Source: Sphingosinicella microcystinivorans (GTDB taxonomy: Bacteria; Pseudomonadota; Alphaproteobacteria; Sphingomonadales; Sphingomonadaceae). Taken from it: a DNA stretch of 64,000 nucleotides. Below, one piece after another: positions 1-64,000 of the stretch. Where the stretch lies: positions 1,069,501 to 1,133,500 of the forward strand of contig NZ_CP116005.1 of assembly GCF_027941835.1 (NCBI RefSeq), given 5' to 3'. The notes under the pieces are model-generated. The model was not told where the DNA came from. It saw only the letters and a list, made by a program, of their open reading frames with translations, and searched no databases. The position numbers were made by a program, and so were the translations under genes. The stretch's first letter is position 1; the number at the start of each line of letters is the position of its first letter.

Positions 1-535
<535 letters not shown>

Positions 536-687
536 TTAGCGCCAGGGGCGTAGCGGCACCGTGACGGCGCTTGCGGCATCGGCCCCGAGCGACGCGCGGA
601 ACCGCTCCGGCCCGTCCTCCGGGTAGCGGCGGAACACGTCCGCATGGGCAGATACCATGACTGGGCGCTCCGGCCTGCCGCGCGCCG

Positions 688-2049
688 TCACGAGACCCTT
701 GCCTTCCGGGCGCGCGCGAACGCCCACATCGCCGCGCCGAGACCCGCCCAGAGCGCCAGCGCCGCGGCCTCCGGCAGGCGTTCGCCCGCGTCCGCGAGGA
801 TCGTCCATGCCGAATAGATCGCCACGCCCGCGAGCGCGAGCACCCCCACCCACGCAGCCAGCACGGGAAAGCCGCCAGCTCCCGAGCCGCGCCGGAGCGC
901 GAGGCTCGACAGGCAGGCGCCGATGAAGGCAACCGCGAAGCCCATCGCACCGATCTGCACCAGCGGTTCGATGAAGGCGCGGCCCACGAGACCGCCGAGG
1001 AGCGCGATCACGCCCACGAACAGCACGGCGTTCGCGGGCGTGCCGTTCTTCGAATGCACGCACGCGAGCGCTGACGGCAGGGCGCCGTCCTGCGCCAGCG
1101 CATAGAGCAGCCGCGAGGCCGCGAACATCGCCGCGTTCCACGCGCTGAGCAGCGCGACGACGCCGGCGACGAGCACGATACGGCCGCCCCACGGACCCGC
1201 CACCGCCTCCATCGCCGCCACCACCGGAAGCTCCGCGCCGTCGAGGACACCGCGCGGCGCGGCGAAGGCGGTGGCGGTGATGACGGCGACGTAGAACAGC
1301 GTCGTCAGCAGGATCACCATGCCGAGCAAACCGGCGAGCGCGCGCGCCGCCGGGCGTTCCCGCGCCTCGCCGAGCGCCTGCGGCAGCGCGTTGAAACCGC
1401 AGAACCACGCCGGCACCATCACGAGCACGGCGAGCACGCCGCGCCACGGCGCCTCCGCAGGCAGAAACCCCGGCTCCAGATTGGCGGGCGTACCTCCGGC
1501 GAAACCGATGGCGACGAATCCGAAGCTCAGCAGCACCTTGCCCACCGTGACCGCCACCTGCACGCGCGCCGATTGGCGCGCGCCGAAATAGTTGATCGCG
1601 GTGAAGAACAGCGCGCCGCCGATGATGACGGCAAGGTCGAGCAGGCGCACCGGCACGCCGACCGACGTGTAGAGCGTCGGCCCGGTGAAATCCGGCACCA
1701 GCACGCCGAGCAGCCACGCGAGCGCCAGCCCTTCGAAGCCGCAGATGCCGACGTAGCCGAGAAGCGCGCTCCAGCCGACCACGAAGCCCCAGCCGCGCCC
1801 GAACGCCATCGAGACATAGCCGTACTCGCCGTTCGCCTCCGGCGCCCGCGTCGCGGCCTCGGCGTAGCAGAGCGCGACGAGCCCCATCACCGCGCCGCCG
1901 ACGAGGAACGCGAGTGCGGCCCCCAGCGGTCCCGCGCGCGCGATCCAGCCGCCGGTCACGACGATCCAGCCGACGCCGATCGTCGTCCCCATGCCGATCG
2001 CGGCCAGCTGCAACGGCGTGAGCGTGCGCCGAAGGCCGGGTGCGCTCAC
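688..2049 (-). CDS. APC-family amino acid permease
   Basis: A 453-residue, very hydrophobic protein with about 12 predicted membrane segments. The first helix carries the APC-type stretch AAIGMGTTIGVGWIVVTGG, where the GxG-rich unwound part of TM1 binds the substrate amino group in this superfamily. It is probably an inner-membrane amino acid or amine importer. The GTG start at 2049 overlaps the TGA of the upstream acyl-CoA ligase by 4 nt (GTGA), which suggests translational coupling. It is similar in type to the permease at 19834-21264, which belongs to the second catabolic cluster. The substrate cannot be read from the sequence. Confidence 0.88.
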   Translation of the reverse strand: MSAPGLRRTLTPLQLAAIGMGTTIGVGWIVVTGGWIARAGPLGAALAFLVGGAVMGLVALCYAEAATRAPEANGEYGYVSMAFGRGWGFVVGWSALLGYVGICGFEGLALAWLLGVLVPDFTGPTLYTSVGVPVRLLDLAVIIGGALFFTAINYFGARQSARVQVAVTVGKVLLSFGFVAIGFAGGTPANLEPGFLPAEAPWRGVLAVLVMVPAWFCGFNALPQALGEARERPAARALAGLLGMVILLTTLFYVAVITATAFAAPRGVLDGAELPVVAAMEAVAGPWGGRIVLVAGVVALLSAWNAAMFAASRLLYALAQDGALPSALACVHSKNGTPANAVLFVGVIALLGGLVGRAFIEPLVQIGAMGFAVAFIGACLSSLALRRGSGAGGFPVLAAWVGVLALAGVAIYSAWTILADAGERLPEAAALALWAGLGAAMWAFARARKARVS

Positions 2050-3587
2050 CCGCGCGTTTCCGCGAACAGGCGTTTCAGCGCCGGCTTGTCGATCTTTTCG
2101 GTCGGCGTCTTGGGCAGCAGGTCGAGGAACAGGACGTGCTCCGGCACCATGTAGCGCGCCATGCGCCCTTCGCAGTAGGCGCGCAGCTCGTCGTCGGTGA
2201 GCACGGCGCCGGGGCGGAGCACCACCGCGACGGCGACGTCCTCCTCCGTCGCCGGGCTCGGCACGCCGAACGCCGCGGCCTCGAACACCGCCGGATGCGT
2301 CTCGATGGCGCGCTCGATCTCGAGCGCCGACATGTTCTCGCCGCGGCGGCGGATGATGTCCTTCTTCCGGCCCGCGAAATAGAGATTGCCCGCCGCGTCC
2401 AGCCGCCCGAGGTCGCCCGTGTAATACCAGCCGTCGCGGATCAGCTCCGCGTTCACCTCGGGCATGCCGAGATAGCCGCTGAACATCAGCGTCGGATCGT
2501 GGGGCCGCGTGACGATCTCGCCGACCTCGCCGGTGGGAACCGGATTGCCTGCGTCGTCGAGCAGTTTGAGCGCGAACTCCGGCGCGGTCCGGCCGCAGCT
2601 GCCCTTGGGATAGGTTTCGCCGAGGTTCTGGAACACGCACACGCCGCCTTCGGTGCTGCCGTAGCCCTCGAACAGCGGGAAGCCGAAGCGGGCCTCGAAG
2701 TCCGCGCGGAATTCCGGCATCGGCAGCCCCCACGCGAGGCGGACGCGATGCTCGCGGTCGCGCGGATCGGGCGGGCGCTGATAGAGGAAGGTGAGCGTCG
2801 AGCCCATGAAATCGAACATCGTGGCGTCGAAGGCCCGGATATCGTCCCAGAAGCGCGAGACGCTGAAGCGTTCGCCGAGCGCGGCCGTCGCGCCCGTGAC
2901 GAGCGATCCCATCACCGTGCCGATGGTCGCATCCCAGTGATAGAGCGGGAACGGGCAATAGACGACATCGCTCTCCCTCAAATCGAAATGGCGCGAGGTG
3001 AGCCGCGCCTGCCCGACGAGATAGCCGTGGCTGAGCTGCACGGGCTTCGACACGCCCGTCGAGCCCGACGTGAACTGGATCATGGCGATCGTCGTGCGCT
3101 CCACGCCGGCGCACGGCGCAGGCGTCTCCGCCGCGATGTCTTCCAGACCGCGGACGCGGACCGGGCCCATGTCGGGTGCAGGCGCGCCGACGACGATCAC
3201 ATCCTGCACCGAAGGGAGATCGGGCAGCACGCCGGCGATCAGTTCGGCGAAGTGCGGCGCCAGGACGATCAGCCGCGCGCCCGTCGCGTTCAGCGCGGCG
3301 ACCAGCTGGGCACCGCGGAACTCGGTGTTGATCGGCGCCCATACCGCGCCCAGCCGCATGAGCGCGAACCATGCCGCGGCGGCGGCGATGCCGTTCGGCA
3401 AGAAGGTCGGCACGATGTCGCCGGGGCGAACGCCGGCGGTGTGGAGCCGCCCGGCCGTGGCCTCGGCAAGCGCGAGAATCGCGGCGTAGCTGACACGCCC
3501 GCTGTGGAACCGCAGGAAGTCCTTGCCTGCAAGCGTTTCCGCCTGCGCCTCGAGCAGGTCCCAGGCCAGAAGATCGTCGTTTTTCAT
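2046..3587 (-). CDS. Class I adenylate-forming acyl-CoA ligase
   Basis: A 513-residue ANL-superfamily enzyme. Seen: the phosphate-binding loop TSGSTGVSKP (about residue 178), the aromatic/adenine motif EGYGSTEGG, the YYTGDLG motif with the ribose-binding Asp, the hinge FAGRKKDIIRRRGENMSALE and the C-terminal lysine motif PKTPTEKIDK. It should activate a carboxylic acid to its CoA thioester through an acyl-AMP. The ATG overlaps the TGA of the aminotransferase by one base (TGATG). An aminotransferase followed by a CoA ligase suggests that an amino acid is deaminated to an oxo acid and then activated. The acid is unknown; aryl or medium-chain acids are plausible. Confidence 0.9.
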   Translation of the reverse strand: MKNDDLLAWDLLEAQAETLAGKDFLRFHSGRVSYAAILALAEATAGRLHTAGVRPGDIVPTFLPNGIAAAAAWFALMRLGAVWAPINTEFRGAQLVAALNATGARLIVLAPHFAELIAGVLPDLPSVQDVIVVGAPAPDMGPVRVRGLEDIAAETPAPCAGVERTTIAMIQFTSGSTGVSKPVQLSHGYLVGQARLTSRHFDLRESDVVYCPFPLYHWDATIGTVMGSLVTGATAALGERFSVSRFWDDIRAFDATMFDFMGSTLTFLYQRPPDPRDREHRVRLAWGLPMPEFRADFEARFGFPLFEGYGSTEGGVCVFQNLGETYPKGSCGRTAPEFALKLLDDAGNPVPTGEVGEIVTRPHDPTLMFSGYLGMPEVNAELIRDGWYYTGDLGRLDAAGNLYFAGRKKDIIRRRGENMSALEIERAIETHPAVFEAAAFGVPSPATEEDVAVAVVLRPGAVLTDDELRAYCEGRMARYMVPEHVLFLDLLPKTPTEKIDKPALKRLFAETRG

Positions 3588-4933
3588 CACAGCAGCCCGT
3601 CGGCGCGGCAATCGTCGAGCGCCTCGATGAACGCGCCGGTGGCGCGGTCGATCATGGCGTCGTCGTGCGCGGCGGAGAGGAAATAGACGTGGAAGCTCGG
3701 CAGGAGCACGCCGCGATCGAGCACGAGCGCGTAGAATGCCTCCTCGGCGGCGCGATTGCTCGGGTAGGTCTCGCGGAAGGAATGGATCGGGCCTTTCCGG
3801 AAATGAAAGCACTGGATCGACGCGGCGTGCATCAGCGTCACGTCCATTTCGTGCGTCTCGCAGTGCGCGGCAACCGCTCCGGCCATGCGCGCGCCCCGCG
3901 CCTCGAGCGCGGGATAGAGCGTGTCCTTGCGCGCCTTCAGCGCGCGCAGCGTCGCCGCGCCCGCGGCCATGGTCAGCGGATTGCCGTTGAAGGTTCCGCC
4001 CGCGAACACGCCCGCCGTGCCGCCTTTGGCGAACAGCCCGAGAATATCGGCGCGGCCGCACACCGCGCCGACAGCCGTGCCCCCGCCGATGATCTTGCCG
4101 AACGCCGCGAGATCGGGCGTGACGCCGTAATAGACCTGCCCGCCGCCGTAGGCGAGGCGGAAGCCCGTCACCACCTCGTCGAACATCAGGAGCACGCCCG
4201 CCTCGTCGCACACCGCCCTGAGGTCGCGCAGATAGGCGCCGTTGTCGAGATGCGGCACGGTGTTCTGAACGGGCTGGATCACGACCAGCGCCAGCTCGTC
4301 CCGGTGCTTGCGGATGAGATCGAACGCGGCCGCGTTCCGATAGGGCAGCGCGAGCATCGTCCGGTCGCGCACCGCGCCGGGAATGCCGCCGCCGACCGTC
4401 CTGATGCCCGGTGCCGCCTCCGGCGTCGTCGGGTCTTCCTGCACCAGCGCATAGTCGTGCGTGCCGTGGTAGCCGCCGCCGAACACCGCGACCCGGTCCT
4501 TGCCCGTGAACGCGCGCGCGAGCCGCATCGCGAACATCGTGGCTTCCGTGCCCGAGTTCTGGAACGCTACTTTCCCGGCGCACGGCACGGCCTCCGCGAG
4601 CAGCTCGGCGAGCTCGATCTGGGCGGTGCCCGGCAGGATCGTGTGCCAGCCCCTGTCGATCTGGCGGTGCATCGCGGCCACCACCTCGGGCGGGCGGTGG
4701 CCGAGGACGAGCGACCCGAAGCCCATCGCGAGATCGAGGTAGGCGTTGCCGTCCACGTCCGTCATCCACGCCCCGTCGCCGCTTTCGATGTAAAGCGGCA
4801 CCGGCATCGCAAAGGTGGGAACCGCCTCGAGCGCGAGCAGCCGCGCGGCGCGCGGGCGCATCGCCGCCGAGCCCCGCGTGCGGGCGCGCAGCCTCTCGAG
4901 CGCCGCAGCCTTGCGAGGCGTTGCATCAGACAT
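3587..4933 (-). CDS. Class III PLP aminotransferase (glutamate-1-semialdehyde aminomutase-like)
   Basis: A 448-residue fold-type I aminotransferase. Seen: the PLP phosphate motif NSGTEATM (residues 126-133), Asp252-Glu253 in FDEVVTGFR, and the Schiff-base lysine K280 in AFGKIIGGG. This layout is typical of the GSA-aminomutase-like branch, which also includes beta-phenylalanine and other beta-amino-acid aminotransferases. It is unlikely to be the tetrapyrrole HemL because it sits in a catabolic operon between a TonB receptor and a CoA ligase. Inference: it converts an imported amino compound, perhaps a beta-amino acid, to an oxo acid. A hairpin (4952-4980) separates it from the receptor gene upstream. 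Confidence 0.88.
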   Translation of the reverse strand: MSDATPRKAAALERLRARTRGSAAMRPRAARLLALEAVPTFAMPVPLYIESGDGAWMTDVDGNAYLDLAMGFGSLVLGHRPPEVVAAMHRQIDRGWHTILPGTAQIELAELLAEAVPCAGKVAFQNSGTEATMFAMRLARAFTGKDRVAVFGGGYHGTHDYALVQEDPTTPEAAPGIRTVGGGIPGAVRDRTMLALPYRNAAAFDLIRKHRDELALVVIQPVQNTVPHLDNGAYLRDLRAVCDEAGVLLMFDEVVTGFRLAYGGGQVYYGVTPDLAAFGKIIGGGTAVGAVCGRADILGLFAKGGTAGVFAGGTFNGNPLTMAAGAATLRALKARKDTLYPALEARGARMAGAVAAHCETHEMDVTLMHAASIQCFHFRKGPIHSFRETYPSNRAAEEAFYALVLDRGVLLPSFHVYFLSAAHDDAMIDRATGAFIEALDDCRADGLL

Positions 4934-4951
4934 CGTGATCTCCGAAGTGGC

Positions 4952-4980
4952 GGCGCGCCCATGAACGATGCGGGCGCGCC
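4952..4980 (-). terminator. Intercistronic hairpin after TonB receptor
   Basis: A perfect 9-bp inverted repeat (4952-4960 GGCGCGCCC and 4972-4980 GGGCGCGCC) with an 11-nt loop lies between the receptor stop and the aminotransferase start. No U-tract follows on the minus strand, so it is more likely an attenuator or an mRNA-stabilising stem that sets receptor and enzyme levels apart than a full terminator. A similar hairpin sits at the same place in the second cluster (13203-13236). Confidence 0.6.
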
Positions 4981-4999
4981 CCTGTGCTGAAAACGGGCG

Positions 5000-7174
<2,175 letters not shown>

Positions 7175-7235
7175 GAGCCCCTCCCTGCTGCCCGCTGGAA
7201 ATCCAGATCGGGATCGTGTCTAATTTCCCCTCGCG

Positions 7236-7272
7236 TATACGACCGTATATAACGAATGTATACGTCTGTATA
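7236..7272. promoter_or_regulatory. Two tandem palindromes in the divergent TonB receptor/TetR promoter
   Basis: TATACGACCGTATA at 7236-7249 is a perfect palindrome with a 2-nt centre. TATACGTCTGTATA at 7259-7272 is the same box with one mismatched arm base. The centres are 23 bp apart, about two helical turns, so two dimers could bind the same face. The pair lies between the receptor start (7174) and the TetR start (7297), where an autoregulatory TetR-family repressor would act. Binding is inferred, not shown. Confidence 0.7.
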
Positions 7273-7296
7273 GTCCTGTTTTGAAGGAACACGATC

Positions 7297-7890
7297 GTGA
7301 GTCAGGTCGAGGCCCCGGGCCGCCGCCAGCTTCTGAAGGCCGGGATGAAGCTGTTCGCCGAACGGGGCTTCGCTGCCGTGGGCCTGCGCGAGATCGCTGC
7401 CGAGGCCGGTGTCTCGCTCGGGCTGGTGCGCACGCATTTCGGATCGAAGGACGGCCTGCGCGAAGCCATCGACGCGCATGTTCTCGAGGAGATTCGCGCG
7501 CTTTATGCGGCCGTGCTGGAGCATTCCTCCGTAGAGGTGCTCGAACAGGCGGTCGAGGATGCGCTCGACTGGATTCCCCGCGACCGGGATGCGCTCATGT
7601 ACGCGCGCATGTCGCTGATGGAGCGCACGCCCGGCAGCCAGGCGCTGTTCGACGAGATGTTGGCCGTGATGCGCCAGTTCGTGGACAACAATGCGCGGCT
7701 CGGCTTCCTGCAAGCGGACGTCGACCGCGAGTGGGCCGCGATCTACATGGTGTTCGACTTCATCGGCCCGGCCGTCATCGAGCCGTTCGCCCAGCAGGCG
7801 TTCGGCAAGTCCATGTACTCGAAGACGATGATCTCGGAACGCAACGCGTTCATGATCCGCCTGTTCACGCGCGGCTTTCTCAAGCGCTAG
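7297..7890 (+). CDS. TetR-family transcriptional regulator
   Basis: 197 residues with a GTG start at 7297, supported by the upstream GAAGGA ribosome-binding site at about 7283-7288. The N-terminal helix-turn-helix is clear: LFAERGFAAVGLREIAAEAG, then VSLGLVRTHFGSKDGLREAI (about residues 16-55). The C-terminal ligand-binding domain is all-helical and not family-diagnostic. It is divergent from the TonB receptor operon, and the two palindromes at 7236-7272 are the likely operator. It probably represses the 1-7174 operon until the substrate or a breakdown product binds. Convergent with the symporter gene. Confidence 0.9.
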   Translation: MSQVEAPGRRQLLKAGMKLFAERGFAAVGLREIAAEAGVSLGLVRTHFGSKDGLREAIDAHVLEEIRALYAAVLEHSSVEVLEQAVEDALDWIPRDRDALMYARMSLMERTPGSQALFDEMLAVMRQFVDNNARLGFLQADVDREWAAIYMVFDFIGPAVIEPFAQQAFGKSMYSKTMISERNAFMIRLFTRGFLKR

Positions 7891-7902
7891 AGCGCGATCG
7901 TT

Positions 7903-9294
7903 TCAGCTTCCGATGATACCGGCGAGCAGCACCGCCGCGATGAGCGCGGGCGCCACCAGCCGCAGCAGGAAGCGCCACAGCCGCATCAGCTTCGGCCGCC
8001 CGGCGCCGAGTTCTTGCTCGAGGATGGGCAGCGGCATGATCCAGCCCACGAACAGCGCGATCAGGATGTTGATCAGCGGCAGCATGATGTTCGAGGTGAT
8101 GAAGTCGACGATCTGGAACACCGTCATTCCCGCAAAGGGCGCGAGGAAACCGAGGGGGTGCCAGTCCGCCCAGAGGTTGAACGACAACACCGTGCCCAGA
8201 CCCAGAACCCAGCTCACGACGCCGATGACGATGGCGGCGGCGACGCGCGGTATCCCCCGCTCCTCCGACCAGGCGACCGAGGGCTCCATGCCCGCGATGG
8301 CGGACGTGAGCGCGGCGAAGCTCGCCAGGATGAAGAAGAGCGTGCCGAAGAACGTGCCGCCCGGCATCTGCCCGAAGGCGATCGGCAGCGTGACGAGCAC
8401 CAGCCCCGGTCCGCCCGCCGGGTCCAGCCCGTTGGCGAACACCAGCGGGAAGATGGCGAAGCCCGCGATCATGGCGCAGACGGGCACCGACAGCGCCACC
8501 TTGATGGCCGACGCCGCGATCGACATGCGGTGCGTCAGGTACGACCCGTAGGTCATCATGATCGCCATGCCCGTTCCGATGGTGAAGAAGGACAGGCCGA
8601 CGGCGGTCAGCATGTTGCGCAGCGTCAGCGCCTCGAAATCGGGCTTCAGCAGGAAGGTGAGCCCGCGCTGCCAGTCGCCCTCGACCATCGCGTAGCCGAC
8701 CAGCAGCAGCAGGATCAGCAGCAGCGCGGTCATGAACATCTCGGACGAACGCTCGATCCCCTTGCGGATGCCGAACGCGATCACGAACACGGTCGCCGCC
8801 ATGAACAGCCCGTGCCAGAGCCCAAGGCTCCACGGATCGGCCATGAAGCGATCGTAGAGGCCGACGACCTCGGCCGCCGGGCGATCCCGGAACTGCCCCG
8901 TCGCGGTCTTGGCGGTGTAGGCGAACACCCAGCCGCCGACCACGCTGTAATAGGTGCCGATGGCGAACACCGCCAGAATGCTGGCCCCGCCCATCCATGC
9001 CCAGCGCGGGCTCGCCCCCACGTCGGTCGCCACGCGCCGCATCGCCGTCGCCGGGTCGGCCTGCCCGCGCCGCCCCAGCATCAGCTCGGCGATCAGCACG
9101 GGCACGGTGATGATCGCGCAGGTCAGCAGATAGACCACGACGAAGGCGCCGCCGCCGCCGGAGCCGGCCAGGTAGGGAAACTTCCAGATGCTGCCGAGAC
9201 CGATCGCGGCGGTCATGGCGGACAGGATGAAGGTCAGGTTCGATGTCCAGTGGGCGTGGCCTTTCTCACGCGCCGCCGTATCGTCCGCGCTCAC
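7903..9294 (-). CDS. NSS-family sodium-dependent amino acid/amine symporter
   Basis: 463 residues with about 12 membrane segments. The first transmembrane segment carries the neurotransmitter-sodium-symporter signature GLGSIWKFPYLAGSGGGGAF, the unwound helix that binds Na+ and substrate in LeuT-like proteins. It probably imports an amino acid or small amine with sodium across the inner membrane. Its ATG overlaps the TGA of the FAD oxidoreductase by 4 nt, so it is the last gene of the leftward operon that starts with the gamma-glutamyltransferase homologue. Together with the POT and APC transporters nearby, it gives this locus three kinds of amino-compound uptake. Confidence 0.92.
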   Translation of the reverse strand: MSADDTAAREKGHAHWTSNLTFILSAMTAAIGLGSIWKFPYLAGSGGGGAFVVVYLLTCAIITVPVLIAELMLGRRGQADPATAMRRVATDVGASPRWAWMGGASILAVFAIGTYYSVVGGWVFAYTAKTATGQFRDRPAAEVVGLYDRFMADPWSLGLWHGLFMAATVFVIAFGIRKGIERSSEMFMTALLLILLLLVGYAMVEGDWQRGLTFLLKPDFEALTLRNMLTAVGLSFFTIGTGMAIMMTYGSYLTHRMSIAASAIKVALSVPVCAMIAGFAIFPLVFANGLDPAGGPGLVLVTLPIAFGQMPGGTFFGTLFFILASFAALTSAIAGMEPSVAWSEERGIPRVAAAIVIGVVSWVLGLGTVLSFNLWADWHPLGFLAPFAGMTVFQIVDFITSNIMLPLINILIALFVGWIMPLPILEQELGAGRPKLMRLWRFLLRLVAPALIAAVLLAGIIGS

Positions 9295-10601
9295 CCGAAC
9301 ACCGTGTTGCTGGACTCCGCGCTGGGCATGCGCCTGCGGGAGAAGAAACCGAGGTTCAGCGGAAGATCGAGCCGCGGCAGGGTGAACTCGAGCGGCTGCG
9401 CGTCATGGTCTCCGCCCGCCGTCACGTACTCGACGAGAGACGCCATCAGCTCCCCGACCATCGGCGCATTCTTGAACTGGTTGCCGCTGGTGCCGACGGC
9501 CATGAAATAGCCGGGCAGGTCCGACCGGTCGTAGACGGGAATCCAGTCGCTGCTGACATCGTAGAGCGCGACGATGCCGCTGGTCTTGTTCGGAATGCGC
9601 AGGTCCGGGAAGCGAAGCGCCGCCCGCCAGACCTGGTTGGTCCACTGGTCGGTGAAATTCCCGTCCAGCGCAGCCGGGTCCACCCATTCCAGCGTGTCGC
9701 AGGGCGGCTCCAGCGAGCCCACCACCAGCCGGTCGCCGGTCTCGGGCCGCATGTATACGCCTCCGTCGCCGTCGGAGAGCACGCGGGCGTGGCCGCCGGA
9801 AAGCCCGGGCGGCGCGTCGAGATAGGCGACCTCGTTGCGCAGCGCCCGCATCGTCACCTGCATCCCCGCCAGCACGTCCTCGCCGGCAAGCCGGTTGACG
9901 GCGGTCGAGAACGGGCCGCCTGCATTGATCACGACCGGGCTGTCGATCCGGCTTCCGTCCGCGAGCGTCACGCCTTCGACCGCGCCGCCCGCCCGCCGGA
10001 TCGCCGCGACCTCGGCCCGGAAGCGGAATCGCGCGCCGTGCGCCTCCGCCGCGGCCTGCAGGTTCCGCGCCGCCAGCTGCGGATCGTTTATGTAGCCCCC
10101 CGGCACCTTGAGCGCGCCGATCAGCGGGTCCTCGGCCCGGTTTCCGAACAGCGGGTCGTCGATACGGCGAACGGGCTGAAAGCTCGCGACGTCGATGCCC
10201 GGATGTTCGGCCTGAAGCGCATCCGTGCCGAGCAGTTCGCAGGGCACGCCCAGTTGCCGCATGAGGTCCAGCGAGCGGGTGGAAAAGCGGTCCGAGGCGC
10301 TGCGCAGGACGAGGCAGCCGCATTCGATGTAGCGGGCGACCTCCGTCGTCTCGTCCGCCTCGACGAACGCGCGCCAGTCCTGCCAGTGGAAGTGGTTCTC
10401 CCAGGCGAGCGCACAGCCTTCCCAGGTCGAATAATAGGGCCGTATGATCGCGGACGAGAAAGAGGTGGAGCCGTAGCCCGCCGCCGGCAGCCGGTCGATC
10501 ACCGCGACGCGCCGGCCCCGCCGTCCCAACGCCAGCGCGATGGAGCAGCCCATGATCCCGGCGCCGATGATGACGGCGTCGGCCGCCGCGTCCGGCCGCA
10601 T
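9291..10601 (-). CDS. FAD-dependent amine/amino acid oxidoreductase (DAO family)
   Basis: 436 residues. The N-terminal Rossmann fold AVIIGAGIMGCSIALALGRRG carries GxGxxG for FAD at about residues 12-17, and the middle holds DAO-family features such as the GGPFSTAVNRLAG segment. It resembles the sarcosine oxidase beta-subunit, glycine oxidase and dimethylglycine dehydrogenase group, which oxidise secondary or primary amines. Only one nucleotide separates it from the esterase upstream, and it overlaps the symporter downstream by 4 nt. In context it may oxidise the amine released by the decarboxylase or hydrolases of this operon. The substrate is not known. Confidence 0.85.
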   Translation of the reverse strand: MRPDAAADAVIIGAGIMGCSIALALGRRGRRVAVIDRLPAAGYGSTSFSSAIIRPYYSTWEGCALAWENHFHWQDWRAFVEADETTEVARYIECGCLVLRSASDRFSTRSLDLMRQLGVPCELLGTDALQAEHPGIDVASFQPVRRIDDPLFGNRAEDPLIGALKVPGGYINDPQLAARNLQAAAEAHGARFRFRAEVAAIRRAGGAVEGVTLADGSRIDSPVVINAGGPFSTAVNRLAGEDVLAGMQVTMRALRNEVAYLDAPPGLSGGHARVLSDGDGGVYMRPETGDRLVVGSLEPPCDTLEWVDPAALDGNFTDQWTNQVWRAALRFPDLRIPNKTSGIVALYDVSSDWIPVYDRSDLPGYFMAVGTSGNQFKNAPMVGELMASLVEYVTAGGDHDAQPLEFTLPRLDLPLNLGFFSRRRMPSAESSNTVFG

Positions 10602-10602
10602 G

Positions 10603-11583
10603 TTAGCGGCCGTCCCCGGCGCCGGCCTTGAAGAAGGCGAGAAGCCCCGCCGCGAAGGCCGGGATCGGCACGCTGCCGTGACCGTGGCCGGAATAGATGG
10701 TGAGGCCCGAATAGCGCAGCCCCGGATACGCCCGCCCGCGCAGCCGGCTGTCGAACCCCATGAGCTGCGCCGCCGGGTCCGGGTTGCCGAAGGCCGCCAG
10801 CATCTTTTCCTCTTCGGCCTTCATTGCGGGCGGCAGGCCCAGCACGTGGGCAAGCGTGCGCTCGTCGCCGCCCACGGATAGCACCAGCTCTACGGGCAGG
10901 TCCCGATGCCGGGCCGCCCGGTCCGTCTCCAGTTTCAGCGCCTCCTCTTCGCCCCACAGCACCGGCGGGCTTGAAAGCCCGTAGGCGGTGAAGCTCTCGG
11001 GGTGGCGGAACAGCACGTTGAGCCCGAAGGTGCCGCCCAGCGAATGGCCGAACAGGGCCGTTCGGCCGTTGTCGGCCGGAAAGCGCGCGGCGATCGCGGG
11101 CTTCAGCTCCTGCTGGATGAAGGCGAGGAAAGCCTCCGCGCCGCCGGTGCGGATCACCGGCCCTTCACCGACGATCTTGCGGATCAGCTCTTCGTGGGGC
11201 CTGTCTCCGGCAACCGTGAAATCCCGCGTGCGCAGCGTGATGGTCTCCATCGGCCGCGTGACGCGGTATCCGATGCCGACGACGATCACGGGCGCGATGG
11301 CGCCCGCCTCGACCAGCAGCCGCGCCGTCTCGGCCATGAGCGGGAAGTGCCAGTCGGCATCGAGGAGATAGACGACCGGATAGCGCGCGCCCGGCTCCAT
11401 GCCGGGGGGCAGCGCGACGTGAATGCGATAGGTTTCGCCGTTCGCCTTCGCCCTGGTGTCGAACATGACGCCCGAGGCACCGAGGCTGCTCGGCACCGGC
11501 CGGACCATTTCCGCCGCCGACGCGGGCGCGGGCGTCGCCGCCAGCACCAGCGCCAGCGAGACTGCAGCAAAAGTTTTCATCAT
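10603..11583 (-). CDS. Secreted alpha/beta-hydrolase esterase (esterase D/Fes-like)
   Basis: 326 residues with a signal peptide ending near residue 24 (PASAAEM). The putative-esterase fold is shown by YPVVYLLDADWHF, the nucleophile motif FGHSLGG (Ser181) and a C-terminal SGHGHGS that supplies the catalytic His. The closest named relatives are the IroE/Fes-type siderophore esterases and esterase D, which act in the periplasm. ATG 11583 overlaps the TGA of the SnoaL-like gene (ATGA). In this operon it may open an ester or amide bond of the imported substrate. It is not possible to say whether the target is a siderophore. Confidence 0.8.
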   Translation of the reverse strand: MMKTFAAVSLALVLAATPAPASAAEMVRPVPSSLGASGVMFDTRAKANGETYRIHVALPPGMEPGARYPVVYLLDADWHFPLMAETARLLVEAGAIAPVIVVGIGYRVTRPMETITLRTRDFTVAGDRPHEELIRKIVGEGPVIRTGGAEAFLAFIQQELKPAIAARFPADNGRTALFGHSLGGTFGLNVLFRHPESFTAYGLSSPPVLWGEEEALKLETDRAARHRDLPVELVLSVGGDERTLAHVLGLPPAMKAEEEKMLAAFGNPDPAAQLMGFDSRLRGRAYPGLRYSGLTIYSGHGHGSVPIPAFAAGLLAFFKAGAGDGR

Positions 11584-11972
11584 CGCCCCAACGCTCCCAC
11601 GGCTTCGGCAAGCGTCTCCGTCTCCGGCGGATGGGCATAGAAGCACTTGTTCACGATCACCCAGCCGCCCTGCGTTTCGGCAAGCGTCAGATAGTCGGTG
11701 TAGTAGCGCCCCCGGAACCGGTCGACGACGCGCACGACGGCGATCGGCCCCGTCCGGTGCGTGAAGGCGACGGCCCATTCCTCGCGGTCGCCGGGCGCGT
11801 CCGGCGTCTCCACCACGGCGATGAAGGCAGGCAGGTCGCGCCGCACCTCGGCACCGTCGCGCCAACCCTGAAAACGGGCCTCCGGATCGAACAGCCGCCC
11901 GATGGCCGGACCGTCGCCAGAGACCATCGCCCTGTAATACTCCTCCACGACTTTACGGATGGGATCGGTCAT
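11580..11972 (-). CDS. SnoaL-like/NTF2-fold protein
   Basis: 130 residues. The N-terminal segment VVEEYYRAMVSGDGPAIGRLFDPEARFQGW and the later YYTDYLTLAETQGGWVIVNKCF fit the NTF2-like alpha+beta cone fold, which includes isomerases, dehydratases and binding proteins. No signal peptide is visible, so it is probably cytoplasmic. It overlaps both neighbours by 4 nt (decarboxylase upstream, esterase downstream), indicating an obligatory co-expressed partner. A catalytic role cannot be assigned from sequence alone. Confidence 0.75.
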   Translation of the reverse strand: MTDPIRKVVEEYYRAMVSGDGPAIGRLFDPEARFQGWRDGAEVRRDLPAFIAVVETPDAPGDREEWAVAFTHRTGPIAVVRVVDRFRGRYYTDYLTLAETQGGWVIVNKCFYAHPPETETLAEAVGALGR

Positions 11973-13192
11973 GCAGCGTCTCGGACAACTTCGGAAAGAT
12001 CGGCGGCAAAGCGCTCGGCCAGCGGAGCGTCGAGCGCGCCGATGTTGAGGTGAAGGCCCGGCGGCGATGCCACCGCCAGCGTGAACCAGCCGCGCGCGGC
12101 CATGCCCCGGTGCACGGCCGCCATGTCGTGCCGGCTCGACGTCACGACCATCAGGCTGAACAGCGGCTCGCCGAGCACGGAGAAACCGGGAACGCTGCGG
12201 ACCGCCGCCGCGAAGGCCTGCCGGGCGGCACTTAGACGCGCAGCCAGTTTGCAGTAGCCCTCCGCCCCGAGGTAGCGCATCACCGCCCAGGCCGAGGCGA
12301 GCGCCGCCCCCGGCGCCGTTCCCGCCAGGGTTTCCGTCGCCATCGTCGGCAGGGGGTGGTCGGAATAGACGAAGTCGATGGCGCGCGCGGCCTCCTCGGC
12401 GAGCAGCAGCGCGGACGCGCCCTTTGCCGAATAGCCGTGCTTGTGGAAATCGGCCGACAGCGAGGAGACGCCCGGGATACCGGGCCCGCAAAACGGAATC
12501 GCCTCGCCGTTCATCCGCTGGAACGGCGCGAGAAAGCCCGACATGCAGGCATCCACATGCAGCCAGAGGCCGTGCTCCAGCGCCAGATCCGCGAAGGCGG
12601 CGACATCGTCCGCCAGCCCATAGGCGTAGGACGGAAACGACACGTAGAGCATCCGCGTCGCAGGCGTGATGGCGGCCGCCATCGCAGCCGGGTCGGCAAC
12701 GTGGCCGACCCCGACCGGCACGCGGACCAGCCTTGCCCCGAGCAGTTCGGCCGCCTTGTCGATGCAGGGATGGGCGGACCACGCGGCAACGATCTCCGGC
12801 GGTGTGCCGGCAGGAGACGGCTTGCCCGGAAACGCGGTTTTCAGACAGGCCCTCAGCGCGAGGATCACGCTTTCCGTGCCGCCCGATGTCAGCCGCGCGG
12901 CAGTTCCCTCGGGCGCGTCCAGAAGCTCCAGCGCCCATTGCTGCAATTCGCGCTGAATCTGCCCCATACCCGGCGGCTGCGGCAGACCGGGATAGGATGA
13001 AACCCGGCCGGCATGGGCGAACAATCCCGCGGCATCGGCGGCGACGGCCGCAACGTCGGCCCCGGCGAAGAAGCGCCGGGCAAAGCCGATGGTCTCCACG
13101 GAGGCGGAATCCAGCCCCGCATGGGCGCGCAGAGCTTCCGCCACCGCGTCGGCGGACAGACCCGTCTGTGGGAATCGGGGGCTTTTCGTCAT
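11969..13192 (-). CDS. PLP-dependent decarboxylase/lyase (group II, sphingosine-1-phosphate-lyase-like)
   Basis: 407 residues from ATG 13192; an in-frame longer version back to 13240 would run through the hairpin and is less likely. Seen: TSGGTES (residues 102-108) for PLP phosphate, His141 stacking on the cofactor, Asp214 in HVDAC, and the Schiff-base Lys251 in SADFHKHGYSAKG. The last motif is very close to that of sphingosine-1-phosphate lyases, and the family also includes glutamate and aromatic amino acid decarboxylases. No membrane anchor is seen. In the operon it may split or decarboxylate an amino-compound intermediate before the FAD oxidase acts. Confidence 0.85.
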   Translation of the reverse strand: MTKSPRFPQTGLSADAVAEALRAHAGLDSASVETIGFARRFFAGADVAAVAADAAGLFAHAGRVSSYPGLPQPPGMGQIQRELQQWALELLDAPEGTAARLTSGGTESVILALRACLKTAFPGKPSPAGTPPEIVAAWSAHPCIDKAAELLGARLVRVPVGVGHVADPAAMAAAITPATRMLYVSFPSYAYGLADDVAAFADLALEHGLWLHVDACMSGFLAPFQRMNGEAIPFCGPGIPGVSSLSADFHKHGYSAKGASALLLAEEAARAIDFVYSDHPLPTMATETLAGTAPGAALASAWAVMRYLGAEGYCKLAARLSAARQAFAAAVRSVPGFSVLGEPLFSLMVVTSSRHDMAAVHRGMAARGWFTLAVASPPGLHLNIGALDAPLAERFAADLSEVVRDAA

Positions 13193-13202
13193 CTCATATG
13201 CC

Positions 13203-13236
13203 GGATGCCCGGCAGCCGCACGACTGCCGGGCATCC
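13203..13236 (-). terminator. Perfect 13-bp intercistronic hairpin after TonB receptor
   Basis: Arms 13203-13215 and 13224-13236 are exact complements (13 bp, mostly G/C) with an 8-nt loop. The stem starts 8 nt after the receptor stop and ends 10 nt before the decarboxylase ATG. No U-tract follows on the minus strand. It can act as a partial terminator or as a barrier to 3' exonucleases that gives more receptor than enzyme. Confidence 0.7.
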
Positions 13237-13243
13237 CCACCTT

Positions 13244-15472
13244 CTAGAACTTGAACGTCAGGTCGACGCCGTAGGTACGCGGCGGCTGCAGGAAGGCCAC
13301 CGTGAAGAAACCCGGCACGTTGGTGGCATAGGCCGCCACCGTCTCGTTGGTCAGATTCCGCACATAGAAGCCGAGGTTCCACTTGTCGTCGCTGTCCTTC
13401 ACGCCGACCCGGCCGCCCAGCCACCAGAAGCTTCCCTGCCAGGCGGAAAACGGAGAACCCGCCTGCAGCGCATAGCCGTCGCGCCAGGTGGCCTCGCCGA
13501 ACAGGTAGACGTTCAGCGTGTCGGTGACGGGCTTGTCGTAGGACAGGCTGGAGCTCACGCTCCAGCGCGAGCTGTAGGGCGGTCTCAGCCCCTTGTTCGC
13601 GCCGCCCATCACCTTCGAATCCATGAAGCCGGTCGAGAAGTTGAGCGTTAGCTCCTCGGTAACGGCTGCCGCCGTGTCCAGCTCGAAGCCGTAGGTGCGC
13701 ACGCCCGGCTCGTTCGCCGTCACGTACCGGAAATTTGCGGAATCGTAGACCATGGTCTGCGCATCCGTCACTTTCATGTAGAACCCGGTGAGGTTGAAGC
13801 GCACCCGGTTTTCCGCGAGCATACTGCGCAGGCCGAGTTCGAAGGAGTCGATATATTCCGGCTTCACGACCCCGCCCGAGAAGCCGCCGTTGAAGCTGCC
13901 GTTGAACCCGCCGCCCTTGAAGCCGCGGGCGTATTTCGCGAAGGTCGAGACGTCGTCCGTCCATTGCATCTGGAAGCTGACGTCGCCCGTCACCGCCTTG
14001 TTGGTGACACTGTTGCGCGTCGTGCCCAGATCCAGCGTATCGAGGAAATCCTTCGGCGCCGGATCATCCAGCGACAGGAAATTCACGTAATCTCCGAGGT
14101 CCGGATCGACCCCGTCCCGTCCCAGCGCTTCCCACACCCGCACCGACCGCTTGTTGACGGTATACCGGAGCCCGGCGGTCACGGAAAAGCGCTCGGTGAA
14201 CTTGTTGGTGATGGAACCGAAGCCGGCATAGCTGTCCGTCTTGGTCGTCGAATCGTCGATCATGCTGGACCCGGCGATCACCGTGCCGGTGTTGTAGCCG
14301 AAAAGGTAGTTCTGATAATTCTTCAGCGTGTCGCGATAGTAATAGAGGCCCGCCACCCAGGTCAGGTCCTCGTGCGACGGCGAGGCAAGACGGAACTCCT
14401 GCGAGAACTGGTTCTGCTTCTGGTTGTTCATGGCCGTCGCCAGCCATGTATCCGCCCCTGCGGGTCCGAAGTTCGTGAGCGGATCGGCTTCCTGCACCGC
14501 GTGCACGTTATAGCCGCGCAGGCTGGTGATGGAGGCGAAGGTCATCTCGTTGGGGAGCGTGTAATAGATGTTGACGGCGCCGCCGCCGACCTTGCGATAG
14601 CCGTTGTTCCACACATCGCCATACGCTTTGCGGGTGAGGATATCGCCTTCGAGGTGAATGATGTCCGGCGGGCCGTAATAGCCGTGGGAATCATGGTTCT
14701 TGTAGTGGTCGTAATCGCCCGTCAGCAGGATGGTCAGGTCCTCGGTCGGCGTGAACGCCACCTGCCCGCGCACCGACCACGCGTTCTCGCTGTCGAGCGG
14801 CTTGTCGAGCGTGACGTTGTGCCCGAAGCCGTCGCGCGACACCCGGCTGACACCCAGCTTCGCGGCCAGCTTGCCCGGCACGATCGGGCCGCTCAGAACG
14901 CCCATGGCGATCAGGTTGTCGTAGTTCCCATAGGAAAGCCGCCCCTTCACATAGAAGTCGTCGGAGGGACGCTCGGTGACGATGCTGATCGCGCCGCCCG
15001 TGACGTTGCGGCCCTGCAGCGTGCCCTGCGGACCGCGCAGGATCTCGATGCGCTCGATGTCGATCAGATTGGTGGTGAAGCCCGCCGCACGGCCGATATA
15101 GACGTCGTCGAGAACCGCGGCGATACCCGTTTCGAAGCTCGGCGCGCTGTCCGCGGAATTGACCCCCCGGATGGAGACCTGCGTGCTCAGCGTCGTCAGG
15201 CGGCTGAAATTCATGTTCGGCACGCTGTAGGCGATATCCTGCACGTTGGTGAAGTTGTGCAGGTCGATCGAAGAGGCATCGAACGCCGTCACCGAAATCG
15301 GTACGTTCTGCAACGACTCCTCCCGCTTGCGCGCGGAGACGATGATTTCCTCCAACGCGAAACGATCGTCCGTATCAGCGGCAAGCGCCGGCCCGGCGAG
15401 CGCGGAGACAAATGTAACGAATGCCGATTCAGCCAAGAGTATCCCGTACCGTGTCGTTTTGAATCTGACCAT
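13244..15472 (-). CDS. TonB-dependent outer-membrane receptor
   Basis: 742 residues. The signal peptide ends near residue 31 (GPALAADT). The TonB-box-like ALEEIIVSARKR is followed by QNVPISVTAF, the plug motif IERIEILRGPQGTLQGRNV and a barrel ending in GVDLTFKF with a C-terminal Phe. It imports an unknown substrate. It lies 43 nt after the gamma-glutamyltransferase homologue and 51 nt before the decarboxylase, all leftward. This is one of four intact receptors in the window; it is clearly different from the one at 5000-7174, so the two clusters probably serve different ligands. Confidence 0.95.
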   Translation of the reverse strand: MVRFKTTRYGILLAESAFVTFVSALAGPALAADTDDRFALEEIIVSARKREESLQNVPISVTAFDASSIDLHNFTNVQDIAYSVPNMNFSRLTTLSTQVSIRGVNSADSAPSFETGIAAVLDDVYIGRAAGFTTNLIDIERIEILRGPQGTLQGRNVTGGAISIVTERPSDDFYVKGRLSYGNYDNLIAMGVLSGPIVPGKLAAKLGVSRVSRDGFGHNVTLDKPLDSENAWSVRGQVAFTPTEDLTILLTGDYDHYKNHDSHGYYGPPDIIHLEGDILTRKAYGDVWNNGYRKVGGGAVNIYYTLPNEMTFASITSLRGYNVHAVQEADPLTNFGPAGADTWLATAMNNQKQNQFSQEFRLASPSHEDLTWVAGLYYYRDTLKNYQNYLFGYNTGTVIAGSSMIDDSTTKTDSYAGFGSITNKFTERFSVTAGLRYTVNKRSVRVWEALGRDGVDPDLGDYVNFLSLDDPAPKDFLDTLDLGTTRNSVTNKAVTGDVSFQMQWTDDVSTFAKYARGFKGGGFNGSFNGGFSGGVVKPEYIDSFELGLRSMLAENRVRFNLTGFYMKVTDAQTMVYDSANFRYVTANEPGVRTYGFELDTAAAVTEELTLNFSTGFMDSKVMGGANKGLRPPYSSRWSVSSSLSYDKPVTDTLNVYLFGEATWRDGYALQAGSPFSAWQGSFWWLGGRVGVKDSDDKWNLGFYVRNLTNETVAAYATNVPGFFTVAFLQPPRTYGVDLTFKF

Positions 15473-15515
15473 TTTAACCCCCTTTTTGTGTTGAGATTGA
15501 TTGCGGTCCTGAACC

Positions 15516-17195
15516 TCAGACTGCGAGCGCCGCAGACGTGCGCCGGGGATCGCCGCAGGCGTGCGCCTCGCCGTCCGGCGTGAAATGAATTCCCTCGAAG
15601 GCGCCGTGGCGCGAACTCCAGGGATTGACCCTCTCGACCGGAACGCCGGCCTTTTCGACGGCCCCGATCAGCCTTTCGCCGAGATCGACCTCCACGCTCA
15701 TCGACCGGGCGCCGTCCACGACGCCCCCGAAACTCGGGCGCCTGACGCTTTCCTCGATGCTCATGCCGAAATCGACGATGTTGGTGATGTTCTGGGCGAT
15801 GTTGCAGATCAGGCTCAGGCTGGGCGAACCGGAAGCGATAAAGGGCTTCCCGTTCCGGAACAGCATGTTGGGACAGATCAGCACCGAAATCCGCCCGCCC
15901 GGCTTCGGCATGGTGTTCAGGAAGTGGTTGCCCGGCCCGCAGATCGAAATGCCGTGGGTGAACAGCCCGTTCACCCACGGCAAGGACAGGGTGGAATGCA
16001 GCGATGTCGCCACATTGCCGTTCGCGTCCACGACAGTCAGGTGGCAACTGCCCGGGCGACCGGGCATCAGCCCCGCCACGGTGTCGCCGGCCATGATCCG
16101 GCGGTAACGCTCGGCGGCATACGCCTTGGAGATGATACGCTCTACATCGAGCTCGGTGTAACGCGGATCGCCGAAGCTCCAGCCCCGGATCAGGACGTCG
16201 CGCGCCGCCAGCATCATCCGGGTCAGCGTCTCCGGAGACTCGCTCGCGGGTCCGTTGGCGCGGATGTCCATCAGCTCGACCATGTTGAGCAGTTCGATCA
16301 GGTGCAGCCCGCCCATGTCCGGCGGAGCGGCCCCGACGATCTCGAGGTCCCGGTAGCGGCCGCGCACCGGCTCGTCCCAGCGCACTTCGTAGGCCGCCAT
16401 GTCGTCGCGCGTAACGGTTCCGCCCGCCGCCCTGACGATCTCCGTGAAATCGCGCGCGAAGCCGCCCCGATAGAACCAGCCGCTTCCTTCCTCGCCCAGC
16501 CGCTGCAACGTGTCCGCGGCCATCGGCTGGTACAGCGTCTCGCCGGGATTCAGCATGGCGCGCCGGGGCATGAACATCGACCGCCCCTGCTCGGTGCGCG
16601 CCAGCATGACCTGGCGCGTATAGATCTCCGACCAGAGCGAAGGGTGGCAGGCGATGCCGCCGCGCGCGAATGCGATCGCCGGCTTCACTAGCTCGGCCGT
16701 CGAGAGCGTGCCGAAGGTCTTCGCTGCCGCCTCCACCGCCGCCCAGTAGCCGGGCACCGTCACCATTTTCCCGGTCGTGGTGTCGGCTTCGCTGAAGCTT
16801 TCAGGCAGGTCGCGCGGCGCGTTGACGTTGCCGTTCAGGTAGCGCGTCTTCCCCGTCGCCGCGTCGTGGTACATTAGGGACAGGCAACCCGTCAGCGTGG
16901 TCAGGTGCGGCTCGATCACCGTTTGCGAAATGGCGGCCGACAGCAACGCATCACAGGCGTTTCCGCCCGCGCGCAGCACATCCACCGCCACCTGCGTCGC
17001 CAGGGGATGGCCGGTGATGGCGAGGCCGCGCCGCCCACGGGCAGGTGTTTTCAGGCCGAACCCGTCATGCATCGGCGCAGACTCCCGGCTAGCGCATACC
17101 GAACCGGCAGAAGACGACGGCGCGGCGGCAGCAGAGCCCGCCAGCCCCATTGCGGTTACGGATGCAAGCAGACCTCGTCGGCCGATTTCCACCAA
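15516..17195 (-). CDS. Gamma-glutamyltransferase-family Ntn hydrolase with altered active site
   Basis: 559 residues from TTG 17195; the next codon, GTG at 17192, may be the true start. A twin-arginine-type leader is visible (GRRGLLASVTAMGLAGSAAAA), so export by Tat is likely. The family is shown by the PPDMGGLHLIELLNMVE segment, where classical enzymes read PPPSSGG, and by HLTVVDANGNVATSLHSTLS at the autocleavage region. Classical enzymes have Thr-Thr-His-Tyr at the new N-terminus of the small subunit; here it is Ser383-Cys384-His385-Leu386. The GG of the oxyanion loop (SPGGS) is SPSLS. It may act on gamma-glutamyl or other amide bonds in the periplasm. It heads the operon down to the symporter. 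Confidence 0.88.
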   Translation of the reverse strand: MVEIGRRGLLASVTAMGLAGSAAAAPSSSAGSVCASRESAPMHDGFGLKTPARGRRGLAITGHPLATQVAVDVLRAGGNACDALLSAAISQTVIEPHLTTLTGCLSLMYHDAATGKTRYLNGNVNAPRDLPESFSEADTTTGKMVTVPGYWAAVEAAAKTFGTLSTAELVKPAIAFARGGIACHPSLWSEIYTRQVMLARTEQGRSMFMPRRAMLNPGETLYQPMAADTLQRLGEEGSGWFYRGGFARDFTEIVRAAGGTVTRDDMAAYEVRWDEPVRGRYRDLEIVGAAPPDMGGLHLIELLNMVELMDIRANGPASESPETLTRMMLAARDVLIRGWSFGDPRYTELDVERIISKAYAAERYRRIMAGDTVAGLMPGRPGSCHLTVVDANGNVATSLHSTLSLPWVNGLFTHGISICGPGNHFLNTMPKPGGRISVLICPNMLFRNGKPFIASGSPSLSLICNIAQNITNIVDFGMSIEESVRRPSFGGVVDGARSMSVEVDLGERLIGAVEKAGVPVERVNPWSSRHGAFEGIHFTPDGEAHACGDPRRTSAALAV

Positions 17196-17667
17196 GCCAG
17201 CCCTTTCTCATTTAGCGCCCACCACTGAACGGGGGAACCGTGATCGAAAGGGTATCGGGAGGAGGCGCGAGAGGAATGACACATCGTGACTAGTTTTTGA
17301 CAATGCAGCACCGCCGCCGAATCTGCCAAAAAATACGATATATTTCATTGTGTTGGATGACATGCGAAGCAGCAGGGGAACCGCGCAAACGGACTCGCGC
17401 CGAATGTGTTCGCGTGTATATTGCAACGATAAGACGGCTGCCTGAACAGCCGGAAGGCAGGAAAGGGGGCGCGCAATAGCACGCGGGGAGTCCAACTGTC
17501 CGGATACCGGCAACGCCTTCCACGCGCTGGCGGGAAATTCGGCGCATTTCAGCTGCCGCAGCCGCACGGCGCTGGTCGAAGCCCTGTTCGACGATCCCGG
17601 TTCGGCGCACGACCCGCTGACGTCCGGCCCGGCGGCCCGACAATTCTCGCTGGCCTATTCCGAATTC
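17196..17667. promoter_or_regulatory. Divergent control region between GGT operon and AraC gene
   Basis: 472 bp with no credible complete gene. It contains an AT-richer patch at 17290-17350 with a TTGACA box at 17297-17302 and the run AAAAAATACGATATATTTC just after. A strong purine-rich ribosome-binding sequence (GGAAAGGGGG) lies at 17460-17469. From 17446 onward the frame of the AraC gene is open, so the right part of this stretch is probably coding sequence of that gene. The left part is the likely regulated promoter of the GGT operon. The promoter call is a guess from composition. Confidence 0.4.
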
Positions 17668-18543
17668 ATGCCGATCCAGGGCCAGCAGGAAGTCCTCTTC
17701 TTCGAAAGGGATTTCGGCCTCGTCATTTCCGACGTCACCTACGATCGCGATTTCGATTACGATTTCGTCTTCGAGGATCTGAATTTCATCCAGTTCCGGA
17801 TGGAGGGCCTTTCCCTCGAGCACATGCCCGCCGGTGAGGCGTTGCTGGTCAACCGGCCCGGATTCAAGCTTTCGGCGGCGCCCGAAGGCTATTCGCAGCG
17901 CAGCCGTCTGCTGGCGTCCGAGGCATGGCGCACCATCACCCCGTTCTTCGGCCGGGAAACGATCACGCGCCTGCTGGAGGAGGATGAAGGCGATATCCGG
18001 CAGGTCATGCAGGCCTTCCAGCATTGGCAGCTCCAGAGCGGGCAGGGCAACCATCCCTTCACGCCCGCCGTGACGGAAGCCTTGCTGGCCGTGCGCAACT
18101 GCACCTTCACGGGCCAGTTCCGGCGGCTGTTTCTGGAAGCAAAGACGATCGAGTTGCTCTGTCTGGTGATCGCCTTCCTGAACGAAGGGCCGAGCCAGCT
18201 TGCCGATATGCCGCTGTCGCGCCGGGACCTTGCGCGGCTCGACGAAGCGCGCGACATCATCGACCGCTGCTTCGCGAATCCGCCCACCCTCTCCGCGCTC
18301 AGCCGCATGGTGGGAATCAACAGGCGCAAGCTCACCAGCGGCTTCCGCCTGCGCTTCGGCACCACCGTGCTCAGGTATTGCGTCGACCGGCGCATGGCCT
18401 ATGCCCGGGAGCTTCTGGAAAACGGCACGCCCATCTGCGAGGTGGGCGAACGCACCGGCTATTCGGACCAGACCAGTTTCAGCCGCGCCTTCCGGCAGTT
18501 CCACGGCCGGCCGCCGAAATATTTCCAGCCCCATCTGGCGTGA
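17668..18543 (+). CDS. AraC-family transcriptional regulator (start uncertain)
   Basis: 291 residues from ATG 17668. The C-terminal ~100 residues hold the double helix-turn-helix of AraC/XylS proteins, e.g. TLSALSRMVGINRRKLTSGF and GERTGYSDQTSFSRAFRQFH. The N-terminal half is a ligand-sensing domain. The first ATG has no ribosome-binding site and the frame stays open back to 17446 with coding-like composition (e.g. TALVEALFDDPGSAHDPL), but no ATG, GTG or TTG is in frame. An ATA at 17476 lies 6 nt after GGAAAGGGGG. The protein may therefore carry about 64 more residues from a non-standard start. It probably regulates the divergent GGT operon and its own transporter. Confidence 0.85.
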   Translation: MPIQGQQEVLFFERDFGLVISDVTYDRDFDYDFVFEDLNFIQFRMEGLSLEHMPAGEALLVNRPGFKLSAAPEGYSQRSRLLASEAWRTITPFFGRETITRLLEEDEGDIRQVMQAFQHWQLQSGQGNHPFTPAVTEALLAVRNCTFTGQFRRLFLEAKTIELLCLVIAFLNEGPSQLADMPLSRRDLARLDEARDIIDRCFANPPTLSALSRMVGINRRKLTSGFRLRFGTTVLRYCVDRRMAYARELLENGTPICEVGERTGYSDQTSFSRAFRQFHGRPPKYFQPHLA

Positions 18544-19907
18544 CGCGGCCCGGCCGTTCGTCCGGCGATCCGGGCAAGGTCTTTTTCGGTCATCCGCGCA
18601 GCCTGCGCACGATCGTCATCACCGAAGCGTGGGAGCGCTTCGCCCAGTACGGTATGCAAACGCTGCTGGTGCTCTATCTGGTCGGCACGTTGCTGCAGCC
18701 GGGCCATATCGAGCATGTCTTCGGTTTCCCGCAATTCCGCGCCGGTCTTGAAGCCGTCCTCGGACCGTTGTCGGTGGTCGCCCTCGCTTCGGCGATCTAC
18801 GGCATCTATGGCAGCGCCATCTTCCTGAGCCCGATTTTCGGCGGACTGCTGGCAGACAGGTATCTCGGCAAGACCCGCACGGTGATCTTCGGCAGCCTGC
18901 TCATGCTCGCCGGCCACGTGCTGATGACGAGCGAGACGTTGTTCCTGCCGGCGCTGCTGCTGCTGATCCTCGGCGTGGGATGCTTCAAGGGCAATCTCGC
19001 GACCCAGATCGGCGCCCTCTATCCGACCGACGACGGCCGCCGCGCCAACGCCTTCCATATCTACAGCCTGGCGATCAATGCGGGTGTGATCGCCGCCCCG
19101 CTGGTCGCGGGCACGCTGGGGGAGCGGCTGGGCTGGCGCTACGGCTTCGCGGCCGCGGGCGCCGGTATGCTGATCGGGCTTGCCGTCTATCTGGCCGGGC
19201 GGCCGCATCTGCCGCCGGACCCGCCCGTTCGCACGGGCGGCCAATCGAAGGCGGTGCTGACGGCGCCCGAAAAGGCGCGCACCCTGACGCTGCTGCTGAT
19301 CCTGCCGCCGCTGGCACTGGCCGTCGTCGGGACCCAGCAGGTGTTCAACGCCTATCTGATCTGGGCCAACCGGTCGGCCGATCTGTGGATCGGCACCTTC
19401 CACATGCCCACCACCTGGCTCATCTCCATCGACATGGTCACGTCCGTCCTGAGCCTGCTCGCCGCGATGTGGTTCTGGAACCGCCTCGCCCGCCGCGGCC
19501 TCGCGACAGGCGAGGTGACCCGCATGATCGTCGGCTGCGGCCTGCTGGCTGCCGCCTATATGCTGCTGGCGGGCGCATCGGCGCTGGCGGAGGCCGACGG
19601 CGGCGGCGTCGGGCTCGGGCCGCTCATCCTGTATCACCTTCTGGCCAGCCTCGCCTTCGCGCACATCTTCCCGGTTTCACTGGCGCTTTTCGCCCGGACC
19701 GCACCGGCCACCATCAACTCGACGATGATGGGCATCTATTATCTGCATCTGTTCGCGGCGACTGCAATCGCCGGGTGGATCGGCGGCTGGCTGGAGCCGT
19801 TCGGCGCCAGCCGTTTCTGGCTCCTCCATGCGGTCATTCCGGTCGTGGCGGCAGCGCTGTTCCTGCTTGTCGGCCTGGCACGCCGCCGCTCGCTTTCCAC
19901 CGCCTGA
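18540..19907 (+). CDS. POT-family proton-dependent oligopeptide transporter
   Basis: 455 residues with about 12-14 membrane segments. The N-terminal ITEAWERFAQYGMQTLLVLYL matches the POT/PTR2 signature ExxERFxYYG, where the Glu and Arg residues couple protons to peptide binding; the usual first Tyr is Gln here. It should import di- or tripeptides, or peptide-like compounds, with protons. GTG 18540 overlaps the TGA of the AraC gene by 4 nt, so the two are co-translated. The 3' end overlaps the 3' end of the convergent permease gene by 74 bp. Confidence 0.88.
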   Translation: MTRPGRSSGDPGKVFFGHPRSLRTIVITEAWERFAQYGMQTLLVLYLVGTLLQPGHIEHVFGFPQFRAGLEAVLGPLSVVALASAIYGIYGSAIFLSPIFGGLLADRYLGKTRTVIFGSLLMLAGHVLMTSETLFLPALLLLILGVGCFKGNLATQIGALYPTDDGRRANAFHIYSLAINAGVIAAPLVAGTLGERLGWRYGFAAAGAGMLIGLAVYLAGRPHLPPDPPVRTGGQSKAVLTAPEKARTLTLLLILPPLALAVVGTQQVFNAYLIWANRSADLWIGTFHMPTTWLISIDMVTSVLSLLAAMWFWNRLARRGLATGEVTRMIVGCGLLAAAYMLLAGASALAEADGGGVGLGPLILYHLLASLAFAHIFPVSLALFARTAPATINSTMMGIYYLHLFAATAIAGWIGGWLEPFGASRFWLLHAVIPVVAAALFLLVGLARRRSLSTA

Positions 19908-21264
19908 GCAGACCCCAGCCGATCAGCGTCCAGCCGCCGAGGATCATGTACTCGACGGGAACGCCCCCTCTCGCCAGCAGCGGGTTCACCAGCGCGGTCC
20001 CGGCCATCGCCAGCGCGGCCAGCAGCGCGAACAGGATCACCGCGCGGCCGCCGGGCACCAGATAATCCGGCGTTCCCGATCGCCGGCGTCTCAGCACCAG
20101 CAGCGCCGCGCAGCAGACGACGAAACAGAAGACGATACTGCTGGCGCTGGTGTCGACGAGAAGACTCACGGCACCGCGCCCCAGCAGCAGTCCCCCGATG
20201 TTGATCGCCCCGATCAGCAGGACGATCCGCGCGGGCGAACCATAGTCGGGATGAAGGACCGTCAGCCCCCGCGGCAGGAACCCGCGTCCGGCCAGCCCGT
20301 AGAGAATGCGCGTGCCCGCGAAATAGACGCCGTTCCACGTCTTCAACAGCGAAGCGAGCAGCACCACGAGCAGCAGCCGCGCCAATTGTTCCCCATAGGG
20401 AATCGCCCGCACGGCTTCGGCCATCGCGAGGTCGGCCCCCGCCAGTTCCTGCCACGGCTTCATCATCGACGCCGCCGTCACGGCGAGACAGTAAAAGAAA
20501 CCGGCCGCGGCGATCGAGACGAGCATCACCCGCGCGGAGGTCTTCAGCGTCACGCCGTCGCCGCGCTCCTCCACGGCCTGCGCGATGGTCTGGAAGCCGT
20601 TGAGCAGGAAGGCGCACGCTGCGAAGATCGCGAGAGACCCATGCCACCAGGGCTGCCCGCCCGGCAGGGACGGAAACGGCGGCCACAACCGCTGCGGATC
20701 GCCCATCGCCGCCATCGCCAGCAGCAGCGCCAGCGCGAATGCCAGAAAACCGTAGGTGAGCACCCCCTGGAAACGCGCCGAAGCCTGCCCGCCGCGGACG
20801 TTGATCGCCGTCATCAGCAACGCCCCCGCCGTGCCGATCAACAACTGGTTGCGCGTGACGGGCGTGTCGAACAGCACGTAGAGCTTCACATCGCCGAGAT
20901 CCGGCAGCAGCAGTTCCAGCACCCAGGCGACCGCGAGTCCCTCGAACACGGTGATGGATATCCAGCCGAGCGCGGTAAACCAGCCGACGAAGAACGCGGG
21001 CCTCGGCCCGAAGGCTTCCAGCGCGAAGGTGAAATCCCCGCCGGTGCGGGGAATCCGCGCCATCAATTCGGCATAGCAGGCGCCGATCGCCAGCACGGCG
21101 AGCATACCGGCAAGGAAGCCCAACACGGCGCCCGCCGGCCCGGCCTCGGCCAGCCAGCCGTTCAGGATCACCACCCAGGCCGATCCGATGATGGAACCGA
21201 AACCGAGCGCGAACAGCTGGAAGCGGCCGATCCGTCCGCTGAGCCGCTGGACGTCCCTGCTCAG
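19834..21264 (-). CDS. APC-family amino acid permease with probable CTG start
   Basis: 476 residues if translation starts at CTG 21264, which overlaps the TGA of the amidohydrolase gene as CTGA. The only in-frame standard starts (GTG at about 21174-21177) would remove RFQLFALGFGSIIGSAWVV, which is the essential TM1 with the substrate-binding GSIIGS motif, so they cannot give a working permease. The remaining membrane segments are intact and resemble those of the permease at 688-2049. It probably takes up amino acids or amines released by the cluster enzymes. Its 3' end runs 74 bp into the opposite POT gene. Confidence 0.85.
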   Translation of the reverse strand: MSRDVQRLSGRIGRFQLFALGFGSIIGSAWVVILNGWLAEAGPAGAVLGFLAGMLAVLAIGACYAELMARIPRTGGDFTFALEAFGPRPAFFVGWFTALGWISITVFEGLAVAWVLELLLPDLGDVKLYVLFDTPVTRNQLLIGTAGALLMTAINVRGGQASARFQGVLTYGFLAFALALLLAMAAMGDPQRLWPPFPSLPGGQPWWHGSLAIFAACAFLLNGFQTIAQAVEERGDGVTLKTSARVMLVSIAAAGFFYCLAVTAASMMKPWQELAGADLAMAEAVRAIPYGEQLARLLLVVLLASLLKTWNGVYFAGTRILYGLAGRGFLPRGLTVLHPDYGSPARIVLLIGAINIGGLLLGRGAVSLLVDTSASSIVFCFVVCCAALLVLRRRRSGTPDYLVPGGRAVILFALLAALAMAGTALVNPLLARGGVPVEYMILGGWTLIGWGLLRRWKASGGVPGRQAGTALPPRPE

Positions 21265-22553
21265 TTGACCTGCCTTCCGCCGATCATGACGAAATCCACC
21301 TTCTGCATCACCGAGATGTCGGCGATCGGATCTCCGGGCACGGCGACGAGGTCCGCTTCCAACCCCTCGGCGATCCGGCCGCGCCGGTCGGCAAGCCCGA
21401 GGAACCTCGCCGGTTCGGACGTCGCCGCCTTCAGCGCCTGCATCGGCGGCATCCCGGCCGCCACCATCAACGCGAACTCGCGCGCATTGTCGCCATGAGC
21501 GGAGACGCCGCTGTCGGTGCCGAACAGGATCGGCACGCCCATCCGCAAGGCACGGCTGAAGGTCGCCGCCATCAACGGCCCGATGACGGCCGCCTTGCCC
21601 CGGATCGCCTCCGGCAACGCGCCGGGCACGCCCGATTGCGCGACGAGCCAGTCGCCGGCCATGAGCGTCGGCACCAGATAGATATGTTTCGCCTTCATCT
21701 GCCGCATGGTTTCGTCATCGAGATAGGTGCCATGCTCGATGGTGGAGACCCCTGCGGCAACGGCGCGGCGCAGCCCCTCCAGCCCATGCGCATGGGCCGC
21801 GACGTGCATCCCGTAGTCCTTCGCCGCGGCGACGATCGCGGCCAGCTCGTCGTTCATGAACTGGGCGTTCTGTCCGTTTGCCGCCAGGCTCATCACGCCG
21901 CCGGTCGCAGTGATCTTGATGAGGTCCGCGCCTTCCTTGTAGCGTTGGCGGACGGCCTTGCGGGCCTCCTCCGGGCTGTCCACGACACCTTCGTTCGCGG
22001 TCGGCGGCTTCAGCCCCAACGCGGGCGACAGGCCGTTGCTGCCGTCGCCGTGCCCGCCGGTCGAGGCCAGCATCCCGCTCGAGGTCAGCACATGCGGCCC
22101 CGCCACGTCGCCCCGTTCCACCGCCTTGCGGAGCGCTATGGTGACCTGCTGCACGTCTCCGAGGTCGCGCACCAGCGTGAAGCCGGCCTTCAGCGTCTTC
22201 AGCCCGTTCACCTGCACCTTGTAGGCGAAATCGGCCGGGCTCAGCAGCAGCGGGTCGGTGAAGGTCGCAAATCCCGGCTCCGCCGAGAGATGGGTGTGCA
22301 TGTCCATCAGGCCGGGCATCAGGGTGTGCCCCGGCAGGTCGATCAGCGTATCGCCGGGCCCCGGCGCCACGCGGCCGGGCAGAACCTTCGAGATGCGCCC
22401 CGCATCGACGACGACGGTATGCGGCCCCAGCGGCACATCGGAACTGCCGTCGATCAGGCGATCGGCCTGGACATAGGTGGCCGCCGACGAAGGCTCCGCC
22501 GCCAGAACCGCCAATGCAGCCAACAGGACCGAAGCCGCCCGCACCCCCGACAT
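21261..22553 (-). CDS. Secreted amidohydrolase (imidazolonepropionase/Xaa-Pro-dipeptidase-like)
   Basis: 430 residues from ATG 22553, chosen because CGAGGGGGCGGA precedes it and the protein then starts with a proper signal peptide (cut near PSSAATYV); a longer form from 22583 is possible. Metal-site motifs of the amidohydrolase superfamily are present: MDMHTHLS (His86, His88), LIKITATGG with the bridging Lys, HAHG, IEHGTYLDD and LFGTDSG with the catalytic Asp. Related secreted enzymes hydrolyse Xaa-Pro or other dipeptides and lactam-like rings. It is coupled to the permease downstream, which fits release of a small product followed by uptake. Confidence 0.87.
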   Translation of the reverse strand: MSGVRAASVLLAALAVLAAEPSSAATYVQADRLIDGSSDVPLGPHTVVVDAGRISKVLPGRVAPGPGDTLIDLPGHTLMPGLMDMHTHLSAEPGFATFTDPLLLSPADFAYKVQVNGLKTLKAGFTLVRDLGDVQQVTIALRKAVERGDVAGPHVLTSSGMLASTGGHGDGSNGLSPALGLKPPTANEGVVDSPEEARKAVRQRYKEGADLIKITATGGVMSLAANGQNAQFMNDELAAIVAAAKDYGMHVAAHAHGLEGLRRAVAAGVSTIEHGTYLDDETMRQMKAKHIYLVPTLMAGDWLVAQSGVPGALPEAIRGKAAVIGPLMAATFSRALRMGVPILFGTDSGVSAHGDNAREFALMVAAGMPPMQALKAATSEPARFLGLADRRGRIAEGLEADLVAVPGDPIADISVMQKVDFVMIGGRQVN

Positions 22554-22743
22554 TCCGCCCCCTCGCTTGCATGGACTCGCCACTCTCTAGAGCGCAGGGG
22601 GCCGCCGACACATGACCGAACGGCACCCATTCATGACATCCCTGCAAGACGGCGTCACGGCCGACGCGCCGGCTTGCGCCGGGACAAGCGAAGCCCGGCG
22701 AACGATACGGTACGGATTCGCCGGCCGAGGCCCATATGTCTGC

Positions 22744-23002
22744 TTACTGGCTGTCCATGAACGGATAGGAGCCGGGCTGGAGTTCGGTGAGCAGGCCCAT
22801 CCCGGTGTCGATGGCGAGGCTGCCGGTACCGCCGCCGGTGGCGAGCGGTAGTACGATCCCCCTGCCGCGAAGCCGATCGCGAAGCGCGGCGAACGGCGCC
22901 ATTGCGGCTTCGAGCGCGGCGCGCGGAGGTTCCGATGACGTGCATCAGATGCCCGGCATAGGCCTGCACGCCTGCGCCTTGCGCTCGTGACGACAGCTCC
23001 AT
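22744..23002 (-). pseudogene. Remnant of a D-threonine aldolase/D-serine dehydratase-like gene (C-terminal part)
   Basis: Two frames on the minus strand together read as the C-terminal part of a DSD1-type PLP enzyme: QGAGVQAYAGHLMHVI (22930-23000), then after a frame change AALEAAMAPFAALRDRLRGR and TGGGTGSLAIDTGMGLL, LTELQPGSYPFMD and a stop at 22744. The order and spacing match the family, where GGTGT and ELQxGSYxFMD are conserved. The N-terminal part is gone and an indel near 22935-22945 breaks the frame, so it is dead. It sits tail to tail with an amidase remnant, apparently after a deletion. Confidence 0.75.
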
Positions 23003-23432
23003 CCGCGGATGCCGTCGATGCCACCGTGGTGGAAGCGGCCGAGGATACAGCGTGGCTTTGCGAAGCGCTGGAGCACACGGTAGAGGCGATCGGGATGCTG
23101 GTGACGATCTGGTCGCCGAGCATCCTGCACGCCGTGCGCCGCATCGAGACCGCGACGGGGCGCTGTCGCACGACCGGATCGTACACGACCTTCCCGCCTT
23201 CTTCGCGGTCTCGCGCGACGCGCCGTTCACGGTGCAATACAACCTCACCGGCCAGCCCGCGACGAGCGCGCCGTTGCATATGCTTGACGGATTGCCGATC
23301 GGCACGCAGATCGCCGGGCGACCGGGCGGCGAGGAGACCCTGCTCTCGCTTGCCGCCGCGCTGGAAAGCGCACGGCCGTGGCGGGACACGCGGCCGCCGG
23401 TCTCCGCAACGCTGTCCGGAGCCTCCGCATGA
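23003..23432 (+). pseudogene. Remnant of an amidase-signature-family gene (C-terminal part)
   Basis: The second half reads PFTVQYNLTGQPATSAPL, LDGLPIGTQIAGRPGGEETLL and LAAALESARPW, the conserved C-terminus of amidase-signature enzymes (GatA-like). Upstream, in another frame, VDATVVEAAEDTAWLCEALEH fits the family's internal helix. A frame change is needed near 23160, and the catalytic Ser-Ser-Lys region is absent, so the product cannot be active. Its TGA (23430-23432) overlaps the ATG of the following ammonia-lyase gene, which suggests that the two genes were once one translationally coupled pair. Confidence 0.8.
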
Positions 23433-24595
23433 CCGAACTGTTCCTGAATCCATTGAAGACCGCTGAGCCGCAGCCCGGCCTTTCCGCAGACGCCCATGCC
23501 GAACCGGCGGCGCTGCTCGCCGCCTGCCCCGCCTATGCGCCGACGCCGCTCGTGCGCCTGCCGGGCCTTGCACGGAAGCTCGGTGTTGGCCGGGTGCTGG
23601 TGAAGGACGAAAGCAAGCGCATGGGACTCGGCAGCTTCAAGGCGCTGGGCGGCGTCTATGCCGTGCTGAGCGTCGCGCGCGAACGCGCCGGGGCTGCGCT
23701 CGGCCGAAGCATCACCCCCGCCGACCTCATCGGCGACGCGGTCCGCGGGGTTGCATCCGGCCTGCACTTCGTCTGCGCCAGCGACGGCAACCACGGCCGC
23801 GCGGTCGCTGCGGGCGCGCGGCTCGTCGGCGCGCGCTGCTCGGTCTATCTGCACGCGGGCGTCACCGGGGAACGCGCCGATCACATCCGCAGGCAGGGCG
23901 CCGCCATCGTGCGCGTGGACGGCAGCTACGACGATTCGGTCGAACAGGCACGCCGCGACGCCGCGGCGACAGGCGCGATCCTCGTCTCGGACACCGCGGA
24001 CACGCCCGAATGTGCGGACGACCCGCTGCCTGTCCGCGTGATGCAGGGCTACACGGTGATCGCCGAGGAGATCCGTGCGCGGCTCTCGCCCGACGAGCGC
24101 CCGACGCACCTGTTCGTGCAGGCGGGCGTCGGCGGCCTCGCCGCCGCGATGGCGAGCCGGTTCGGCGGCACGCCGGACGCGCCGCGCATCATCATCGTCG
24201 AACCGGACAGCGCAGATTGCCTGCTGGAAAGCGCGCGTGCCGGCGCGGCGACGGAGGTTCCGCACGGCGCCGCGACCATCTACGCGATGCTCGAATGCCT
24301 GCGGCCCTCGCTGCCCGCGTTCGCGATCCTCAAGGACCGCGCGGATGCCTTCCTCTCGGTCGCGGACGGCCTCGCCGCAGACGCCGTCCGCAGCCTCGCG
24401 ATACCGGCCGAAGGCGACAGCGCCATCCGTGCCGGCGCGTCGGGCGCCGCCGGCCTTGCCGGCGCGCTCGCCGTCGCTGAGAATGCCGAGTGGCGTATGC
24501 AAACCGGCATGGACAGCAACGCGACGCTGCTCCTCATCGTGACCGAAGGCGTGACGGACGAAGGCGAGTACCGGCGGCTGGTATACGGGGCCTAA
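23429..24595 (+). CDS. dpaL: Diaminopropionate ammonia-lyase
   Basis: 388 residues, fold-type II PLP enzyme. The DpaL/YgeX signature is clear: KDESKRMGLGSFKALGG with the Schiff-base Lys71, then SDGNHGRAVA, a catalytic Asp region and VGGLAAAMASRF. The enzyme splits 2,3-diaminopropionate (D or L) to pyruvate and two ammonia. The size fits the usual ~400 residues. ATG 23429 overlaps the stop of the broken amidase. Nearby remnants of a D-amino-acid enzyme and an amidase suggest that the locus once handled D- or non-protein amino acids; this gene appears to be the only intact survivor. A role on other hydroxy- or amino-amino acids is possible. Confidence 0.85.
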   Translation: MTELFLNPLKTAEPQPGLSADAHAEPAALLAACPAYAPTPLVRLPGLARKLGVGRVLVKDESKRMGLGSFKALGGVYAVLSVARERAGAALGRSITPADLIGDAVRGVASGLHFVCASDGNHGRAVAAGARLVGARCSVYLHAGVTGERADHIRRQGAAIVRVDGSYDDSVEQARRDAAATGAILVSDTADTPECADDPLPVRVMQGYTVIAEEIRARLSPDERPTHLFVQAGVGGLAAAMASRFGGTPDAPRIIIVEPDSADCLLESARAGAATEVPHGAATIYAMLECLRPSLPAFAILKDRADAFLSVADGLAADAVRSLAIPAEGDSAIRAGASGAAGLAGALAVAENAEWRMQTGMDSNATLLLIVTEGVTDEGEYRRLVYGA

Positions 24596-24596
24596 C

Positions 24597-24790
24597 GTGA
24601 AGAAGCCGACCTCTCGGCGATTGTGGTTGCCGCAGCCCGCCGTGATCCGGCCTTCAAACTCTTGGCCCGGCTCACGCGTAATGAAGTTGATGGCCACCTA
24701 TGGCATTGCGGCCGTAGAGTGCGCCCTGCGCCTCTTGACCACCTCGACGCGTTCGACGTCTTGGGGTTGCCGTATACCGTCAAAAGCCCG
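24597..24790 (-). pseudogene. Remnant of a TonB-dependent receptor plug domain
   Basis: Three short minus-strand frames join into the conserved plug core: RQPQDVERVEVVK (about 24740-24775), then [13 protein letters not shown], then AINFITREPGQEFEGRI (down to about 24650). The full pattern in intact receptors is [27 protein letters not shown], so at least two frame changes are needed. No signal peptide or barrel remains. It lies between the dpaL stop and tRNA-Phe, a typical place for debris left by insertion and deletion events. Confidence 0.72.
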
Positions 24791-24837
24791 GAGTTTTGCC
24801 GCTTTAGGGCGCCTGCGGATGTCTGCGGAAGGGGCAA

Positions 24838-24913
24838 TGGTGCCCAGGGGCGGAATCGAACCACCGACACTGCGATTTTCAGTCGCATGCTCTACCAACT
24901 GAGCTACCTGGGC
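24838..24913 (-). tRNA. tRNA-Phe (GAA)
   Basis: On the minus strand the 76-nt sequence folds as a tRNA: acceptor arm GCCCAGG/CCTGGGC, D-arm GCTCAGTTGGTAGAGC, anticodon loop CTGAAAA with anticodon GAA, T-arm with GGTTCGATTCC, discriminator A and an encoded CCA. This identifies tRNA-Phe. It sits just downstream of yacG in the same direction, a common arrangement in sphingomonads. Confidence 0.97.
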
Positions 24914-24983
24914 ACATCCCGGCGAAAGCGGAATGAAGCGGGCCTCTTAATGGGCCGCGCGGAGCTTGTCCAGCACCCGCGCA

Positions 24984-25166
24984 TCAATCCTCTGCGGGCG
25001 GTTCCTCGTCCGGATGGACGGGGACGCGGTAGCGTTCGTCGAGCCACGAGATGAGGTCGCGGTCGCGGCAGAGCTGCGAGCAGAAGGGCTTCAGCGCCGC
25101 CGTTTCCGGCTTGCCGCAGACAGGGCAGCGGCCGAGGCGCGAGTCAGGTCTGGGCGGCATGGACAT
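24984..25166 (-). CDS. yacG: DNA gyrase inhibitor/zinc-binding protein YacG
   Basis: 60 residues. Four cysteines in the YacG pattern, C14-x2-C17 (RCPVCGKP) and C29-x3-C33 (FCSQLCRDRDL), bind one zinc. The following WLDERYRVPV is also conserved. In Escherichia coli YacG binds GyrB and blocks gyrase. The gene overlaps the 3' end of rng by 23 nt, so it is translated from the same message. The start could also be the Met at residue 3. Confidence 0.93.
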   Translation of the reverse strand: MSMPPRPDSRLGRCPVCGKPETAALKPFCSQLCRDRDLISWLDERYRVPVHPDEEPPAED

Positions 25167-26127
25167 GACCCGCTTGTAACCCGAGCGCGGCGTCTTCGGC
25201 CAGCGCTACCGGCGCACCGATGCGGCGTTCCAGCTCGGCAAGCAGCGCGGGCCGGTTCCCCAGCCACGCGGCGACGCGCGGCGCGGCGGTGAGCGTGCGC
25301 GGCCCTGCGCCCGGCGTGCGTTCGGCGACACGGAGGAGCGCAAGCGCGGCGGTCTCCACGGGCGCGTTCTGCACAAGCTCGACGATCGAGGCGCGCTGGC
25401 GTGGACGCACGATCTGCAAGAAACCGAAGCCGTTCACCGCCGTGCGCTCGAAGGGCTGCGGGAGCAGCGCGTCGACAAGCCCGCCCGCCGCCTGCCGCGC
25501 CACCTTGTCGTGCAGCGTCGGCAGGTCGATGCCGATGGAGCCGCCGATGTCGAGGCGGCGGATCGCAGCGGCGGCAGAACGGACCCCTGCCATCGCGAGG
25601 TCCACTGCAGGGAGGTCGCCGTCGATGTCGATGGCCGTCATCGCCGGGGTCGGCGCGATCGCGAGGCTGCCGCCGGGAAAGGGCACAAGACCGCTTTCGG
25701 CCTCGGCGAGCGCTTCGTCCCAGCCCCAATCGTCGAGCGTTTCGCCGTGGCCGAGGACGCGCGCACCCGGCGGATCGAACATGGCGGCGGCCGCGATCAG
25801 GCCCGGCGATGCGCCGGGAACGCCTTCCGCGCGCACCTTCGCAAGCCTCGGACGTCCGCGCTCCGGAATCGGTTCGCGTACCACGACGACGCGCGCCAGA
25901 CCGCCTTCGGCGAGACCGGCGGGCATGGGCTCAAGCAGGGCTTCATCCGCCCCCAGCAGAACGATGCCGCGCCGCGCGCCGAGCTTCGCCGTCAGCCGCG
26001 CGTCCCACACCTCGCCCGCCCGCGGGCCGCAGCCTTCACGGATGATCCGCATTTCGGCGATCCCGCCGTCCTCGATCCGCGCAGCACGGGTTTCGCCGAT
26101 GCCGCGCTCGATCAGCCATTCAGCCAT
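25144..26127 (-). CDS. rng: Ribonuclease G/E-family protein (short form)
   Basis: 327 residues from ATG 26127, which overlaps the maf stop by 8 nt. The catalytic core of RNase E/G is recognised by TAIDIDGDLPAVDLA, RRLDIGGSIGIDLPTL (the DNase I-like metal-site region) and FLQIVRPRQRASI. The protein is shorter than E. coli RNase G (489 residues) and lacks an obvious S1-domain motif and the Zn-link CxxC, as in the short alphaproteobacterial version found in infA-maf-rng-yacG blocks. It probably processes RNA, but the full endonuclease activity is uncertain. Confidence 0.85.
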   Translation of the reverse strand: MAEWLIERGIGETRAARIEDGGIAEMRIIREGCGPRAGEVWDARLTAKLGARRGIVLLGADEALLEPMPAGLAEGGLARVVVVREPIPERGRPRLAKVRAEGVPGASPGLIAAAAMFDPPGARVLGHGETLDDWGWDEALAEAESGLVPFPGGSLAIAPTPAMTAIDIDGDLPAVDLAMAGVRSAAAAIRRLDIGGSIGIDLPTLHDKVARQAAGGLVDALLPQPFERTAVNGFGFLQIVRPRQRASIVELVQNAPVETAALALLRVAERTPGAGPRTLTAAPRVAAWLGNRPALLAELERRIGAPVALAEDAALGLQAGHVHAAQT

Positions 26128-26698
26128 CGGAGGGAACGATGCCGGACGCGGCAAGGAGCGCCGCCGCCTCGTAGAGCGGCAGGCCGACGACGCCCGAATA
26201 GCTGCCGGAAAGGAAGCGCACGAAGGCGGCGGCGCGACCCTGTATGGCATAGCCGCCCGCCTTGCCGCGCCCCTCGCCCGACCGGACGTAGGCGTCGATC
26301 TCGGCGGCCGAGAGCCGCTTGAAGGCGACGATGCTCTCGGCGACGCGCCCGCGCAGCCGCCCGTCCGCGTCGATGACGGCGACGGCGCTGTAGACGCGGT
26401 GCCGCCGCCCCGACAGCAATGCGAGGCATTGCCGGACGACATCGTCGGTATCGGCGGGCGGCAGGATGCGGCGGCCCGCAGCGACCGTCGTGTCCCCCGC
26501 GATCACCGCCTCGCCCGGACCGCGCGGCACGGCTGCCGCCTTCTCGGCGGCAAGGCGCACGGCATAGTCCCGGGGCAGCTCTCCACGCCGGGGCGTTTCG
26601 TCGATGTCGGGCGAAAGCGTGCGCGCCGGAACGAGGCCGATCTGTTCGAGAAGGGCGCGGCGGCGCGGGCTCGATGAGGCAAGGACCAGCGCCGGCAC
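26120..26698 (-). CDS. maf: Maf-family nucleoside triphosphate pyrophosphatase
   Basis: 192 residues. The Maf signature LVLASSSPRRRALLEQIG is at residues 4-21, followed by the conserved EKAAAV, IAGDTTV (catalytic Asp region), YSAVAVI and GYAIQGRAAAFV motifs. Maf proteins hydrolyse non-canonical nucleotides such as dTTP/UTP derivatives and m7GTP, acting as housecleaning enzymes. The gene lies 12 nt downstream of infA and overlaps rng. Confidence 0.93.
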   Translation of the reverse strand: MPALVLASSSPRRRALLEQIGLVPARTLSPDIDETPRRGELPRDYAVRLAAEKAAAVPRGPGEAVIAGDTTVAAGRRILPPADTDDVVRQCLALLSGRRHRVYSAVAVIDADGRLRGRVAESIVAFKRLSAAEIDAYVRSGEGRGKAGGYAIQGRAAAFVRFLSGSYSGVVGLPLYEAAALLAASGIVPSDG

Positions 26699-26710
26699 AG
26701 GACGGTTCCG

Positions 26711-26929
26711 TTACTTGAAGCGGTAGGTGATACGGCCCTTGGTGAGGTCGTAGGGCGTCAGCTCGACGAGCACCTCGTCGCCGACGAGCACGCGGATGCG
26801 GTTCTTGCGCATCTTGCCGGCGGTGTGGCCCAGAATCTCGTGATCGTTTTCCAGCTTCACACGGAACATCGCGTTGGGGAGCAGTTCGGTGACCGTCCCC
26901 CGCATTTCCAGAAGTTCTTCCTTCGCCAT
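26711..26929 (-). CDS. infA: Translation initiation factor IF-1
   Basis: 72 residues, the usual length. The sequence [20 protein letters not shown], the [15 protein letters not shown] segment and the C-terminal ITYRFK are typical of the S1/OB-fold IF-1, which binds the ribosomal A site during initiation. It starts the leftward infA-maf-rng-yacG-tRNA-Phe transcription unit. An AAGGAG ribosome-binding site precedes ATG 26929 (AAGGAGACTGA). Confidence 0.98.
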
Positions 26930-27021
26930 TCAGTCTCCTTGCGCGGGCAAGCGTGCCCGCAAATGCTGCCTGCCCTTGGCGGAAAAGGCACGGAAACGCA
27001 AGGTTGCTGTTGGCAGCGGGT

Positions 27022-27324
27022 TCAGCGGCGGCGCAGGCGCCGCGCGTTCGCGGTGACGCGGCTGTGGACGGGCGCGAGCGCGTTTTCCGCCGCCTCGATG
27101 GGGTCGCGGGCGCGCGCCGCGCCCATCATGCCGCGCGTGAAGGCATCCAGCTTTTCGGGGACCATGCGACCGAATTCCTGCATGTCGAGCGCCGCCGGGA
27201 AGATCGCCGCGTTGCCGATCATGGCGCTGCGCTCCGCGATGACGACCATCGAGGCGGACCAGGTTTCCACGGACATGCGCCACAGCCGGACCATCTGCGG
27301 ACCCGAACGCCACCAGTCGACCAT
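27022..27324 (-). CDS. Conserved hypothetical small protein
   Basis: 100 residues from ATG 27324, chosen because a GGGGGG ribosome-binding site lies just before it; ATG 27339 would add MRGVC. Seen: a helical, Met-rich start [20 protein letters not shown], a middle [21 protein letters not shown] and a basic C-terminus ending ANARRLRRR. The composition is reminiscent of phasin-like or membrane-surface helical proteins, but no family can be named. Located between infA and hisG, on the infA strand, divergent from hisG. Confidence 0.6.
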
Positions 27325-27411
27325 ACACACCCCCCGCATGTTCTTTTGTCCGCACGCACGGATCGCCGACTCCGTTGCGGCGCGGCACCGCCTTCTTTAC
27401 AGGCAGTCGCG

Positions 27412-28068
27412 ATGAAAACGGAACTGGTCTTTGCAATCCCTAAGGGACGCATCCTTGAGGAAGCGTTGCCGCTGCTGGCGCGCGCCGGAATCGAGCCCGA
27501 GGCGTCGTTCGCGGACGAGAGCAGCCGCGCGCTGCAGTTCGCCACCAATGTGCCCGGCCTCTCGATCATCCGCGTGCGCGCGTTCGACGTCGCGACCTTC
27601 GTGGCGCACGGCGCGGCGGACCTCGGCATCGCGGGCAACGACGTGCTGATGGAGTTCGCCTACTCCGAGATCTACGCGCCCGTCGACCTCGGCATCGGGC
27701 ACTGCCGGCTTTCGGTGGCGGAACCGGCCGAGATGGCGGCGGGCGACGATCCGCGCAGTTGGAGCCACGTGCGCGTCGCCACCAAGTACCCGAACCTCAC
27801 CAGCCAGCACTTCGCGGCGCGCGGCGTGCAGGCGGAGTGCGTGAAGCTGAACGGCGCGATGGAGCTGGCGCCGCGGCTCGGCCTCACGCAGCGCATCGTC
27901 GACCTCGTGTCGAGCGGGCGCACGCTCAAGGAGAACGGGCTCGTCGAAGTAGAGAAAATAGCCGAGGTGACGAGCAGATTGATCGTCAACCGGGCGGCCT
28001 TCAAGACCAAGGCGGCAGCGATCGCACCGTGGATCGAGCGCTTCCGGGAGGCCGCCGGTGCCGCTTGA
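27412..28068 (+). CDS. hisG: ATP phosphoribosyltransferase, short form
   Basis: 218 residues. Motifs: [17 protein letters not shown] at the N-terminus, [10 protein letters not shown] for substrate binding, [14 protein letters not shown] and the PRPP-binding loop [14 protein letters not shown]. This is the first step of histidine synthesis (ATP + PRPP to phosphoribosyl-ATP). The absence of the ~80-residue C-terminal regulatory domain marks the short HisG form, which needs HisZ for activity and feedback control; hisZ is not in the window. It overlaps hisD by 11 nt. Confidence 0.96.
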
Positions 28069-29344
28069 ACTTTCCACCTCCGACGCGGATTTCGCGCGCC
28101 GTTTCGCGGACTTCGTCGACGCCGGGCGCGAGACGGCGACCGACGTTTCGGCGGCGGTCAGCGGGATCATCGCCGACGTCCGCGCGCGCGGCGACGCGGC
28201 GCTTATCGAGCTGACGCGGCGCTTCGACCGGATGGACGTGACGGCGGCGACGCTGCGCTTCACCGCCGAAGAAATCGCCGCCGCCAAGGACGAGATCGCG
28301 CCCGACCTGCGCGCGGCGCTGGAGCTTGCGGCGGCGCGCATCCGCGCGTTCCACGCCGGGCAGCTTCCCGCCGACCACGACGCCGTGGACGCCGCGGGCG
28401 TGCGCGCCGGGTGGCGCTGGTCGGCGATCGACGACGTGGGCATCTACGTGCCGGGCGGCCTTGCGAGCTACCCCTCGACGGTGCTGATGAACGCCATCCC
28501 CGCCAAGGTCGCGGGCGTCCGCCGCCTCGTGATGACGACGCCGACGCCGGGCGGCGCGGTCAACCCGCTGGTGCTCTACGCAGCCCACCTCGCGGGCGTC
28601 GACGAAATCTACCGCGTCGGCGGCGCGCAGGCGATCGCCGCGCTCACCTTCGGCACGGACACGATCGCGCCCGTCGACAAGATCACCGGGCCGGGCAACG
28701 CCTTCGTCGCCGAAGCCAAGCGCCAGCTTTACGGGCGCGTCGGCATCGACATGGTGGCGGGGCCTTCGGAAATCCTCGTGGTGGCGGACAGCGCCGCGAA
28801 CCCGGACTGGCTCGCCGCCGACCTTCTCAGTCAGGCCGAACACGACCGCGTAGCGCAGGCGATCCTCATCACCGACGACGCCGACATCGCCGCGCGGACG
28901 GCGAAGGCGGTTGACGCGACGCTCGACGAACTCGGCGCGGACGTGGCCCGCGAAAGCTGGGACCGCTTCGGCGCGATCATCACGGTCGGCAGCCTCGACG
29001 AAGCGCCGCCGCTGATCGACGCGCTGGCGCCCGAGCACCTCGCGCTCAGCATCGCCGACCCGCAAGGCCTGTTCGCGCGCGTGCGCCACGCGGGATCGGT
29101 GTTCATGGGCTACCGGACGCCCGAGGCGATCGGCGACTATCTCGGCGGGCCGAACCACACGCTGCCCACCGGCCGCCGCGCGCGCTTCTCCTCCGGCCTC
29201 TCGGTCGCGGACTTCATGAAGCGCACGACGTTCCTCGACTGCTCGGCCGAAGGCTTCGCCGCCGTCGGCCCGGCCGCCGCGCGGCTCGCGGAAGCGGAAG
29301 GGCTGCCCGCGCACGCGCTTTCGGTGACGCGCCGCCTCGGCTGA
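28058..29344 (+). CDS. hisD: Histidinol dehydrogenase
   Basis: 428 residues from GTG 28058. Family motifs: [37 protein letters not shown]-like [31 protein letters not shown], the zinc/catalytic SQAEHDR and LAPEHL, and [14 protein letters not shown]. It catalyses the last two oxidations of histidine synthesis, L-histidinol to L-histidine with NAD+. It is translationally coupled to hisG, and recQ follows after 9 nt. Confidence 0.97.
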
Positions 29345-29353
29345 GGCAGGGCC

Positions 29354-31126
<1,773 letters not shown>

Positions 31127-31184
31127 GGCCGATCGACATTCTCCATGACGATGCCGTGCGGACGCACAACCTGCATTTTGAGCC

Positions 31185-31961
31185 CTAGACCGCCGTGTAG
31201 CCGCCGTCGATGACGAGCTCCGAGCCGGTCATGAAGCTCGATTCGTCGGAGGCGAGGAAGACGACGCCGTTCGCGATCTCGTGCGGCTGGCCGACGCGGC
31301 CGATCGGGTGCAGCGACGCAAAGGCGGCGACCGCCGCTTCCTCGTCGAGCCCGGTCGCCATGCGCGTCACCTCGACACCCGCCGCCGTGCGGATGAGGCC
31401 GGGGTGGACGCTGTTCACCCGGATGCCGTAACCGCGCTGGCCGCAATGCGCGGCGACGCATTTCGTGAGCAGCCGCACGCCGCCCTTCGCCGCCGAATAG
31501 GCGGGCAGCGCCGCCGTGCCGATGAGGCCGCCGACCGACGAGATGTTGACGATCGAGCCGCCCCGGCCCTTCATCGCGGCGATGCCGTATTTGCAGCCGA
31601 GAAACGCGGTATCGAGGTTGAGCGCGATCATGCGCTTGTAGTGCGCGAAATCCATGCTCTCGATGTCGCTGTCGAGCCCGCCGCCGGCGTTGTTGACGAG
31701 GACGTCGATGCGGCCTTCCCGTGCCAGCACGTCCGTCGTCAGCCGCTCCCATTCCTCTGGCACGGTCGCGTCGTGGCACACGAAGCGGGCGAGGATGCCG
31801 CTGCCCGCGAGAGCCTTCGCCGACGCTTGCCCACGCGCCGCGTCGATGTCGGTGAGCACGACGACCGCGCCCTCGCGCCCGAGCGCTTCCGCCATCGCGA
31901 GGCCGAGGCCTCCCGCGGCGCCGGTGACGACCGCGACCTTGTCCTGAACCCGTCCCGTCAT
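31185..31961 (-). CDS. Short-chain dehydrogenase/reductase (SDR)
   Basis: 258 residues from ATG 31961. The Rossmann motif VVTGAAGGLG is at about residues 11-20, NNAG in VLVNNAGGGLD, the catalytic Ser in NISSVGG and the YSAAKGG Tyr/Lys pair. The C-terminal MTGSELVIDGGYTAV is the usual classical-SDR ending. It reduces or oxidises an alcohol/ketone with NAD(P)(H). It overlaps the hydrolase stop by 4 nt (ATGA). The pair diverges from the TetR regulator and the carboxylase locus, so an alcohol-to-ketone step before carboxylation is plausible. Confidence 0.92.
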   Translation of the reverse strand: MTGRVQDKVAVVTGAAGGLGLAMAEALGREGAVVVLTDIDAARGQASAKALAGSGILARFVCHDATVPEEWERLTTDVLAREGRIDVLVNNAGGGLDSDIESMDFAHYKRMIALNLDTAFLGCKYGIAAMKGRGGSIVNISSVGGLIGTAALPAYSAAKGGVRLLTKCVAAHCGQRGYGIRVNSVHPGLIRTAAGVEVTRMATGLDEEAAVAAFASLHPIGRVGQPHEIANGVVFLASDESSFMTGSELVIDGGYTAV

Positions 31962-32827
31962 GATGAAACTCCCTCCCCGTGCCCGGCATGGGCTGCGATG
32001 AAATCCATGATCGTGGCCTGCATTTCCGCGCTGTCGAGCATGTCGACGTGCACCGCGCCCGCGACCGTGTGCGCCGCGGCGCGCGGATTGCGCGCGGCCA
32101 TCTCGGCGAGCTCGGCTTCGCTCAGCACGTTCGAGCGCTCGCCGCGCATGATGAGCGCCGGGCAGGCGACGCGGTCCCACCACGGCCAGAGCGCGAAATC
32201 CTCCGGGTTGTTGCGGAACTGGTTGGAGAGCGCCGGATCGTAATGATAGCCGACGCCGCCATCATCGAGGCGGCGCGACCAGCCGATGGCGATCTCGTCG
32301 AGCCGGTCTGGCGCGAGGCTTGCCCCGGCGCGCTCGAAGAACCGCCCGACGTGGTCGCGGAACGCGCCCATGTTCGCGAAGCGCGGCGGGCCGCCGAGCC
32401 GCTCGCCGAGCACGCTGCGCACCGCGTCGGGAAGCGTGGTGCCGACATCGTAGAGCACGAGGCTGGCGATGCGCTCCGGCGTCTCGCCGGCGATGCGGAT
32501 GCCGAGCGCGCCGCCCTTGGAGGCGCCCACCCAGTGCACGGGGTCGGGGGCGACGGCATCGAGGAAGCCGCGCACGGTGACGGCCATCGCGCCGAGACCG
32601 TAGCCGGTTTCGGGATCGGGCGACGGATCGGACCGGCCGCAGCCCGGCGCGTCCGGCGCGACCACCCGGAAGCCGCGCGCGTGCAGGCTTCGCGCGAGCG
32701 GCGTGTGATCGGCGCTGGTGCCGGTGACGCCGTGCGCGATCATCACGGTGGGACCGCCCGCATCCCAGATGCGCGCGTGCATCCGCTCGGTCCCGATGGG
32801 AATCAGCCGCGAACAGGCGCCGTCCAT
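31958..32827 (-). CDS. Alpha/beta hydrolase
   Basis: 289 residues. Seen: MIAHGVTGTSADH (oxyanion-hole region), VAPDAPGCGRSDPSPDP and the nucleophile elbow VGASKGGALG, where the Ser lies in GxSxG. The C-terminal His is in AGAVHVDML. This is the fold of haloalkane, ester and C-C bond hydrolases. It is the first gene of a leftward pair with the SDR; the promoter contains the perfect 18-bp palindrome at 32887-32904. An esterase step that frees an alcohol, later oxidised by the SDR, would be consistent. Confidence 0.88.
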   Translation of the reverse strand: MDGACSRLIPIGTERMHARIWDAGGPTVMIAHGVTGTSADHTPLARSLHARGFRVVAPDAPGCGRSDPSPDPETGYGLGAMAVTVRGFLDAVAPDPVHWVGASKGGALGIRIAGETPERIASLVLYDVGTTLPDAVRSVLGERLGGPPRFANMGAFRDHVGRFFERAGASLAPDRLDEIAIGWSRRLDDGGVGYHYDPALSNQFRNNPEDFALWPWWDRVACPALIMRGERSNVLSEAELAEMAARNPRAAAHTVAGAVHVDMLDSAEMQATIMDFIAAHAGHGEGVSS

Positions 32828-32886
32828 GCTTTCACCTCCCCCGACGGAAACGGCTCCGACAAGGGGAGACCGCTACAGGATTATAA

Positions 32887-32904
32887 ATCGACCGATCGGT
32901 CGAT
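32887..32904. promoter_or_regulatory. Perfect 18-bp palindrome, probable TetR-type operator
   Basis: ATCGACCGATCGGTCGAT equals its own reverse complement. It lies 60 bp upstream of the hydrolase ATG in the 303-bp gap before the TetR gene. Copies with 15-16 of 18 matches are found upstream of the LuxR gene (56792-56809) and paaA (63488-63505). The ACCGnnCGGT core resembles operators of TetR-family regulators of phenylacetate and acyl-CoA pathways. Rest of the gap: an AT-rich patch at 32938-32985 without genes. Confidence 0.75.
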
Positions 32905-33010
32905 CTTTTACGGAACCAGAATATGCCGCCATGCACAACGATGCTCAACTTATTTTTTATTCAGTAAAATCAAATATATAAATGAAAATCATGCCAAGCA
33001 AACTCGCCGC

Positions 33011-33056
33011 TTGACAAATCTTCGACCGATCATCCAATTATAGAACGATCGTTCTA
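33011..33056 (+). promoter_or_regulatory. Promoter of the TetR/carboxylase operon with a 16-bp palindromic operator
   Basis: A TTGACA box at 33011-33016 is followed by the AT-rich AATTATAG (33036-33043; the 19-bp spacing is a little long). The palindrome TAGAACGATCGTTCTA, 33041-33056, is perfect and overlaps the expected -10/+1 area, so a repressor there would block transcription. GACCGATC at 33024-33031 is a half-site of the other palindrome. The TetR start is 75 bp downstream. Confidence 0.65.
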
Positions 33057-33130
33057 CACGGGTTTGATTCGACCTGTGATAGAACGGACAAGATCCGCGG
33101 CTTCAGCGGACCGGGAATTGGGGAGTGTGT

Positions 33131-33751
33131 ATGGCGCGGGTCGTCAATCTGAAGAATTCGTCTGCGGCGCGCGAGGCGCGGGGCCGCGAGGACCTCGTCG
33201 AGGTCGCGGTGGAACTGTTCGCGCGCAACGGCTTCGCGGGAACCTCGATCCGCGACATCGCCGACGCGGTGGGGCGCAGCGTCTCCAACGTCTATCATTA
33301 TTTCGAGAACAAGGAGGCGCTCTGGCTCGCCATCCTCGAGCGCTCGGTGAAGGCGCTGCCGGGGCGGCTGCGCGGCGCGGTCGAAGGCATTCCGGAGCCG
33401 CGCGCCCGCATCGCCGCGCTGGTGCGCGAGCATCTCGACGTCTCGGAGCAGTACCGCCGGGAATCGCGCATCTTCTTCATCGACGAGGAACGGCTGTCGG
33501 CGAGCGGCAACAAGGCCAACAAGCGCATCCAGCGCGAAATCCTCGCCATCTACGTGAGCGAACTGGAAAGGCTGCGGGAGGCGGGCCTGCTCGCGGACGG
33601 CGACATCCGCGTCACCGCGTTCAACATGCTCGGCGTCATCAACTGGTATCTGCGCTGGTCGAAGCCGTCGGCGGGCGGCGCGAAGCGCGAGCAGACGGTC
33701 GACCAGGTGCTCGCCTTCATCCTGCGCGGCGCCACAGGCTCCGAACGATAA
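33131..33751 (+). CDS. TetR-family transcriptional regulator
   Basis: 206 residues from ATG 33131, supported by GGGGAG 7 nt upstream; a GTG at 33125 is in frame but sits in that ribosome-binding site. Helix-turn-helix: LFARNGFAGTSIRDIADAVG then RSVSNVYHYFENKEALWLAI (about residues 27-68). The C-terminal half resembles the TetR_C_33-like acyl-CoA or aromatic sensor type, judged only by general form. It is the first gene before the carboxylase locus (40-bp gap) and diverges from the hydrolase-SDR pair. It probably represses both sets through the palindromes at 32887 and 33041. Confidence 0.9.
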   Translation: MARVVNLKNSSAAREARGREDLVEVAVELFARNGFAGTSIRDIADAVGRSVSNVYHYFENKEALWLAILERSVKALPGRLRGAVEGIPEPRARIAALVREHLDVSEQYRRESRIFFIDEERLSASGNKANKRIQREILAIYVSELERLREAGLLADGDIRVTAFNMLGVINWYLRWSKPSAGGAKREQTVDQVLAFILRGATGSER

Positions 33752-33791
33752 CCGAAGCGCCGGGACCATCGGCAAGGGAAAACAGCACTTC

Positions 33792-34874
33792 ATGGGCATC
33801 ACCATCGACATCGACACCGGCGGCACCTTCACCGACGGCTTCATCGTGCGGGACGGCGACGTGCGCACCGTGAAGGTGCCGACGACGCCGCACGACCTCA
33901 CCGCCTGCTTCCTCGACTGCATCAGCGCGGGCGCGGGCGCCTTCGAACGCGGCATCGAGGACTTCCTCGGCGAGACGGACATCATCCGCTTCTCGAACAC
34001 GATCGGCACCAACACGATCATCCAGCGCAACGGCTCGAAGATCGGCCTGATCGTGACGGCGGGATCGGAGGCGCTGGCGCCGACGCAGGGCGAGGACGGC
34101 AAGGCGCCGCTCGTCGCGCCGGACATGGTGATCGGCATCGCCGAAGCGGTCGGGGAAGACGGCGCGGTGACGGCATCCCCCGAGGCCGCCGCGATTTTGG
34201 GTGCGGCGCAGACGCTGATCGACCGCGGCGCGCGCGGCATCGTCGTCGCGCTGGCGAACTCCGACCTCAATCCCGCGAACGAGCGCCGCGTGCGCGCCGT
34301 CATCAAGGCCGAGTATCCGCGCGACTATCTCGGCTCGGTGCCGACCTTCCTCGCCTCCGACATCTCGGCGCGGCCGGGCACGCGCGAGCGCATCAACGCC
34401 GCCGTGCTCAACGCCTATATCCACGGCAAGCTCGCGCGCCTGCTCTACAAGGCGGGCGAGGAGCTGCGCCTGCGCGGCTATCGCGGCACGCTGTTCATTG
34501 GCCACAACAACGGCGCGGTCGCCCGCGTCGCCAAGACGCGCGCCATCAACACCTACAACAGCGGCCCCACCGGCGGCCTCTACGGCGCGCGCGCCATCGG
34601 CGCGCTCTACGGCGCGGATACGCTGATCGCCACCGACATGGGCGGCACCTCGTTCGACATCAGCTATGTTGAGAGCGGGCAGGCGAGCTATGCGCTCCAG
34701 CCCGAGGTCGAGGGCTTCGCCTGCAACCTGCCGATGATGGCGATCGACGCGCTCGGCGCGGGCGGCGGCTCGATCGCCGAGGTCGAGAACGGCGCACTCA
34801 GGGTCGGGCCGCAGTCGGCGGGCGCGCTTCCCGGCCCGGCCTGCTTCGGGCTCGGCGGCACCAAGGCACGGTGA
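33792..34874 (+). pseudogene. N-terminal half of a HyuA-type (acetophenone carboxylase-like) subunit, split by the island
   Basis: 360 residues then a TGA created at the island junction. The N-terminus ITIDIDTGGTFTDGF has the first phosphate-binding motif (DTGGTFTD) and the later TDMGGTSFD the second, as in ATP-dependent hydantoinase/oxoprolinase and acetone/acetophenone carboxylase subunits. The break falls right after LPGPACFGLGGTKA; the intact paralogue at 44504-46645 continues at this point with TVTDADLVLG, and that continuation is found 7.6 kb away at 42442. The ATP-binding part could fold, but the subunit is incomplete. Length of both halves together (~670 residues) fits a ~70-kDa carboxylase subunit. 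Confidence 0.92.
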
Positions 34875-34877
34875 CGG
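34869..34877. repeat. Left 9-bp direct repeat of the island (putative attL core)
   Basis: CGGTGACGG, identical to 42440-42448. It begins exactly where the HyuA-type frame is lost and contains the TGA that stops the N-terminal half. Confidence 0.75.
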
Positions 34878-34935
34878 GCTCGCATCGATGCCAGTAAACC
34901 ACAGCTTTTAAGCATTTTTTGATTATGTGATTTGC

Positions 34936-34965
34936 AAGGGGCCCCCAAAAGGGCCCCCAAATCCG
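34936..34965. repeat. GC-rich tandem repeat near left island end
   Basis: Two copies of GGGCCCCCAAA-type sequence in tandem (GGGGCCCCCAAAA then GGGCCCCCAAA) followed by TCCG. The right end has the same layout in the same orientation (42298-42325). They may be arm-type integrase sites. The 34878-35032 stretch is otherwise non-coding. Confidence 0.6.
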
Positions 34966-35032
34966 TGTGATGGAGCGCAAACCGGCCGCCAAATTTTCCA
35001 ATTGTAAGTACGAAGGACGGCCAGCCATCGCC

Positions 35033-36157
35033 TCAAGTTAGCCCGTCTCTCGGCAAACTCTGCATCGCTGCAAGCACCTGCGCGACGAGTGCCGGATCAA
35101 TCGACGCCGCCAGCCTGCCAGCCGCTCCTTTGCCTGCACCCATGCCCCGGATCAGTTCTGCCTGCCGGTGCGGTGCAACGGTGCCGTAACTGGTAAGAGT
35201 CGTCATTACGCGCTCATGCCCCAGATTCTGGGACCATGCCTTGAATTGCTCCGGTGTGGTGCAAACTTGCTCGCCAAGCTGCACCAGCGTATCGCGCAGC
35301 GAGTGCGGGTTGAAGTATGGCAGGTCAGCTGCTTCGAACGCCTTGCGGAATATCTCCCGAATCGGACCGGCTCCGTGCCAGCATTCGGCCCGGCGCAGCC
35401 CGATCGGGGCAAAGCCGCCATCCTCGCCAAGCCCTATTTGCGTCGGTGGAAACAACGGGTCTTCATCGCTCCAAAGCATGGTGTGGCGCAGGTACTGGCA
35501 CCAGTCTCGGACAATCTGGACAGCTTCGCCGCCAACTGGGAAAAACCAAGTCGCAAAGGTCTTGCTGGCCTTCGTCTGCACGTCGCGGGCGTCTTGATCC
35601 ACGCGGCCTTGCACCAGATCAACGTGCTTCAATCGGAACGACGCCAGCGCCCCGTCCCGTGCGCCAGTCAGAAGGGCAAAGGCCACCAGCGCCCGGTTGC
35701 GCAGTTCTATCGCGCTGCCTGCGGGCATGGCGGCGATGACATGATGGACTTGTTCCAGCGATGGGAACGCCTTGTGCCGCGCCGCCTTGGCGATCCGCAC
35801 GTCTTTTTCGGCCAGGTTGAAATAGTCGGCATCGGCATAAGACAGACGGGACTTGTAGCCGGGCTGTCCCGCCAGCCAGACGAAGAATGCGCGCAAAGCG
35901 GACAGGGTGGAATTGACCGTGGCCCGGCTCAAGGGCTTGCCGGTACGGACGGCCGGTTGCTTGTCCAGCCGGTGCTTGAAGGCCACTGCCTGCGCCCGGT
36001 GAAAGGTCTTGAAGTCCTTGTGCCCGTTCGCCTCTTCAAAGCGCGCCAGTGCCTTCGCAACGGCATCGATCGATCCTTCGTCGCGGCGCTGCGCTTCCTT
36101 CAGATAGTTGAAGTATTCCCGCTTGATTCGGGCGTTCGCGGCATTGTGTTTCGCCAT
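35033..36157 (-). CDS. Tyrosine recombinase/phage integrase (second integrase of the island)
   Basis: 374 residues. An N-terminal SAM-like core-binding domain (RATVNSTLSALRAFFVWLAGQ) precedes the catalytic domain. Catalytic residues are visible: Arg in LTGARDGALASFR, HSLRDT (H-x-x-R) and LGHERVMTTLTSYG with the His and nucleophilic Tyr. Six nucleotides downstream of the zinc/HTH gene. It is a different branch from the P4-type integrase at the other end; it may be an accessory recombinase or a trace of an older element. Located next to the left junction, as expected of an integrase gene. Confidence 0.92.
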   Translation of the reverse strand: MAKHNAANARIKREYFNYLKEAQRRDEGSIDAVAKALARFEEANGHKDFKTFHRAQAVAFKHRLDKQPAVRTGKPLSRATVNSTLSALRAFFVWLAGQPGYKSRLSYADADYFNLAEKDVRIAKAARHKAFPSLEQVHHVIAAMPAGSAIELRNRALVAFALLTGARDGALASFRLKHVDLVQGRVDQDARDVQTKASKTFATWFFPVGGEAVQIVRDWCQYLRHTMLWSDEDPLFPPTQIGLGEDGGFAPIGLRRAECWHGAGPIREIFRKAFEAADLPYFNPHSLRDTLVQLGEQVCTTPEQFKAWSQNLGHERVMTTLTSYGTVAPHRQAELIRGMGAGKGAAGRLAASIDPALVAQVLAAMQSLPRDGLT

Positions 36158-36162
36158 GTCTT

Positions 36163-36639
36163 TCAGTCCTTAAGGTTGTCACAATTCAGGGAAGGGGTGG
36201 TGCGCTCACATAGGCGTGGGCCTGCCTCCCTGATTTGGACGTCCAGATTGGGCATGATCGTGCCGATTGCGGCCAACCGGGTGCGCCGGTGCATCATGGT
36301 GCCGCAGGCCTCGCACATGGCGCTCAGGTTGCCCGTGGTGGCATTCTGGCGAGTGGCTTCGACCATCCCCATGGCAGGCGCGCGCGGCTGCCGACATTTG
36401 AAGCAGTATAAGGTTCCGGCCGGGCAGGGGCGTTTGCGACCGGCACTGCGCTTGGCAAGGAAGGTTCGAATGGTTGCCCCGTCAAACAGGGTGGGGCGGC
36501 CTTTGCTGACAGGCTCCAATCCCTTGGCCTGCCAGTGCCGGATGGTGTTCTTGTGGACGCCGCAACAGGTCGCCAGTTCCGCCGCACTGTAAACGCGGTG
36601 CAGCTTCACCCGTCGCGGATTGGCCCGGCGCTCGGGCAT
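36163..36639 (-). CDS. Helix-turn-helix protein with a C-terminal zinc ribbon
   Basis: 158 residues. The N-terminus has a MerR/excisionase-like HTH (YSAAELATCCGVHKNTIRHW, about residues 15-34), followed by a KGRPTLFDGATIRTFL wing. The second half has two CxxC knuckles, YCFKCRQP and CEACGTMM, which look like a zinc ribbon. It lies between the AlpA-like gene (5-bp gap) and the integrase (5-bp gap). This may be a recombination directionality factor or regulator for the adjacent integrase; no named family is recognised. Confidence 0.75.
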   Translation of the reverse strand: MPERRANPRRVKLHRVYSAAELATCCGVHKNTIRHWQAKGLEPVSKGRPTLFDGATIRTFLAKRSAGRKRPCPAGTLYCFKCRQPRAPAMGMVEATRQNATTGNLSAMCEACGTMMHRRTRLAAIGTIMPNLDVQIREAGPRLCERTTPSLNCDNLKD

Positions 36640-36644
36640 GGCGC

Positions 36645-36833
36645 TCAGGCCTGCACATCGATCAGCGCGCGAAGGCTGGCGGCAGGGATCAGTGTACGCT
36701 TGCCGATTTTGCGTACCTCCAGCCGACCTTCACCGATCAGCTGGTAAAGCCGGGTGCGCCCCAGCGAGGAAACGCGGCAAGCTTCGCTGATGGAATAGGC
36801 GAGCGGTTCAAGGGCGGTATTGGCGGTATTCAA
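36645..36833 (-). CDS. AlpA/excisionase-like DNA-binding protein
   Basis: 62 residues. A winged HTH of the excisionase class is visible: YSISEACRVSSLGRTRLYQL, then IGEGRLEVRKIGKRTLIPAA with the turn and wing and a short C-terminal helix. Such proteins bend DNA for excision or activate integrase transcription. It precedes the zinc/HTH gene and the second integrase, probably in one message. 36834-36933 upstream holds no gene. Confidence 0.85.
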   Translation of the reverse strand: MNTANTALEPLAYSISEACRVSSLGRTRLYQLIGEGRLEVRKIGKRTLIPAASLRALIDVQA

Positions 36834-36933
36834 GGGAAAGCCTCCGTTTAGTTGCGAACGGGGCTAACCTGCGCCGGATGCTGGCGGCCGGTCCGCCGGT
36901 TACCTGCAAAAACCGCCTAAAACCTGGTTTCTG

Positions 36934-37734
36934 TCATTCGCGTTCCCAAGCCTGAAAGGCATCGAAAATGTGCTTGGCGTGGATGCGGACAACGGAATCA
37001 GATGGCTGTAAATCCTGATCGCCAAGCCATGCTGCAAGCTCGCGGCCAACGTCTGCGATGGTTTGCGGTTTGAAATCGCCGCGATAGTAGCGGCCCGCTA
37101 TTTCCAGAGCCGCCAATTCCCAATTAGCAGCGGGCGGCCTCCCGCCCTTGTTGGTGTTGGCCGTGGGCCGGGCAGTTTCTGGCTCAGGCTCATCATTCCA
37201 GATGATGGGTTCCAAATCGTTCGGCCATACCTCGATGTCCCACGCGGAAAACCACTCTTCCATATAGTCGTTGTCAAAGGGCGCTATCGTGGTGGTGGCG
37301 ACGGCATAGCTGAACCGACATGCGCTATATTCCCAGTTGTGAGCAAGACAGTCGTTCAAGCCTAGCTCTGGGAGCTGTAGCATCCGCTGCTTAATTCTTG
37401 CGCTGACAGGTTCCCTAATCGTTTCCTCAATGGATCGAGCCAGATGCTGCCAGTGCCGGGCTTTGATTACCTCTCCTTCCGCATACGATCGGAAGTGGTC
37501 TAGGTCCTGAAATTTTTGCCAGCGATAATTGCCTCGTGCCAACAAATCCCCTTGGCTAAGCAGGGTCAGAACTTCAGCTTGAGGCCGTCTGATGCCTTCC
37601 ATAGCAAGCCGGTTAACGACAGTATTTACCGCCAAACCGGAACAAAATAATACGCCATCCGGGTTGCAGTACTGCCACCCCCATTCTCGCATGATGTCCA
37701 GTACAGCAGTTGCCGACGCTGGGCGTTCATCCAT
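36934..37734 (-). CDS. Island protein of unknown function downstream of the RM gene
   Basis: 266 residues from ATG 37734, chosen because TGAGGTCAACGGG precedes it and because an upstream start would overlap the RM gene. No known domain is recognised. The N-terminal 130 residues look like a helical/winged fold (TAVLDIMREWGWQYCNPDGV); the middle is acidic with many aromatic residues (MEEWFSAWDIEVWPNDLEPI); a linker KGGRPPAANWELAALE leads to a C-terminal helical part, GRPP-type sequences being common in small phage and plasmid proteins. Only 10 nt lie between it and the RM gene, so it may be a control, specificity or second defence component. Confidence 0.7.
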   Translation of the reverse strand: MDERPASATAVLDIMREWGWQYCNPDGVLFCSGLAVNTVVNRLAMEGIRRPQAEVLTLLSQGDLLARGNYRWQKFQDLDHFRSYAEGEVIKARHWQHLARSIEETIREPVSARIKQRMLQLPELGLNDCLAHNWEYSACRFSYAVATTTIAPFDNDYMEEWFSAWDIEVWPNDLEPIIWNDEPEPETARPTANTNKGGRPPAANWELAALEIAGRYYRGDFKPQTIADVGRELAAWLGDQDLQPSDSVVRIHAKHIFDAFQAWERE

Positions 37735-37744
37735 CCCGTTGACC

Positions 37745-40700
37745 TCAATCAAGTGGGAGGTCGATTTCCCGCATAATGCGGTCGGTTTCGACCAGGATTT
37801 TGATGATGCGCTGATAGTGGCGGATGTCGTCATAGGTTAGGGCGCGGCCCTTGCGGTCTTTCAGCCACTTTTGCGCGGGCTGATAACCGCCGATGTGGAA
37901 GTCCCATGCAATCGCGGGCACGCCGTCAAAATACTGGTCTGCATTGATCCAGACTTGCCCGCTCTCATGGCGCGGCTTTTCCACCACGCTGTCGCCGTCG
38001 CCATGGAAGGGGTAGGGCGTTTCGCCGATGGCTGCATCCTCCATCAAGTGCAGGCGGCGCAAGGCTTCGCCCCTTTCGCTGATCGCGCGGAAGCTTTCGG
38101 GGCTGGCGGGGAAGGGGATACGGGGGAAGTCGATTTTCAAGAATTCGGCATGGCGTGCGCGATAGGCCGGGCTATGCAGCACGCCATAGATGTAATCGAA
38201 CACCTTCACCTCATCGGGGCGGGCATCACCAGTTGCCTTGCGGAAAGCATCGGTGCCATCTGGTGCGGTCAGCGGGTTGGTGAGGCCAGCCGCTTTGCGG
38301 ATTTGGAAATAAAGCTTGGGATCGAAATTGACGCGGATGCTTTGATCCAGCGTGGTTTCCTCTGGATAAAGGTAGAGGGGAGCCAGATAGTTCACTTCCT
38401 TGATGCTCAACGTGTGATGCGTAATTGGCAGATCGTGCACGAGGAAGTCGGCGAAATCTCTCCCTCCCTCGATTGTACGTGTGAATGAAACGCCGAGGTT
38501 CGGGCCAGCATGGAAATTCTGCATAAATTCCACGCGCCCCCAATCGACCATATCAGCACGCGACAAGATCGCGCGCGTATCGAATGGTCGGTAAGCAATC
38601 GGCTGTATATCATTGCGCCAATCAGCCGACTGGAGCGCCTTGCGCGCGGCAGGCAATTTCCATCCTCTTGAATCGCCCGGTGGATATTTGCCATCAGCCT
38701 TGCTGCCAAAAAAACGCCCACGAATTTCTGCATCTGAGGCGGCGGGATCGGCGAACGTCGCTATGCGGTCGATTAGTTCCTGCGTATTCAGCGCGATGAC
38801 CAGTCCGTCGCGCGCTGTAACAATGCCCGCAACATTGGCAGGCATCAAGTCCGCCACCGACAAACCCTTTGCGTATTCGGCTTCCAGATCATAATCGCGC
38901 AGCACGAAAGGATGTTGCGGGGCTTTGTGGGGCAACGGCGTGGCGGCAAGGCTGGCCGTAGTGCCATCCCAAAGTTGGGCGTACTTGCCATCGCGGGTGC
39001 CCCATAGTTCGCCGTGACGCACCTCCGCCAGCGGTTTGGGTGCCTTTCCACTGCGGCGATGTTTCACGGCAATGATAATCGCCACGCCCTGCATGATGTC
39101 AAACACGTTCTTGTCGGGCGTCCCGTCGGGGCTGACTTCTTTCTTGTTGGAATTACCGTGTAGGTCCAGAACATGGATGCGGTCGAACGTCTGCATCAAA
39201 TGCCAGCGCATCCCCCGAAAGGTGGGGTTTTCGAGATAACCGTGGTTGGTGATGAAGCCTAAAACGCCTTCGCCATTCTGCTCGATCATATGTTCGGCAA
39301 GACGCAGAAACTTCACATAGTCATCTTGCAGCCAGTGCTTGCGTTCCCCGAAGTGGACGCCATCGACATATTTGTAATCCTCGATCTTGGCGGTGATCCA
39401 GTTGCCGTTGTTCTGGCTGATGCCCGAATACGGCGGGTTGCCGATCACGCACATGATAGGGGTTTGTCGTTTGATGTCGCTGGCGGCCTTGGCTTCATTG
39501 GCGATGGCGCGGGACAGGCCGAACAGCGTCTGCTCCACGCGCTCGCCTTCCTCAAGACTGTTGGTCAGGTAAACCCCGAGGCGCGGCGGGGTAGGAGACG
39601 GCTTGTAGCCCAACCGGGTCAGAATCATGTCCAGCTTCATGTGGCACATGGCATAGCTGGCCATTAGCAGCTCGAACCCGTGCAGGCGTGGGATCAGGTC
39701 GCGCTCGATATAGGCCGATAGCTGGCCGGGGGCGATGCCCTTGATCCGTTCGGAAACCAGCTTCACGACCTCCGCCAGAAAGGTGCCGGTGCCAGTGGCG
39801 GGGTCCAGAATCTGGACGCGGTGGACTTTCTTCTTGATGTGGGCGGGCTTGCCGGTCTTAGGATCGTTCTGGCCGGTGTCCCAATCGATGGTGATTTTGC
39901 TGGTATCGGCCAAGCCGTCGGACAGGCCAAACTCGGTTTTCAGCACTTCGTCCACCGCGCGGACGATGAAATTTACCACAGGTTCGGGCGTATACCACAC
40001 GCCCCGCGCCTTGCGCTTGGCCGGGTTATATTCGGCCAGAAAGTCCTCATAGAAATGCAGGAACGGGTCTTGCCGCGCGGTGATCTTGCCGAAATTGCGC
40101 AACACCCGTTCCATATCGGTGGCCTGAAACACGTTGCACAGCTCATCGATCACGCGGCGCAGGCGTTCGTCCAGGTTGGGACCGGCAATGTAGATGAACA
40201 GTTCGCGCAGGAAAGGGTTGGTCTTGGGCAGCAGGTCCAGCGCCTCCCCCCGAGTGAACGTGTTTGGCGTTTCGTCATGCAGCCGCGCGGCGAACAGGCC
40301 ATAGGCGATGGTTTCAGCATAGATGTCGGCAAATTCCTCCACGGTGATGTCGTGGATCAGGCTGGCCTTGAACGCCTCATACTGCCCGATCAGGTCGGTT
40401 GCAGTGCCGGTTGCATCGCGGGCTTTCATGTCGGCCACCAGCGCGCGGCCCATGATGTCCTTTATGATCGCCGCCTTGCCCGCCATCATCGCCGCCAGCT
40501 TCGCCGATGACGTGACGCTGAGCGGGGTGACGTGCGCGAAGTCACGCAGCCGGTTTTCCAGTAGCGAGAAGTTGTCGGATCGCGCCGGAAGTGTGGGGAT
40601 CAGGTCGGCGATAGTGATGAAGTCAATCACCTCGCCGTCGCGCAGAAATTCGAAGTCTAGTCCGTTAGTGTATATCAGATTGGGCAGCCCCTTACGGTAG

Positions 40701-40975
40701 CGGTCCTTTTGGCCTTTGCTATAATCGTTTGCTGCAAATTTGCGAACGTCCCTGCCGATGTCCTTCGCCTCGCACCAGCCAATTGCAACATCGCCGCGCT
40801 GAAAGACGAAATCGGGGGCGCCAACGTCGGTGATGTGCTTCGGCTCATTGATGACAGTCAGTGCTGTATCGATGGAAGAAAACAGCTTGGCCAAGGCGGG
40901 GCGGAAGCTGTGTTCGGTTGTCTGGGCACTCGCATGAAGCGCACGGATTTCATTGAGATAACCTTGAACATCCAT
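37745..40975 (-). CDS. Single-chain restriction-modification enzyme (Type IIG-like: nuclease + N6-adenine methyltransferase)
   Basis: 1076 residues from ATG 40975; GTG 40996 would also start the frame but coincides with the purine-rich GGGAGGGG that serves ATG 40975. An N-terminal PD-(D/E)xK nuclease is visible: P54-D55 and E69-A70-K71 in GAPDF and GWCEAKD. After a helical linker comes the methyltransferase with motif I DPATGTGTFL (391-400) and motif IV NPPYS (513-517), typical of gamma-type N6-adenine methyltransferases. The rest probably includes the target-recognition domain. No helicase motifs lie between nuclease and methyltransferase, which argues against Type ISP. It cuts and protects DNA at an unknown sequence. 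Confidence 0.88.
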   Translation of the reverse strand: MDVQGYLNEIRALHASAQTTEHSFRPALAKLFSSIDTALTVINEPKHITDVGAPDFVFQRGDVAIGWCEAKDIGRDVRKFAANDYSKGQKDRYRKGLPNLIYTNGLDFEFLRDGEVIDFITIADLIPTLPARSDNFSLLENRLRDFAHVTPLSVTSSAKLAAMMAGKAAIIKDIMGRALVADMKARDATGTATDLIGQYEAFKASLIHDITVEEFADIYAETIAYGLFAARLHDETPNTFTRGEALDLLPKTNPFLRELFIYIAGPNLDERLRRVIDELCNVFQATDMERVLRNFGKITARQDPFLHFYEDFLAEYNPAKRKARGVWYTPEPVVNFIVRAVDEVLKTEFGLSDGLADTSKITIDWDTGQNDPKTGKPAHIKKKVHRVQILDPATGTGTFLAEVVKLVSERIKGIAPGQLSAYIERDLIPRLHGFELLMASYAMCHMKLDMILTRLGYKPSPTPPRLGVYLTNSLEEGERVEQTLFGLSRAIANEAKAASDIKRQTPIMCVIGNPPYSGISQNNGNWITAKIEDYKYVDGVHFGERKHWLQDDYVKFLRLAEHMIEQNGEGVLGFITNHGYLENPTFRGMRWHLMQTFDRIHVLDLHGNSNKKEVSPDGTPDKNVFDIMQGVAIIIAVKHRRSGKAPKPLAEVRHGELWGTRDGKYAQLWDGTTASLAATPLPHKAPQHPFVLRDYDLEAEYAKGLSVADLMPANVAGIVTARDGLVIALNTQELIDRIATFADPAASDAEIRGRFFGSKADGKYPPGDSRGWKLPAARKALQSADWRNDIQPIAYRPFDTRAILSRADMVDWGRVEFMQNFHAGPNLGVSFTRTIEGGRDFADFLVHDLPITHHTLSIKEVNYLAPLYLYPEETTLDQSIRVNFDPKLYFQIRKAAGLTNPLTAPDGTDAFRKATGDARPDEVKVFDYIYGVLHSPAYRARHAEFLKIDFPRIPFPASPESFRAISERGEALRRLHLMEDAAIGETPYPFHGDGDSVVEKPRHESGQVWINADQYFDGVPAIAWDFHIGGYQPAQKWLKDRKGRALTYDDIRHYQRIIKILVETDRIMREIDLPLD

Positions 40976-41042
40976 TCGCGTAGCAGCCCCTCCCACGTTC
41001 GATTGAGAGGCTTAACGCTAGTTCCGGGCCTCGCCAAGTCAG

Positions 41043-42266
41043 TCAGACCGCCTCCCGGTCTGGAAAGGGCACGATGTCCGCTCCTTTCCGTAACTGGTCG
41101 AGATGATCCGACCACCATTGGGCCATTTCCACGCGCTCCTTCCAGTGCGCGCCCCGGTGATAGGCTGCACGCACACGGTCCTCATCGCCATGGGCTAGGG
41201 CGCGTTCAATAGCGTCAGGGCTCCACTTGCCGGACTCGTTCAGCAGCGTGCTCGCCATCGCGCGGAATCCATGGGCCGTCATTTCGTCGCCGGAGAAGCC
41301 AAGCCGCCTAAGGCCCGCATTTATGGTGTTCTCGCTCATAGGTCGGGTGCGGGTGCGCATGGACGGAAGAACAAAGCCGGAAGGGCCGGTAATAGCGTGG
41401 AGCTGGCGAAACAGTTCCACCGATTGACGCGACAACGGAACATGGTGCGGCTTGCGCATTTTCATCTTGCCTGCCGGGATGATCCATAGCCCGGCGTCCA
41501 GATCAATCTCGCTCCATTCCGCGTGGCGCAGTTCGCCGGGGCGGACAAAAACGTGAGGGGAAACCTGCATCGCCAGCTTGGTCACAACCTGCCCCTCATA
41601 GCCGTCCATAGCGCGCAACAGCTCCCCAGCCCGCTTTGGCTCAACAATTGCGCCGTAGTGCTTGGGCTGGGGGGCCGTAAGCGCGCCGCGCAAATCGCGA
41701 CTCGGGTCCGATGCCAGCCGCGCTGTCGCTACAGCATAGCGGAACACGCGGCCCGACAGTTGCAGCACCCGGCGCGCGGTCTCGTAATTACCCTTCGCTT
41801 CGATCCGGCGAAGTGTGGCCAGAAGGTCTGGCGCGCGGATTTCGGCTATGGGCAGGCGGGCGATGACGGGTCCCATGCGGGAAATGTAGTATTCGCTCTT
41901 GTCGGCGGTGGAGGTGGCCAAACCCTCGCGCCTACGCTTGTCGAGAAATTCCTTGGCAATTTCGCCGAAGGTGTTCGCGGCAGACACCCTAGCGCGGTGC
42001 TTGGCCTGTTGTTTCTCCCGCGACGGGTCTTTTCCTGCCGCGATCAGTTCGCGCGCCTCATCGCGCCGCTTGCGGGCTTCGACCAAGCTGATTTCAGGAT
42101 AAGTGCCGATGGCCAGCTTTTTCTCGCGGCCGTCCACCCGGAATTTTTGCCGCCAAAGCTTCCCGCCCGCCGGGGTGACAAGCAGGTAAAGCCCACTGCT
42201 ATCGGATAGCTTGTATGCCTTCTCGCGCGCCTTCGCGTTCCTGATCGCTGTATCGGTAAGAGCCAT
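41043..42266 (-). CDS. int: P4-type tyrosine integrase
   Basis: 407 residues. The N-terminal DUF4102-like arm-binding domain (LTDTAIRNAKAREKAYKLSD, GGKLWRQKFRVDGREKKLAI) is typical of P4-family island integrases. The catalytic residues are Arg in FVRPGELRHAEW, HGFRAM (H-x-x-R) and the Tyr in RAAYHRGAHWKERVEMAQ. It lies near the right junction, 68 nt upstream of the RM gene. It is probably the integrase that inserted the island. The sequence upstream, 42267-42439, has the repeat at 42298 and a 7-bp inverted repeat at 42401-42420. Confidence 0.94.
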   Translation of the reverse strand: MALTDTAIRNAKAREKAYKLSDSSGLYLLVTPAGGKLWRQKFRVDGREKKLAIGTYPEISLVEARKRRDEARELIAAGKDPSREKQQAKHRARVSAANTFGEIAKEFLDKRRREGLATSTADKSEYYISRMGPVIARLPIAEIRAPDLLATLRRIEAKGNYETARRVLQLSGRVFRYAVATARLASDPSRDLRGALTAPQPKHYGAIVEPKRAGELLRAMDGYEGQVVTKLAMQVSPHVFVRPGELRHAEWSEIDLDAGLWIIPAGKMKMRKPHHVPLSRQSVELFRQLHAITGPSGFVLPSMRTRTRPMSENTINAGLRRLGFSGDEMTAHGFRAMASTLLNESGKWSPDAIERALAHGDEDRVRAAYHRGAHWKERVEMAQWWSDHLDQLRKGADIVPFPDREAV

Positions 42267-42297
42267 ACTGGGGGCCTTTCAAGAGACCCCGGATTGG

Positions 42298-42325
42298 AAA
42301 GGCCCCAAGAAGGCCCCCAAGCCGG
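42298..42325. repeat. GC-rich tandem repeat near right island end
   Basis: AAAGGCCCCAAGAAGGCCCCCAAG-type tandem repeat followed by CCGG, matching in layout and orientation the repeat at 34936-34965. Located just upstream of the P4 integrase start. Confidence 0.6.
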
Positions 42326-42439
42326 GGTGGCTGCCAGCGAACGTGATCGAACGCCTGCGGCCTGATTGGCCCTAAATATCTGCGTTTTCTGGGGTTTGTC
42401 CAGACGTTCGCGGACGTCTGCGATCAAGAAAATGGTGGG

Positions 42440-42448
42440 CGGTGACGG
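42440..42448. repeat. Right 9-bp direct repeat of the island (putative attR core)
   Basis: CGGTGACGG, identical to 34869-34877. The C-terminal half of the HyuA-type gene resumes inside it (GTG ACG GAC at 42442). Confidence 0.75.
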
Positions 42449-43377
42449 ACGCGAACCTCGTGCTCGGCATCCTCGATCCGGCGCGCTTCCTCGGCGGCGG
42501 CATGACGCTCGACCCCGACAAGGCGCGCGCCGCCATCGACACCGCCGTCGCGCAGCCGCTCGGGATCAGCATCGAGGACGCCGCGCTCGCCATCCGCCGC
42601 AATGTCGAGGACGCGATGGGGCGGGCGGTCGGCGCGGTCGCCGAGCGCCTCGGGCGCCCGGACGGGCTTCCCGTCATCGCCTACGGCGGCGCGGGCGCGA
42701 TCCACGCCGCCGACATCGCCGCGAACGCCGGCATCGGCCGCGTCGTCATCACGCCCTTCTCCGCCGTGTCGTCGGCGTTCGGCTCGTCGCTGATGGACGT
42801 GGGCCACATCTACTACCGCCGCGCGGACATCCTCGTCGAAAGCGCGGGCGACCTGCTGTCGGCCGCGCCGCTCGTCGCCGACATGGCGACGGAAGCCGCG
42901 CGCGACATGCGCGGCGAGGGCTTCGATCCGGCGGATGCGGAAGCGCGCCTGCAACTGTTCTGGACCGGCGCGGGCGGCGAGCCCGAAATCCTCGTGGCCG
43001 CCGAGACCGCAGCAGTCTCGGACGCCGATGCCGCATCCGCGGCCCTCATCGCGGCACGCGAAGCGCTCGGCACAGCGGGACCGCTGCGCCTTGCCAGCAT
43101 CGCCTACAACGCGTCCGCGCGCGTGCCGCATTTCGAATGGCGGCAGGGGCAGACGGCGGCGGCCGATCTCGCGGCGGCGCGTCTCGCCGACCGGCAGGTG
43201 TGGTTCGGCGGGCCGGAGCGCGTGGCGACGCCGGTTTACGACCGCGCGCGTATGGGTCCCGGCCACACGCTCTCCGGCCCCGTGATCGTCGAATCCAGCC
43301 AGACGACGATCCTGGTGCCCGAAGGCTGGCGCCTCGCCATCGACGCTTACGACAACGCGCTTCTCGAACGGGAATAA
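42442..43377 (+). pseudogene. C-terminal half of the HyuA-type subunit split by the island
   Basis: The frame starts VTDANLVLGILDPARFLGG, which is aligned with TVTDADLVLGLYNAENYLGG of the intact paralogue (44504-46645) and continues the half that ends at 34874. It runs to a normal stop (LLERE) with the conserved YGGAGAIHAADIA and SGPVIVESSQTTILVPEGW. A GTG is present at 42442 but no good ribosome-binding site; separate translation as a fragment is conceivable but unproved. The downstream genes keep normal spacing (3 nt to the next), so the rest of the operon is undisturbed apart from polarity. Confidence 0.92.
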
Positions 43378-43380
43378 GCG

Positions 43381-43719
43381 ATGAGCAAAGTCCGCATCAC
43401 CGAGTATCTCGACATCGACCTGCCCTCGGAAACGTGGCGCTGCAACCGCTGCGGCCACGACCTCGGCTCCGCGCACGGCAATTACAAGGAAGGCTGCCTC
43501 GTCGCGGAGCGGCCGCTGGACGAGGTGCATCCGCCGCTCGTCGCGGAGGGCAATTACAGCTTCACGCCGGACAGCCGATATTGCCGTCTCGTCGAGTTCT
43601 ACTGCCCCGGCTGCGCGACGATGCTGGAGAACGAATATCTGCCGCCGGGCCACCCGATCACGCACGAGATCGAGCTCGACATCGCCGCGCTGAAGCGCCG
43701 CCACGGCGCGGCGGCATGA
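43381..43719 (+). CDS. Small zinc-binding carboxylase subunit (acetone/acetophenone carboxylase gamma-like)
   Basis: 112 residues. Two cysteine pairs, WRCNRCGHDL (about residues 20-29) and FYCPGCATML (about 80), can bind a metal; this spacing and the LPSETWRC start are typical of the small gamma-type subunits of acetone and acetophenone carboxylases. It probably helps carboxylation of the activated ketone. It overlaps the next gene by 4 nt. Size fits the ~15-kDa subunit of acetophenone carboxylase. Confidence 0.85.
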   Translation: MSKVRITEYLDIDLPSETWRCNRCGHDLGSAHGNYKEGCLVAERPLDEVHPPLVAEGNYSFTPDSRYCRLVEFYCPGCATMLENEYLPPGHPITHEIELDIAALKRRHGAAA

Positions 43720-44489
43720 CGAACCGGCTCGCCTCCGTCCTCGGCGGCGACGCGGGCGCCGCGGTGCTGCCGCGCCTGTCGGCGGCGGCCGCGCCGGTGT
43801 GCGGCCAGCCGTGGAGCGCCATCGCGGCCGACGCCGGGCAGATCGTGCAGGCCGCGAAGCGCATCGCCGCGCTGTTCGGCAGCGACGCCATCGTCATCGA
43901 GATCGACGCGGCGGCGAGCGAGACGACGGTCGAGGCGATCCGGCGTCTGACAGCCGAGGGAGGACGCCCGGTCGTCCCCGTGCTGCCCGGCCCGGTGACG
44001 CTCGCCGCGGCAAGCGACGCCGACACGGCCAAGGCGGTACTTACCGCAATCGGCGAGGCGATCGGCGAGGCGCGCCCGGCGCTGCTGCTTTTCGACGAGA
44101 GCGCGGCACCCGCCGACGATCTTTCCGGCATGGCCGCGCGCAAGCTGTTCAACACGCTGCGCAACGTCGCATCCTATTTCGACGTGCCGCTCGGCATCGT
44201 CATGACGATCGCGGACGCGGACGCCGCCGACGCGGCCGTGCGCCTGAAACCCGATGCGGTGATCGCGGCGGGCGCGGCGGACGCCGATCTGCTGGACCGC
44301 ATCGCCGCCGAAGGCCTCGTCACCGGGATCGCCGTGGCGGTGGACGACGCGGCGGCGGCGGCGAACGCCGCAGCGCTCGCGGCGACGCGGCCGCTCATCA
44401 TCACGACGACCGGCGGCGGCCCCGATCCGCTGCCGGTGGAAGCCATGCACGCATTCATGGGCGCGTTCGGCAGCGCCCGCAAATCCTGA
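43716..44489 (+). CDS. Carboxylase-locus protein of unknown function
   Basis: 257 residues, coupled by ATGA to the zinc subunit upstream. Rich in Ala and Asp; motifs PVVPVLPGPVTLAAASDAD and LNTLRNVASYFDVPLG-like FNTLRNVASYFDVPLGIVMT suggest a TIM-barrel reminiscent of uroporphyrinogen decarboxylase/cobalamin methyltransferases (PGPxTL is a typical phrase there), but the similarity is weak. In the acetophenone carboxylase system a fifth, loosely bound protein of ~34 kDa is known; this product has the right position to be an equivalent, though it is smaller. Function unassigned. Confidence 0.75.
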   Translation: MTNRLASVLGGDAGAAVLPRLSAAAAPVCGQPWSAIAADAGQIVQAAKRIAALFGSDAIVIEIDAAASETTVEAIRRLTAEGGRPVVPVLPGPVTLAAASDADTAKAVLTAIGEAIGEARPALLLFDESAAPADDLSGMAARKLFNTLRNVASYFDVPLGIVMTIADADAADAAVRLKPDAVIAAGAADADLLDRIAAEGLVTGIAVAVDDAAAAANAAALAATRPLIITTTGGGPDPLPVEAMHAFMGAFGSARKS

Positions 44490-44503
44490 GGACAAACGCT
44501 GCG

Positions 44504-46645
44504 ATGAGTTACACGGTAGGCATCGACGTCGGCGGCACCTTCACCGACTTCTACTGCGCCCACGAGGACGGCGGCTTCCACACGGCGAAAACGCCGACGA
44601 CGCACTACGACCTCTCGGTCGGCTTCATGCGCGGCATGGGGCTGCTCGCGAAGGGGCTGAAGCTGAAGCTGCCGGAGTTCCTGAGCGGCCTTTCGAGCGT
44701 GCGCTATTCGACGACCGTGGGCACCAACGCCCTCATCGAGCGCACCGGTCCCAAGCTCGGGCTCATCACCACCGCGGGCTTCGAGGACACGATCTTCATC
44801 GGGCGCGGCCGCAGCTGGGCGGACGGGCTCGGCTGGCAGCAAGGCCGCGACCTCGCGCGCATCGAGAAACCAGCGCCGCTGATCGACCCCGAGATGGTCG
44901 TCGGCGTGCGCGAGCGCATCGACTACGCGGGCAAGATCGTCGCGCCGCTGTCGCGCGAGGAAGTTCTCGAAAAACTCCAGACGCTCGTCGACCGCGGCGC
45001 GCAGGGCTTCGTCGTGTCGCTGCTCTGGTCGTTCGTGAACCCGGAGCACGAGCAGTTCATCAAGCAGGTGATCGAGGAGGAATATCCCGAGGACTATCTC
45101 GGCTCGATGCCGGTGATCCTGTCGTCGGAGATCTCGCCCAAGGCGGGTGAGTACACGCGCACGATGACCGCGGTCGTCAACGCCTACATCCACGGGCTGA
45201 TGGCCGACGAGCTGAACAAGCTCGGCAACGAGCTGCGCGACGGCGGCTACAAGAAACCGCTGACGCTGGTTCACAACACCGGCGGCACCAAGAAGGCCTC
45301 GCGCACGCGCGCCGTGCTGACGCACAACGCCGGGCCGGTCGCGGGCCTGCACGGCGCCGCCGCGCTCGGCGGGCTGTCGGCGGACGGCAATATCGTGTTC
45401 ACCGACATGGGCGGCACCTCGTTCGACATCGGCCTCATCGAGGGCGGCGCGATCAAGGCGCACGACTTCATCCCGGTGATCGACCGCTGGCGCACCAACA
45501 TCCCGGCGATCGAGGTGAAGTCGATCGGCGCGGGCGGCGGCTCCATCGCGTGGATCAACACGACGCTCGGCGACACGCTGGAGGTCGGGCCGCAGTCGGC
45601 GGGGTCGATGCCGGGGCCGGCCTGCTACGACAAGGGCGGCAAGGAGCCGACCGTGACGGACGCCGACCTCGTGCTCGGCCTCTACAATGCCGAGAATTAT
45701 CTCGGCGGCGAGATGCTGCTCGACGTCGATCTCGCGAAACAGGCGATCGGCGAGAGGATCGCGAAGCCGCTCGGCATCCCGGTGGAGGAAGCCGCGTGGC
45801 GCATCCGCCGCATGATCGACGCGCGCATGGGGCAGGAGGTGTTCAACGAGGTGGCGCTGAAGGGCCACGACCCGCGCACCTTCGTGCTCTACGCCTGCGG
45901 CGGCGCGGGCGGCGCGCACGCGGTGGGCTTCGCGCCGTTCATCGGCGTCGGCAAGATCGTCGTGCCGCTGCAATCGTCGGTGTTCGGCGCGTTCGGCGCC
46001 TCGACGATGGCGATCAAGGAGGTGTGGGAACGCTCGCGCTCGCTGAAGCTCTTCAACTGGGCGGAGCAGGCCTATCTCTCCGATCTCGCGCCGTTCAACG
46101 ATCTCGTCTCGGAACTCGTCGATCTCGCGACGCGCGACCTGAAGCTCGAAGGCTTCGACGAGCGCGACATGGCGTTCCGGCTCGAACTCGATATGCGCTA
46201 CGGCAGCCAGTACAACATGACGCGCGTCGCCGCGCCGGCGCTGCGGCTGGAGAGCGCGGACGACGTGAGGGCGCTGTGCGACGCGTTCACCGCGCGCTAC
46301 GCTGAGGTCTATTCGCCCGAGGCGACCTTCCCGGCGGGCGGCATCAACGTCGAGAGCTTCTTCCTCACCGCATCGGTCGCGCAGGACCCGTTCGCGCTGT
46401 CCGCCGAAACGCTCGCCGCGCCGGAGCCCGATGCGAATGCGCAGACCGAGACGCGCCCCGTCTACTGGGACCCGGCGGACGGCTTCACGGACACGCCGAT
46501 CTACGACGCGCGGCGGCTGAAACCGGGCAACCGGATCAGCGGCCCTGCCGTCATCGAAAGCCCCGACACGACCCATGTGGTCGCGCCGGGCTGGACCTTC
46601 CACATCGACGCCTGGCGGAACGGCGTCCTCGAACGCAGCGCCTGA
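44504..46645 (+). CDS. HyuA-type subunit of an ATP-dependent ketone carboxylase/hydantoinase-like enzyme
   Basis: 713 residues, complete. Phosphate motifs DVGGTFTDFY (residues 8-17) and FTDMGGTSFDIGLIE; the conserved PQSAGSMPGPACYDKGGKEP and YACGGAGGAHAVGFA. The family includes HyuA, 5-oxoprolinase, AcxA/ApcC-type carboxylase subunits that phosphorylate the enol substrate or bicarbonate. It is the second HyuA-type gene of the locus, and the size (~77 kDa) fits the larger subunit of acetophenone carboxylase. HyuB-type partner follows 14 nt later. Confidence 0.92.
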   Translation: MSYTVGIDVGGTFTDFYCAHEDGGFHTAKTPTTHYDLSVGFMRGMGLLAKGLKLKLPEFLSGLSSVRYSTTVGTNALIERTGPKLGLITTAGFEDTIFIGRGRSWADGLGWQQGRDLARIEKPAPLIDPEMVVGVRERIDYAGKIVAPLSREEVLEKLQTLVDRGAQGFVVSLLWSFVNPEHEQFIKQVIEEEYPEDYLGSMPVILSSEISPKAGEYTRTMTAVVNAYIHGLMADELNKLGNELRDGGYKKPLTLVHNTGGTKKASRTRAVLTHNAGPVAGLHGAAALGGLSADGNIVFTDMGGTSFDIGLIEGGAIKAHDFIPVIDRWRTNIPAIEVKSIGAGGGSIAWINTTLGDTLEVGPQSAGSMPGPACYDKGGKEPTVTDADLVLGLYNAENYLGGEMLLDVDLAKQAIGERIAKPLGIPVEEAAWRIRRMIDARMGQEVFNEVALKGHDPRTFVLYACGGAGGAHAVGFAPFIGVGKIVVPLQSSVFGAFGASTMAIKEVWERSRSLKLFNWAEQAYLSDLAPFNDLVSELVDLATRDLKLEGFDERDMAFRLELDMRYGSQYNMTRVAAPALRLESADDVRALCDAFTARYAEVYSPEATFPAGGINVESFFLTASVAQDPFALSAETLAAPEPDANAQTETRPVYWDPADGFTDTPIYDARRLKPGNRISGPAVIESPDTTHVVAPGWTFHIDAWRNGVLERSA

Positions 46646-46659
46646 GGGAGACACGCGAC

Positions 46660-48738
46660 ATGACCGGCATTGCCTACGCCCGCGACCACGAGGTGGTCCA
46701 GCGCCTGCGCCCCGAACCGATGACCGAGGCCGAAGCCGCCGCGCAGGCGCGCATCGACCCGGTGGAGTTCGACATCTTCAAGCACAAGATGCACATGATC
46801 GCGCTGGAGGGCAAAGAGACGACGATGAAGCTCGGCGCCTCCACCGCGATGCGCTGGGGCGACGTCGCCTTCGGCATCTTCACGCGGCAGGGCGACCTCA
46901 GCGTCTGCGCGACCGGCATCTATCACCACGCTGTGCTCGGCCAGCTCCCGCTGAAATACGTGGTGAAGCACTGGGTGGACGAGCCCTCGGTGGGCGTGAA
47001 GGACGGCGACAGCTTCTTCTACAACGATCCCTTCTACGCGGGCGTGCACAACGCCGACATGGGGCTCGCCGTGCCCGTGTTCCACAAGGACGAACTGATG
47101 TGCTTCATCGCTGCCGCCGTGCACACCGGCGAGGCGGGCGGCACCGAGCCCGGCGGCACCTGCAACACCGCGAAGACCAAGTACGACGAGGGGCTGCTGG
47201 TGCCGCCGATCAAGATCGGCGAGAACTACCAGCTGCGCGAGGACATCCTCAACATGCTGGCCGCAATGACGCGCGACCCGCGCACGATGATCCTCGACAT
47301 CAAGGCGCGCCTCGCCGCCGCGCGCATCGCGCAGCGCCGCGTGCTCGAAGTGATCGAGGAGAAGGGACCGGAGTTCTTCATCGGCGGCCTGCGCCGCATC
47401 CTGACGCAGACGGGCGAGGCCGCGAAGCGCCGCGTCGCCGAGCTCAACGACGGCATCTACCGGCAGCCGCGTTTCCTCGACACCGTGGGCACCGAATCCG
47501 GCCTCACCAAGATCAACCTCACCATGATCAAGCAGGGCGACCGCATCATCATGGATTTCGAGAACACCTCGCCGCTCGTGGAAGGCCGCCCGATCAACAG
47601 CTTCTTCCAGGGCATCCTCGGGCTTTCGTGCGTCTATTACTGCGGCTGGCTGTTCCACGACCTTCCCGCCAACAACGGCCTTCTGGAAGCCATCGACTGG
47701 CGCTTCCCGGACGACGCGATGGTGAACGCCAAGGGCGACGCCTCCACCTCGCTCGCGCCGCTGGTGCAGACCTGCTTCACGCAGGGCATCTTCCTGACCG
47801 GCGCGCGCATGACCTACAGCTACGACGCCTCGCGCGCGGTGGCGGCGTGGTTCTCCGGCTTCGCGATCCCGACCTTCGGCGGCATCAACCAGTTCGGCGA
47901 GGGCATCGCCGACATCACGCCCGAGATCAACGCCACGGGCTGCGGCGCGCGGCCGGACATGGACGGCGTGGAGGCGGCGGGCGCGTTCTTCGCGACGATG
48001 AGCGACTGTTCGGACGTCGAGGCGACCGAAAGCGACCGGCCGTTCCTCTACACGTTCCGCAACCTGTTCAACAACAGCTACGGCCACGGCAAGCAGCGCG
48101 GCGGCTGCGGCGTCGGCTTCGGCCTCATCGTCCACGACACCAACCGCTTCATGCTCGGCTCGATGGGCGGCGGCTCGCGCTTCCCGACGACGCTCGGCCT
48201 GTTCGGCGGCTACGCCGTGCCGCCGGTGTTCGTGCAGACCGTGCACGGCAGCAACATCAAGACGCTGATGGCGGACGGCGCGACGCCGCTGCCGCACGAT
48301 CTTGCCGAGGTGTTCGCGGCGGACAATCCCGAGACGGGCACCAAGGAAACGCTCGACGTCAACATGGTGGTGCGGCCGTTCAATGACGGCGACACCTATT
48401 ACGTCGCGGTCGGCGGCGGCGGCGGCTACGGTGACCCGCTGGAGCGCGATCCGGCGAGCGTGCTCGCCGACCTTCGCAACGGCCGCGTGTCGCACTGGGC
48501 GGCGGAGCACGTCTACAGGATCGCCTACGATACCGGGACGCTGCGCTTCGATGCCGAGGCCACCGACGCGCTGCGGAAGGCGGCGCGCGCCGAACGGCTC
48601 GCCCGGGCGAAGCCTTACGGCGAATTCGTGAAGGACTGGTCGAAGCTGTCGCCGCCCGAGGATGCGCTGCGCTACTACGGGAGCTGGCCGAACCCGCGCG
48701 ACGGGATGCAGCCGGCCGTGCAGCTCCGCGCCGCCTGA
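46660..48738 (+). CDS. HyuB-type subunit of a ketone carboxylase/hydantoinase-like enzyme
   Basis: 692 residues. The hydantoinase B/oxoprolinase fold is shown by DPVEFDIFKHKMHMIALEG, GDSFFYNDPFYAGVHNADMG, the metal-site-like HTGEAGGTEPGG and C-terminal VGGGGGYGDPLERDP. In carboxylases of this type the HyuB-like subunit receives the phosphorylated intermediate and performs C-C bond formation. It lies between the HyuA-type subunit (14 nt) and the CoA ligase (7 nt), so it is in the same operon. Confidence 0.92.
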   Translation: MTGIAYARDHEVVQRLRPEPMTEAEAAAQARIDPVEFDIFKHKMHMIALEGKETTMKLGASTAMRWGDVAFGIFTRQGDLSVCATGIYHHAVLGQLPLKYVVKHWVDEPSVGVKDGDSFFYNDPFYAGVHNADMGLAVPVFHKDELMCFIAAAVHTGEAGGTEPGGTCNTAKTKYDEGLLVPPIKIGENYQLREDILNMLAAMTRDPRTMILDIKARLAAARIAQRRVLEVIEEKGPEFFIGGLRRILTQTGEAAKRRVAELNDGIYRQPRFLDTVGTESGLTKINLTMIKQGDRIIMDFENTSPLVEGRPINSFFQGILGLSCVYYCGWLFHDLPANNGLLEAIDWRFPDDAMVNAKGDASTSLAPLVQTCFTQGIFLTGARMTYSYDASRAVAAWFSGFAIPTFGGINQFGEGIADITPEINATGCGARPDMDGVEAAGAFFATMSDCSDVEATESDRPFLYTFRNLFNNSYGHGKQRGGCGVGFGLIVHDTNRFMLGSMGGGSRFPTTLGLFGGYAVPPVFVQTVHGSNIKTLMADGATPLPHDLAEVFAADNPETGTKETLDVNMVVRPFNDGDTYYVAVGGGGGYGDPLERDPASVLADLRNGRVSHWAAEHVYRIAYDTGTLRFDAEATDALRKAARAERLARAKPYGEFVKDWSKLSPPEDALRYYGSWPNPRDGMQPAVQLRAA

Positions 48739-48745
48739 GGGACCC

Positions 48746-50356
48746 GTGGATACTCTCGCGGACCTTGCCGAGCGCACCGTTCACGGCCTGCTGCAACAGC
48801 GGGCCGCCGAACGCCCGGACGACCCGTTCCTGCATTTCGAGGACCGGGCGTTCACGTTCGGCGCGCTGCACGAGGCGGCGTCGCGCCTTGCGGGCGGGCT
48901 TGCCGCGCTCGGCGTCGGGCGCGGCGACAAGGTCGCGATCATGATGGGAAACCGCCCGGAATTCCTCCTCTGCTGGTTCGCGCTCTCGCAGCTCGGCGCC
49001 GTCGAGGTGCCGATCAACACGGCGCATCGCGGCACGCTCCTCCACTACATGCTGGATCAGGCGGAATGCTCGCTGCTGATCCTCGAAGGCGCGTTTCAGG
49101 ATCGCCTCGCGGACATCGCCGCCGACCTGCCGAAGCTCCGCACCGTCGCGCTGCTGGACGGCAAGGGGCCGGACGGCATCCCGCAACGGATCATCGACTT
49201 CCGAACGCTCAAAAGCGCCGCACCGCTCGCGGACGCACCGTCGATCGGCCCCGCCGATCCGGTCGCGGTGATGTTCACCTCCGGGACCACCGGACCCTCC
49301 AAGGGCGCGGTGCTGCCGCAGAACTACGTGCTGATGCAGGCCGCGATCATCGCGGAAGCCTGCCGCTATACGCCGGGTGATTGCCTCTACAACGCGCTGC
49401 CGCTGTTCCACGGCAACGCGCAGTTCCTCTCGACGATCCCGGCGCTGCTTTCGGGCGCGCGCATGGTGCTCGCGCGGCGCTTCTCGGCCTCCGCCTTCTG
49501 GGACGAGGTACGCGCGCACGGCTGCACGGCGTTCAACTACATCGGCGGCATCCTGCCCATTCTCTGGAAGGCGCCGCCTTCGCCCGACGATGCGACGAGC
49601 GGTCTCCGCCTGATGATGGGCGCGGGCGCGCCGAAGGATTTGTTCGAGGCTTTCGAGCAGCGCTTCGGCGTCCGCCTCGTCGAAGGCTACGGCATGAGCG
49701 AGATCGGCATTCCGCTGAACAACAGCATCGAGCATCGCCGGCCCGGATGCTGCGGACGGCCGCTGCCGCAATACGAGGTGCGGCTGGTGGACGACGACGG
49801 CGGCGACGTACCGGACGACACGCCCGGCGAGCTGCTGATCCGGCCGAAGACGATGAACAGCATGATGCTGGAATATTACCGGATGCCGGAAAAGACCGTG
49901 GAAGCGTGGCGCGACCTCTGGTTCCACACCGGCGACTATCTGAAGCGTGACGCGGACGGCTATTATTATTTCGTCGACCGCAAGAAGGATGCGCTGCGTC
50001 GGCGCGGCGAGAACATCTCCAGCTACGAGGTGGAGCGCGGCGTCTCCGCGCATCCCGCCGTCCTCGAATCCGCCGCGGTCGCCGTCGCCTCCGAACTGGG
50101 CGAGGACGAGGTGATGATCTGCCTGACGCTGCACCCCGGCCAAAGCCTCGAACCCGTCGACCTGATGCGGCACTGCCTGCGCCAGATGGCGCGCTTCATG
50201 GTGCCGCGCTACGTGCGCATCCTCGAGAGCCTGCCGAAGACGCCGACCGAGCGCGTGCAGAAATACGCGCTCCGCGCCGAGGGCGTCACCGCCGACACCT
50301 ACGACCGCGAGGCCGACCCCGCGTGGCACACGCTGCTGAAGGACGCGGCGGCATGA
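48746..50356 (+). CDS. Acyl-CoA ligase (benzoylacetate-CoA-ligase-like by context)
   Basis: 536 residues from GTG 48746, supported by AGGGA 5 nt upstream. ANL motifs: TSGTTGPSKGAVL (about residue 177), EGYGMSEIG, WFHTGDYLKRD, the hinge FVDRKKDALRRRGENIS and the C-terminal PKTPTERVQKYAL with the catalytic Lys. The position directly after the carboxylase subunits equals that of benzoylacetate-CoA ligase in acetophenone degraders, so a 3-oxo acid is the likely substrate. It overlaps the DUF35 gene by 4 nt. Different in sequence from the ligase at 2046-3587. Confidence 0.9.
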   Translation: MDTLADLAERTVHGLLQQRAAERPDDPFLHFEDRAFTFGALHEAASRLAGGLAALGVGRGDKVAIMMGNRPEFLLCWFALSQLGAVEVPINTAHRGTLLHYMLDQAECSLLILEGAFQDRLADIAADLPKLRTVALLDGKGPDGIPQRIIDFRTLKSAAPLADAPSIGPADPVAVMFTSGTTGPSKGAVLPQNYVLMQAAIIAEACRYTPGDCLYNALPLFHGNAQFLSTIPALLSGARMVLARRFSASAFWDEVRAHGCTAFNYIGGILPILWKAPPSPDDATSGLRLMMGAGAPKDLFEAFEQRFGVRLVEGYGMSEIGIPLNNSIEHRRPGCCGRPLPQYEVRLVDDDGGDVPDDTPGELLIRPKTMNSMMLEYYRMPEKTVEAWRDLWFHTGDYLKRDADGYYYFVDRKKDALRRRGENISSYEVERGVSAHPAVLESAAVAVASELGEDEVMICLTLHPGQSLEPVDLMRHCLRQMARFMVPRYVRILESLPKTPTERVQKYALRAEGVTADTYDREADPAWHTLLKDAAA

Positions 50357-50766
50357 GCGGCGACAACCTCCCGCCCTTCGCGGAAGGCATCTTCCGCAGC
50401 GACGGCGCGCTCACCGAGCTCGTCGGCAGCCGCTGCCCGACATGCGGCGCACGGCACTTCCCGGCGCGTGCGCATTGCCCGGACGACATGGCGGAAACCG
50501 AAACCGTGAGCCTCGGCGCCAGCGGCACGCTCTACAGCGCCACGGTCGTCCGCACCAAGCCGCCGTTCGGCCTGCCCGCGCCCTACGCGGTCGGCTACGT
50601 CGACCTCGATGATCATCCCTTGCGCATCTTCATGCTGCTCGACCCCGCGCACGCAGAGGATTTCCGCATCGGCATGGCGCTCGATCTGAGGAGCGGCGCG
50701 CTCGGCGTTGGCCTCGACGGCGAACCCTGCATCCGTCCCTATTTCACGCCCGCACTGAAAGACTGA
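50353..50766 (+). CDS. DUF35 (Zn-ribbon + OB-fold) thiolase partner protein
   Basis: 137 residues from ATG 50353. The N-terminal rubredoxin-like zinc site CPTCGARHFPARAHCP is followed by an OB-fold (TLYSATVVRTKPPFGLPAPYAVGYVDL), the domain pair of DUF35/ChsH2-type proteins. These bind thiolases or SCP2-type aldolases and complete the acyl-CoA site. The thiolase follows after 7 nt, so the two form a complex in all likelihood. Confidence 0.9.
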   Translation: MSGDNLPPFAEGIFRSDGALTELVGSRCPTCGARHFPARAHCPDDMAETETVSLGASGTLYSATVVRTKPPFGLPAPYAVGYVDLDDHPLRIFMLLDPAHAEDFRIGMALDLRSGALGVGLDGEPCIRPYFTPALKD

Positions 50767-50773
50767 TCCCCGC

Positions 50774-51913
50774 ATGGTCGCGATCCTCGGTGTCGGCACG
50801 ACACGCTTCACGCAAAAACTGGAACGAACGATCGTTTCACTGGGCGTCGAGGCCGCGCGCCTCGCACTTTCCGACGCGGGCCTCGCGCCCGCGCAAATCG
50901 ACGGCGCATTCGTCGCCAACGCGCTCGGCGGGATGCTGTTCGGCGACACGACGATCGGCCAGACCCTGCTCCGCGAGGTCGGCCTGCGCCGCCTGCCGGT
51001 CGTGAACGTCGAGAATGCCTGCACCTCGGGATCGAGCGCGCTCTGGCTCGCGTGGAACGCCGTGAGCGCGAGGCAGATGGAGGCGGCGCTGGTGCTCGGC
51101 GTCGAGCGCATGTGCGTGCCGACGCTCGGCCTCATCAATTCCGGGCGCACCGAGATCGACACGCTGCTCGGCCTCGTCACGCCCGCGAGCTTCGCGCTGC
51201 GCGCGCAGCGGCACATGCACGAATTCGGCACCACGCGCGAACAGATGGCCGCGGTCGTCGAGAAGAGCCGCCGCCACGGCGCGCTCAATCCGAACGCGCT
51301 GTTCCAGCGCGCGGAGGCAACAGCCGACGTGCTCGCCGGTCCGGCGGTCGCCGATCCGCTCACACGCTCCGAATGCTGCCCGATCGCGGATGGCGCGTCG
51401 GCGCTCGTCATCGGCTCCGATCGCCTCGCGCGCGAACTGGGCGCGGGCGTGCGCATCGACAGCGTCGTCCTCGCGAGCGGCGGCTACGAGAACCCCGCCG
51501 ATCTCGCGCGCTGGGAGACCGACAGCGAGACCGCCGCCACCGCATATGCGCGCGCCGGGATTGGACCCGAGGACCTCGACCTCGTCGAATGCCACGACGC
51601 TTTCTCGATCGCCGAGATCCTGCACTGCGAGGCGCTGGGCCTCTGCGCGCCGGGCGAGGGCGGGCCGCTTGCCGCGAGCGGCGCGACCGCGCTCGGCGGG
51701 CGCATCCCCGTCAACGTCTCCGGCGGGCTTCTGAGCCGCGGCCACCCGGTCGCGGCGACGGGCGTCGCCCAGATCGCCGAAATCGCCGCGCACCTGCGCG
51801 GCAACGCGGGCGCGCGCCAGGTGGACGGCGCGAAGGTCGGTCTCGCCCAGTGCATGGGCGGCGACCTCGCCGGCGACACGAAATCCTGCACCGTCGCGGT
51901 CCTTTCGCGATGA
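50774..51913 (+). CDS. Thiolase-superfamily protein (SCP2-thiolase-like)
   Basis: 379 residues. The nucleophilic Cys83 lies in VENACTSGSSAL; the His in ECHDAFSIAEI and the C-terminal GHPVAATG and GLAQCMGGD complete the site. It belongs to the non-decarboxylating, DUF35-dependent branch. In this locus it could cleave the 3-oxoacyl-CoA made by the ligase to an aroyl- or acyl-CoA plus acetyl-CoA, or act as an aldolase as in the Ltp2/ChsH2 pairs of steroid degradation. Last gene before the TonB receptor. Confidence 0.88.
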   Translation: MVAILGVGTTRFTQKLERTIVSLGVEAARLALSDAGLAPAQIDGAFVANALGGMLFGDTTIGQTLLREVGLRRLPVVNVENACTSGSSALWLAWNAVSARQMEAALVLGVERMCVPTLGLINSGRTEIDTLLGLVTPASFALRAQRHMHEFGTTREQMAAVVEKSRRHGALNPNALFQRAEATADVLAGPAVADPLTRSECCPIADGASALVIGSDRLARELGAGVRIDSVVLASGGYENPADLARWETDSETAATAYARAGIGPEDLDLVECHDAFSIAEILHCEALGLCAPGEGGPLAASGATALGGRIPVNVSGGLLSRGHPVAATGVAQIAEIAAHLRGNAGARQVDGAKVGLAQCMGGDLAGDTKSCTVAVLSR

Positions 51914-51947
51914 GGCAGAGAACACCAGAAAACGGGAGGATTGCATC

Positions 51948-54314
51948 ATGGTTCGAAGGTCTGTTTCCGCTGCCATAAAGACCGGAATTTCCATTTCGGC
52001 ATTCATGGCAGGGTTCATCGCCCTGCCCGCCGCCGCGCAGGACACCGATGAGACCGGCATCGCCGAGATCATCATCACCGCGCAGAAGCGCGAGCAGAGC
52101 CTGCAGGACACGCCGCTCTCCGTCTCCGCGTTCGGCGCGGCGCAGATGAATGCACGCGACGTCACCAACATCGGCAATGTCGCGGCCTATGTGCCGAACG
52201 TCGAGATCAATTCGGGCAAGGGCGACGGCGGCAGCACCAACGCCGCGATCTTCATCCGCGGCGTCGGCCAGAACGATTTCATCTTCCCGACCGATCCGGG
52301 CGTCGGCGTCTATGTCGACGGCGTCTATATCGCGCGCTCGATCGGCGCGATGATGGACCTGTCCGACATCGAGCGCATCGAGGTGCTGCGCGGACCGCAG
52401 GGCACGCTCTACGGCAAGAACACGATCGGCGGCGCCATCAACATCATCTCCTCGCGGCCCGGCAACGAACTCTCCGGGCAGGTCCGCACGACGCTCGGCT
52501 CGCGCGACCGCATCGACGTGGAAGGCCGCGTCTCGGTGCCGCTGATCCCGGACGTGCTCGCGATCAAGCTCGCCGCGGCCAGCAAGAATCAGGACGGCTA
52601 CGTGATCCGCCCCGACGGCACCGATCTCGGCAACATCAACGTCGATGCGGGTCGCTTCGCGATCGCGTGGAATCCTGCGGAGGACTGGACGGTCGACCTG
52701 TCGTTCGACGCCTCGCGTATCCGCCAGAACGGCTCGCCGCAGCGGCTGTCGGACACGTTCTCGTTCCCCGGCGGGCTCTACGATCTCTACAACATGATCG
52801 CCGCGCCGCTCGTCGCCGCGCGCGACGGCCTGCCCGCGGGCGCGCTGTTCGACGACCGCTGGGTCTCCTCCGACCGGCGCGTCAGCAACGGCACCGGCCC
52901 GACGCGCGACAAGGCGGACGTGTGGGGCACGAACCTCACCATCGCGTGGGAGGCGAGCCCGGCGCTCACCGTCAAGTCGATCACCGGCTACCGCGAGATG
53001 GACGCGAAGATCCAGGTCGACATGGACCAGTCGCCGTTCCCGATCATCCACACCGACGAGGTGCAGAGCGAGAACCAGTTCAGCCAGGAATTGCAGCTGG
53101 GCGGGGCGACCGGCGACAAGCGTCTGAACTGGCTGGTCGGCGCGTACTACTTCCGCGAACGCGCGCACGATCTCAACCAGACGCTGCTCGCCTCGGGCCT
53201 CTACGACGCGCTCGAACTGCTGCCCGATGCGCTGATCCCGCTGGTGCCGGGCGTGCCCTGCCCGCCGCCGGTGGCCGGCCTCCCCTGCGCGGGCGGCGCG
53301 GGCAATCCGTTCAACGCGCTGCTCGACCTCGACGTGCGGCCGCAGACGGCGCTCACCACCAACAACTGGGCGGTGTTCGGTCAGGCGAGCTACGAGATCG
53401 TGCCCGCGCTGACGCTCACCCTCGGCGGGCGCTACAGCTGGGAGCGCAAGCGCTACTTCATCGATTCCGTCTATCCGAATTCCGGCCGCATCGCGACGCC
53501 GCCGACGCACGACGAGCGCACGTGGAAGAACTTCACGCCGAAGATCGGCATCGACTACCGCGCGAGCGACGACGTGCTGCTCTATGCATCGTGGTCGAAG
53601 GGCTTCAAGAGCGGCGGCTGGAACCCGCGGCCGCTGACGCCCGAGGAATTCAAGTCCTACGATCCCGAGAAGCTGACGGCGTATGAGGCGGGCCTGAAGT
53701 CGCGGGTGCTGGGCGGGCTGATGACGTTCAATCTCGCCGGCTTCTACAGCCAGTACAAGGATCTCCAGCTCCAGACCAACAGCGTCTCGCCGACGACGGG
53801 CGGCCTGATCCTCACCGTCGATAACGCAGGCAGCGTCGATCTCTACGGGTTCGAGGCGGAGATTCTCGCGGCGCCGCTTCCGGGCCTCGACCTCAACGCC
53901 AGCGTCGGCTACCTCCACAACGAGTATCAGTCGCTCGCGGCGGGCACGGGCTATCCGATCACCAACAAGCTGCCGAAGGCGCCCGCATGGACGGTCGCGC
54001 TCGGCGCGCAGTACCGTTTCGATCTGCCGGGAACGATGGGCGGGCTCACGCTGCGCGGCGATCTCAGCCACCGCAGCAAGACCTATCACGATCCGGCGAA
54101 TTCGCTTTCGATCGTGCAGCCGGCCTATACGCTCGTCGACGCGCGCCTCGCATGGACATCATCGAGCGAGGCGTTCGAGGTCGCCGTCTTCGGCAAGAAC
54201 CTGACCAAGGAAAACTATTTCACCGCCGCCGAGTTCGTACCGGCGTTCGGCGTGCAGAACATGGTGATCGGGCGTCCCCGCGAATGGGGGCTTCAACTCA
54301 CCGCACGTTTCTGA
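51948..54314 (+). CDS. TonB-dependent outer-membrane receptor
   Basis: 788 residues. Signal peptide to about residue 31 (LPAAAQDT), TonB-box-like IAEIIITAQKREQSLQDTPLS, plug motif IERIEVLRGPQGTLYGKNTIGG and a barrel ending WGLQLTARF with C-terminal Phe. GGGAGG precedes ATG 51948. It follows the thiolase by 34 nt on the same strand and is followed by a strong terminator, so it is likely the last gene of the carboxylase operon and the importer for its substrate. Confidence 0.95.
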   Translation: MVRRSVSAAIKTGISISAFMAGFIALPAAAQDTDETGIAEIIITAQKREQSLQDTPLSVSAFGAAQMNARDVTNIGNVAAYVPNVEINSGKGDGGSTNAAIFIRGVGQNDFIFPTDPGVGVYVDGVYIARSIGAMMDLSDIERIEVLRGPQGTLYGKNTIGGAINIISSRPGNELSGQVRTTLGSRDRIDVEGRVSVPLIPDVLAIKLAAASKNQDGYVIRPDGTDLGNINVDAGRFAIAWNPAEDWTVDLSFDASRIRQNGSPQRLSDTFSFPGGLYDLYNMIAAPLVAARDGLPAGALFDDRWVSSDRRVSNGTGPTRDKADVWGTNLTIAWEASPALTVKSITGYREMDAKIQVDMDQSPFPIIHTDEVQSENQFSQELQLGGATGDKRLNWLVGAYYFRERAHDLNQTLLASGLYDALELLPDALIPLVPGVPCPPPVAGLPCAGGAGNPFNALLDLDVRPQTALTTNNWAVFGQASYEIVPALTLTLGGRYSWERKRYFIDSVYPNSGRIATPPTHDERTWKNFTPKIGIDYRASDDVLLYASWSKGFKSGGWNPRPLTPEEFKSYDPEKLTAYEAGLKSRVLGGLMTFNLAGFYSQYKDLQLQTNSVSPTTGGLILTVDNAGSVDLYGFEAEILAAPLPGLDLNASVGYLHNEYQSLAAGTGYPITNKLPKAPAWTVALGAQYRFDLPGTMGGLTLRGDLSHRSKTYHDPANSLSIVQPAYTLVDARLAWTSSSEAFEVAVFGKNLTKENYFTAAEFVPAFGVQNMVIGRPREWGLQLTARF

Positions 54315-54339
54315 CGATCCCTTCCGGGTTGTCGGTATC

Positions 54340-54376
54340 GGCCGGAGGCGGCGCCCCGCCTCCGGCCGTTTCTTTT
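54340..54376 (+). terminator. Rho-independent terminator
   Basis: A perfect 12-bp GC-rich stem (54340-54351 / 54356-54367) with a 4-nt loop, followed by GTTTCTTTTC. It ends the rightward carboxylase/TonB operon between two convergent receptor genes. No T-run exists in the opposite direction. Confidence 0.88.
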
Positions 54377-56578
54377 CTAGAAGTTGTAGCGCACCTGCGC
54401 ACCGAACCAGCGCGGCTGCGTGTAGGTGTCGTAGGCGCCGCCGAGCGGCGGGGCCGAGACGTCGAACGAGAAGATCTTGCGGGCCTTGTCGAACACGTTG
54501 TTCGCGAACACCGAAAGCTCGAGCTTGTCCTCCATCGTCTTCAACGACACGCGCGCATTGGCGAGCCATCCGCCCGGGACCTTCGTGACCGCCGCGTTGG
54601 TGAGCTGCGAGTAGAAGTCCGCGGTGTAGACGGCGTTGAACGTCGTGCTGAGCTCGCCGAAGCCGAGATCGAAGTCCTTCGTCGCGGCGAGGTTGATCGT
54701 GTGGCCGGGCGACTGCGGCGCCTTGCGGTCGACGAGGCGCGTGCCGATCGGAATATCCTCGACGTTCGTGTGCAGCAGCGCGAGGCCCGCGTCGAAGCGG
54801 AAGCCCATGCCCGGTTGCACCGACAGCTCGAAGTCCGCGCCGTAGATCTCCGCGCCGGTGTTGAACAGCGTGAAGTTGAAGCCGCGCTGGTCGAACGCCT
54901 GATAGTTCGAATAGTCGTAATAGAAGGTCGCGGCGTTGAAGCGGACGCGGCGATCGAGCAGCTCGAACTTGCCGCCGATTTCATACGCCATCAGGTTCTC
55001 GCCCTTGAAGCGGAAGCCGGAGAGCGGCGCCTGCCCGACGAAACCGGCGTTGTAGTTGAACGCCTTGTAGCCGCGGTTGATGCTCGCATAGAGGAGCATC
55101 GCATCATTGGGCTTCCAGTCGAGCGCGAGGCGGCCCGAAACGCCGGTTTCGCCGTGCTTGTCGGTGGTGACGCCGTTCGCCGCAAGCGTGCCCGGCGCGA
55201 TCAGCAGCGGGCAGAGCGGGCCTTCGCAGATTTCCGAGTAGTAATAGTCCTTCTCGTCGCGCGTCACGCGGATGCCCGCCGACAGCTTGAGCTGATCGGA
55301 GAGATCGTATTCCGCCTGCGCGAAGCCCGAGTAGGACTTGGTGTCGACCCGGTAGTCGGCGCGCGGATAGGTGGCGAAGCCGGAGAGGTTGAAGCCCTGG
55401 AAATAGTCGCCGTTGATGTTGAGGTAGTAGAGACCGGCGGTCCAGCGGAACGCGCCGTCGTCCTCGATCAGGCGGATTTCCTGCGTGAAGTGCTTCGCCT
55501 TCGCGTCCTGCTCGAAGACGCCGATGTCGACCGGCGAGAAATCGTTGTCGGCGGCGTAGGTGCTGTCGAGCTTCTGGTAGCTCGTCACCGTCGCGAGCGA
55601 GTAGCCGCCGCCGAGATCGTAATTGATCTTGCCGCCGATGGTCCACGTCTCGCGCGCGAAGTTGCCCGCGTAGTTGAACGCGCCGGTGTAGGGATCGCCG
55701 TCCGCGTCGGCATAGCCGAAGCCGGTGGGCGAGCCCGGCGGCAGCGGCACGCCGAGGCCGTCCGCATCCTGCGTGGCGCCGGTGATCATGGCGCCGCCGC
55801 TGGTCACGGGCCGCGTCTTGTACCAGTCGGCGAACAGGTTGATCGTCAGCGCCTCGTTCGGTTCCAGCCGGAGCTGGAAACGCCCGGCGAGCGTGTCGTC
55901 GGCGAGGAGGTCGGGGCCGATCGCGTTCTTCACGTAGCCGTCGTGCTTGTCCTTCATGAAGGCGACGCGCGCGGAGACGCCCTCGGCGATCGGGCCGCCG
56001 ACCGCGGCCTCGATGCGGAACTGGTCGTAGCTGCCGTAGGTGAGGTCGACATAACCGTCGAGTTCGTCGCCCGGCTGGTTGGTGACGATGTGGACGAGGC
56101 CGCCCGTGGCGTTGCGGCCGAACAGCGTGCCCTGCGGGCCCTTCAGCACCTCGACACGGCCGACGTCGAACAGCTGCTGCACGCTGGTGCCGCTCGAGGG
56201 CTGGTACACCTCGTCGATGTAGAAGGCGTTGGCGGGCTCGATGTGGCCGGCGAAATCGTTCTGCGAAACGCCGCGGATCGAGATGAGGCCGGCGACCGGC
56301 GGGCCACCCGGCGAGACGAACTGCAGGCCCGGCGTCATCGCCGCAAGGTCGGTCGTGTCGCGCAGGCCGAGCTCGACGAGGCGGTCGCCGCCATGCGCCG
56401 TGACGGCGATGCCGATGTCCTGCACGTTCGCGGCGCGGCGCGTCGCGGTGACGACGATGGCCTCGATGCCGTCGCTGCCGCCCGTCGCGGCATCCTGCGC
56501 CGCCGCGCCCGTCGCGCCGAGCGCGGCCGCAAGCGCGAGAAGACCGGCACCCGTGTTGAAACCGCTGGTCCGTTTCAT
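54377..56578 (-). CDS. TonB-dependent outer-membrane receptor
   Basis: 733 residues from ATG 56578; the longer frame to 56689 has no signal-peptide logic. Signal peptide to about residue 27 (GATGAAAQDA), TonB-box-like EAIVVTATRRAANVQDIG, plug motif VGRVEVLKGPQGTLFGRNATGG and a barrel ending FGAQVRYNF. Its promoter lies in the 56579-56872 gap, divergent from the LuxR pair, which could regulate it. Convergent with the preceding receptor. Confidence 0.95.
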   Translation of the reverse strand: MKRTSGFNTGAGLLALAAALGATGAAAQDAATGGSDGIEAIVVTATRRAANVQDIGIAVTAHGGDRLVELGLRDTTDLAAMTPGLQFVSPGGPPVAGLISIRGVSQNDFAGHIEPANAFYIDEVYQPSSGTSVQQLFDVGRVEVLKGPQGTLFGRNATGGLVHIVTNQPGDELDGYVDLTYGSYDQFRIEAAVGGPIAEGVSARVAFMKDKHDGYVKNAIGPDLLADDTLAGRFQLRLEPNEALTINLFADWYKTRPVTSGGAMITGATQDADGLGVPLPPGSPTGFGYADADGDPYTGAFNYAGNFARETWTIGGKINYDLGGGYSLATVTSYQKLDSTYAADNDFSPVDIGVFEQDAKAKHFTQEIRLIEDDGAFRWTAGLYYLNINGDYFQGFNLSGFATYPRADYRVDTKSYSGFAQAEYDLSDQLKLSAGIRVTRDEKDYYYSEICEGPLCPLLIAPGTLAANGVTTDKHGETGVSGRLALDWKPNDAMLLYASINRGYKAFNYNAGFVGQAPLSGFRFKGENLMAYEIGGKFELLDRRVRFNAATFYYDYSNYQAFDQRGFNFTLFNTGAEIYGADFELSVQPGMGFRFDAGLALLHTNVEDIPIGTRLVDRKAPQSPGHTINLAATKDFDLGFGELSTTFNAVYTADFYSQLTNAAVTKVPGGWLANARVSLKTMEDKLELSVFANNVFDKARKIFSFDVSAPPLGGAYDTYTQPRWFGAQVRYNF

Positions 56579-56791
56579 GATTCTGACACCTCCCCCGAAA
56601 GGCCGGTCGCGCCCCGCGGCGGCCGGCGATCTTGCTTCTCGGGGCCCTTCATGGCGCGTTCCCGAAAAGCCGCCTATAACGGGAAACACTCATGGGGGTA
56701 TCGGGGGGTGTGGCGCGGAAGCCGCGCGTCTCCGGCACTTTTCCCGCGCCGGCTTTTCTGATTGAATGCGGAATGCAGGGGCAGTAGATTC

Positions 56792-56809
56792 ATTGTACGA
56801 TCGGTCGAT
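56792..56809. promoter_or_regulatory. Copy of the GACCGATCGGTC-type operator upstream of the LuxR gene
   Basis: ATTGTACGATCGGTCGAT matches the 32887-32904 palindrome at 15 of 18 positions, with the right half and centre identical. A TATAGAT box follows at 56811-56817. The site is in the divergent gap between the TonB receptor (54377-56578) and the LuxR genes. The rest of the gap shows no gene. Confidence 0.6.
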
Positions 56810-56872
56810 CTATAGATACGCGCCATGAAGAGCGCACGAGACCGAGGGACGAGGGAGGCGGAGGTGCCCAGC

Positions 56873-57955
56873 GTGAATTTCGGGGAGGATCCCTCAGCGG
56901 GGATCTTCGAGAAGATTCTGTCGTGCGAAAGCGCCGACGCGGTCGGCGAAACAGTGCTCGAACCGATGGTCGATGCGCTCGGCGCGACGAGCGCGGTGTT
57001 CATGCAGATCTTTTCGTCGCCCTACGGCGACCGGCATTTCGGTGCGCGCAGCTATGTCGGCGGCACGCCCGCGTCGGTGGATGCCTATGTCGACGGGCTC
57101 TACGCGCTCGACCCCGTGATCCGTCCGGTGATGGAATGGATCGACGACGAGCGCGGCCCGGCGCCGAGCCTGCTCACCAGCTCCTTCGAGCGCGAGCTCG
57201 CAGAAGACGCGCAGTACCGCGACACGTTCCTGCGCCCCTACGACATCGGCCATGTCGTCGCCGTCGCGATGCCGATGAAGACCGGTCTCGAAGCCCAGCT
57301 CGCCTGCGTCGGCTTCCATCGCCGCCACGGCGACATCGCCTTCCTGCCGGAGCAGCTCGCGTGGTTCCAGCGGCTGGTGCCGGCGATCCGCTCGGTGCTC
57401 TATGCGCTCGCCTGCAAGGAGGCGCTGGCGCTTTCCGAGACCATCGCCATCGCCGCGCGCGAGGCGGGCACGGAGATGGGCTTCCTGATCCTCGACGAGG
57501 ATCTCGTCGTCCGCAACGGCAACGCGAAGGGCATGGAGGACCTCGGCCTCACCGGCGCGCGCGGCGGCTCGTCCGTGCTCGGCGAGATCAAGCAGCGTTT
57601 GTTGACCGTGGATCGCGTGCCCGGCGCGGCGTTCGGCTTCAAGGCGAACGGCCCGCGCGCGTTCGATGTCGAGGTCCGCAATTTTGAAACGGCCGACGGG
57701 CGCCACTTCCATCTCGTCGTCACCAGCGGCGGCGGCCCGCGCCACGCCATCGGCGACGCCTGCCGCCGCTTCGGCCTCACCGAGCGCGAGACGGAGATCG
57801 CGCGCCAGATCGCGTCGGGCAAGTGCAACGCCTCGCTCAGCCACGAACTCGGCATCTCGCTGCGCACCGGCGAGAACCACCTTCGCTCGATCTACCGCAA
57901 GGTGGGCGTCAGCAGCCGGACGCAGCTCGTCTCGCGCTTGCTGCACATCCAGTAA
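56873..57955 (+). CDS. LuxR-type transcriptional regulator
   Basis: 360 residues from GTG 56873, chosen because GGAGG lies 8 nt upstream; ATG 56825 (376 residues) has no ribosome-binding site and is only 15 nt from the operator-like box. The C-terminal HTH of the LuxR/NarL type is clear: FGLTERETEIARQIASGKCN then LGISLRTGENHLRSIYRKVGV. The N-terminal ~290 residues are a sensory region that is not recognised as an acyl-homoserine-lactone or receiver domain. Followed by a second LuxR gene after 19 nt, and located between a TonB receptor and the paa genes, which it may regulate. Confidence 0.88.
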   Translation: MNFGEDPSAGIFEKILSCESADAVGETVLEPMVDALGATSAVFMQIFSSPYGDRHFGARSYVGGTPASVDAYVDGLYALDPVIRPVMEWIDDERGPAPSLLTSSFERELAEDAQYRDTFLRPYDIGHVVAVAMPMKTGLEAQLACVGFHRRHGDIAFLPEQLAWFQRLVPAIRSVLYALACKEALALSETIAIAAREAGTEMGFLILDEDLVVRNGNAKGMEDLGLTGARGGSSVLGEIKQRLLTVDRVPGAAFGFKANGPRAFDVEVRNFETADGRHFHLVVTSGGGPRHAIGDACRRFGLTERETEIARQIASGKCNASLSHELGISLRTGENHLRSIYRKVGVSSRTQLVSRLLHIQ

Positions 57956-57974
57956 GTGCGGTAACGCTCCGCCG

Positions 57975-58712
57975 ATGGCCGAGCTTCCGCTCCTCGATCC
58001 CGACATCGGCGCCGCGCTCGTCGACGCGATGGGCACGCCCGCGTTCGGCGCGCTGATGCTGGACGCCGCGCAGCGCGTCGCGGGCGTCGACGAGATCTTC
58101 GCCTACCATGTCCGCGACGGCGAGCGCCCGGTCGCGCTCTCCTCGATCAGCGAACGCGGCGACCACGACCGCCGCGCGCGGCACTATGCCGAGCGCTTCT
58201 ACCACCATGATCCGGTCGTCCACGCCCGCCAGCGCACCGCCGCTGGACGCGGCTTCGTCGCCTGCGTGCGCGCCGCGGAAATCAGCCTGCGCGACTACCG
58301 CGCGATCTGCTTCGAGCAGCCCCGCTTCGCCGACAAGCTCTGCTTCGGCTGGCGCGGCGCCGGGCGTGCGATCGTGCTCAGCTTCTACCGGCGGCAGGAC
58401 AGCGAAGGCACCGCCGCGCTCGCCGCGCTCGCCAACGTCGGCCTCACCGCGCTCGCCCGGCAGAACATCGCGGCGCCCGACCCCGAGGCCCGCCTCGTCG
58501 AACGTCTGGAAGCCCGCATCGCGCGCGCCTTTCCGGCGCTCACGCACCGCGAGCGGCAGGTCGCCGCCCGCACCGTCGCCGGCTGGACCGCGGAGCGCAC
58601 GGCGGATGCGCTCGACATCCGCCCGAGCAGCGTCCTCACCTACCGCCAGCGCGCCTACCAGCGCCTCGGCTTCTCGTGCGCGGCGGATTTCCTTCCCGCG
58701 ATCCTCGACTGA
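57975..58712 (+). CDS. LuxR-type transcriptional regulator
   Basis: 245 residues. The HTH is ALTHRERQVAARTVAGWTAE followed by ALDIRPSSVLTYRQRAYQRL near the C-terminus. The N-terminal domain resembles that of the neighbour in layout (e.g. HYAERFYHHDPVVHAR beside YVDGLYALDPVIRPV), so the pair may come from a duplication with divergence. No receiver Asp is seen. A 28-bp inverted repeat (58740-58824) follows and probably ends transcription. Confidence 0.85.
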   Translation: MAELPLLDPDIGAALVDAMGTPAFGALMLDAAQRVAGVDEIFAYHVRDGERPVALSSISERGDHDRRARHYAERFYHHDPVVHARQRTAAGRGFVACVRAAEISLRDYRAICFEQPRFADKLCFGWRGAGRAIVLSFYRRQDSEGTAALAALANVGLTALARQNIAAPDPEARLVERLEARIARAFPALTHRERQVAARTVAGWTAERTADALDIRPSSVLTYRQRAYQRLGFSCAADFLPAILD

Positions 58713-58739
58713 CCGATCCGGCGTTCTGACACGAATACC

Positions 58740-58824
58740 GTGCGTCCCTCGACTTCGCTCGGGATGATGCACGTTTTACAAGGGATAAAGGCCCCTTCAT
58801 CCCGAGCGAAGTCGAGGGACGCAC
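58740..58824. repeat. Perfect 28-bp inverted repeat, REP-like, bidirectional terminator
   Basis: Arms 58740-58767 and 58797-58824 are exact complements over 28 bp, with a 29-nt loop. The core CCTCGACTTCGCTCGGGATG is a type of repeat that occurs in many intergenic gaps of sphingomonads and other bacteria (recalled, not checked here). It sits between the convergent LuxR and paaZ genes, where it can stop transcription from both sides. Confidence 0.85.
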
Positions 58825-58848
58825 AACCGGACTGTCGTTTCGGTCGGG

Positions 58849-60861
58849 CTACACCGCGTTCATCGTCAGCAGGTCGTATGTCGCGCAAAGCTCGTCGTCC
58901 TGGTTGGTGACGCGCACCGCCCAGCGCACCTCGCCCATCTCGGGCGAGCGCTGCGACTTCGACTTCACGGTGAGCGAGACCTTCATCGAATCGCCCGGCT
59001 TCATCGGCTTCACGAAGCGCAGGTGCTCGAGGCCGTAGTTGGCGAGCACCGGCCCCGGAGGCGCATCGACGAAGAGGCCGGCCGCGAACGACAGGATCAG
59101 GTAGCCGTGCGCCACGCGCCCGCCAAAGATCGGGCTCGCCTTCGCGGCCTCCTCGTCCATGTGCGCGTAGAAGGTGTCGCCGGTGAAGTGCGCGAAATGC
59201 TCGATGTCGTCGAGGGTGATGGTGCGCGATCCGGTCTTCAGCGTGTAGCCCGGTTCCAGCTCGCCGAGGCGCAGGCGGAACGGGTGCACCGTGCCCTCGT
59301 CCATCGGCGCGCCGGGCAGATACTCGCCGAGCGCCTTCGACAGCAGCCCCGGATCGCCCTGAAGCGCGGTGCGCTGCATGCAGTGCTTGACGCCGCGGAT
59401 GCCGCCCATCTCCTCGCCGCCGCCCGCGCGGCCGGGGCCGCCGTGGACGAGCACCGGCAGCGGCGAGCCGTGGCCCGTGGAGGTCTTCGCGGATTCGCGG
59501 TTCAGGAACGCCATGCGCCCGTGGAATGCGCCCGATTCGAGCACCAGCTCGCGCGCCGTGGCGCCGTCGTGCGTGAACACGGAAATGGCGAGCGAGCCCT
59601 TGCCGTGGTTGGCAAGCGCCGCGGCATCGGCGAGATCGGCGTAGGGCATCAGCGTCGAGACCGGGCCGAACGCCTCCACCTCGTGAATCGCCTCCGCCTT
59701 CCACGGATCGTCGGTGCGCATCAGCACCGGCGCGAAGAATGCGCCCTTTCCGTCGTCCGCCGCGTTCGGATCGCCGTAGACGACCGGCGCGACCGCCGAA
59801 AGCTCGGCCACCTTGGCGCGCACGTCCGCAAGCTGGCCGCGGCTGACGAGCGCGCCCATGGTGACGCCTTCCTGACGCGGATCGCCGACCACCGTCTTCG
59901 CGAGGCGCGCGGAGAGCGCCTCCTGCACGGCGTCGATCAGGCTCGCGGGCACCAGCGCGCGGCGGATCGCGGTGCACTTCTGCCCGGCCTTCACCGTCAT
60001 CTCGCGCGCGACCTCCTTCACGAACAGGTCGAACTCCGGCGTGCCCGGCGCAGCATCCGGCGCGAGGATCGAGGCATTGAGCGAATCGCGCTCCGCCGTG
60101 AAGCGCACCGCCTCGCGCGCGATCACCGGGATCTGCTGGAGCTTCGCGGCGGTCGCCGCCGAGCCCGTGAACGCCACCGAATCCTGCCCCGTGAGATGAT
60201 CGAAGAGGTCGCCCGGCATCCCGGCGATGAACTGGAGCGCGCCCTCCGGCAGCACGCCGCTTTCGATCATGATACGGAACGCCGCCTCGGCCACGTAAGC
60301 CGTGGCGGACGCGGGCTTCACGATCGCGGGAACGCCCGCGAGCAGCGTCGGCCCGAGCTTTTCGAGCATCCCCCACACGGGGAAGTTGAACGCGTTGATG
60401 TGGAGCGCGAAGCCCTGCATCGAGGTGTAGACGTGCTGGCCGATGAAGCTGCCGTCACGCGCCAGCACCTCGGTGTCGCCGTCGATCAGGATGCGGTCGT
60501 TCGGCAGCTCGCGCCGCCCCTTCGAGGCGTAGGAGAACAAGGTGCCCGCGCCGCCCTCGATGTCGATCCAGCTGTCGGCGCGCGTCGCGCCCGTGTCCCA
60601 CGACAGGTCGTAGAGCTCTTCCTTGCGCTCCATGATCGCCTGGCCGAGCGCCTTCAGCATCAGCGCGCGCTCGTGGAAGGTCATGGCGCGCAGCGCCTTG
60701 CCGCCTTTCTTGCGGGCGTAATCCGCCATGCCGCCGAAATCGAGGCCGTCGCTGCCGGTCTCGGCGACGACCGCGCCGGTGAGCGCGGAATGGATGGGCG
60801 CGAGCCCGCCGGCGCTCTTCACCCAGCGGCCTTCGGCGTAGTTTTCAAGAATGGCGGTCAT
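58849..60861 (-). CDS. paaZ: Bifunctional oxepin-CoA hydrolase / 3-oxo-5,6-dehydrosuberyl-CoA semialdehyde dehydrogenase
   Basis: 670 residues, the usual two-domain length. The N-terminal aldehyde dehydrogenase domain has E257 (TAERDS) and C296 (GQKCTAIRR), one off the E. coli PaaZ positions, and FNFPVWGMLEKLGPTLLAG. The C-terminal MaoC-type hydratase domain has the hot-dog motif DDIEHFAHFTGDTFYAHMDEEAA and FGGRVAHGYLILS. It opens the oxepin ring of phenylacetate breakdown and oxidises the aldehyde. Leftward with paaG 60 nt upstream. Confidence 0.96.
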   Translation of the reverse strand: MTAILENYAEGRWVKSAGGLAPIHSALTGAVVAETGSDGLDFGGMADYARKKGGKALRAMTFHERALMLKALGQAIMERKEELYDLSWDTGATRADSWIDIEGGAGTLFSYASKGRRELPNDRILIDGDTEVLARDGSFIGQHVYTSMQGFALHINAFNFPVWGMLEKLGPTLLAGVPAIVKPASATAYVAEAAFRIMIESGVLPEGALQFIAGMPGDLFDHLTGQDSVAFTGSAATAAKLQQIPVIAREAVRFTAERDSLNASILAPDAAPGTPEFDLFVKEVAREMTVKAGQKCTAIRRALVPASLIDAVQEALSARLAKTVVGDPRQEGVTMGALVSRGQLADVRAKVAELSAVAPVVYGDPNAADDGKGAFFAPVLMRTDDPWKAEAIHEVEAFGPVSTLMPYADLADAAALANHGKGSLAISVFTHDGATARELVLESGAFHGRMAFLNRESAKTSTGHGSPLPVLVHGGPGRAGGGEEMGGIRGVKHCMQRTALQGDPGLLSKALGEYLPGAPMDEGTVHPFRLRLGELEPGYTLKTGSRTITLDDIEHFAHFTGDTFYAHMDEEAAKASPIFGGRVAHGYLILSFAAGLFVDAPPGPVLANYGLEHLRFVKPMKPGDSMKVSLTVKSKSQRSPEMGEVRWAVRVTNQDDELCATYDLLTMNAV

Positions 60862-60921
60862 GGATCGTGGCTCCGGGAACAGGGGTCGTCGTGGACGGCG
60901 CGCGGATCAGGCGCCGGTGAA

Positions 60922-61710
60922 TCAGATGCCGGTGAATTTCGGTTTGCGCTTTTCCATGAAGGCGGCGACGCCTTCCTTGTAGTCGGCGGAAAAGCCGAGG
61001 CGGCGCATCAGGTCGCGCTCGTTGTCGAGCTCGGCGTCGAGCGTGTTCGCCCATGCGCCGCGGATCGCCTGCCGCGTGGCGGCGAGGCCCTGCGTCGGTC
61101 CGGCGGCGAGGCGAACGGTAAGCGCGCGCGCCTCTTCGGCAAGCGCCTCGTCGTCGATGCACTTCCAGATGAGGCCCCACTCTTCGGCGCGCTCGGCGCT
61201 GAGCGGCTCGCCGGTGATGGCGAGGCCGAGCGCGCGCGCTTGACCCACGAGGCGCGGCAGCACCCACGTGCCGCCGCTGTCGGGGATGAGGCCGATCGCC
61301 GCGAAGGACTGGATGAACTTCGCGCTTTTCGCGGCAAGCACGATGTCGCAGGCAAGCGCGATGTTGGCGCCCGCGCCCGCGGCAACGCCGTTCACGGCGC
61401 AGACGACCGGGATGGGAATCGTGTTCAGTCGGCGGATCAGCGGATTGTAGAACCGCTCCACCGAATCGCCGAGATCGACGGCGCTTTCCCCCGGCGTCAC
61501 GGCACGGTCGGAAAGGTCCTGCCCCGCGCAGAAGCCGCGCCCCGCGCCCGTCAGCAGCAGGGCGCGCGCGCCCTCCTTCTCGGTGCGGTCGAGCGCCTCG
61601 GCGACCTCGCCGTGCATCTGCACGGTGAAGCTGTTGAGACGGTCGGGACGGTTCAGCGTCAGCGTCGCGACGCCCTCGCTGATGTCGAACACGATCGTTT
61701 CGAAAGACAC
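60922..61710 (-). CDS. paaG: Ring-1,2-epoxyphenylacetyl-CoA isomerase (enoyl-CoA hydratase family)
   Basis: 262 residues from GTG 61710, supported by GGAGGGAGGTGGC just before it and by the usual PaaG length; a longer frame to 61767 has no ribosome-binding site. Crotonase motifs: LTLNRPDRLNSF, LLLTGAGRGFCAGQDLSDR (oxyanion region) and AAIGLIPDSGGTWVLPRLVG with the conserved catalytic Asp/Gly region. In phenylacetate degradation PaaG isomerises the epoxide to the oxepin and later moves a double bond. It precedes paaZ. Confidence 0.94.
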   Translation of the reverse strand: MSFETIVFDISEGVATLTLNRPDRLNSFTVQMHGEVAEALDRTEKEGARALLLTGAGRGFCAGQDLSDRAVTPGESAVDLGDSVERFYNPLIRRLNTIPIPVVCAVNGVAAGAGANIALACDIVLAAKSAKFIQSFAAIGLIPDSGGTWVLPRLVGQARALGLAITGEPLSAERAEEWGLIWKCIDDEALAEEARALTVRLAAGPTQGLAATRQAIRGAWANTLDAELDNERDLMRRLGFSADYKEGVAAFMEKRKPKFTGI

Positions 61711-61796
61711 GCCACCTCCCTCCGCAATTGTTAATGATAAAATGAACGGTCGAACAATTATTGGCAAGCGCGAAATCGCCCGCTATCTGCCTCGCC
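61711..61796. promoter_or_regulatory. Divergent paaG/paaI promoter region
   Basis: 86 bp, AT-richer than the flanks. AATTGTT (61725-61731) and AACAATT (61753-61759) form an inverted repeat. AATGAACGGTCGAACAAT at 61741-61758 matches the ATTGACCGGTCGGTCGAT box upstream of paaA at 13 of 18 positions, including the CGGTCG core. It is a plausible weaker site of the same regulator. Confidence 0.5.
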
Positions 61797-62269
61797 ATGC
61801 CTGACACGACGAAGCCGAATCCGCCAAATTCCGCACCGCTCTCCGCCGACGATACGGCGCTCCGCATCGCCCGCGCAATGGCGGCGAAGGAAGGCACCAC
61901 GCCCGCCTTCGGCCTCGAGATCGAGGCGGCGGGCGAAGGTTATGCGCGCGTCGCCATGCGGCTCTCACCCGCCATGCTGAACGGCTTCGGCATGGCGCAC
62001 GGCGGCATGGTCTTCCTGCTCGCCGACACCGCGTTCGCCTACGCCTGCAATTCGCGCAACGTGCAGACCGTGGCGCAGCACGCCAGCATCAGCTTCATAG
62101 ATGCTGGCCGCGCGGGCGAGCGGCTCGTCGCCGAAGCGCGCGAGCGCGCCGCGAAAGGCCGGACGGGGGTATACGCCGTCAGCGTCTTCGGCGAAGACGG
62201 CCGCATCATCGCTGAATTCCAGGGGCTCAGCCGCACCATCGGTGGGCCGGTCATCGAAGAGGGACAATC

Positions 62270-62273
<4 letters not shown>
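61797..62273 (+). CDS. paaI: Hydroxyphenylacetyl-CoA thioesterase
   Basis: 158 residues from ATG 61797; a TTG at 61761 would add 12 residues. The hot-dog thioesterase PaaI signature is present: [25 protein letters not shown], with the catalytic Asp in LADTAF, followed by [14 protein letters not shown]. PaaI removes CoA from dead-end hydroxylated phenylacetyl-CoA and rescues CoA. Its stop overlaps the paaJ start (ATGA). Confidence 0.94.
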
Positions 62274-63472
<1,199 letters not shown>

Positions 63473-63487
63473 ATCGTTCAAATAATA

Positions 63488-63517
63488 ATTGACCGGTCGG
63501 TCGATTTATTATACGTG
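63488..63517 (+). promoter_or_regulatory. paaA promoter with TetR-type operator
   Basis: ATTGACCGGTCGGTCGAT (63488-63505) matches the 32887 palindrome at 16 of 18 positions and contains the -35-like TTGACC (63489-63494). TATACG at 63510-63515 is a possible -10. The box overlaps the promoter elements, as expected for a PaaR-type TetR repressor. Confidence 0.7.
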
Positions 63518-63545
63518 AGACGGAACAGGGAGGAAGGAGCGCCCC

Positions 63546-64000
63546 GTGTACACCACAGAACTTCAGAAGGCCGATCCGCAGCAGGTTCCCGCGCGGGAAC
63601 CGCAGGACCTCATCGACGCGTTCGAGGCGCGGGTCGCCGCCGACGCCTTCATCGAACCCAAGGACTGGATGCCGGAGGCGTATCGCCGCACGCTCATCCG
63701 CCAGATTTCGCAGCACGCGCACAGCGAGATCGTCGGGATGCTGCCGGAGGGCAACTGGATCACGCGCGCGCCGTCGCTGAAGCGCAAGGCGATCCTGCTC
63801 GCCAAGGTGCAGGACGAGGGCGGCCACGGCCTCTACCTCTATTCCGCCGCCGAGACGCTCGGCGCCTCGCGCGAGGAGATGATCGACGCGCTGCACAGCG
63901 GCAAGGCGAAATACTCGACGATCTTCAACTACCCGACGCTGACGTGGGCCGACATCGGCGCCATCGGCTGGCTGGTGGATGGCGCCGCGATCATGAACCA
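63546..64000 (+). CDS. paaA: Phenylacetyl-CoA epoxidase subunit A (cut by window end)
   Basis: GTG 63546 with the ribosome-binding site GGAGGAAGGAG upstream. The first 151 residues are visible: [40 protein letters not shown] and [20 protein letters not shown]. In PaaA the Glu and the E-x2-H (DEGGHG) residues bind the di-iron centre that epoxidises the ring of phenylacetyl-CoA. The rest of the gene, and probably paaBCDE, lies beyond the window. Confidence 0.95.

Follow-up and report, generated by a model that had tools for sequence, protein, structure and literature searches.

In the window, the whole stretch of 64,000 nucleotides of Sphingosinicella microcystinivorans DNA that was analyzed, a hyuA/apcA-like gene (acetophenone-carboxylase-like) is interrupted by an island of 7.57 kb. 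The locus is composed as follows.

33792-34874, forward strand: 5' portion of the interrupted apcA/hyuA-like gene, a 360-aa ORF with frameshifted last codons
Between 34867 and 34868: scar, lack of one G that the four intact alleles all have (nt 71 by tRNA numbering)
34869-34882, reverse strand: att end on the distal side, with 14 bp of tRNA-Val
35033-36157, reverse strand: Xer-like second tyrosine recombinase, from profile searches
36163-36639, reverse strand: HTH_17/MerR-like DNA-binding ORF, below Pfam cut-offs
36645-36833, reverse strand: AlpA/excisionase-like HTH protein
36934-37734, reverse strand: ORF of 266 aa, adjoining the restriction enzyme gene
37745-40996, reverse strand: defence cargo, a type IIG-like single-chain restriction-modification enzyme that has a Type_ISP_C domain
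41043-42266, reverse strand: P4-type tyrosine integrase (Arm-DNA-bind_3, Phage_int_M, Phage_integrase)
42433-42448, reverse strand: att end on the proximal side, with 16 bp from the 3' end of tRNA-Val, 166 bp from the integrase start
42440-42457, reverse strand: hyuA stretch mimicking the tRNA-Val T-arm
42442-43377, forward strand: 3' portion of the interrupted apcA/hyuA-like gene, 311 aa
43381-48738, forward strand: rest of the apc-like operon, with an Acetone_carb_G subunit, an unnamed ORF, and ApcC-like and ApcD-like subunits

That the island splits one HyuA-type carboxylase gene had been proposed in a first-pass annotation, which advised a comparison with related strains, and this comparison confirms it. 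Four of the five other genomes of the genus carry the uninterrupted gene as a single frame across the junction (G001, G003, G005 and, from the same species, G004), while the hyuA-site search in the fifth, G002, gave only matches of at most 39%. The G001 allele has 671 aa, which equals the 360 and 311 aa of the two parts, and the intact orthologue in L008 is of the same length. The two halves also match consecutive parts of the Hydantoinase_A profile (1-162 and 165-287) and of the ApcA profile (2-351 and 353-657), as expected of one subunit. The matches to ApcA, ApcC and ApcD are far below the NCBIfam equivalog cut-offs and thus do not place the proteins among the acetophenone carboxylases (Apc).

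The island combines the integrase and the AlpA-like protein with defence cargo, and no transfer genes were recognized in it. The restriction-modification enzyme is well matched by Type_ISP_C (1.2e-83, Pfam) and REase_MTase_IIG (5.7e-262, PADLOC), whereas the AlpA-like protein scores 27.5 and stays below the cut-off of 28.8 for the NCBIfam family 'excise'. At the 266-aa ORF, the longer ORF had no Pfam match, and there was no PHROG match either. This composition is that of the Int/AlpA defence islands at tmRNA and tRNA genes, such as I55, which are described as lacking transfer genes in the part of the report available to us (PMC12595487). As far as that part goes, the I55-like islands share with the window island a tyrosine integrase at one end and an AlpA gene nearer the opposite one, a defence cargo including restriction-modification, flanking direct repeats and the lack of recognized transfer genes; the window island differs in its sphingomonad clade, its size of 7.6 kb, its tRNA-Val specificity and its position in a protein gene.

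The island is also set apart by composition, with a GC content of 55-63% inside against 64-74% in the flanks (500-base windows, 28000-50000). It had been described as bounded by a 9-bp repeat, and copies of this 9-mer, CGGTGACGG, indeed lie at both ends (34869-34877 and 42440-42448, 7,571 bp apart). Because it occurs five times on the forward strand of the window, the 9-mer alone is little proof, and it is the empty sites of the relatives that prove the insertion. The 9-bp repeat was also rejected as the whole att site, as the identity with tRNA-Val extends further: read on the reverse strand, CGAGCCCGTCACCG at the distal end and CCGTCACCGCCCACCA at the proximal end of the island are both portions of tRNA-Val. 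The hyuA stretch GGTTCGCGTCCGTCACCG matches the tRNA-Val T-arm in 16 of 18 bases, including the 9-bp core CCGTCACCG common to the target and the tRNA, and can therefore be regarded as a secondary attachment site, although it is not a unique decoy, since the T-arm 18-mer with two mismatches has seven matching places. The earlier suspicion that the att core is imperfect is supported.

The specificity of the integrase can be deduced from its relatives. It falls into a clade of 19 (support 100/94), in a tree from which L132 and L143 were left out for a stop in int, and tRNA-Val(TAC) or its fragment adjoins all 18 other sampled members (17 tRNA-Val genes and one fragment). More widely, a same-strand tRNA gene is found 135-214 bp upstream of int in 77 of 80 integrase relatives, and the remaining three adjoin tRNA 3' fragments (L093, L137) or a tRNA with an N gap (L158). 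As all 80 relatives adjoin tRNA sequence in one of these forms, hyuA was rejected as a regular target of this integrase family, and the first-pass remark that a protein-gene insertion is unusual for a P4-type integrase holds for these relatives, even if protein-gene islands are common overall, with 43.4% of assignments (PMC12424338). The int-to-att spacing of 166 bp in the window lies within the 166-186 bp of 16 tRNA-Val relatives. A counterpart is an island in G022, which is inserted at tRNA-Val, measures 7.5 kb with a 20-bp repeat, and encodes an integrase with 86% and an AlpA protein with 90% identity to those of the window island, which itself sits in hyuA and not at tRNA-Val.

The two junctions differ. 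The proximal one is exact, whereas the distal one has a 1-bp deletion: all four intact alleles contain AAGGCGACGGTGACGG, of which the window lacks the G. It had been noted before that a crossover in the 9-bp repeat leaves the frame one base off, and this offset is real and corresponds to the distal deletion. When the flanks are joined through the 9-mer, 2,015 nt result, with a stop at codon 361, and precise excision is thus predicted to yield a frameshifted gene. The position of the deletion suggests that it arose in the integration event itself, but the missing G may also reflect an older deletion, a later one, or a sequencing error.

Damage of this kind also occurs in the displaced tRNA fragments of related islands. 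A search for the distal end with an exact 12-mer rule found it at 10 loci of a 73-locus set (control: one reversed and one opposite-strand hit) and at 13 of another set of 21, the latter without a control. Among these 23 fragments, seven are intact and 16 are broken, all at nt 69-72, with changes of -3 in five, -1 in four, -2 in one and +1 in one, and five without an assigned size. As this rule is biased to breaks near nt 70, the same 94 loci, which are not independent genomes, at least three genomes being in both sets (G288/L086, G081/L087 and G018/L121), were also searched by gapped alignment with a score threshold of 27. The distal end exceeded this threshold at 39 of 94 loci (controls: 0/94 reversed, 1/94 opposite-strand) and was not found by this search at the other 55; L138, included in the exact count, fell below the threshold, and L151, an ungapped candidate, was left out of the counts. 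Seven of the 39 fragments are intact, and 32 are broken in the same few acceptor-stem bases, by -1 in 21, -3 in five (including L082 and G081, assigned from the stricter search), -2 in one and +1 in one, while four breaks are larger or complex (G105, L097, L107 and L154); larger losses would escape detection, because both searches need T-arm matches. In the tRNA-Val class, five of six distal fragments are broken. The -1 losses map to nt 68-70 in tRNA-Gly, nt 70-72 in tRNA-Val and nt 70-71 in tRNA-Thr, so that the hyuA loss at nt 71 fits the range of its own class, though not the exact position in every class. The window thus shows what the damaged relatives show, an indel at a fixed place of the acceptor stem (-1, nt 71) next to an intact proximal copy. 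For G260, six congener loci were compared, four of which have an intact tRNA-Gly upstream of the matching flank, at a distance of 2-421 bp, while the other two have no tRNA. The flank of the broken tRNA-Val in G081 was matched in seven others of 61 genomes, and the five loci examined contained no tRNA.

These observations are best explained by a tRNA-Val-specific int/AlpA element with type IIG restriction cargo that would have integrated off-target, at a secondary att site inside the apcA/hyuA-like gene, and we consider this very probable from the sequence comparisons. The hyuA stretch would have been chosen for its mimicry of the tRNA-Val T-arm and the common 9-bp core, and the distal junction would have lost one base, within the few nucleotides in which the distal tRNA fragments of integrase relatives are short by 1-3 nt. 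The gene would thereby be knocked out one-way, as precise excision would leave a frameshift, and the split enzyme is presumably inactive.

Alternatively, hyuA could have been frameshifted before the insertion, or the base could have been lost later by ordinary mutation, so that the position of the deletion is coincidental. Once the island was inserted, no selection would keep the frame, only one genome with the insertion is known here, and nt 71 is not exactly at the tRNA-Gly -1 losses (nt 68-70). Against this, both gene halves are otherwise open and the loss falls inside the three nucleotides (70-72) that are damaged in the tRNA-Val class, and we therefore regard a coincidence as improbable. 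That the gene still functions as two polypeptides is very unlikely: each part forms an open frame, the second with a GTG start, but the break lies within the Hydantoinase_A domain and the six named island genes run against the apc-like operon. The first-pass annotation had further envisaged a genetic on/off switch, in which excision of the island would restore apcA (with AAGGCGACGG regained) and turn on ketone carboxylation. The integrase, the AlpA-like protein and the direct repeats fit such a switch, and regulated gene-disrupting islands are known (PMC10111431, as far as available to us), but the precise excision product stops at codon 361, the integrase clade targets tRNA-Val and the insertion is absent from four gene-bearing relatives, so that we consider this idea very unlikely. 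Insertion by the Xer-like recombinase, with hyuA-type genes as its normal target, was rejected as very unlikely. This recombinase occupies the distal end of the island and appears complete by eye, but the island ends carry tRNA-Val sequence, with int and att spaced as in the tRNA-Val class, and no relative of the recombinase was found in the G022 tRNA-Val island or, at E 1e-30, in the 58 others of 59 genomes.

The insertion in hyuA would suggest that it is recombination geometry, rather than the tRNA as such, that dictates the damage. A tentative generalization, which we would not yet favor, is that in this integrase family integration is asymmetric by mechanism, with an exact proximal junction and a distal one at which, a set distance away from the crossover, 1-3 nt are usually lost or, rarely, gained. 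If true, a displaced target would be crippled whatever its gene, loss of the island would mean loss of the target function, and the island would be hard to shed. Some PICIs are reported to damage distal tRNA fragments (PMC10111431, citing Williams 2002), and the accessible text describes, likewise, deletions beginning at a constant position in the acceptor stem of the displaced fragment, there for PICIs and tRNA genes, here for an int/AlpA clade of sphingomonads and for a protein gene. Among sphingomonad int/AlpA islands distal damage is apparently new, as is its occurrence in a protein gene, and it would extend this little-studied phenomenon beyond PICIs; short DNA substrates would allow tests of how, and for what reason, certain integrases damage the displaced copy. 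It is also a warning for annotation that an island within a catabolic gene is not necessarily a switch. Entry into a second site has precedents, at least in the portions of the reports at hand: SGI1 is likewise a mobilizable island found at a second chromosomal site (PMC2297512), but its usual target is trmE and not a tRNA gene (PMC8409611), and the tRNA-specific ICEBs1 integrates into other genes, some of them similar in sequence to the tRNA site, when its primary tRNA site is missing (PMC3715440). In contrast to the engineered ICEBs1 case, the window case is natural, a distal base is lost, and the primary site still exists, though in altered form.

This host tRNA-Val(TAC) site is empty, with no relative of the island proteins within 20 kb around it. 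A changed, compensatory base pair in the T-stem of the tRNA alters the att core to CTGTCACCG, and this alteration is likely the reason for the off-target choice, although with only one insertion the link is a single coincidence. The four congeners with a match carry the exact tRNA-Val sequence without the changed base pair, which provides a natural experiment in att choice within one genus, in which four genomes have the exact core and the island-bearing genome a changed one.

The first-pass annotation held that the island divides one HyuA-type carboxylase gene, and this was confirmed, as in a profile search the two gene pieces match successive parts of the same hydantoinase-A/ApcA profiles and the site is uninterrupted, in a single reading frame, in four relatives (G004 of the same species and the congeners G001, G003 and G005). 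For the fifth other genus genome, G002, a close copy of the split gene was not found, with a top match of 39%. The insertion is carried by one genome, the host G000, whose single contig of 4.53 Mb contains the window.

33792-34874 and 42442-43377: hydantoinase-A/ApcA-like gene in two pieces, based on profiles and intact alleles
35033-36157, minus strand: second tyrosine recombinase, Xer-like, inside the small island
G000:C1:3172018-3172093: host tRNA-Val(TAC), with a T-stem change relative to congeners

Downstream in the operon, profile matches identified an Acetone_carb_G protein followed by subunits resembling ApcC and ApcD, the matches to Apc lying below the equivalog cut-offs, and an ORF resembling by eye an acyl-CoA ligase follows these subunits.

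Both ends of the island, CCGTCACCGCCCACCA at the proximal and CGAGCCCGTCACCG at the distal side, are pieces of a tRNA-Val 3' end, and the hyuA site GGTTCGCGTCCGTCACCG has 2 mismatches in 18 bases to the T-arm of the tRNA, GGTTCGAGCCCGTCACCG. By this sequence likeness, the insertion target in hyuA is a tRNA mimic. With 2 mismatches the T-arm 18-mer is found at seven places in the genome, including hyuA, the island distal end and the host tRNA-Val, so hyuA is one of the best decoys and others exist; up to 3 mismatches give 45 places, as compared to 13 for the reversed control. A protein gene had been called an odd site for a P4-type integrase, which holds for this family, although in general it is no rarity for an island to sit in a protein gene (43.4% of assignments; PMC12424338). 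A tRNA gene lies upstream of the integrase at 28 of 29 loci in one set of nearest relatives and at 77 of 80 named loci in a larger set, the three exceptions being a tRNA-Val 3' fragment (L093), a tRNA-Gly 3' fragment (L137) and an N-gapped tRNA gene (L158). All seven closest named relatives (81-92% identity) adjoin tRNA-Val(TAC), and in the tree the window's integrase nests in a 19-member clade (support 100/94) with 17 tRNA-Val and one tRNA-Val fragment. At L093 and L137 the tRNA 5' half is absent, which suggests islands placed in the relic of an earlier one. The host genome encodes a further, 55% related integrase (L072; G000:C1:2858267-2859460), and no tRNA gene was found within its 14-kb stretch (G000:C1:2848000-2862000); its target may be another unusual site.

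Relative to congeners G001, G002, G003 and G005, the host tRNA-Val(TAC) differs in two bases that keep the T-stem pair, and one of these changes turns the core CCGTCACCG into CTGTCACCG; for G004 a tRNA-Val match was not obtained. By eye, this exact combination occurs only in G000 in the family listing (96 of 119 genomes matched), and the 20 kb surrounding this gene hold no relatives of the island's proteins. ICEBs1, according to PMC3715440, uses secondary sites when its own tRNA site is missing. From this one case we infer that the altered host tRNA-Val caused the entry into hyuA. The compensatory change could be an escape from islands, or drift.

The four intact alleles read AAGGCGACGGTGACGG and the window AAGGCACGGTGACGG, which bears out the anticipated one-base frame offset; the lost base is unambiguously nt 71 in tRNA numbering. 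Flanks joined through the shared 9-mer meet a stop at codon 361, and therefore the proposal that excision acts as an on/off switch fails, unless the missing base is a sequence error. A stray, one-way insertion is the better reading.

Similar losses recur among the relatives. A gapped search of 94 loci found distal tRNA fragments above threshold at 39 (reversed controls 0/94, opposite-strand 1/94), while at the other 55 no distal end was found by this search, which would miss large losses. By our own count 7 fragments are intact and 32 broken, with -1 in 21, -3 in five, -2 and +1 in one each and larger or complex changes in four; an earlier, stricter search gave 16 of 23 broken, all at nt 69-72. 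In the tRNA-Val class five of six are broken (L082, L083, L085, G288 and G081; G022 is intact). Base runs allow the -1 losses to be assigned only to ranges, which are nt 68-70 for tRNA-Gly, 70-72 for tRNA-Val and 70-71 for tRNA-Thr fragments; the hyuA loss falls inside the latter two and one base past the first. The 3-nt loss in G260 is real, since the same tRNA-Gly is intact upstream of the matching flank in four congeners. We propose, from position and recurrence, that integration itself may produce the distal loss; a limited look at the open-access literature found no report of such damage in a protein gene. Past some distal fragments (L069/L070 in G288, L189/L190 in G105) the sequence resembles by eye the arms of a further element, suggesting tandem islands.

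Between the 9-bp repeats lie six genes, all on the minus strand. Two encode the recombinases, namely the P4-type integrase and the second tyrosine recombinase, three encode a type IIG-like restriction-modification enzyme, an AlpA-like protein and a small HTH protein, and one is an unknown ORF; no transfer or virion genes were recognized among the six. The catalytic motifs of both recombinases appear complete by eye. A weak PHROGs match of the small HTH protein to terminase small subunit (8.5e-07) is read as reflecting an HTH that both share. The layout is that of the Pseudomonas int/AlpA defence islands described in PMC12595487. The Xer-like recombinase had no other match at E 1e-30 among 59 genomes, and its top plasmid relative (47%) is from Ruegeria conchae.
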